From NCBI GenBank assembly GCA_031277345.1, contig JAITMO010000107.1, positions 1-34,860 on the forward strand: a DNA stretch of 34,860 nucleotides, read 5' to 3'. The stretch is from Candidatus Bathycorpusculum soli. GTDB lineage: Archaea; Thermoproteota; Bathyarchaeia; Bathyarchaeales; Bathycorpusculaceae. Of this stretch, positions 1 to 34,860 are shown piece by piece. The notes below the pieces were generated by a model. It made no database searches. It saw only the letters and a list, made by a program, of their open reading frames with translations, and was not told where the DNA came from. Every line of letters begins with the position of its first letter. Positions within the stretch are counted from its first letter, which is position 1. Made by a program: the position numbers and the translations under genes.

Positions 1-138
1 ACCCAATGCACATATCTATGCTACACATTTTACTCACTTTACGGGTCACCAGCAGGAAGCCTTTCATTAGCAAGAGAACAATGGAAAAACACAGCACTCA
101 TACTAAAAAAGAAACAACAACCAAAAGACACCAAATAA
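1..138 (+). CDS. C-terminal tail of a CDS truncated by the window edge (possible)
   Basis: Frame 1 is open from base 1 to TAA at 136-138 (..YGSPAGSLSLAREQWKNTALILKKKQQPKDTK*). No family recognised. Confidence 0.3.
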   Translation, partial: TQCTYLCYTFYSLYGSPAGSLSLAREQWKNTALILKKKQQPKDTK

Positions 139-558
139 CTAATCAATCAACAAAAACTAACTCAACACGATAAGAATTGAAGCGCTGAAGCTAACTTTTC
201 GATTTAAGCAATAGGAATTTTTTAGCAAATACCTTAATTTACGGATTTTTACGCCAGACATGTTTCACATTTTTTAATAATTTGACACAATACCTAAATA
301 AATAATACGTAACTACAATAAAATAATTCAAAAACATTTTTAATTATAAAAACAGTCAAAAAATGAGTTTTATCCAAAACCTATTACGTAAATTTGAAAA
401 GTTAGACTTAATCATAAAAACATATTAAATCTGATAAGGCCACATATACGAAAAAACCCAACACAACAAAGATGAACGCGACTAATCACTTACTAGAATG
501 ATGAGATTGTTGAAAGAAAAAGAAAAGTTTATCAGTTCTTTCTATGCACTACTGTTGT

Positions 559-2439
559 TTAAGTTTCTTGTTCGAACTGACTGTTGTAGAGTTCGGCGTA
601 AAATCCGCCTTTTGCTAATAATTCAACATGGTTACCACTTTCTATGATGTCACCGTTTTTCATAACAAGAATCAGATCAGCATTACGAATAGTCGAAAGT
701 CGATGCGCAATAACAAATGATGTTCTACCATGCATTAAATGATCCATCGCTTTTTGCACAATACTTTCGGTGCGAGTATCTACAGAACTTGTTGCTTCAT
801 CTAATATCAGTAATGGCGCATTTTGAATCATAGCTCTAGCAATAGTTACTAATTGCCTTTGGCCAACTGATAAATTCGTTTTATCATCCAACTCAGTATC
901 ATAACCATTAGGCAGGGTTTGTATAAATTGGTGAATACCAACAGTTTTACAAACAGCAACCACTTCTTCATCAGTAACACCCTGCTTACTGTAGAGAATA
1001 TTTTCCTTAATAGACCCTTCAAAGAGCCAAGTATCCTGCAGCACCATACAAAATTGATCATGCACATTTTCTCTTGTAACTTGCTTTGTAGACACACCGT
1101 CTATACAAATCTCGCCACTATCAATTTCATAGAACCGCATCAACAGATTAACAATTGTTGTTTTTCCCGCACCAGTAGGTCCAACAATAGCTATCTTTTG
1201 GCCTGCTTGCACCTTTGCAGAGAAATTGTTGATAACAGGTTTATCTTTCTCGTAACCAAAATGGACATTCTTGAATTCAACATTGCCCTTAACATTTGCT
1301 AATCTTTCAAGTTTTTGGCTTTCATCAGCTAATTCTGCCTCATCTAAAAACTCAAATACACGCTCACTAGCAGCAGCAGTTATTTGCAATTGCTGCATCG
1401 ACTGAGCTAACTGCGTTAATGGTTGCGTGAATAACCGAATATATATCATAAACGCGACAATAACCCCAAAATCAGTCGTGCCATTCATAACTAAAGCTGC
1501 ACCAACGACACACACAGCCACATACCCAAAATTTCCAATAAAACTCATAAGAGGCATCATTAAACCAGACATAAATTGAGACTTCCAACTACTCTCATAA
1601 AGCGAACTATTTATAGTCTCAAAAGTCTTTTTTGCCTCTTTGCCACCGTTGTAAACTTTAACAACGTTATGACCAGAATAAATTTCCTCAATATGACCAT
1701 TAACATTCCCAAGACCTTGCTGCTGTGCAACAAAATGTTTCTGAGATCGCGACATAATAACCATCATTAACACAAACCCAATAACAGAAGCACCTATCGC
1801 AGTTAACGCCATAATCCAATTCGTAATAAGCATCATTATAATAGAACCAACAAACAAAGTAACAGCCCTTGCCAAAGTGTCAAGACTCTGGTTAAGTGTC
1901 TGACCGATAGCATCAACATCATTAGTCACACGACTAATAACGTCACCATAACTTGTCTTATCAAAATATCTAAAAGGCAGTCTACTAATTTTTTGCGAAA
2001 CATCTGACCGCATATTTTTAGATATTCTTGCAGACACTGTTGCCATAATATAATGCTCTATAAAACCAAGAACATACGATGCTGCATAAAGAAAAACAAG
2101 CAACATCCCAATGTTAAACACAGCAGCTAAATCGATCGCAGAAAATACAGGACCACCATTTACTATAGCAGGAATCACACCCGCTTGAATCACATTAGTC
2201 ATATCCCGTATTTTATTGGGACCAAGAATTACAAACACAGCACTCAAAGATGCAAAAACAAGAGCAACCACAATAAGAGGCATATAACCCTTACAATAAG
2301 CTATAAGTTGACCCCAAGTTTTTTTGAAATTCTTTGCCTTCTCAGCAGAACCCATACCAGAACGATTACCAAAACCGCCTGCAAAACCGTTATCTTTCTT
2401 TCTATGACCAGCCTTACTCACGATACAATTCCTCCTCAT
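559..2439 (-). CDS. ABC transporter, fused permease/ATPase, MdlB/MsbA-type exporter half (catalytic NBD)
   Basis: N-terminal multi-TM domain; Walker A GPTGAGKTT, signature LSVGQRQ, Walker B LLILDEATSSVD, switch His in IAHRLST. Confidence 0.93.
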   Translation of the reverse strand: MRRNCIVSKAGHRKKDNGFAGGFGNRSGMGSAEKAKNFKKTWGQLIAYCKGYMPLIVVALVFASLSAVFVILGPNKIRDMTNVIQAGVIPAIVNGGPVFSAIDLAAVFNIGMLLVFLYAASYVLGFIEHYIMATVSARISKNMRSDVSQKISRLPFRYFDKTSYGDVISRVTNDVDAIGQTLNQSLDTLARAVTLFVGSIIMMLITNWIMALTAIGASVIGFVLMMVIMSRSQKHFVAQQQGLGNVNGHIEEIYSGHNVVKVYNGGKEAKKTFETINSSLYESSWKSQFMSGLMMPLMSFIGNFGYVAVCVVGAALVMNGTTDFGVIVAFMIYIRLFTQPLTQLAQSMQQLQITAAASERVFEFLDEAELADESQKLERLANVKGNVEFKNVHFGYEKDKPVINNFSAKVQAGQKIAIVGPTGAGKTTIVNLLMRFYEIDSGEICIDGVSTKQVTRENVHDQFCMVLQDTWLFEGSIKENILYSKQGVTDEEVVAVCKTVGIHQFIQTLPNGYDTELDDKTNLSVGQRQLVTIARAMIQNAPLLILDEATSSVDTRTESIVQKAMDHLMHGRTSFVIAHRLSTIRNADLILVMKNGDIIESGNHVELLAKGGFYAELYNSQFEQET

Positions 2440-4177
2440 TCAATTGAGACATTGCAATTTCTTTATACACAACACAATTACGAAGCAACTCGTTGTGGGT
2501 TCCTTTCCCAACAATTTTACCTTCATCAAGCACAATAATTTGATCAGCATCCATAATTGTGCCTATTCTTTGTGCAACAATCAAACTGGTTACTCCCGCA
2601 GTTTCCTGTTTTAAGGCACTACGCAAAATACGGTCGGTTTTATAATCTAATGCTGAGAATGAATCATCAAAAATGTAAATCTCAGGTTTACGACATACCG
2701 CACGAGCAATAGCAAGTCGCTGTTTCTGACCACCTGACACATTTGTTCCACCCTGTGAAATAGCAGCACCATATCCATCAGGCATTTTTTCAACAAAATC
2801 GGTACCCTGTGCAATCTGTATAGCTTTTTTAACCTCATCAATACTAAACTCAGCACCACCATTATCGCCATAAGCAACATTGAATTCTACAGTTCCCTTA
2901 AATAACACTGCTTTTTGAGGCACATAACCAATCTTATTACAAAGAGCCTCCAGCTTGTAATCTTTAACATTTACTCCATCTATCAACACTTCACCCTCAG
3001 TTACATCAAAAAATCGAGGAATAAGATTAATCAGCGTTGATTTACCACTTCCAGTCGAACCAATAAAAGCAACCGTTTCACCTTGCTTTGCGGTAAAGCT
3101 CACATTTTTAAGAACAAAATCAACTGCATCAGGATACTTAAAACTAACATTATTAAAAACAACTTCACCTACAAGTCCAGATTTTCCTGTAGTTTCCACA
3201 CCATCAATAATGCGGGGTTCAGTATCAAGTACTTCATTAATACGCTTTGCAGAAACACTTGCACGAGGCCACATAATAAATATTATTACCAGCATCATAA
3301 AAGACATAATAACCATCATAGCATAAGTTGAAAAGATAACCATATCTGTAAACAAGCTCAATTTATCAGTAGCTAACTGGGCTGCATCAATTAGAAATGC
3401 ACCTATCCAATAAATCGCAAGAGAAAGCAAATTCATTATCACCATAAGAGTAGGTAACATTAGAGCCAGAGCACGCCCTGCAAACAGATGAGTGTCGGTA
3501 AGCTCCTTGTTTGCCGCTTCAAATTTAGCTTTTTGATAATCCTCAGCATTGTAAGCACGAACAACACGTAAACCCATAAGATTTTCTCGCGTTACACGTG
3601 TTATATTATCGGTAAGGGTCTGCATTTTTTTGAACTTTGGCACAAGAAAGACCATAAGCACAACAACCATAATAGATACACCTAAAACAGCTACCCCAGT
3701 AGCTAATGACCACTCAAAACCTTTTCCAGCAATCTTAAATATTGCCCAAACAGCCAAAATTGGAGCCTTAATAACTAATTGTAAAGCTAACACAATAAGC
3801 ATTTGAACTTGGGTAATATCGTTTGTGGAACGCGTAATCAGACTTGACGTTGAAAAACGGTTGATTTCTTCCATTGAGAACGATTCAACCTTGTTAAACA
3901 ACAAACTACGCACACGCTGCGAAAAAGATGCACCAATACGTGCCGCAAAGAATCCAACAATAATTGCAGCTACAAGACTACCTAACGTGCACAAAATCAT
4001 ATAGCCACCAGCAAGCCAAACCTCACTTATTGCGCCGGATGTCTGAATAAGTTCAGTTATTTTGGACATATAGTCAGGCAGTTTAAGATCAAGCCAAACT
4101 GACGCGACAATAAACACTAAACTAACACCTATCAACAACCACTCTTTAGATGTCAAATATTTGAGGAGTTTAAACAC
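2414..4177 (-). CDS. ABC transporter, fused permease/ATPase, partner half with degenerate NBD
   Basis: Walker A GSTGSGKST, signature VSGGQKQR, Walker B IYIFDDSFSALD (D in place of catalytic E), switch position Q (VAQRIGT). Overlaps the next gene by 26 bp. Confidence 0.93.
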   Translation of the reverse strand: MFKLLKYLTSKEWLLIGVSLVFIVASVWLDLKLPDYMSKITELIQTSGAISEVWLAGGYMILCTLGSLVAAIIVGFFAARIGASFSQRVRSLLFNKVESFSMEEINRFSTSSLITRSTNDITQVQMLIVLALQLVIKAPILAVWAIFKIAGKGFEWSLATGVAVLGVSIMVVVLMVFLVPKFKKMQTLTDNITRVTRENLMGLRVVRAYNAEDYQKAKFEAANKELTDTHLFAGRALALMLPTLMVIMNLLSLAIYWIGAFLIDAAQLATDKLSLFTDMVIFSTYAMMVIMSFMMLVIIFIMWPRASVSAKRINEVLDTEPRIIDGVETTGKSGLVGEVVFNNVSFKYPDAVDFVLKNVSFTAKQGETVAFIGSTGSGKSTLINLIPRFFDVTEGEVLIDGVNVKDYKLEALCNKIGYVPQKAVLFKGTVEFNVAYGDNGGAEFSIDEVKKAIQIAQGTDFVEKMPDGYGAAISQGGTNVSGGQKQRLAIARAVCRKPEIYIFDDSFSALDYKTDRILRSALKQETAGVTSLIVAQRIGTIMDADQIIVLDEGKIVGKGTHNELLRNCVVYKEIAMSQLNEEELYRE

Positions 4178-4289
4178 GTAACACTACACCACAGTTAACA
4201 ATTATTCAGTAAACGTTCTCCAAACATTTAACATATAAACGTATGCTACAACCACAACAGCAACCTAAATAAAACACACAGTTTACAAA

Positions 4290-4904
4290 TTACACTTGGG
4301 GACAACCGCAAACAGTATTATCAATCACTCGACAAAGAACCTCAAAAACCTCATCAGCCGTCAGATTATCAGTATCTAAAATAAAATTAAAAGGAGCAAA
4401 ATCCTCATCCAAACAAAACCCATAAAGCTCCCGATAAATCGCCTTTGTCTGAGCTTCTTTTTTCTTAAGAACAGAAAAAGCCTCCTTAAAAGTCATCTTA
4501 TCACGCTCAGCCACCCGTGCTACACGCTTATCAAAAGATGCCATCAACCAAATTTTAAAACCATACTCTAGCAGCCAAGGCATAGTCCAACTATCAAGTA
4601 GCACATCACCCAACTTGGCATAACCAAGCAACTTGTCATCTACTGTCCTATCAAACTGAGAATCGTGAACACGTCGCTCTAAAAAACTTAAACCCTCAGG
4701 ACTCTCCCACCAACCCTCACCAGTCACCGCGCAACCAGCCTCTCTAGCCAACTCTTTAAGAGCATCCCCACCAGAATAACACTTCAAATTATACCGTGCC
4801 GCAACCTTCTTAGATAAAGTACTCTTTCCCGTACCCGCCATTCCAGAAATACAAAGAACCAAAGGCTTACGAACATCCAATTGAGGACCACCACTAACAG
4901 ACAT
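4290..4904 (-). CDS. cmk: Archaeal-type cytidylate kinase
   Basis: P-loop GMAGTGKST; small NMP-kinase; located next to DUF106 as in many archaea. Confidence 0.8.
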   Translation of the reverse strand: MSVSGGPQLDVRKPLVLCISGMAGTGKSTLSKKVAARYNLKCYSGGDALKELAREAGCAVTGEGWWESPEGLSFLERRVHDSQFDRTVDDKLLGYAKLGDVLLDSWTMPWLLEYGFKIWLMASFDKRVARVAERDKMTFKEAFSVLKKKEAQTKAIYRELYGFCLDEDFAPFNFILDTDNLTADEVFEVLCRVIDNTVCGCPQV

Positions 4905-4917
4905 AACACAACCTCAA

Positions 4918-5391
4918 TTACATATTAGGCGTTGTACCAAAAGCCTTCATCACCAATGTCCCAAAGAACAAAGACGAAACCATGTACCAAACAAACAAAG
5001 GCAACTCAAAGCCGGGCAAATAAGCTACAGTCACCCCTCCAAAAACAGGTGTTAAAACAAAATACCAAAGAGGCAAATAACAGAAAGACAAAGCCATCTG
5101 AATCATTTGAGGCTTCATCATTTTTGCCTGCATAGCATTAATTTGTGACTGTTTTTTTTTAATCCTCTCAAGCTGCTTAGGATCCTGCGAACGTGCAGCA
5201 TTCATACTTTCCTTTCGAAACTCTGATAGTTCCCGCTGCATCGAACGATAATTATCCAAACCAATAAAATGATTAATAACCACCCGGTTAGTCGACTGAA
5301 TAACAATAGACATAACAAGCGCAATAGCCATAATAACAACTGTTACAACGGGAGCCGATAAAAGCCATTCGGGTGCAGACATACTCATCAC
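4918..5391 (-). CDS. DUF106 / EMC3-TMCO1-like (Oxa1 superfamily) membrane protein
   Basis: About 157 aa, three TM segments with a charged coiled-coil after TM1, next to cmk: the archaeal secY-adk-DUF106-cmk context. Confidence 0.8.
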   Translation of the reverse strand: MMSMSAPEWLLSAPVVTVVIMAIALVMSIVIQSTNRVVINHFIGLDNYRSMQRELSEFRKESMNAARSQDPKQLERIKKKQSQINAMQAKMMKPQMIQMALSFCYLPLWYFVLTPVFGGVTVAYLPGFELPLFVWYMVSSLFFGTLVMKAFGTTPNM

Positions 5392-5568
5392 TTGAAATAC
5401 TTACTTATGTAAACCCTAACCATCTTACTTGTTTATAACCATTTTTACTAATTTACCCACAACACACAAACCGTACCACCACAAATAACCTCAAAAACAG
5501 AATATTTAAACAAAACATAGGCAAGCATTAAAAGCGAAAAACACAATTAAATAAAAAGGAAAAATTAA

Positions 5569-6855
5569 ATGGTAACCGACGATCTGCAAGTCCAACTAAC
5601 AAAGTTTGTGAAAGACAACACAAACATAACAGATGCACAGTGGGACAACCGAATGACCCCACAACTACTATTTAACCCCTACACAAAAGACCACGAAGAA
5701 AAAAAACACACCGCACACTACTTCTTGCTAACCGCAGCAATACTCGACGACCAAATGGTAGGCTTCACAGAAAACGCACGCACCCTACTTATCAACCTAC
5801 ACAAACAATACGGAACCAAACGTCTCTTTGAAATCACCAAACCACACCTCTTCAAAGAAGAAATCACAAAATACAGCTTCTACAACTACCTAGGACCACA
5901 AAAAGAAACCATAGCCGAAACCCTAGCAGCCGTCAACATATTTGTCAAATTCAAAGCCGAAAAAGACCTAATACGATACACACAAAAATTCCCCAAACCC
6001 CAAAACTTTGTAGACGAACTAACAAAAACCATCGAAAAAATGAAAGGCCCAAACAAACACAAAGCATGGACCTACATGCGATGGACCGTACGCCCAAACC
6101 CAGACCTAGAAATCTTTAAACAATACACTCCCGAAGACCTCCAAATACCCCTAACAAAAGAAAACGTCAACGTCGCTATAAGCCTAGGACTAATAAAAAC
6201 CACCATACCACACTTATGGAGAGACCCCGATACAAACAAAAACGCACAAATAAAAATCACCCAATACGCTAAACGAATCTTCCCCACCGACCCAGCAAAA
6301 GCAGACTACCCACTATCCTTAATAGGCAAATGGCTCAAACGAAAAAACCTAAACAGAAATACCCTAAAAGAAGCACTAAAATTTTATGAACAAATCCAAA
6401 CAATCGCAAACCAACCCACACAAACACAACCCCAAAAACCAAACAACTACAAAAGCGGATGGGAAAAAGAAACAGCACGAACACTAAAACAAATGAACAT
6501 ACCCTACGGATACGAAACCATCACCTTCATACTACCAGGAGATAAATACACCCCAGACTTTATTTTAGACAAAGAAATCAATGGCAGAAAAATAATCCTT
6601 GAACCACACTACGAAATGAACCTCAAACAATCATCAAAATACTCCCTATTCAAACAAACCTACGGACACAAATTCATGCTAATACTACTCCTAAAAAACG
6701 ACCTAATATCATTCTTCAACAAAAGAAACATCCTCACAAACGACGTATGCGACGACGTATGGCCAATAGAATACGTCAGCCTACTCATAGACAAAATAAA
6801 AACTGGCGAATACACCAACCAAAACAAAACCAAAGAAACTAACAACAAAAAATAA
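5569..6855 (+). CDS. Uncharacterised 428-aa protein: helical N-terminus resembling DUF2400/HhH-GPD proteins plus PD-(D/E)XK nuclease-like C-terminus
   Basis: Single ORF with AAAAGGAA upstream of ATG. Segment KAWTYMRWTVRPNPDLEIF..PEDLQIPLTKENVNVAISLGLI..IFPTDPAKADYPLSLIGKWL recalls DUF2400/glycosylase-type proteins. C-terminal WEKETARTLKQMNIPYGYE..YTPDFILDKE..IILEPHYEM resembles a restriction-endonuclease fold. Confidence 0.85.
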   Translation: MVTDDLQVQLTKFVKDNTNITDAQWDNRMTPQLLFNPYTKDHEEKKHTAHYFLLTAAILDDQMVGFTENARTLLINLHKQYGTKRLFEITKPHLFKEEITKYSFYNYLGPQKETIAETLAAVNIFVKFKAEKDLIRYTQKFPKPQNFVDELTKTIEKMKGPNKHKAWTYMRWTVRPNPDLEIFKQYTPEDLQIPLTKENVNVAISLGLIKTTIPHLWRDPDTNKNAQIKITQYAKRIFPTDPAKADYPLSLIGKWLKRKNLNRNTLKEALKFYEQIQTIANQPTQTQPQKPNNYKSGWEKETARTLKQMNIPYGYETITFILPGDKYTPDFILDKEINGRKIILEPHYEMNLKQSSKYSLFKQTYGHKFMLILLLKNDLISFFNKRNILTNDVCDDVWPIEYVSLLIDKIKTGEYTNQNKTKETNNKK

Positions 6856-6910
6856 CCACAATAAATACACAGTACACTTACAAAATTAACAAATTAAATA
6901 ATTAAATTTT

Positions 6911-6944
6911 ATAAAAAATAAAAAAGAAAAAAAGGCAAAAGCCT
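6911..6944 (-). terminator. Hairpin plus U-tract terminator downstream of secY
   Basis: Minus strand reads AGGC-TTTT-GCCT followed by TTTTTTCTTTTTT, 11 nt past the secY stop. Confidence 0.6.
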
Positions 6945-6954
6945 ACTTACTTGT

Positions 6955-8385
6955 TTAGTCGCCTAATAGCGCTTTAAAGGCAGGGAACATTTCAGCAGCA
7001 CGTTCACGCATCAACAATTCATAATACTGATATATGATACCAACAGACAACAAGATACCAGTTCCCGAACCGAAAACACCTAGAAAGTCAGCTAAACCAG
7101 CTATTAGACCAACTATTATACCACCAAGCACCGTCACCACTGGAATATACCGTCTTAATATTTGCTCAATTGGTCGCTCACTACGTCTATACCCCGGAAT
7201 TTGCATGCCACTATCCATAAGCTGCTTAGCCACTTTATTAGGGCCTAAACCGCCAATTTCAAGCCAAGTTAACGAGAATATAGCACAGAAAAGGACCAAA
7301 ATGCCAAGATACACCAATGCGCGAATTGGTTCAGCATATACATTCATAATACCAGAGGGTGCAGTCACATAATGCGCTAAACCACCGATACTGGTAATAC
7401 CTGAACCATCATCAGCATAGTTTCCAAAGATTCGGAAAAACCATGTGACCATAGTTGAGTTAGGATTGTTGAAGCGTGTCCATAGCAGTTGTGTAAAGAA
7501 GAACACGTTTGCAAACAGCGCACTAGCAAATATGACTGGTAAGTTGCTGACATACAATAGTTTAATTGGGTATCTGCTACGGAAGCCTTTGTAACCTGCA
7601 TAAGTTACCGGCAATTCAACACGTATACCCTGCACATATATGATTATAAGAAATACAGCAATTGTCGCAATGAAACCAATTAATGAATATGGATATGAAC
7701 CACCCGAACCTAAGATCCAGCCAGAAGCAGTTAATGACTCCTCTGCAGTGCTTAGCAAAGACGTTAATGCACCTACGAACAAACCATTTGTCGGCGAGAA
7801 AGTAGCCCACAAAATTTGTTGAGCAACACCAGCCATAATAAAGAGACTTATACCACTGCCTAAACCCCAGCCTTTTTGAAGCAATTCATCAAGAAGCATC
7901 ACAACTATACCAACAGCTACCAATTGGAAAAGTATAGCAAGTATCACAATTATACCAAGCTCAGAAAGTGAACCATACATGCCACTCCAAATATACGCAC
8001 CTGCTTGCAAAGCAGTTAAAGCGATAGAGAAAACTTTACTTGCTGAAGTAAAAAGACTTCTATCTTCAGGATTAGACATATCACATTTAATTATTGAAGA
8101 ACCAACAAGTAACTGGAGAATTAAACCAGCAGTCACGATAGGCCCTATACCCAACTCCATCAAAGTACCTCTGTTGGAGGCAAAGATGACTCTCAACTGT
8201 GAAAACTGGTCAAACTCGCTTGGGCCAACACCATAAAGAGGGACTTCAGTCATGACTAAGAAAATTATTAAAACAAGTGCTGTCCAGAAGATTTTTTCAT
8301 TAAAAGAAACTTTGCGTGTGGGTTTTTTTATTTCAGGTAAAATTCTGCCGATTGGCTTAAATATACTAAGGAATCTTCCAGCCAT
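6955..8385 (-). CDS. secY: Preprotein translocase subunit SecY
   Basis: About 10 TM segments, archaeal SecY N-terminus (MAGRFLSIFKPIGRILPEI..), located after rpl15. Confidence 0.97.
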   Translation of the reverse strand: MAGRFLSIFKPIGRILPEIKKPTRKVSFNEKIFWTALVLIIFLVMTEVPLYGVGPSEFDQFSQLRVIFASNRGTLMELGIGPIVTAGLILQLLVGSSIIKCDMSNPEDRSLFTSASKVFSIALTALQAGAYIWSGMYGSLSELGIIVILAILFQLVAVGIVVMLLDELLQKGWGLGSGISLFIMAGVAQQILWATFSPTNGLFVGALTSLLSTAEESLTASGWILGSGGSYPYSLIGFIATIAVFLIIIYVQGIRVELPVTYAGYKGFRSRYPIKLLYVSNLPVIFASALFANVFFFTQLLWTRFNNPNSTMVTWFFRIFGNYADDGSGITSIGGLAHYVTAPSGIMNVYAEPIRALVYLGILVLFCAIFSLTWLEIGGLGPNKVAKQLMDSGMQIPGYRRSERPIEQILRRYIPVVTVLGGIIVGLIAGLADFLGVFGSGTGILLSVGIIYQYYELLMRERAAEMFPAFKALLGD

Positions 8386-8394
8386 GTTTTAACG

Positions 8395-8808
8395 TTACGC
8401 TCCGGTCTCTTTGGAGACTGTAATTACTTTACCGCCAGCTTTGGCGATTTTTTCTTCAGCTGTTTTAGAGCATTCTAGAACTGTAACAGTTAAAGCTCTT
8501 GTGACTTTTCCAGCACCTAACAATTTGGTGTAACCTAGTGCAGCTAAATTAATTGCATTGGTTTCAGTAATTTCAGCTAATTTCTGGAGATTGATAATTT
8601 TTTCTTTCTTGTGTAGACTTCGAGGGGATGTAAAACCGTGGTTTCCAAAATAGTCCGGCTCAGAAGTAACTACTTTACTCCAAAGGTGCTTGTGTCGTCC
8701 AACTTTTCGATTGCCTTTACTGCCCGCATCGCGGTGTTGGCCAATCCTTCCGTAACCCTGTGTCCTCGAACCTCTTGTTTTTCGTATTTTTCTAAGTTTA
8801 TGAGGCAT
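8395..8808 (-). CDS. rpl15: Large ribosomal subunit protein uL15
   Basis: MPHKLRKIRKTRGSRTQGYGRIGQHRDAGSKGNRKVGRHKHLW; archaeal L15 N-terminus and operon position. Confidence 0.96.
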   Translation of the reverse strand: MPHKLRKIRKTRGSRTQGYGRIGQHRDAGSKGNRKVGRHKHLWSKVVTSEPDYFGNHGFTSPRSLHKKEKIINLQKLAEITETNAINLAALGYTKLLGAGKVTRALTVTVLECSKTAEEKIAKAGGKVITVSKETGA

Positions 8809-8833
8809 ATTCTAATCCGCTTCTTGTTGTTTA

Positions 8834-9274
8834 TTATTTATTGTGAATTTCGGCTTTTTTTAATTTTATTTCCAACACGCCATTCTTGAAAGTTGTGTGG
8901 ATATCGCTGGGTATGACTACCTTCGGCAAATTTAAACTTTTATAGAATCTGCGTTCTTTTGATTTTGCAGACAGCGTAATTTTCTGATCTTTCACATTTA
9001 TCTTAAAGGATTCCTTATTAAATCCTGCGATGTCTGCAACAATAGTTATCCAATTATTCTCTTGGAAAATATCGATTAAAGGTTTAAGGTCACTAAATTT
9101 GCGCTTACTATAGCCTTTTGGAACCCTAAAGCTTGGGCTATAACGTGTGTTTTTAGCAGGTTTAAGAGTATCTATACGCATTGACTTGGACGCGCTTTTA
9201 ACACCCAAACCAGCATCATCGCCAAGGTCTGACCATTTACGATGTTTAATACTTCTACGCCACTTTGCACTCAT
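8834..9274 (-). CDS. Hsp20/alpha-crystallin-like small heat shock protein
   Basis: PLIDIFQENNWITIVADIAGFNKESFKINVKDQKITLSAKS..FKNGVLEIKLKK matches an alpha-crystallin domain. Confidence 0.8.
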   Translation of the reverse strand: MSAKWRRSIKHRKWSDLGDDAGLGVKSASKSMRIDTLKPAKNTRYSPSFRVPKGYSKRKFSDLKPLIDIFQENNWITIVADIAGFNKESFKINVKDQKITLSAKSKERRFYKSLNLPKVVIPSDIHTTFKNGVLEIKLKKAEIHNK

Positions 9275-9307
9275 TATTACCCATCCAAATACTTATCGCA
9301 TCTCATT

Positions 9308-9330
9308 TTCGATATTATAAAAGATATCGC
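9308..9330 (-). promoter_or_regulatory. Putative TATA box inside an inverted repeat, upstream of the hsp20-like gene
   Basis: CGATAT-TATAAAAG-ATATCG at 9310-9329; minus strand reads TTTTATAAT about 45 nt upstream of the ATG. Confidence 0.4.
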
Positions 9331-9715
9331 AGTCTAAAGCACAAAAAAATACTTACAACATAAAGAGGAAAATAATCATAAAAACGGAAAAAATGACACA
9401 CAAACATGCAGACCTACAAAAATTTTCACGTTAAATGGTCAACATCAACTATAATTGCACAATTAACCCTAAAACAAAAAATATAATTCAAAAAAACCAT
9501 GTATCCATGATTAACGTACACGTTCGTATTAGTCTTTTTTATATCAACAAACAGAACATTTCAGTTAACAAAAATTGATGCATTTAACATCTTGTATACC
9601 TGTAACGTTCAAACAGATAAGAAAAAAACATTCTTCAAAACTTGTATATTAATTATGAATACATGGAAAAAATAAAAATTAAGGGGAATGTAAAGTAGGA
9701 ACGCTTATCAGGTGA

Positions 9716-10204
9716 TTAAATCATGCGTTTAACTAGATCGTTTATAGCTTCGCCACGATATCCTGATTCTCCACCAGCTTTGAAAGACTTTTTAACATTG
9801 CCTTTGAAACCTTTTTTTGGCGGGTGTAATTTGAATACCGGTATCATAAAAGGTAGTTTACCATGTTCTGCTTTGCCAGACATTATTGCATCGGCTAGAT
9901 CTTCAAAAGACTTGCATCCAAGTTTTTCAAGGTATTCTGCGGTTAGCTTTTTGTTACCAGATAAACGAGCTCTTTTTTCAAGCATTGTAGTTATAGTTTC
10001 TTTTGTAACCTCACCCCATGTAACATAATTATTTACTACTTGGAGCATACCTTTGTAGGATGGCCTATCATCAATAAGAATAGCGTGATTAGTATGGTCT
10101 AAACGTAATAGTGTTAATGTCTCACGTGTATCTCTTTGTGCGCTGATTGTTCCACGAATTCGAACCACTGCTATTTGTTTTGTTACTTCTTGTTGTTGTG
10201 CCAT
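9716..10204 (-). CDS. rpl30: Large ribosomal subunit protein uL30
   Basis: IAVVRIRGTISAQRDTRETLTLLRLDHTNHAILIDDRPSYKGML; operon position. Confidence 0.96.
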   Translation of the reverse strand: MAQQQEVTKQIAVVRIRGTISAQRDTRETLTLLRLDHTNHAILIDDRPSYKGMLQVVNNYVTWGEVTKETITTMLEKRARLSGNKKLTAEYLEKLGCKSFEDLADAIMSGKAEHGKLPFMIPVFKLHPPKKGFKGNVKKSFKAGGESGYRGEAINDLVKRMI

Positions 10205-10205
10205 T

Positions 10206-10862
10206 TTACTTCACCCAATCGGCTTGAGTAATCAAGTTATATGTTTTACGTAAACCATCAAAGATTGCATATGCATACGAAGGAACTGTTCTTGTTGAAC
10301 CAAAGCTTCTCATCCATAGGTCTTTAACACCGGCTAAGCCAAATATTGTCTTTGCAACTTCACTTGAAACAAGACCTAAACCTCTTGGACCTGGAAGGAT
10401 AACAACACGGACACCACCACATTTACCTTCAACTTGGAAGGGAACAGAGTGAGGTTGACCACAATTACATTCCCAACTACCACAGCCACGTTTTACTGGA
10501 ACGATATTTAATCGTGCATTTGCAGCAGCTTTTTCAATTGCGTTGCGAACTTGGCTGGCTTTTCCGTTACCTATGCCAATGTATCCATCTCTGTTGCCAA
10601 CGGCAACAATTGCTTTGAAACGCGAGTTTTCACCAGCATCAGTTTGCTTCTGAACTAAGTTAACGTTTATAACCTCTTCCTGTATGTCTGGAAGCAGGGA
10701 ATCAACAATTTGTGGTTCAGAAATTTTTATGCCACTAAGGAATAGGTCTTCCATTGTGGTAATTTTGCCTTCTTGTATCATCTTACCGAGCCGGGTTTTT
10801 GGAACCCACGCTTCAAGATTGGACGTACGTCTATCGCGATCTTCTCGTTGTTGTCTACTCAT
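10206..10862 (-). CDS. rps5: Small ribosomal subunit protein uS5
   Basis: WVPKTRLGKMIQEGKITTMEDLF..SRFKAIVAVGNRDGYIGIGNGKASQV; archaeal S5. Confidence 0.97.
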   Translation of the reverse strand: MSRQQREDRDRRTSNLEAWVPKTRLGKMIQEGKITTMEDLFLSGIKISEPQIVDSLLPDIQEEVINVNLVQKQTDAGENSRFKAIVAVGNRDGYIGIGNGKASQVRNAIEKAAANARLNIVPVKRGCGSWECNCGQPHSVPFQVEGKCGGVRVVILPGPRGLGLVSSEVAKTIFGLAGVKDLWMRSFGSTRTVPSYAYAIFDGLRKTYNLITQADWVK

Positions 10863-11464
10863 TCTTTCTTTTCACCCTTAAATGACGCAATCATATCAGC
10901 TTTAACTTGTGCAAAGTGTTCGGGTAACTTTTCAGGGGCAATACCTGCTTTAATGTATGTGGCAAACTTTTGATGGTATTCATCAGAGTCAGCACCAAGT
11001 TTTTTTGCATACTTTGCAACTTGCTCACCTTTTATACGTTCTTTAACCAGTTTGTCTTCACTAAAAGGAACATCAATACCTGCATCAACAACACCACTTA
11101 GCATAGCAAAAATTCTTGCACCTTTAGTGGGAGAAACAAGACCAGCATCTAAAATGGCTTCTTTAACACCACCGTGTTTTTTAGCTTTTAAACCACAAAG
11201 CAGTCCAGTTAAGTATGCAGCAGGAATGTTGCCTGTTGGAGCTTTCCAACCAAATTGTTTACTTAATTCGTTACTGTTTGCAGCTACTAGAACAAAATCG
11301 CCTTCGGGTTTTGCTCGAATGATCTGCACAGTAGCATTCTTTAATGAACCTCTAGTTACTAGACGAAGTTTACCAGAAATAACCAGGTTTTTACGAGCTT
11401 GGTAGTCAGTTTTACCTTCGCGTCTACGTCTTAATTGCACACGATAATTTGCATTTCTTGCCAT
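10859..11464 (-). CDS. rpl18: Large ribosomal subunit protein uL18
   Basis: Archaeal L18 (YRVQLRRRREGKTDYQARKNLVISGKLRLVTRGS); operon position. Confidence 0.97.
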   Translation of the reverse strand: MARNANYRVQLRRRREGKTDYQARKNLVISGKLRLVTRGSLKNATVQIIRAKPEGDFVLVAANSNELSKQFGWKAPTGNIPAAYLTGLLCGLKAKKHGGVKEAILDAGLVSPTKGARIFAMLSGVVDAGIDVPFSEDKLVKERIKGEQVAKYAKKLGADSDEYHQKFATYIKAGIAPEKLPEHFAQVKADMIASFKGEKKE

Positions 11465-11465
11465 C

Positions 11466-11921
11466 TTAACGTTTCCTCCATAGATCTTTTGCTTTCAGAT
11501 AACGCTCTAGTTCAGCAACAGATCCAAACCGACCACTTCCAGCCATACGATAAAATTCAGTAGAGGTTTCTTCAGTGATTGTTCGATTTGCTTTAAGCTC
11601 GCGTAGCTTCCGGCGTAATGAACGAATTTTAATCATCCAAGTTTCTTTTTTGGTTACATTAGCTTTTGGTGAGCCAGTGTAGCTGCCGGGACCTTGACGT
11701 CTACCTTTACGTTTCTTTTCACGAATAATCTTTGCTCTGGAGCGACTAACACCTTTTTCAGGTAATGAAACAATAACTTTTTCACAAATCAATTTTTTGA
11801 TTTCTTCACGTGTAATAGCACCTTCAACATCGCTAACACGTTCAGGGTTAATCCAAACACGGTTTTCGCCAGTTTTAAGAATAGCTGAAGCAAGGCGCCT
11901 TTGACTTGATAGATTGGTCAT
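11466..11921 (-). CDS. rpl19e: Large ribosomal subunit protein eL19
   Basis: NLSSQRRLASAILKTGENRVWINPERVSDVEGAITREEIKKLI; L19e. Confidence 0.97.
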   Translation of the reverse strand: MTNLSSQRRLASAILKTGENRVWINPERVSDVEGAITREEIKKLICEKVIVSLPEKGVSRSRAKIIREKKRKGRRQGPGSYTGSPKANVTKKETWMIKIRSLRRKLRELKANRTITEETSTEFYRMAGSGRFGSVAELERYLKAKDLWRKR

Positions 11922-12469
11922 TATTTCTTCTTCTCCTTAGACTTTGATTTTTTATCTTTTTCTTTGCCCTTTTTATCTTTGTCTTTTGTCTTTTTTGATT
12001 TTTTTTCGGCTTTCTCTTTTTCTTTTTGCTCAGCATCTGTAGTTTGTGTGTTTTTAACTTCTGCTACTACAGACTCAACAATTGGATTGAGAACTTTTAT
12101 CTGTAATTTTTCAGCTTCAGCAATTATAAGAGCACGTTTTCTTTTGCCAACTGTATGGGCTATACGAATAGCTTGAGTAGTAGGATCAACTGTTGTTACG
12201 GCGTCAATATTGCTGACAATAAATTCTCTATAGCCTGATGGATGTAAGCCACGAGCAAATTTTGGGCCTTTGTAGCCAGTACTAGGACTTGCAGGCCAGC
12301 CTTTAACTTTTTGGCGAACTTTATTATCTAAGCCTCGTGGTCTTCGCCAGCTTTCGCTAAACTTTGTGTCGCGCCAACTTTCTTGTCTAAGAAAAGCAGG
12401 TTTTTTGTTTCGCGCACGAGTTCTTGTTTGAAGAGCTTCACGTTGTAATTGTGGTTTCTTTTCAGTCAT
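11921..12469 (-). CDS. rpl32e: Large ribosomal subunit protein eL32 with lysine-rich C-terminal tail
   Basis: FLRQESWRDTKFSESWRRPRGLDNKVRQKVKGWPASPSTGYKGPKFARGLHPSGY is an L32e core; long KEKxKK tail. Confidence 0.95.
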   Translation of the reverse strand: MTEKKPQLQREALQTRTRARNKKPAFLRQESWRDTKFSESWRRPRGLDNKVRQKVKGWPASPSTGYKGPKFARGLHPSGYREFIVSNIDAVTTVDPTTQAIRIAHTVGKRKRALIIAEAEKLQIKVLNPIVESVVAEVKNTQTTDAEQKEKEKAEKKSKKTKDKDKKGKEKDKKSKSKEKKK

Positions 12470-13023
12470 TATGCCATACCCTCATTTCTTTCGTAAACGT
12501 ATAAACCATCAAGAAAAACACGTACATCTTTACCTCTAACACGTGTAGCTTGCTCAATATTTGCAGCTGTTTGACTTACATGTTCTAGATTTATACCTGA
12601 GACTATGATATCATCAGGTTCAAGCTTAATTTTAACATCACCTACGATTTTAACGCGTCTTGCTTGTCTTTCACCGGTAAAGTTTTCAATTAAAACACTT
12701 TTTTCTTCGACTTTTACAGTTATTGGAAAGTGTGAGAACACAATCTTTAGCTTGTATGTATAACCTTTAGTCACACCAGTTATCATGTTTTGGATATGGG
12801 AGTATATTGTACCAACAAGGGCAGATTCTTTTTTACGAGGCCATTTTGCTGAAATGCGAACAGTTTGCTCGTTAGCTTCAATGGAAATTGGAGCAAAAGA
12901 AAAATCTCGAATTAGAGAACCTTTCTCGCCTGATACACTTACTTTTTTACCCTGTAAACTAATAGTTACAGCCTCAGGAACTTGTATGGTTCTAGATATT
13001 TCTGAAAGTCGCATAAAAAACAC
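12469..13023 (-). CDS. rpl6: Large ribosomal subunit protein uL6
   Basis: VPEAVTISLQGKKVSVSGEKGSLIRDFSF; operon position. The start may be the Met at residue 4. Confidence 0.95.
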   Translation of the reverse strand: MFFMRLSEISRTIQVPEAVTISLQGKKVSVSGEKGSLIRDFSFAPISIEANEQTVRISAKWPRKKESALVGTIYSHIQNMITGVTKGYTYKLKIVFSHFPITVKVEEKSVLIENFTGERQARRVKIVGDVKIKLEPDDIIVSGINLEHVSQTAANIEQATRVRGKDVRVFLDGLYVYERNEGMA

Positions 13024-13024
13024 C

Positions 13025-13408
13025 TTAATACACGAAGGCTAACAGCCTTCCTCCTATGTTCTTTTGTTCAGCATCCTTATGTGCAATAACGCCTTTAGAC
13101 GTTGAAACAACCATTAACCCTACATCTCTCGAAGGGAGAAACTTCTTTTCCCATTCTTCAAATTCACCAACCTTTGATGGAAACCGTGGTTTAATTGCGC
13201 CACATTTGTTGATTCTGCCTAATAATTGAACTTTAAATTTGCCTAGACGCCCATCATCAATGAATTCGAATTCACCTATGTAACCATTAAGTTGCATTAT
13301 ACGTAAAACGCGACCTAACAGTTTAGAGGCTGGGCTAATGATGCATTCACGTTTATTGCGCATCTCGTTGTTAATTATTGTTATTAATCCATTTGTTAAA
13401 GTATCCAT
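13025..13408 (-). CDS. rps8: Small ribosomal subunit protein uS8
   Basis: MDTLTNGLITIINNEMRNKRECIISPASKLLGRVLRIMQLNGYIGEFE; archaeal S8. Confidence 0.97.
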   Translation of the reverse strand: MDTLTNGLITIINNEMRNKRECIISPASKLLGRVLRIMQLNGYIGEFEFIDDGRLGKFKVQLLGRINKCGAIKPRFPSKVGEFEEWEKKFLPSRDVGLMVVSTSKGVIAHKDAEQKNIGGRLLAFVY

Positions 13409-13419
13409 TGCCCTAGCTC

Positions 13420-13584
13420 CTATTCATATTTTTTAAAGCCTATTTTTGGTGCGGCTTCTCTAAAACATTGTCTACATAAATGTAAATCGTAACGTCGAAT
13501 TACTGGACCGTGAGCACCGCACCTAACGCATGATCGTGAGCCCTTGCCATGTTTTAGTTCTTTTTTAATTTGCTGTTTTCCCAT
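13420..13584 (-). CDS. rps14: Small ribosomal subunit protein uS14 (zinc-binding)
   Basis: 54-aa ORF absent from the supplied track: [54 protein letters not shown]. CxxC..CxxC S14 motif between S8 and L5. Confidence 0.95.
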
Positions 13585-13601
13585 ACATTCACACTTCCAT
13601 T

Positions 13602-14138
13602 TTAGACTATTTCGGCTCCTAAAGTTTGTCTCACATATTCAATGGACTCTTCAGGTGTAAGCAAATGTTTCTTGCCGACGTATTTTGTTTGCTTTCGACG
13701 AGTTTTCACACGTTGACCTGGACGATTAACTGAAACACAGACATCCATACCAAATATACCAATATCAGGATCATATTTTACACCTTGAATGTCAATGTGT
13801 TCCTTTAAACCAAATGCAAAGTTCCCAATTTCGTCAAATGAACGTGCAGATAGTTTGTTATCAACAACTGGAAGTACTTTCTTTAAGAAGTCTATACCTT
13901 TTTCTCGACGTAAAGTTACAACACAAGCGATTGGTTCACCTTGTCTGATACCCCAGTCTCTGATACTTTTCTTTGCTTTTGCTTTGTAAGGTGTTTGACC
14001 TGAAATTTCTTCGAGCACACGTGTAGCCTTTTCAAGTGGCTCACCTGATTTACCAATGTTTAGGTTAACAACTACTTTTTCGATGCGTGGTTGCATCATC
14101 TTATGCTCAGTCCGCTTATTTTGAGTCTCTTCAGACAA
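13602..14138 (-). CDS. rpl5: Large ribosomal subunit protein uL5
   Basis: [58 protein letters not shown]; archaeal L5. Confidence 0.97.
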
Positions 14139-14901
14139 CTGCGTTTTCCTCCGATTCTATTACTACTTTTGGTTCCTCTTTATCAACTATGGAAAAGATA
14201 AAGTCCAAAATAGTTTGGCAACGTACGCCTTTGTTATCTTCAACAATAACTAGTGCTTGGCGACGTTTTTTAGCTTCAGTTTTTTCTATTTCAACTATTT
14301 TTCCTTGAACACCAATGTTTTTACCACCAGTGATAATTGCAGTGTTACCTTCTTTTGTTACAAGTTTTTCAACAACTTCACCAGTTGCAATGTTTATTTT
14401 AAGAATATCGAATGTTTCATATGTTACTTCAACAGGATTTTTTGGATCGGCAACTTTGATTAGCATGTTTGTGCCATCGTGAAGTGCAATTTGTACACCA
14501 ATAGTAGTTGTAGTTTTGTTTTCTACACGAGAAAGTTTGTATTTTGCATCTTCCGAGCTAATAGGCGATAGGAATAGACCTTTGTGTGAAGGTATAACAC
14601 GGTAATTCCTGTTTGTGTCAGGCATTGAGACGACATCCATTAAACCAATGGGGAAATCGTCTTTTTTACGGACTATACCGTTTACTTGAACTTTGCCTCC
14701 TGAGAGGATGAGTTTTCCTTCTTTTCTGGTACACGCAATACCTAACACATCTCGGAGTACAAGTGTCATTGGTAAACACGTTTGTTGTGAGTGTGGACCG
14801 GATGCAGGTTTAACTACCCATGGTGATTCTTTTCTGTGAATAGGCCAGTATTTTGGTGCTGGCTTTCGTTTCAGCCTTGCTGTTTTTCCTTTTTTACCCA
14901 A
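14131..14901 (-). CDS. rps4e: Small ribosomal subunit protein eS4
   Basis: KYWPIHRKESPWVVKPASGPHSQQTCLPMTLVLRDVLGIACTRKEGKLIL..GKVQVNG; S4e. Confidence 0.97.
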   Translation of the reverse strand: MGKKGKTARLKRKPAPKYWPIHRKESPWVVKPASGPHSQQTCLPMTLVLRDVLGIACTRKEGKLILSGGKVQVNGIVRKKDDFPIGLMDVVSMPDTNRNYRVIPSHKGLFLSPISSEDAKYKLSRVENKTTTTIGVQIALHDGTNMLIKVADPKNPVEVTYETFDILKINIATGEVVEKLVTKEGNTAIITGGKNIGVQGKIVEIEKTEAKKRRQALVIVEDNKGVRCQTILDFIFSIVDKEEPKVVIESEENAVV

Positions 14902-14903
14902 AT

Positions 14904-15464
14904 TTATTGTCCTCCTTCTTCTGTTTTAGAGGTTTCTGGTTTAGCACTAGGCTTAGATTCAGCGGTTTTGTTTATCGCTGTTCTTTTAACTGCTGCTTGT
15001 GAGTATTTGACTTTCTCTGTTACAAAGATTTTTGGTTTACGCTTTGTTTTAATGGTCACTGTAGGTTTTTGTGTTGGTTTTGGAGCAGTTTCTTTTTCTA
15101 GTGGTTTTTTTCGTTCGATAACCGCTTTACGTTTTTTATCATTGAGGTTAAGAGTCTTAATCATAACCTTGGAAGGATGTACTGAGAGAAAAATGTTGGT
15201 GCCATCAACTTTTTCGCGTGTTAAGCCTTCAACGTAAATTCGATAATTTTTTCTGTCAACGCGAGAAATTTTGCCTTCAAAGCCTTTGTTATCGCCACGT
15301 TGAATGCAAATAGTATCACCTTTCCGTACTGGAAGGGTCTTTGCGCCTTGTTTTTCAGCTTGTTCTTTTACTATTGGAGCAGCCATTAATTTGTGGCGTC
15401 TGTGAGCTGGGGCGTTATAGAGACGTTTTCGTTGTTTACGAGGATTTTTAACTTTTATTTGCAT
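14904..15464 (-). CDS. rpl24: Large ribosomal subunit protein uL24 with extended C-terminus
   Basis: Start set at MQIKVKNPRKQRKRLYNAPAHRRHKL (15464) instead of the longer ORF that overlaps L14. KOW core VRKGDTICIQRGDNKGFEGKISRVD. Confidence 0.94.
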   Translation of the reverse strand: MQIKVKNPRKQRKRLYNAPAHRRHKLMAAPIVKEQAEKQGAKTLPVRKGDTICIQRGDNKGFEGKISRVDRKNYRIYVEGLTREKVDGTNIFLSVHPSKVMIKTLNLNDKKRKAVIERKKPLEKETAPKPTQKPTVTIKTKRKPKIFVTEKVKYSQAAVKRTAINKTAESKPSAKPETSKTEEGGQ

Positions 15465-15477
15465 ATACTTTCTATCC

Positions 15478-15915
15478 TTACACAATTGTGCTTGAAGCAC
15501 TGGCGACTCTTGGCCATCTTTCTGCTGCTTCTCTTGCAACTGGCCCTCTGATTTCGGAGCCTTTCATTTCACCTTCAGGTGTGATAATTACTGCTGCGTT
15601 ATCTTCAAATTGTACCCAAACACCGTCAACTCTACGGAATGGTCTTCTTTGACGTACTATAACGGCTTGGAAGATTTTTGTACGCATATCTGGTGCGCCT
15701 TGGCGAACTGAGACTGTTACTTTGTCACCTACGGCTGCTGATGGGTATCGTCTTAGACGTCCCTTGTAGCCCATGGCTTGGATTAAACGGAGAACTCTTG
15801 CACCGGTGTTATCGGTACATCGTAATTCGGATCCTGCTACTAAGCCACGGCTGATTTTTTGTCCTTGTGTGGATGCGCCTTTTGCACTAAATCCTTTGCC
15901 TTTTGATGTGGACAT
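15478..15915 (-). CDS. rpl14: Large ribosomal subunit protein uL14
   Basis: GLVAGSELRCTDNTGARVLRLIQAMGYKGRLRRYPSAAVGDKVTVSV; L14. Confidence 0.97.
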   Translation of the reverse strand: MSTSKGKGFSAKGASTQGQKISRGLVAGSELRCTDNTGARVLRLIQAMGYKGRLRRYPSAAVGDKVTVSVRQGAPDMRTKIFQAVIVRQRRPFRRVDGVWVQFEDNAAVIITPEGEMKGSEIRGPVAREAAERWPRVASASSTIV

Positions 15916-16241
15916 TACTTTTTATCTCCTAATTTTTCAACAACTACGAAAGAGACTGTTTTGCTGATTGGTCTGCATTCAGCAATTCTTACGCTGTCGC
16001 CTTCTTTAACGTCAATGCATGGTGGATTGTGTGATGCAATATGACCGTGTCGTCTTTCGTATCTTGAGAATTTTGATGAGAATTGCATGAATTCTCTGTC
16101 AACTATTACTGTTTTGTCCATTTTTGCGGAAACAACTATGCCTTCGAGAACGCGTCCTCTTATGGCAAGTTCGCCGTGGAATGGACAATTATGGTCATCG
16201 CATGTTTTTTTGGGTTGTTTGAATGTAAGAGACATTACCAT
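15915..16241 (-). CDS. rps17: Small ribosomal subunit protein uS17
   Basis: CDDHNCPFHGELAIRGRVLEGIVVSAKMDKTVIVDRE; archaeal S17. Confidence 0.97.
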   Translation of the reverse strand: MVMSLTFKQPKKTCDDHNCPFHGELAIRGRVLEGIVVSAKMDKTVIVDREFMQFSSKFSRYERRHGHIASHNPPCIDVKEGDSVRIAECRPISKTVSFVVVEKLGDKK

Positions 16242-16516
16242 AACCTCTTAATGCTTTTTTTTAGTCTATCCTCTGGTCTTCCAATCAAAAGTTTACCATC
16301 AATTTCAACGATTGTACCATCATTGAATGTAAAGTTGAAAACTGCAGAGTCTTTGATTATGCTTTTAAGTTTGTCTTCACTGTTTATAGTGAAAGTGTTT
16401 TTTGTTTCCCCGATAACTCTGCCACTTAATCCAAGATAGCCAGAATGGTTACTTTGAGCGACTTGAGCTGCCGTGCCGATAAACTCGTATCGGATGATGT
16501 CTGGGGTAACTTTCAT
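16235..16516 (-). CDS. rnp1: Ribonuclease P protein component 1 (Rpp29/Pop4)
   Basis: IIRYEFIGTAAQVAQSNHSGYLGLSGRVIGETKNTFTI; conserved archaeal position between L29 and S17. Confidence 0.92.
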   Translation of the reverse strand: MKVTPDIIRYEFIGTAAQVAQSNHSGYLGLSGRVIGETKNTFTINSEDKLKSIIKDSAVFNFTFNDGTIVEIDGKLLIGRPEDRLKKSIKRLW

Positions 16517-16794
16517 TAATTTTGTTTCTCCTTTGGAGTTTTCACCTGAGACTGTTTGCTGTCAGCTTTTTCTTTTTTTGCTGGAGTCCTAAGGTTAAGT
16601 TTCACTTCATTCTCGATTGTGAGAATTTGAGCGATGGTTTTGCGTAATTGTCTTACGCGAGTTGAGTTTTCTACAGCACCACCTGCACGGATCATGGTTC
16701 TCATGCGTGCAAGCTCAGTGCGTAATTCAGATAGTTTTTTTGTCCGTTCTTCACTAGACATGTTTATTATTTCTTGTAGACGCATAATAGCCAT
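16516..16794 (-). CDS. rpl29: Large ribosomal subunit protein uL29
   Basis: MSSEERTKKLSELRTELARMRTMIRAGGAVENSTRVRQLRKTIAQILTI; L29. Confidence 0.95.
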   Translation of the reverse strand: MAIMRLQEIINMSSEERTKKLSELRTELARMRTMIRAGGAVENSTRVRQLRKTIAQILTIENEVKLNLRTPAKKEKADSKQSQVKTPKEKQN

Positions 16795-17621
16795 TATTCT
16801 TTTGCCTCCTCAGTTTTTTCAGTATTGTTTACAACAACTTTTGCAGCTGTTTTTTTCTTAGGAGTGGGTGGTGATGTATTAGGCTCAGAGGTTGGTGATA
16901 ATGCGTCGTCTGTCACTTCTTCGACGATGATAGAGTTGTCTGGTGTTGGTTCAGGCTTTATTGTGAGTGTTGGCATTGGAGCTGGTGGTGTTGTTATTAT
17001 TTCTGGTTCTTCTTCGTTGGTTGGTAATTCTTTGGCTATTTTAATTTTATCTGGGAATTGTGCGTCTGGTGGCATTATTTTAACGCGTATGCCTAGCATA
17101 CCTGGTTTAAGTTGGACATGTGCTTCGGCTTTTTTTGTGAATTGTAGTGCTGGTTCTCCGCATCTTGGGAAGTATCCTGCACGGAATTTTTCAAATCTGG
17201 CGCGTTCGGTGCGTAGTTTTCCACTGATGACGATTTCGCAACCTAATGCGCCGGCTTCCATGACTTGGTTTAGTGCCCAAAAACCGGCGCGTCTAAAGTG
17301 GACGCCTCGTTGTAGTGCAGAGGCGACACGGTTTGCAACGACGATTGCGTTAAATTCAGGTATTTCGATTTCAGAAACGCTGATTTGGGGGTTAGAAAGC
17401 TTAAAGTTTTCTTCTAGTGAAACTGCGAGTTCTTTGATTGTTTCTCCGCCTCTACCAATAACTAGTCCCGGTCTCATGGCGTAGATAACAACGTGGGTTC
17501 CTAGTGGAGTTTTTGAAATATTAACTCCGCCGTATCCTGCGCGTTCAAGTCTTTTCTGTAAGAACTCGTCAATTTCGTTTTTTTTCATTGATTCTGTTAT
17601 AAAGCGTTTAACTATTGACAT
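16794..17621 (-). CDS. rps3: Small ribosomal subunit protein uS3 with low-complexity C-terminal extension
   Basis: KH domain VIYAMRPGLVIGRGGETIKELAVSLEENF; archaeal S3. Confidence 0.97.
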   Translation of the reverse strand: MSIVKRFITESMKKNEIDEFLQKRLERAGYGGVNISKTPLGTHVVIYAMRPGLVIGRGGETIKELAVSLEENFKLSNPQISVSEIEIPEFNAIVVANRVASALQRGVHFRRAGFWALNQVMEAGALGCEIVISGKLRTERARFEKFRAGYFPRCGEPALQFTKKAEAHVQLKPGMLGIRVKIMPPDAQFPDKIKIAKELPTNEEEPEIITTPPAPMPTLTIKPEPTPDNSIIVEEVTDDALSPTSEPNTSPPTPKKKTAAKVVVNNTEKTEEAKE

Positions 17622-17623
17622 GC

Positions 17624-18100
17624 CTATTCTCCCAATTTTTCGTCTAGGACAATTTCAACGTGTGTTGTAGTATTGTATTTTGGTGATGCTCTACCTTGTG
17701 CTCGTGGAGTGAAACGTTTAATTTTCATACCTGGATATGCAGCAGCGTGAAGAATTTTCAGGCGGTCAACGTCTAAGCCTTTATTTTCAGCGTTTGATTC
17801 TGCCGCTTCGATAACACGAAGGATCTGTTTTGATGTTTTTATTGGATATCTTCCGGCAAAAGTACGGACTAAACCACGTCTGTGGCCGAGTTTCTTGTTG
17901 TATCTTGCGTAGGGGACAGCTTTTTTCATTGCTATAACGTCTCGTAGATAATCTTTTGCTGTGCTAAGCATCATACCCCTAACAATGCGGCATACTTCTC
18001 TTGCCGCTTTATGGGATACTTTAAGTTCTCTTCCGCTTGCTTTCGCTGTTCTTTCTGGATCTAAGGTTTCTTGAATGATGGAGTATCCCCATTTTGGCAT
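17624..18100 (-). CDS. rpl22: Large ribosomal subunit protein uL22
   Basis: MPKWGYSI..AKASGRELKVSHKAAREVCRIVRGM; archaeal L22. Start placed at the internal ATG (18100), preceded by GGAG; the ORF track uses a TTG start at 18121. Confidence 0.94.
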   Translation of the reverse strand: MPKWGYSIIQETLDPERTAKASGRELKVSHKAAREVCRIVRGMMLSTAKDYLRDVIAMKKAVPYARYNKKLGHRRGLVRTFAGRYPIKTSKQILRVIEAAESNAENKGLDVDRLKILHAAAYPGMKIKRFTPRAQGRASPKYNTTTHVEIVLDEKLGE

Positions 18101-18137
18101 TTCTATATCTCCGATGCGCAAACAAACACGTAGAAGC

Positions 18138-18147
18138 GATTTATATG
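18138..18147 (-). promoter_or_regulatory. Putative TATA box for the rpl22-led operon
   Basis: Minus strand reads CATATAAATC about 40 nt upstream of the rpl22 ATG. Confidence 0.45.
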
Positions 18148-18595
18148 GCTTTCCGTATCACAACCAAGATTTTGGCTCTAACGACCATTAAGTATCCGGG
18201 CGAGGGATCAATTCGAACGCGTGAGGTGTGCACACATTTTGAGTGCAACTAATCATATATAGTTTTTCCAAACGCAAAAAGTATAAGACAAAAAACAATC
18301 CAAAACATAAAATACAAAACATAAAAATAACAAAGTACATGTTGACAGTTTTCCACAAAAATATTCAAAAAGCACAACAGAATTAATGTTGAAATCTCTA
18401 AATTTACGAAAAACATTAAACACATGATTAGTAAACATGATTACAAAGATTAGCATGGTATTGAAGTAAAAATGCTATATAATAGTTTACGGTTATGATG
18501 GATATTTTTTGTTGTTTTAATGGTTTTTTAGTGTTGTTACATTAATTTATTTATATATCAAGTGTAGTTTTAGTATAGAGGCAGGATAGCGTAGC

Positions 18596-19384
18596 ATGGC
18601 TTGGTTTGATGATATCACATTCATCATTATAATTGTCTTAGCAGTAACGCTGGCCATAACTGCATCCATGCTAGTATTTAACGGCATGCGACTTAAGGGT
18701 AGAGAGAAGAAAAAACCGGAAGAAAAAGATAAGGATAAAGACTCTAAAAACTTAGGTTTAGAAATAACGACAGGTAGTTTACCCTTTAGGTTGTCGAAAA
18801 GTGTACAAACATCCACGGCATCTATTGCTAAGGATGAATTACGTATTTTAGATTTAGAGCGGGAAATTTTAGGAGATTCTATAAGACGTCTTTATGAAGC
18901 GCAGGCTGAGGGTAAAATTACAGAGTCAGAGCGAGATAAACTTGCAATAACTTACAAAAATCGCATGTTAATAATTAAAGAATCAATAGCAAAAGACGAA
19001 ACTATTGTAGCGTTACATGAACTTGAGGGTATGCAAGAAGATTTAATGCAACTCTTTAGTGAACGCTTTGGCGAATTAACAAGTAAAGTGGATGAATTAC
19101 GGGGAAGAATTGACATTAAACCAATAAAAGAGATCCCCATAAAAATGTCAACGCCCATACCAACACAAATGGAAACTGACGATGATGAAGACGAAGGAGA
19201 GCCCGCTATAAAGTCTTCAAGTGGTAGCGGTAGTAGTAGCAGTGAAGAGAGAGCTAAGAAAAAACGTAAACCGCCAACAGAAAAGTCAGATACTAAAAGT
19301 GAGGCGGAAAAGCGTATAGAGTCTATTAGAAGTGAAGTTGAAAAAGTGCTAGATAAATTAGGGCAGATGGAAATTGAAGGATAG
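18596..19384 (+). CDS. N-terminally membrane-anchored coiled-coil protein with Ser/acidic/basic low-complexity region
   Basis: N-terminal TM helix ITFIIIIVLAVTLAITASMLVF; central helices rich in E/K/R; overlaps rpiA. Confidence 0.75.
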   Translation: MAWFDDITFIIIIVLAVTLAITASMLVFNGMRLKGREKKKPEEKDKDKDSKNLGLEITTGSLPFRLSKSVQTSTASIAKDELRILDLEREILGDSIRRLYEAQAEGKITESERDKLAITYKNRMLIIKESIAKDETIVALHELEGMQEDLMQLFSERFGELTSKVDELRGRIDIKPIKEIPIKMSTPIPTQMETDDDEDEGEPAIKSSSGSGSSSSEERAKKKRKPPTEKSDTKSEAEKRIESIRSEVEKVLDKLGQMEIEG

Positions 19385-20078
19385 AGCAGATTTAATTCAG
19401 GAAGCAAAAAAAAATGCATCTCTTGAAGCAGTTAAACACGTTAAGGATAATTTTGTTGTAGGCTTAGGAAGCGGAACTACAGTTGCTTTTGCTATAGAGG
19501 CATTAGGCAAACGAGTAAAAGAGGAAGAACTAAAAATTGTAGGCATCCCATCGTCGTATCAGGCTTTTCAACTTGCAATTCAACACGACATTGAGGTAAC
19601 AACACTTGACGAGCATCCGGTTATTGATTTAACTATTGATGGTGCAGATCAAGTTACACCAGAATTGTATCTCATCAAAGGCATGGGCGCAGCTTTACTA
19701 AGAGAGAAAATTGTAGCAGCCGCAAGTAAATTTAATGTCATAATTGTCGATGAGAGTAAACGTGTTAAAGTTTTAGGAGAAAATGGTCAAGTTGTTCCAA
19801 TTGAAGTTTTGCCATTTGCTCTTGCTTTTGTCAAAAACAGAATTACTGTTTTAGGAGGAGAGGTAAATGTTCGTGAAGGAAAAGGCAAACTAGGACCGAT
19901 TGTTACAGATAATGGAAATTTTATAATTGATGCAAATTTTGGGTTAGTTTCGAATCCTCAAGATTTAGCAGTTAAAGTGAAAAATATTCCAGGTGTTGTT
20001 GAAACAGGATTTTTTGTAGGTTTAACTGATTTAGTCTACATTGCCACAGAAAATAAAGTAGAAAAATTGCAAAAATAG
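19374..20078 (+). CDS. rpiA: Ribose-5-phosphate isomerase A
   Basis: VGLGSGTTVAFAIEALG, DLTIDGADQV, KGMGAALLREKIVAAAS; TTG start overlapping the upstream gene. Confidence 0.95.
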   Translation: MKDRADLIQEAKKNASLEAVKHVKDNFVVGLGSGTTVAFAIEALGKRVKEEELKIVGIPSSYQAFQLAIQHDIEVTTLDEHPVIDLTIDGADQVTPELYLIKGMGAALLREKIVAAASKFNVIIVDESKRVKVLGENGQVVPIEVLPFALAFVKNRITVLGGEVNVREGKGKLGPIVTDNGNFIIDANFGLVSNPQDLAVKVKNIPGVVETGFFVGLTDLVYIATENKVEKLQK

Positions 20079-20164
20079 TTACAAGATTTTTCATTTAGAG
20101 CTTAAAGTTTAAATGACTGATTATAGACTAACATGCATCCATAGGCAAACATTAGACACGTGTT

Positions 20165-20272
20165 GCCGGGGTAGCCTAGCCTGGCTAGGGCGCCAGACTC
20201 ATAATCTGGAGACAAAAGGGGCTAAACGCTCTTTGCCAGAAGTCGCGGGCTCGAATCCCGTCCCCGGCACCA
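20165..20272 (+). tRNA. tRNA-Met (CAT), elongator type, with 30-nt intron (20212-20241) in the variable loop
   Basis: GCCGGGG/CCCCGGC acceptor, CCAGA-CTCATAA-TCTGG anticodon arm, GCGGG-CTCGAAT-CCCGT T arm, encoded CCA. Removing 20212-20241 leaves the variable loop AGGTC. Confidence 0.93.
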
Positions 20273-20353
20273 TATATTTATCTACCAATTTTAATAGAAG
20301 CATTCGCTACGTTATTGTGGCTATTAGGCATTAGAAAAGCATAAGGGGTTGAT

Positions 20354-21979
20354 TTGGTGTCAAAGGAAAAAAGAAGGGGTAAGATAGTTAAAGTGACGTT
20401 GCATGTAATTTTAAGTCAAATGGCAAAGAGCTTGCCAGAGAAAATCGCGCTTAGATATGGTAAACAAAAAGTTTCTTATTGGGAGTTAGATGAAAAGTCT
20501 AATAGTTTTGCAGGTGTGCTATCGGATTTGGGAGTTAAGAAGGGTGATTGTGTGGCGCTTTTTTTACATAATAGCATTCAGTTTGTGGTTGCTTTTTTTG
20601 GAGCGCTTAAGGTTGGGGCGGTGGTTACTGCTGTTAATCCTTTACATGTAGAGGGAGAGGTTGAGAGACAGCTTTGTGATTCAAAGGCGCAGACGATTAT
20701 TGTTTTGGAATCTTTGTGGCTAATTGTTGAAAATATTATAGATAAAACGTTGTTAAAAAATGTCGTTATAGTTACGGATTTGGGTAATGCAGTGATTTGT
20801 TCAAAAGTTACAGATTTTAGGGTAAAGTTGAATGTGTTGGATTTTGAAAGTTTAATAAGAGAAAGGGATGTTGTTAGGATAGGTGTGTTGGTTGATTCTG
20901 ATGACGTTGCAGTGATTCAGTATACGGGAGGCACTACAGGGGTTCCGAAGGGTGTTTTGTTGTCGCATACAAATATTGTTTCAAACGCGTTATCGTTTGC
21001 TTCCCATTTAAAATGTGGATCAAATGATGTTTTTTTGTCGGTGTTACCGTTTTTTCATATTTATGGTTTGACCGCTTGCATGATTATGCCTATTAGTATA
21101 GGTGCTGAAATGGTGATATCGTCCAAATTTAGTTCCGTAAAAAGCTTGCAAGATATTGAAGAGTTTGGAGTAGCGGTTTTTTGTGGTACGCCTGTTATGT
21201 ATGGAGCGTTACTTGCAAAGTTAGAGGAGAAAACGGAAAAGTATAATTTAAAATCATTACGTGTATGTATTTCAGGATCGTCTTCATTACCGTCTACTGT
21301 TCAGAAGCGTTTTATGCAACTTACGGGCTGTCTTTTAGTAGAAGGATACGGATTAACAGAGGCTTCACCAGTTACTCATTGTAATCCCATCAACACATCA
21401 ATAGATAGTGTAAAAATTGGTTCAATAGGCAAACCATTGTTAGATACAAAAGCGTGTATTGTTGATTTAAAAACAGGACAAACTATACTACCCATAGGAG
21501 AAAAAGGAGAGTTAGCAGTTAAAGGACCGCAAATAATGAGAGGTTACTGGCAAAAACCAGATGAAACTGCTCAGGTTTTTCGCAACACTTGGCTACTAAC
21601 AGGCGATATTGCATACAAAGACAAAGAAGACTATTTTTACATAGTAGACCGCAAAAAAGATTTAATAAAACACAAAGACTACAGCATCTACCCCAAAGAA
21701 CTTGAAGAAATACTACAACAACACCCCTCAATAGAACTATGTACAGTAATAGGCAAACAAAAAACCCCTATTGACGAAATACCTAAAGCATTTATAATAC
21801 TTAAAAAAGGGAAAGAAAACACAAAAAAAGAAGAAATAATCAACTTTGTCAACAACAAAATAGCACCATACAAAGCATTAAAAGAAATAGAATACTGCAA
21901 AAAACTACCAACCAACACAACAACAGGCAAAATAATAAAACAAACCCTAAAACAAAAAGAAAATAATATTTCAATCTAA
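20354..21979 (+). CDS. AMP-dependent synthetase/ligase (long-chain fatty acyl-CoA ligase-like)
   Basis: Motifs YTGGTTGVPKGVLLSHTN, GYGLTEASPVTH, WLLTGDIAYKDKEDYFYIVDRKKDLIK, NTTTGKIIKQTL. Confidence 0.92.
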   Translation: MVSKEKRRGKIVKVTLHVILSQMAKSLPEKIALRYGKQKVSYWELDEKSNSFAGVLSDLGVKKGDCVALFLHNSIQFVVAFFGALKVGAVVTAVNPLHVEGEVERQLCDSKAQTIIVLESLWLIVENIIDKTLLKNVVIVTDLGNAVICSKVTDFRVKLNVLDFESLIRERDVVRIGVLVDSDDVAVIQYTGGTTGVPKGVLLSHTNIVSNALSFASHLKCGSNDVFLSVLPFFHIYGLTACMIMPISIGAEMVISSKFSSVKSLQDIEEFGVAVFCGTPVMYGALLAKLEEKTEKYNLKSLRVCISGSSSLPSTVQKRFMQLTGCLLVEGYGLTEASPVTHCNPINTSIDSVKIGSIGKPLLDTKACIVDLKTGQTILPIGEKGELAVKGPQIMRGYWQKPDETAQVFRNTWLLTGDIAYKDKEDYFYIVDRKKDLIKHKDYSIYPKELEEILQQHPSIELCTVIGKQKTPIDEIPKAFIILKKGKENTKKEEIINFVNNKIAPYKALKEIEYCKKLPTNTTTGKIIKQTLKQKENNISI

Positions 21980-21994
21980 TGGTGGAGAAAGCAG

Positions 21995-22709
21995 ATGCAA
22001 AGACAATTAACAAAAATTTTTGTATCTTTATTTGTTGCATTGATCGCAACATCATCCGTAGCAATTTTACCTACAAATGCAACAGACAAAACCACTAATC
22101 AAGATGTAGTAATGAATTTCATGAAAAACATATTGCCCATAGATTTATCACAATACACAATCAACATAATAAGTGGTGATGTATTACAAGGGTTCCCACT
22201 TGGCGATAACAACAGGCAAATACATGACATACTATATGGGCTGATTTCAGAAAATAGTGAAGTACACATCAGTTTTTCTTTTGAAAAAGGTATAATGACA
22301 TCATGCTTAATTAGTGAATTGAAGGGGCAAAAGTACCCTCAGCATCCGGTGTATGCTAACACGCTTGATGCAGGGTGGCTTTTCTTGAAAAATACCAAAC
22401 CTATACTAAAATTGACTCAAGCAACCTAATAGCCATGTTAGATAATGTTGACATAAAAAAAGACATCACCACAATAACTGCTGAAAACATTAAACTTGTT
22501 GTAGAAAATTACGCTGTTGGCGAACAATCTTATACATTATATACGTGGACATATGTGTTTAAGGGTGTAGATTATGATAGCTTAGCTGTTAGATTTAACA
22601 AGTTTGGTCAATTGTGTTCAGTTGAAGATTCTCGATTGCTTTTCACGATAAATGATACTTCAATAAATATTTCCTTAGAGCAAGCAGTTGATATAGCTAT
22701 AGAAAATTT
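21995..22709 (+). pseudogene. Secreted/exported protein gene, frameshifted and cut at the 3' end by an IS1-family element
   Basis: Signal peptide (MQRQLTKIFVSLFVALIATSSVAILP). Frame continues as FLEKYQTYTKIDSSNLIAMLDNVDIKKD.. in another frame (ORF 22375-22743) after a shift near 22380-22430. The second ORF runs into the IS terminal repeat. Confidence 0.65.
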
Positions 22710-22731
22710 GGTAGTGTTCGATATTAGTTTA
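22710..22731 (+). repeat. Left terminal inverted repeat of the IS1-family element
   Basis: GGTAGTGTTCGATATTAGTTTA; 21/22 identity to the reverse complement of 23259-23280. Confidence 0.9.
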
Positions 22732-22802
22732 GGGATGCGTTGACATTTGGTGTGGTGGTGCGGGTTGGTGGTGAAGTGTGTATGGTGTTATTGTCGGTAT
22801 AG

Positions 22803-23203
22803 TGTTCGTGTTGTGGAAGTGTGAAAGTTGTGAAATTTGGTAGGTAGCCTAATGGGGTGCAACGGTATGCTTGTCGCAATGAAAAATGTTCATGATAATG
22901 GGCATCAGTGTCTGGTTTTGGTATGCCATAGATATTACTGTTCTGGCGAGGTTTTGGCTTATACACATTTGGAACTCGAGAACACTGTTTTGGAGGAGTT
23001 GCTTTTGTTGCTTGCACCCTTTTAGTATTTTTAAGGTTTATGTTGATGGTAATTATGTGTATGAAAAAATGCTTGGAGTTGATAAAGTCAAAATTGTCAA
23101 GAGAAATACGCAAAAAATTGAGCGTAAGCATCTTTCGTTGCGTACTTGGGTAAAACGCTTGGCAAGAAAAACTATGTTTTTCAAAGTCTCTTCAAATACA
23201 TAA
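22803..23203 (+). pseudogene. IS1-family transposase remnant
   Basis: CSCCGSVKVVKFGR*PNGVQRYACRNEKCS (22803-22892), then SVWFWYAID, GEVLAYTHLELENTVLEELLLLLAPF and VYVDGNYVYEKMLGVDKVKIVKRNTQKIERKHLSLRTWVKRLARKTMFF across shifted frames. Confidence 0.85.
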
Positions 23204-23258
23204 AACAATTATTGGTCTATGTATCAATGTGAAAATTTTTAAACGACCACTAACAGCA

Positions 23259-23280
23259 TAAACTAATATCGAGCACTACC
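23259..23280 (-). repeat. Right terminal inverted repeat of the IS1-family element
   Basis: TAAACTAATATCGAGCACTACC. Confidence 0.9.
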
Positions 23281-23520
23281 CAAAAAGTGAATACTCTTCA
23301 TATGGCAGTTTTGCACCTTAAAGTTAACACACAAAAGAGAGTAATACCTGACAGTTAAAAACACAAAAGTGGAAAATACAAACTTTATACAATTAAGCCA
23401 GAACATTAAACAGAATGATGAAAAAATGGCGCTGTCAAATCTTATCGAGTAGTTTTAAAAATCAGCGACCTACAACAAACCACTCTCTAATAGTCCTAAT
23501 ACTTCTTTCTCTTTTTTAGT

Positions 23521-23700
23521 TTATTCGTCTACTCCGTATCCGTATTCGATTTTTGTGTTAATTTCTTTGTGTTCTTTGACATGTTGAGCAGGGTTGTTGC
23601 CAAATTGTTTGATATGTGATTCTAGGTCTGTTTGGGTAAAAAAGATGCATGCGCAGTAGGGGCATTTGAGGTATTTGTCTTTGCCGGTTGGAATTGTCAT
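23521..23700 (-). CDS. Small (59 aa) C2H2-like zinc-finger protein
   Basis: Absent from the supplied ORF track: MTIPTGKDKYLKCPYCACIFFTQTDLESHIKQFGNNPAQHVKEHKEINTKIEYGYGVDE*. CxxC plus His residues spaced like a zinc finger. Confidence 0.7.
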   Translation of the reverse strand: MTIPTGKDKYLKCPYCACIFFTQTDLESHIKQFGNNPAQHVKEHKEINTKIEYGYGVDE

Positions 23701-23802
23701 ATCAGGTTAATTTGGTTTCGTGTTATTAAATTTTTTATGTAGAATTGTAAAATGCTAGGTTGGTAAAGTTTTAGGTTTTGGTTGTTGTTTGTGTGTTAGG
23801 GG

Positions 23803-26800
23803 TTATTGGAGGGTTATGTGTATTTTTTTGTTGTCAAGTTCTGTCTCGTGCCATGTTGTGTTTTGGAGTGTGTTTGTGTTGTTGTGTAGTTGGATTTTTT
23901 TTGTGCGTATGAGGTTTACCATTTCTGTTATGTGTGGTGTTAGTAGTTGTGTGGTTTCGGGGTCGAGTTCGGCTATGTGTGCGGTTTCGAGTATGTCTGT
24001 TGGGGTAAATCCGAGTTCTTTTCGCAGAGCTTGTATGCGACGTGCTAGATCGCGCATTATGCCTTCGCCTATTAGGGTGTCGTCTCGTTGTTTGCTTATG
24101 GTTACGGTTATGTCGTTTTCTTGTATAGTTACCCATTTTTCTTTATCGTCTATTTGGGTTGTTGTGGAAGTGGCTGTTGTTGTGTATTGTATTGTTTTGA
24201 TGTTTGTGAGGTCGAGTAGTAGGGTTTCTAGTTGTTGTAGATGGTTTATTGTTTTTTGTGGGGCAGTTATTATGGCGGTGTTTAGTGGCCATCGGCGTTT
24301 GAGTTTGCCTTGTTGGCGTGCAACATATGTTATAGAGGCTGTTTTTAGTAATGTTTCGAATGCTTCTTCTATTATTGGATTTTGGTGTGTTTGATTTGGG
24401 GTTGGCCATTTTTCCAGGTTTATGGTTTCGGGTAGGTGAGGTTCGAGTTGGCGGTAGATTTTTTGGTATAGCATTTCACTTAGATGTGGGGTTATGGGGT
24501 TGAAGAGTAAGGTGATTGTTTTTAGTGTGTGATGTAGTAAGTTGTATATTGTGTGTCGGCGTTGGGTTGTTTGGGGGTCGTCTGTCCAGAGTTCTTTGCG
24601 GATCATAGGTACGTATAGGTGGCTCAGGGTTTCTATTACAAAGTCGTCTAGTTTTGCAAGTGCGGTGTTGAATTCGCATTTTTCAAGGTTTTCGGTGTAT
24701 TGTTGTATTGTTTGTTGTAGTTTGGAGAGCACCCATTTGTCTACGGGTTGTAGTAAGGTTATTGTTGTAAGGTTTGTTTTATTGTTGTTTAGGTTGTTGT
24801 GTGTTTGGGGGCTGTATTTGTCGTATTGTGCGTTTTGTAGGAAGAATCGGCTTAGGTGATAGAGAGTGGAGAGGACTTGGTAGCTTCTGCGGTTGAGTTC
24901 TTGGGGATCAAAGTTCATAGAGTCTATGGGGTTGCATTTTCGTGTCATGTAGTATCTAAAGAGGTCAGCACTATTGTTTTCAAGGAGCTGGTTTGTTTCT
25001 ATAGAATTTCCTATGCTTTTGCTCATTTTTCGGCCTTTTGCGTCTTGGGTTAGGCCTTGAAAGAGAAATACTTTGAAGGGTGTTTGAGCTTTGCCTGTGC
25101 GTATGACATGTTCTAGAAGAAGCGAGTTTGCCCATCCTCGAGTTTGGTCTATGCCCTCTGTTAGAAAATCTGCAGGTACAAATTTTTCTATTTCCTCATC
25201 GGTAAATCGAGCATAGGGAGATGCTCCGCTGTTGTGCCAAGTGTCTAAGACAAAGTCTTCACGCTTCATAACGCCGTTGCATTTGCCACATTTTAGTGTA
25301 ACGCGATCAACCCAGGGTTTATGAAGCTCAAAATCTGATGGGATGGTTTCTTGGGCGAGTTCTACTAATTCTTTTTTGCTTGCAACTAAATGCTTGTTGC
25401 CACAGGCTTTACATGTCCACATAGGTAAGGGTGTACCCCATATGCGTTCTCGGCTAATGCACCAAGATTTGCCTTCACTTAGAAAACTTGCAAACCGATT
25501 TTTTGGTTCATCATAGAAAAAGTTGACTGTTTTGAAGGCTTCTAAAACTTTATCTTTAATTTTATCAGTACGTAAAAAGTATTCTTTACGGGCAAGCCAA
25601 ATAATTTTATGACGACTACGCCAGCAATGGGGATATTCATGTTTAGTTTTTTTTAGAGCTACTACAGCATTTCGATTACGCAACTCTTCTATAACAATAG
25701 CATCAGCAGCCCGTGCAAACACACCCGCAAATACATCACCAGCGTCTTTGGTAAATTTAACGTCATCATCAAACGGCGCATATATAGGCATATCTCGACG
25801 TTTTGCAGCCCAAAAATCATCCTCCCCATTACCCGGAGAAAGATGCACAATACCTGTAGCCGTATCTACATTAACAAAATCTTCACCTATAACCTTATGC
25901 ACCAAAGGATGTAATGCTTCATTTTCAACCTGTATAGGAATTATATCCTTTAACGGATAATCATAAGCTATGCCTTCAAGACTTTTACCTATAACTGTTT
26001 GAAGAACAGCATAATTAGCAATCTCTAACTCTTCCATAAGAGACTCAACACGTTGCTTAACCATTATCCAAACTTCAGAGCCAACTTGAACTTTAACATA
26101 CTCAGCAGCAGGCTGCACAGCAAGCATAGTGTCAGTAACTACTGTAAAGGGCATAGTAGTCCAAACAAGAAAATACTCATTATCAGAACCTGAAACTTTA
26201 AATTTGAAGTAAAAAGAAGGATCCTCTACCTCTCTATAACTGCCCTCATAACCAACCTCAGCACTACTAAGACTTGTTTGGCATCCAGGACAATACGCAA
26301 CAACATAATGACCCTCCTCAAGTAACCCCTGATCCCAAGCCTGCTTAAGAATTTGCCACTCACGCTCAATATACTCATCTGTATAGGTCCAATACGCTTT
26401 CTCTTGATTAATAGCAATACCAAGCAAGCTATCCGCCGAAAGCCACAAAACATGATAACGCATAATTGCCGCCTTACACTCAGCTATAAAACGCTCCATA
26501 CCAACCCGCTCGAGCATCTCACGCTTATTACGAACCCCCAAAAGCTTTTCCACCTCCAACTCCACAGGCAACCCCTGACAATCCCAACCCGCCCAAAAAG
26601 GCATATAATAACCCTCCATAGTCTTCCACCTATACCTAATATCCTTTATAATACGCCCACGAGCATGCCCAATATGTGGAATACCATTAAGCGTAGGCGG
26701 GCCCTCAACATAACCTAAATTACCCTTAATATTAGGAGAATCACATAAAGCCTCAAGTTTTTCACGAATACAATTCTTAATCCAAAACTCACGAATCTGC

Positions 26801-26877
26801 TTTTCCAACTCAAGAGGAACATAATTAGCAGGTAAACCTTGACTACTAACATCAGATTGCTCAGGTAAAGACGTCAC
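23803..26877 (-). CDS. ileS: Isoleucine--tRNA ligase
   Basis: Class I aaRS: GYVEGPPTLNGIPHIGHARGRIIKD (HIGH), GRKMSKSIGNSI (KMSKS), WVDRVTLKCGKCNG, 1024 aa. Confidence 0.97.
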   Translation of the reverse strand: MTSLPEQSDVSSQGLPANYVPLELEKQIREFWIKNCIREKLEALCDSPNIKGNLGYVEGPPTLNGIPHIGHARGRIIKDIRYRWKTMEGYYMPFWAGWDCQGLPVELEVEKLLGVRNKREMLERVGMERFIAECKAAIMRYHVLWLSADSLLGIAINQEKAYWTYTDEYIEREWQILKQAWDQGLLEEGHYVVAYCPGCQTSLSSAEVGYEGSYREVEDPSFYFKFKVSGSDNEYFLVWTTMPFTVVTDTMLAVQPAAEYVKVQVGSEVWIMVKQRVESLMEELEIANYAVLQTVIGKSLEGIAYDYPLKDIIPIQVENEALHPLVHKVIGEDFVNVDTATGIVHLSPGNGEDDFWAAKRRDMPIYAPFDDDVKFTKDAGDVFAGVFARAADAIVIEELRNRNAVVALKKTKHEYPHCWRSRHKIIWLARKEYFLRTDKIKDKVLEAFKTVNFFYDEPKNRFASFLSEGKSWCISRERIWGTPLPMWTCKACGNKHLVASKKELVELAQETIPSDFELHKPWVDRVTLKCGKCNGVMKREDFVLDTWHNSGASPYARFTDEEIEKFVPADFLTEGIDQTRGWANSLLLEHVIRTGKAQTPFKVFLFQGLTQDAKGRKMSKSIGNSIETNQLLENNSADLFRYYMTRKCNPIDSMNFDPQELNRRSYQVLSTLYHLSRFFLQNAQYDKYSPQTHNNLNNNKTNLTTITLLQPVDKWVLSKLQQTIQQYTENLEKCEFNTALAKLDDFVIETLSHLYVPMIRKELWTDDPQTTQRRHTIYNLLHHTLKTITLLFNPITPHLSEMLYQKIYRQLEPHLPETINLEKWPTPNQTHQNPIIEEAFETLLKTASITYVARQQGKLKRRWPLNTAIITAPQKTINHLQQLETLLLDLTNIKTIQYTTTATSTTTQIDDKEKWVTIQENDITVTISKQRDDTLIGEGIMRDLARRIQALRKELGFTPTDILETAHIAELDPETTQLLTPHITEMVNLIRTKKIQLHNNTNTLQNTTWHETELDNKKIHITLQ

Positions 26878-27019
26878 TTTAATATCCCGTACCGCAAATT
26901 ATACAAAAGACCCTTATTAAGTATAAACCATCAAAAAACATAGAAACATAGATTCCACAAAAAAATAGAACAACATTTTAAACACTACACACCAACTTTA
27001 TACTGTTTAGGCGTAAATC

Positions 27020-28963
27020 ATGCAATTTGAACTAGTTTCACCATTCAAAACCTCACCCGGACAAGAAGAGGCAATAAATAAACTATTAGAGAACTATCAG
27101 AAAAAAGAAAAACAGACACTTTTAGGCATCACCGGGAGCGGTAAAACTTTTGTTATGGCAAATGTTATTAGTCGCCTCCAAAAACCTACACTTATTATTG
27201 CTCATAATAAAATTTTAGCAGCTCAACTCTATGCTGAACTAAAAGAGTTTTTTCCAAATAACCGCGTAGAGTATTTTATTAGTTTTTACGATTATTACCA
27301 ACCCGAGTCCTATTTACCCGCACAGGACATGTATATTGAGAAAGATTCTACAGTTAATGACCAAATTGAAAAAATGCGTATGCACGCCGTATCTAGCCTA
27401 GTTAGTCGAAATGACACTATTATTGTTGCAAGTATTAGCTGTATTTACAGCTTGGGCAACCCAGAAGATTTTAAGAGCTTAGCTGTTGATCTACAGATTG
27501 GCAAAGAATTAAGTCGCCAAGAATTGCTTAACAGCCTTGTAGATATGCAGTATGAACGCGATGATACTTTTTTGGAAGCAGGACGCTTTCGCGTTCGAGG
27601 CGACGTAGTAGACATTGTACCCGCCTACGAAAAAGACATCACCCGCATCGAATTTGAAAACAATAAAATAAAAAAAATCAAAGAAGTAAACACTTTAACA
27701 GGCGATATTAAAGTTTCAATCGACCGTGTCACCATATATCCTGCACGACAATACGTAGTGCCACAAGAAAAACATGAAAGAGCATTAACACAAATTCGCC
27801 AAGAACTACAAGAACGCCTCCAAACCCTACCCCCATTAGAAGCCCAACGCCTAAAACAACGCGTCAACTATGACATAGAAATGATAAACGAACTAGGATT
27901 TTGCAACGGCATAGAAAACTACAGCCGACACTTCGACGGGCGAAAAAAAGACGAACCTCCATTCACCCTAATGGACTACTTTCCAAAAGACTATCTACTA
28001 ATTATTGACGAAAGCCACCAAACCATTCCTCAAGCTCACGCCATGTACAACGGCGACTACTCACGCAAAAAAAACCTTGTCGATTTTGGCTTTCGCCTTC
28101 CAAGTGCCCTAGACAATCGCCCACTCAAATTTGAAGAATTCGAACAAAAAATGAAAAGAACACTATTTGTCTCTGCAACCCCCGCAGAATACGAACTACA
28201 AAAAAGTGGCCCACCCGTAGAACTCATCACAAGACCCACAGGACTTTTAGACCCAGAAATCGAAATACAGCCCATCCAAAACCAAATGCAACACTTAATG
28301 CAAGAAGCAAAAAAAACCATCACCCAAGGCAACCGTGTCCTAATAACAACTCTAACAAAACGCATGGCCGAAGACCTAGCTGACTACCTCGTCAAAGAAG
28401 GCTTCAAAGTACGATACATGCACAGCGAAATAGACAGCCTTGACCGCATAGAACTCGTACGACAACTCCGTATAGGCGACTACGACATACTAGTAGGCAT
28501 AAACCTACTCCGAGAAGGCCTAGACATACCTGAAGTTGCAACAATATTTATACTAGACGCAGACAAAGAAGGCTTCCTACGCGACGAACGCAGTCTAATA
28601 CAAACAATCGGCAGAGCCGCCAGAAACCAAAACGGCAAAGTCATACTCTACGCAGACAACCTAACCAAAAGCATAAAACGCGCCACAGAAATCACCGCCT
28701 ACCGACGCAAATTCCAACAACGCTACAACCAAACCCACAACATAACACCCCAAACAATCACCAAAAAAATCACAGAAAAAGAAAGCACAATAAAAGGCAG
28801 CAAACACCTAACAAAAACCGACATACAACGCCAAATCATCGAATTAGACGCAAAAATGAGAGAAGCCGCTCAAAAACTAGACTTCGAAAAAGCCATAGAA
28901 CTCCGCGATACCATAAACACCCTAACCAAAGACTTAACCGAAAAACAAAGACAAGAAAAATAA
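27020..28963 (+). CDS. uvrB: Excinuclease ABC subunit UvrB
   Basis: LLGITGSGKTFVMANV, YDYYQPESYLPAQDMYIEKD, DESHQTIPQAHAMYNGDYSRK, C-terminal UVR motif AQKLDFEKAIELRDTI. Confidence 0.98.
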   Translation: MQFELVSPFKTSPGQEEAINKLLENYQKKEKQTLLGITGSGKTFVMANVISRLQKPTLIIAHNKILAAQLYAELKEFFPNNRVEYFISFYDYYQPESYLPAQDMYIEKDSTVNDQIEKMRMHAVSSLVSRNDTIIVASISCIYSLGNPEDFKSLAVDLQIGKELSRQELLNSLVDMQYERDDTFLEAGRFRVRGDVVDIVPAYEKDITRIEFENNKIKKIKEVNTLTGDIKVSIDRVTIYPARQYVVPQEKHERALTQIRQELQERLQTLPPLEAQRLKQRVNYDIEMINELGFCNGIENYSRHFDGRKKDEPPFTLMDYFPKDYLLIIDESHQTIPQAHAMYNGDYSRKKNLVDFGFRLPSALDNRPLKFEEFEQKMKRTLFVSATPAEYELQKSGPPVELITRPTGLLDPEIEIQPIQNQMQHLMQEAKKTITQGNRVLITTLTKRMAEDLADYLVKEGFKVRYMHSEIDSLDRIELVRQLRIGDYDILVGINLLREGLDIPEVATIFILDADKEGFLRDERSLIQTIGRAARNQNGKVILYADNLTKSIKRATEITAYRRKFQQRYNQTHNITPQTITKKITEKESTIKGSKHLTKTDIQRQIIELDAKMREAAQKLDFEKAIELRDTINTLTKDLTEKQRQEK

Positions 28964-29077
28964 AACACATAAACACACCAACAAGCCCCATTTATAGCCA
29001 CGTTTTTTTAGCACACCTAATACAACTTACACACATTCTCTAAAACAGCTTTTTATACATTTTTTGTTCCCACACCT

Positions 29078-29091
29078 GTAAGTCCACTTAC
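29078..29091. promoter_or_regulatory. Short inverted repeat GTAAGT-CC-ACTTAC upstream of the TraX-like gene
   Basis: Perfect 6-bp arms, 2-nt spacer. Confidence 0.25.
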
Positions 29092-29177
29092 TTTGGATGT
29101 GAACATGATGTTTTGTATGGAATTTTTGTAGGAAGTGTTAAAAACTTGGACAGTAAAGGTATTTAGGAGCAAATATT

Positions 29178-29915
29178 GTGATACGGCATTTTGGTATTTC
29201 AGCAACTGGGTTGAAGTTGATTGCCATTATTGCTATGGTTATTGATCATGTTGCTTGGCAAGTTTCATTGTCTTCGACGCTTTTTCTTTTGCTTCATGGT
29301 ATTGGCCGTTTAACAATGCCAATTATGTGTTTTTTCATTGCTGAAGGATTCTATCATACACAAAACCGGAAGAATTACGCACTACGCTTAATGCTATTTG
29401 CTGTTATTTCACAAATGCCGTTTAATTACTTTATGACTGGAAACCCGTTTAGTATGGGAATAGGCATTGGATCTTTGAATGTTTTGTTCTGTTTGCTACT
29501 TGGTTTATGTGCGTTGTGGGTTATCAAAAGTAAATGTAAAACTGTGATAAAAATCGCGCTTGTTGCGTTATGCTTGTTGGGCGCTGTTTTTTGTGACTGG
29601 ATGATATTTGGTGTTCTTTGGATATTGGTGTTTGGTTTAAATCGTGGTTTGTTTAAGCGTCAAGTGTTGTGTTTCTGTGCGGTTGCTACTGGGGTTTTTG
29701 CATATTTTGCTGCAAATGCCCTAATGGGCAACCCATGGATTTACGCTTTTATACAAATTGGAGTATTTTTGGCATTACCATTTTTATCGACATATAATGG
29801 CAAAAAAAATAGCGGTCCAACATCAAATTGGTTATCAAGTAAATGGGCGTTTTATATTTTTTATCCACTTCATCTGTTAATAATTGCGTTTTTATTTTAT
29901 GGAACGACACTATAA
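29178..29915 (+). CDS. TraX-family multi-pass membrane protein
   Basis: GISATGLKLIAIIAMVIDHVAW..GIGRLTMPIMCFFIAEGFYHTQNRKNYALRLMLFAVISQMPFN; C-terminal KWAFYIFYPLHLLIIAFL. Confidence 0.88.
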   Translation: MIRHFGISATGLKLIAIIAMVIDHVAWQVSLSSTLFLLLHGIGRLTMPIMCFFIAEGFYHTQNRKNYALRLMLFAVISQMPFNYFMTGNPFSMGIGIGSLNVLFCLLLGLCALWVIKSKCKTVIKIALVALCLLGAVFCDWMIFGVLWILVFGLNRGLFKRQVLCFCAVATGVFAYFAANALMGNPWIYAFIQIGVFLALPFLSTYNGKKNSGPTSNWLSSKWAFYIFYPLHLLIIAFLFYGTTL

Positions 29916-30164
29916 GGATAAGCCTGTTTGATATTTACTTCCAAAAAAAGCTCATAAAGCAAGTTTCCAGTGGGGTGTAGTGAAAAAACGTCATGACCGA
30001 GTTTTTTTCATAGAGAAGAAAATGAACTGATTATTTTACCTGAAATGTTAAAGTAAAAAAGTATCAATTGTTTGTTAGATGTTACTAGTTAAATCAACAT
30101 TTTTAGTGCAATAAGGTTGAAATGTTAGGGAGTTGACTTTTGTTTAAAATTTAGGTTTTGTAGT

Positions 30165-33035
30165 ATGCGGGATGTTATTTCTGTTAAGGGCGCAAGAGAG
30201 CATAATTTGAAGAATATTGATGTCGAGTTACCTAGAAATAAGTTGATAGTGGTTACTGGGTTGTCGGGTTCGGGTAAGTCTACTTTGGCGTTTGATACTA
30301 TTTATGCTGAGGGGCAACGTCGTTATGTTGAGAGTTTGAGCGCGTATGCGCGGCAGTTTTTAGGTTTGATGGATAAACCTGATGTGGATTCTATTGATGG
30401 TTTATCTCCGGCTATTAGTATTGAGCAGAAGAGCACTAGTAAAAACCCTCGCAGTACAGTTGGTACTGTTACGGAGATTTATGATTATTTGCGTTTGCTT
30501 TTTGCGCGTATTGGTGTGCATCATTGTCCTAAGTGTGGTAGTAGTATTCATCCGCAAAGTCCAGAGAACATTACGAGTTTAATTATGCAAGAAAAGGGCA
30601 AAACGCTTTTGTTTCTTGCGCCTATTATTAGAGGTATGAAGGGAACCCATGAGCAGGTTTTTGAGGATCTTAAAAAGGATGGGTATACAAAGCTTCGTGT
30701 GGATCAAAAAATTTACGAAACTGAAACGGTGAAAGATGAGGTTAGGTTAGTTAGGTATGAGAAGCATTGGATAGAAGTTGTTGTAGATACTGTTGCTATT
30801 TGTGAGGAAGAGCGTTCTAGAATTGCAGAGGCTGTTGAAGGAGCGTTAAAAATTGGTAAGGGAACTATGATAATAATTGATGCAAATGATGTATCAGCAG
30901 GTAAGAAAAAGGAGCTTGAGAGTTTTGAGGGTGCGATAATGTATAGTACTTTTGGTGCGTGTCCTAATCATCCAGAAATAATGTTTGAGAGTTTAGAACC
31001 ACGTATGTTTAGTTTTAACTCTCCATGGGGGGCTTGTCCATCTTGTCATGGTCTTGGAGAGATTACGGAGGTAACGTCAGATAAGATTATTCCAGATATG
31101 AGTCTTTCAATTATGGATGGTGCCTTAGCGGTTTATGGAAAAATGGATTTATCTTGGCGCGCTCAACAGCTATCAGCTGTAGGTAAAAAACATGGTTTTG
31201 ATATTTTTACACCTATTAAAGATTTTACAGAAAAACAGTTACATTTGCTGCTTTATGGTGATCGTGAACCGATAAAGGGTAAATGGTCAAATGGTGTTAA
31301 CATGTCTATGCATGAGGGTTGGGAAGGCGTTATTCCGCAGACCATGCGCCTTTATAGACAAACGGAGAGTAACTGGCGTAAAGAAGATATAGAAAAATTC
31401 ATGACAGCAAAACCCTGTAACAGCTGTCAGGGCAAACGTTTACAGCCTATGGTGTTAGCAGTTCAAATTCAAGATAAAAACATAATTGATGTAACGGATT
31501 TATCTATAGAAAAAGCAGGAGAATTCTTTCAAGCTTTACCTAAAAAACTTAATGAAAAAGAAACAATCATAGCCAAACAAGTGTTAAAAGAAATCAACTC
31601 ACGTTTAGGCTTTCTAATAAACGTCGGCTTAGGCTACCTAACATTGTCACGTGCTGCAAAAACTTTGTCAGGAGGAGAAGCACAAAGAATACGCCTAGCC
31701 ACACAAATAGGCAGTAACCTCATGGGTGTCCTCTACATTTTAGATGAACCCAGCATAGGCTTGCATCAGAGAGATAACACTAAACTAATAAACACTCTAC
31801 ACAGACTACGAGACTTAGGTAACACACTTATAGTGGTAGAACATGATGAAGAAACCATGCGTAACGCTGATCACCTAATCGATATGGGACCAGGCGCAGG
31901 AGTACATGGAGGCTTCATTGTAGCTGAAGGCTCACCACAAAAAGTCATACAAAATAACCGCAGCTTAACAGGCAAATACCTCGCTGGAAAACTAAAAATA
32001 GACATCCCACAAAACCGTCGAAAACCCACAGACTACATAAATATACAAGGAGCATCAGAAAACAACTTAAAAAATCTTGACACACAGCTTCCCCTAAACG
32101 TTTTATGTGGCATAACAGGCGTATCAGGCTCAGGTAAAAGCACTCTAATGAACCTAACCGTCATACCACAACTCCGCAAAAATTTTGGAGAACAAGTAGA
32201 CAAAATAGGCAAACATAAAAAAATACAAATTCCCAAAACCATACGCAACGTTATAGTCATAGACCAAGACCCCATAGGACGCACTCCAAGAAGTAACCCC
32301 GCCACATACACTAAGCTCTTCGACGAAATCCGTAAAATCTTTGCCACAACAAGAGAAGCTAAAACACGTGGATACAAAGAAGGCCGATTTAGCTTTAACG
32401 TCAAAGGTGGCAGATGTGAAAATTGTCAAGGCGACGGCGTAATACGCATAGAAATGAACTTTCTGCCAGACGTCTACGTTCAATGCAGTGAATGTAAAGG
32501 CAAACGCTATAACAAAGAAACCCTAACAGTGCAATACAAAAATAAAAACATAGCCGAAATTCTAGACATGACCGTAGAAGAAGCCCTAAAATTTTTCGAA
32601 AACACGCCCCAAATAGCCCGCAAACTACAAACCCTCGACGACGTAGGTTTAGGATACATAAAACTAGGACAAAGCTCAACTACCCTCTCAGGCGGAGAAA
32701 GTCAACGCATCAAAATCACACGCGAGCTCAGCAAAAACAAGCAAGGACACATAGTCTACATGCTAGACGAACCCACCACAGGACTACACTTCGACGACAC
32801 AAAACGCCTAATCAAAGTCCTAAACCGACTAGTAGACAAAGGCAACACCGTATACATAATCGAACACAACCTTGACGTCATCAAAAGCTGCGACTACCTC
32901 ATAGACATAGGCCCCGAAGGCGGCTTAGCAGGCGGAAAAATAATCGCAGAAGGCACACCTGAAGAAATAGCACAAAACAAAACATCCTACACAGGCACAT
33001 TCCTAAAAAAAATACTAACCCCCCAGAACACATAA
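30165..33035 (+). CDS. uvrA: Excinuclease ABC subunit UvrA
   Basis: VTGLSGSGKSTLAFDTIYAEGQRRYVESLSAYARQFL, LSGGEAQRIRLATQIGS, CENCQGDGVIRIEMNFLPDVYVQCSECKGKRYN, LSGGESQRIKITREL. Confidence 0.98.
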   Translation: MRDVISVKGAREHNLKNIDVELPRNKLIVVTGLSGSGKSTLAFDTIYAEGQRRYVESLSAYARQFLGLMDKPDVDSIDGLSPAISIEQKSTSKNPRSTVGTVTEIYDYLRLLFARIGVHHCPKCGSSIHPQSPENITSLIMQEKGKTLLFLAPIIRGMKGTHEQVFEDLKKDGYTKLRVDQKIYETETVKDEVRLVRYEKHWIEVVVDTVAICEEERSRIAEAVEGALKIGKGTMIIIDANDVSAGKKKELESFEGAIMYSTFGACPNHPEIMFESLEPRMFSFNSPWGACPSCHGLGEITEVTSDKIIPDMSLSIMDGALAVYGKMDLSWRAQQLSAVGKKHGFDIFTPIKDFTEKQLHLLLYGDREPIKGKWSNGVNMSMHEGWEGVIPQTMRLYRQTESNWRKEDIEKFMTAKPCNSCQGKRLQPMVLAVQIQDKNIIDVTDLSIEKAGEFFQALPKKLNEKETIIAKQVLKEINSRLGFLINVGLGYLTLSRAAKTLSGGEAQRIRLATQIGSNLMGVLYILDEPSIGLHQRDNTKLINTLHRLRDLGNTLIVVEHDEETMRNADHLIDMGPGAGVHGGFIVAEGSPQKVIQNNRSLTGKYLAGKLKIDIPQNRRKPTDYINIQGASENNLKNLDTQLPLNVLCGITGVSGSGKSTLMNLTVIPQLRKNFGEQVDKIGKHKKIQIPKTIRNVIVIDQDPIGRTPRSNPATYTKLFDEIRKIFATTREAKTRGYKEGRFSFNVKGGRCENCQGDGVIRIEMNFLPDVYVQCSECKGKRYNKETLTVQYKNKNIAEILDMTVEEALKFFENTPQIARKLQTLDDVGLGYIKLGQSSTTLSGGESQRIKITRELSKNKQGHIVYMLDEPTTGLHFDDTKRLIKVLNRLVDKGNTVYIIEHNLDVIKSCDYLIDIGPEGGLAGGKIIAEGTPEEIAQNKTSYTGTFLKKILTPQNT

Positions 33036-33224
33036 AAAATAGACTTCTTTCTTTGTTTAAACAACCCCTTAACTAATAGCTAAAAATGATTGTTAATACA
33101 TTGACCAAGCGTTTATAGATGAAATAGCAACATCAGAAATGTAGCTCGCTTGTTTATTGTGAATTAACCTTTTTAGAGAAAAATACTTATGCGCACAAAT
33201 TAAAACAATTATTAGGCATAGTCT

Positions 33225-34859
33225 ATGATTGAACTGTCAAGTTTGGCTGATTTCAAAAGCACCGATATGCCCACTAATCCAGGCGTATATTTGTATCGTA
33301 ATAATCAAGGAGAGATTCTGTATGTGGGTAAGGCTAAAAATCTTCGCAGCCGAGTAAAGAGTTATTTCGCAAATATTGATCAGCCACCTAAGACACGTAA
33401 GTTGCTTTCACACATAAAAAGTATTGATTGGATTATTGTCAATAATGAGGTAGAGGCATTGTTGCTGGAAAACAAGTTAATCAAACAACACATGCCAAAG
33501 TACAACATTAATCTTAAAGATTCCAAAACTTATGCATATATCGCGTTAACTCGTGAAGATTTTCCACGAATTTTAACTAGCCGTAAAGTTTCACCTAAAT
33601 TGGAGTCATTTGGACCGTATACAGATGGGTTTACTCGACAGGATTTGCAACGACTAGTAACTAAAGTTTTCAAACTACGTACATGTAAGAGTTTACATAA
33701 ACGAGCTTGTTTAAATTTTCATATTGGCAATTGTACAGCACCATGTGTTAGAGCAATCACTAAAGAACAGTATGAAGATCAAGTAAAAAACGCCCGACTA
33801 TTTTTGGAGGGAAAGTTTGAGGTAACTCTGCAGGTTTTAGAGGAACAGATGCAGCAAGCAGCAACAAATCAACAGTTTGAAAGGGCATTAGAGTTACGGA
33901 ATCAAATAGAATCTATTCGACTTTTGACACAACGACAAGTGGTAGATAACGAGAAATGCTTTGATCAAGATGTAATGGTTTTTTGCCAAGAGGATGATAA
34001 AGTACATATTGTTCAAATGGGTTTACGCCACGGAGTTCTGCTTGGTAAAAAAGAGTTTATCATTGATAGACAGCCTTTGATAGAACAAGAGTTTCTAAAA
34101 GCGTATTATGCTGTTAACCAAATTCCACGAGAAATTTTACTTAACAAACCTTGCTGGCAAGACAGTGAAGAGAAAAAAGCTTTAGAAGAATTTTTACATG
34201 CAAAACGATTAGCACCTGTCGGATTAACAGTTCCTAAAAGAGGCAATAACGTATGTCTTGTACAATTAGCAGAAAAAAATTTACAGTCCAACCTAAAAGG
34301 CAACACCACTCTAAAAAATCTACAAAAAACACTTAATTTACCCAAACTTCCCAATGTTATTGAATGTTTTGATATTTCTAACCTCGGACAAGAGCACATT
34401 GTTGCAGGCATGACACGGTTTGTAAACGCTAAAGCAGATAAAAAAAATTACCGCAAATTTAAAATAAAAACAGTAACAGGACAAAATGACTTTGCATCCA
34501 TGTACGAAGTGGTTACCCGCAGATTCAAACGCTTAAAAGAAGAAAACACCCAAATGCCCGACCTAATAATCATTGACGGCGGCCCAGGCCAAGTAAACGC
34601 AGCCCAAACAGCCTTAAACACGCTACAAATAAAGATCTCAATCATAGGATTAGCTAAAGAAAAAGAAGAAATCTATAAACCCAACAACCAAACACCCATA
34701 CAACTAAACAAAAACAGTCACATAATGCTCCTAATACGACAAATCCGTGACACAACACACGACTTCTCAGTAAAATATAACCGTAAACGCAGAGAAATAC
34801 AAATACGAAACGAATTCACCAACAACACCAAAAAAGAAGAAAAACATCAAAAACAATAA
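33225..34859 (+). CDS. uvrC: Excinuclease ABC subunit UvrC, short C-terminus
   Basis: GIY-YIG domain NPGVYLYRNNQGEILYVGKAKNLRSRVKSYF, Cys motif CKSLHKRACLNFHIGNCTAPC, UVR motif, ECFDISNLGQEHIVAGMTRF, IIDGGPGQVNAA, RDTTHDFSV. Confidence 0.96.
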   Translation: MIELSSLADFKSTDMPTNPGVYLYRNNQGEILYVGKAKNLRSRVKSYFANIDQPPKTRKLLSHIKSIDWIIVNNEVEALLLENKLIKQHMPKYNINLKDSKTYAYIALTREDFPRILTSRKVSPKLESFGPYTDGFTRQDLQRLVTKVFKLRTCKSLHKRACLNFHIGNCTAPCVRAITKEQYEDQVKNARLFLEGKFEVTLQVLEEQMQQAATNQQFERALELRNQIESIRLLTQRQVVDNEKCFDQDVMVFCQEDDKVHIVQMGLRHGVLLGKKEFIIDRQPLIEQEFLKAYYAVNQIPREILLNKPCWQDSEEKKALEEFLHAKRLAPVGLTVPKRGNNVCLVQLAEKNLQSNLKGNTTLKNLQKTLNLPKLPNVIECFDISNLGQEHIVAGMTRFVNAKADKKNYRKFKIKTVTGQNDFASMYEVVTRRFKRLKEENTQMPDLIIIDGGPGQVNAAQTALNTLQIKISIIGLAKEKEEIYKPNNQTPIQLNKNSHIMLLIRQIRDTTHDFSVKYNRKRREIQIRNEFTNNTKKEEKHQKQ

Positions 34860-34860
34860 C

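Follow-up and report, generated by a model that had tools for sequence, protein, structure and literature searches.

A DUF2400 protein with a T7 endonuclease I-type domain, a candidate DNA-incision nuclease of Candidatus Bathycorpusculum

Candidatus Bathycorpusculum soli encodes a 428-aa protein that joins an N-terminal DUF2400 domain to a C-terminal domain matching phage T7 endonuclease I. The gene lies in a 34,860-nt stretch of contig JAITMO010000107.1 (positions 1 to 34,860), here called the window. Based on domain comparisons, residue patterns, and selection, we favor, with moderate confidence, the reading that this is a housekeeping DNA-incision nuclease, in which a catalytically inactive HhH-GPD body would be combined with a T7 endonuclease I-type cutter. 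In the open-access literature that we searched, we found no description of a DUF2400 plus T7-endonuclease-I-type combination; DUF2400 is mentioned incidentally in a single paper, and TIGR02757 and PF09674 are absent.

Genomic context, distribution, and selection

The gene (Table 1) runs from an ATG start to a TAA stop. As in the preliminary description, it is a single 428-aa ORF between secY and a DUF106 gene, on the strand opposite to both, and the motifs quoted there are present where it placed them. It is divergent from the DUF106 gene and convergent with secY. The AT-rich upstream region that had been described corresponds to the 177 nt between the target and DUF106 genes, in which putative promoter and ribosome-binding elements can be read by eye. 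Only in the window and its closest relatives (L032-L039) does the gene sit inverted between DUF106 and SecY; at the other loci compared, it is placed elsewhere. The window also encodes UvrABC, as had been noted, with UvrB, UvrA, and UvrC grouped on one strand (27020-34859). Between uvrB and uvrA lies a 245-aa ORF with no NCBIfam match.

Table 1. Positions of the gene, its domains and key residues, and other genes in the window
Feature	Position	Strand	Basis
Whole gene, DUF2400 (HhH-GPD-like) + T7-endonuclease-I-like fusion	5569..6855	+	ORF, homologs, dN/dS
TATA-box-like atatttaaac, DUF106/target intergenic region	5502..5511	+	by-eye reading; putative
Shine-Dalgarno-like AAAGGA, ~8 nt 5' of ATG	5555..5560	+	by-eye reading; putative
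N-terminal part, residues 1-125, aligned to first half of DUF2400	5569..5943	+	profile-profile comparison only
DUF2400 core, residues 129-253, invariant RWxxR...DL and DP...D motifs	5953..6327	+	Pfam PF09674, family alignment
Thr196 at HhH-GPD catalytic Asp position	6154..6156	+	IPLDTHV (viral/bacterial DUF2400) to IPLTKEN; family alignment
Linker, residues 257-290	6337..6438	+	no cysteines; at place of C-x8-C-x2-C-x5-C Fe-S-type motif of other archaeal DUF2400
T7-endonuclease-I-like PD-(D/E)XK core, residues 291-376	6439..6696	+	PDB profile, Pfam, PHROG, viral profile matches
Glu299, T7 endonuclease I Glu20 equivalent	6463..6465	+	33/33; PDB-profile alignment
Asp330 (PDF), Asp55 equivalent	6556..6558	+	33/33; PDB-profile alignment
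Glu345 of E-P-H, Glu65 equivalent	6601..6603	+	33/33; PDB-profile and viral-profile alignments
His347 at Lys67 position	6607..6609	+	His 32/33, Arg 1
Lys357, candidate replacement positive charge in following helix	6637..6639	+	K 32/33; helix and role predicted
DUF106	4918..5391	-	
SecY	6955..8385	-	
UvrB	27020..28963		
245-aa ORF	29178..29915		
UvrA	30165..33035		
UvrC	33225..34859		

Homologs were found in 40 of the 163 genomes of the order, and the closest relatives come from Candidatus Bathycorpusculum genomes (termite-gut Bathyarchaeia). Within the genus, 31 of 32 genomes have a copy: 29 carry the window-type protein (55-81% identity) and two carry a ~450-aa paralog alone (33-38% identity), while some genomes have both types. 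In this paralog (L041, L042, L043, L044, L045, L047), which occurs beside or instead of the main type, LEPHG replaces LEPHxEM. Outside the genus, homologs are scattered over 7 of 69 genera in the order and 10 of 109 in the class, and such patchiness above the genus level is not typical for a core repair enzyme.

The gene is conserved and under purifying selection. Close pairs of homologs yielded dN/dS values of ~0.03-0.2, with dS at ~0.7 or above and partly saturated. In close pairs, dN is 0.02-0.05 in the nuclease region versus 0.05-0.16 in the DUF2400 region; within the main group, the nuclease core averages 79% identity and the DUF2400 part 64-65%. The nuclease domain evolves at a rate ~3x lower than the remainder of the protein, a difference that one would expect if the nuclease carries out the protein's function. 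At catalytic positions, the codons show synonymous changes only (GAC/GAT, CAC/CAT). The spread of homologs, the low dN/dS, and these synonymous-only codons show that the ORF is real and not due to chance; the slow change of the nuclease domain and the catalytic codons also argue that the nuclease, His347 included, is functional.

The N-terminal domain belongs to DUF2400

Pfam DUF2400 (PF09674) matches residues 129-253 alone, with E=6.4e-10 and 39.9 bits against a gathering cut-off of 25; the NCBIfam cut-off for TIGR02757 was missed (39.1 vs 139.2 bits). In profile-profile comparisons of the window family with DUF2400 the similarity spans the whole domain, both with the outgroup sequence L050 included in the family (against viral DUF2400; prob 99.1, E=1.5e-18) and with it left out (E=7.6e-17). 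The window protein has the same RWMVR...D(L/F)G.W...L.IPL.xxV...LGL...DP.k.D core as DUF2400/TIGR02757 proteins from Bacteroidota, Bacteroides phages, and others, and RW..R, D241-P242, and D246 are invariant among 33 homologs.

An AlphaFold model of the full-length window protein with 9 close homologs had a pLDDT of 39.5 and was set aside, so the fold of the protein is taken from its family. We analyzed 11 viral DUF2400 proteins for this purpose. The viral DUF2400 model (pLDDT 87) is almost all-helical, and all 50 of the 50 PDB matches listed by Foldseek are HhH-GPD glycosylases, with the M. jannaschii 8-oxoguanine glycosylase first, followed by OGG1, EndoIII, MutY, NTHL1, and MagIII. Because the individual E-values from Foldseek are modest (0.056 at best, with most TM-scores at 0.3-0.5), a profile comparison with EndoIII was added. 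The DUF2400 alignment matched ~20 EndoIII-type proteins with P=9e-12 and a score of 84 versus a shuffled maximum of 26 (60 column shuffles), placing the invariant IPLDTHV on the catalytic Asp of EndoIII VDTHV; the Lys of SACKRL, also invariant, aligned with the hairpin Lys. When the viral DUF2400 profile was compared with PDB sequences, EndoIII was the main match, at a sub-threshold level. The window family alone did not match the EndoIII profile, and the connection goes through DUF2400. The single window sequence had no match in PDB (phmmer). Given the Foldseek and EndoIII profile matches, DUF2400 is best read as a member of the HhH-GPD (EndoIII/OGG/MutY) family. The DUF2400/HhH-GPD-like N-terminus proposed in the preliminary description is thus borne out, by a Pfam match above cut-off and by a family fold assigned from model and profile.

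Residues for glycosylase chemistry are lost

While the DUF2400 family appears by model and profile to have its fold in common with the HhH-GPD glycosylases (EndoIII/Nth, OGG1/OGG2, MutY), the window protein is without their catalytic Asp and Lys, Fe-S cysteines, and classical GVGxKTA hairpin. At the catalytic Asp position, 31 of the 33 homologs have Thr and one has Asn; Asp occurs only in the distant outgroup L050. The lyase Lys position (164) is occupied by H, N, D, S, G, or A in the family, with K only in the outgroup, and position 165 by K, R, E, N, or H. In contrast, most bacterial and viral DUF2400 proteins stand alone, and their K and D are invariant; the window protein has T196, no conserved Lys, and an added nuclease.

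These substitutions bear on whether the window protein could be active as a bifunctional DNA glycosylase/lyase to which a nuclease is attached, that is, a true base-excision enzyme. The HhH-GPD fold would fit such an activity, as would the retention of Asp and Lys by stand-alone DUF2400 proteins of viruses and bacteria, and two annotations: in Parabacteroides a TIGR02757/DUF2400 gene lies directly 3' of a DNA alkylation repair (AlkD-like) gene (L220:2073-3528), and one phage DUF2400 copy is annotated as N-glycosylase/DNA lyase. However, with Asp changed to Thr or Asn in 32 of 33 homologs and the Lys not conserved in the window family, base-excision chemistry is unlikely, and we give this reading very little credence. 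The alternative base-excision enzyme suggested earlier therefore finds no support in the window family, which instead seems to have retained the glycosylase fold solely to read DNA.

The C-terminal domain is of the T7 endonuclease I type

When the family profile was compared with PDB, T7 endonuclease I accounted for all four matches (2pfj, 1m0d, 1fzr, 3cae; E 1.8e-6 to 2.8e-5). Viral scans recovered 46 T7-endonuclease-I-like phage proteins, and the C-domain profile matched the viral homologs with E=3e-17 and a score of 108 versus a shuffled maximum of 17. The nuclease domain also matched PHROG 945 (E=5.5e-8), while the Pfam Phage_endo_I match (E=1e-4, 22.2 bits) fell under the gathering score of 29.1. 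From these profile matches, we assign the C-terminus to the PD-(D/E)XK domains of the T7 endonuclease I type, a narrower placement than the PD-(D/E)XK-like C-terminus first reported.

The window protein keeps the SGxE...YE...YTPDF.L...E order of phage T7 endonuclease I (PF05367), including equivalents of its residues E20, D55, and E65. It differs in having His in place of K67, in its sub-gathering Pfam score, in being fused after DUF2400, and in being a cellular archaeal gene. The E / PDF / E-x-H order with His for the usual Lys, previously read from one sequence, is a family trait: E299, D330, and E345 are invariant in 33 of 33 homologs across ~20-81% identity, which was the conservation check named beforehand, and His347 is present in 32 of 33. 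The substitution of His for Lys could mean an inactive or an altered nuclease. In PD-(D/E)XK families, the motif-III Lys can be replaced or can migrate to the next helix (PMC1913061), and Lys357 is a candidate for the latter (Table 1).

If both domains were degenerate, the window protein would be a non-catalytic DNA-binding protein with a structural or regulatory role. Both the Lys-to-His change in the nuclease motif and the lost glycosylase residues are consistent with this, but the E/D/E residues are invariant over that whole identity range and no other part of the protein is as well conserved as the nuclease domain, so we regard a non-catalytic role as improbable.

The nuclease type also raises the possibility of a branched-DNA (Holliday junction or fork) resolvase like T7 endonuclease I, in which DUF2400 would only stabilize DNA binding. 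In addition to its T7 endonuclease I grouping, the domain matches a PHROG Holliday junction resolvase family. Against this, the small subunits of T7 endonuclease I form a domain-swapped dimer, and Hjc was found in 10 of 10 carrier genomes checked, so the standard resolvase has not been replaced. A resolvase role is therefore doubtful, though it is the alternative that we take most seriously.

Proposed role in DNA incision

The comparisons establish to which families and folds the two domains belong, how the key residues are conserved, and that selection acts on the gene; from these we infer DNA binding, cleavage, substrate, and pathway as follows. The HhH-GPD-type DUF2400 that makes up the N-terminal two thirds would bind and probably bend or probe duplex DNA, its glycosylase/lyase chemistry being gone. 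The T7 endonuclease I-type C-domain would then cleave the DNA; E299, D330, and E345 would coordinate metal, and H347 (or K357) would take over from the usual Lys. The likely result would be a nick or two-strand cut at a lesion, mismatch, distorted, or branched site, which may be passed on to a repair pathway that runs alongside UvrABC, Hjc, and NucS. The lesion recognition plus strand nicking proposed in the preliminary description remains plausible for this protein.

We also considered whether the window protein could substitute for known repair enzymes. The ten carrier genomes checked contain Hjc (10/10), NucS (9/10), and EndoV (9/10) at frequencies much as in non-carriers, which rules out replacement of Hjc, NucS, or EndoV by the window protein. 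No EndoV gene turned up in the draft genome that contains the window (91% complete); the other Bathycorpusculum genomes checked have it.

Another reader-plus-nuclease function would be modification-dependent restriction or antiviral defense, in which the glycosylase-like domain would recognize a modified or flipped base on invading DNA, which the nuclease would then destroy, comparable to type IV restriction enzymes. The reader-plus-PD-(D/E)XK architecture would suit this, and so would the patchy distribution above the genus level, the occurrence of DUF2400 in Bacteroides phages and of a DUF2400-plus-tail protein in an archaeal provirus, and one divergent homolog (L040) that adjoins a NucS/PDDEXK nuclease gene. 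However, the gene is single-copy, near-universal in the genus, and under strong purifying selection. PADLOC-DB 2.0.0 assigned 0 defense families to six homologs, and our neighborhood survey found no recurring partner gene across loci; the neighbors are unrelated housekeeping genes that encode a radical SAM protein, a P-type ATPase, RtcB, a PKD-repeat protein, and similar. The presence in 31 of 32 genus genomes, together with the lack of conserved neighbors and of a PADLOC match, speaks against defense. We consider a restriction or antiviral nuclease unlikely, and the earlier suggestion of a small defense effector finds no support in these surveys.

If the favored incision role is true, the window protein is a candidate lesion- or structure-specific nicking enzyme, and it would represent an incision-repair route in an archaeal group whose repair is poorly known.

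Other DUF2400 proteins in archaea, bacteria, and viruses

A second type of DUF2400 protein occurs in 5 other Thermoproteota genomes (G137, G310, G390, G526, G538) and in the Archaeoglobus pleolipovirus provirus ApPV1 (gp05). Here, the motif C-x8-C-x2-C-x5-C stands at the EndoIII Fe-S cluster position and is followed by a nuclease-like tail with motifs RPDFFC...AEAK, SADALMH...VEVE...IGQA, or RADIVC...VEVK. We found no detectable similarity of these tails to the T7 endonuclease I profile (L050/L129/L133) and no meaningful match in PDB for the tails of L134, L215, and L129; on the L134 tail, the Pfam matches (Cas4 and HSDR_N) were all sub-threshold. A profile of Fe-S archaeal DUF2400 had no useful PDB match, and no viral relatives of this type were found in viral contigs. 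Based on motif reading only, the tails appear PD-(D/E)XK-like. The window protein has the same general layout, with PD-(D/E)XK-like motifs in a domain that lies C-terminal to DUF2400, but the Fe-S-type proteins differ from it in having the Fe-S-type motif, in mostly keeping Asp and Lys, and in a tail without detectable similarity to T7 endonuclease I. The provirus protein, from Archaeoglobus profundus (BK065154; L215:3971-5230), has 419 aa and is annotated as hypothetical.

Tentatively, we suggest that fusion of a DUF2400 reader of HhH-GPD origin with various nuclease domains may have happened repeatedly in archaea and their viruses. The products would be a class of direct-incision repair (or modification-dependent) nucleases whose glycosylase fold serves for site finding only. 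The Bathycorpusculum branch would then be the extreme case, its glycosylase inactivated and its nuclease a captured T7 endonuclease I of the phage type. As the archaeal fusions suggest, the HhH-GPD fold may have been put to a second use, guiding a nuclease.

In bacteria and phages, DUF2400 proteins either stand alone or carry other tails. Their HhH-GPD membership, together with the Asp and Lys retained in the stand-alone members, predicts that they are DNA glycosylases. DUF2400 also occurs in Bacteroides-type phage contigs (L221-L231), three of which (L221-L223) encode an extra C-terminal region of ~130 aa or more. In the archaeal genus g18, a nuclease-less DUF2400 keeps the HhH-GPD Lys and Asp (ARKRV, IPLDRN). 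It is encoded by two ORFs that overlap by 29 nt, in the same arrangement in 2 genomes (L048:4674-5487, L049:1331-2144), which could represent two subunits, a conserved frameshift, or decay.
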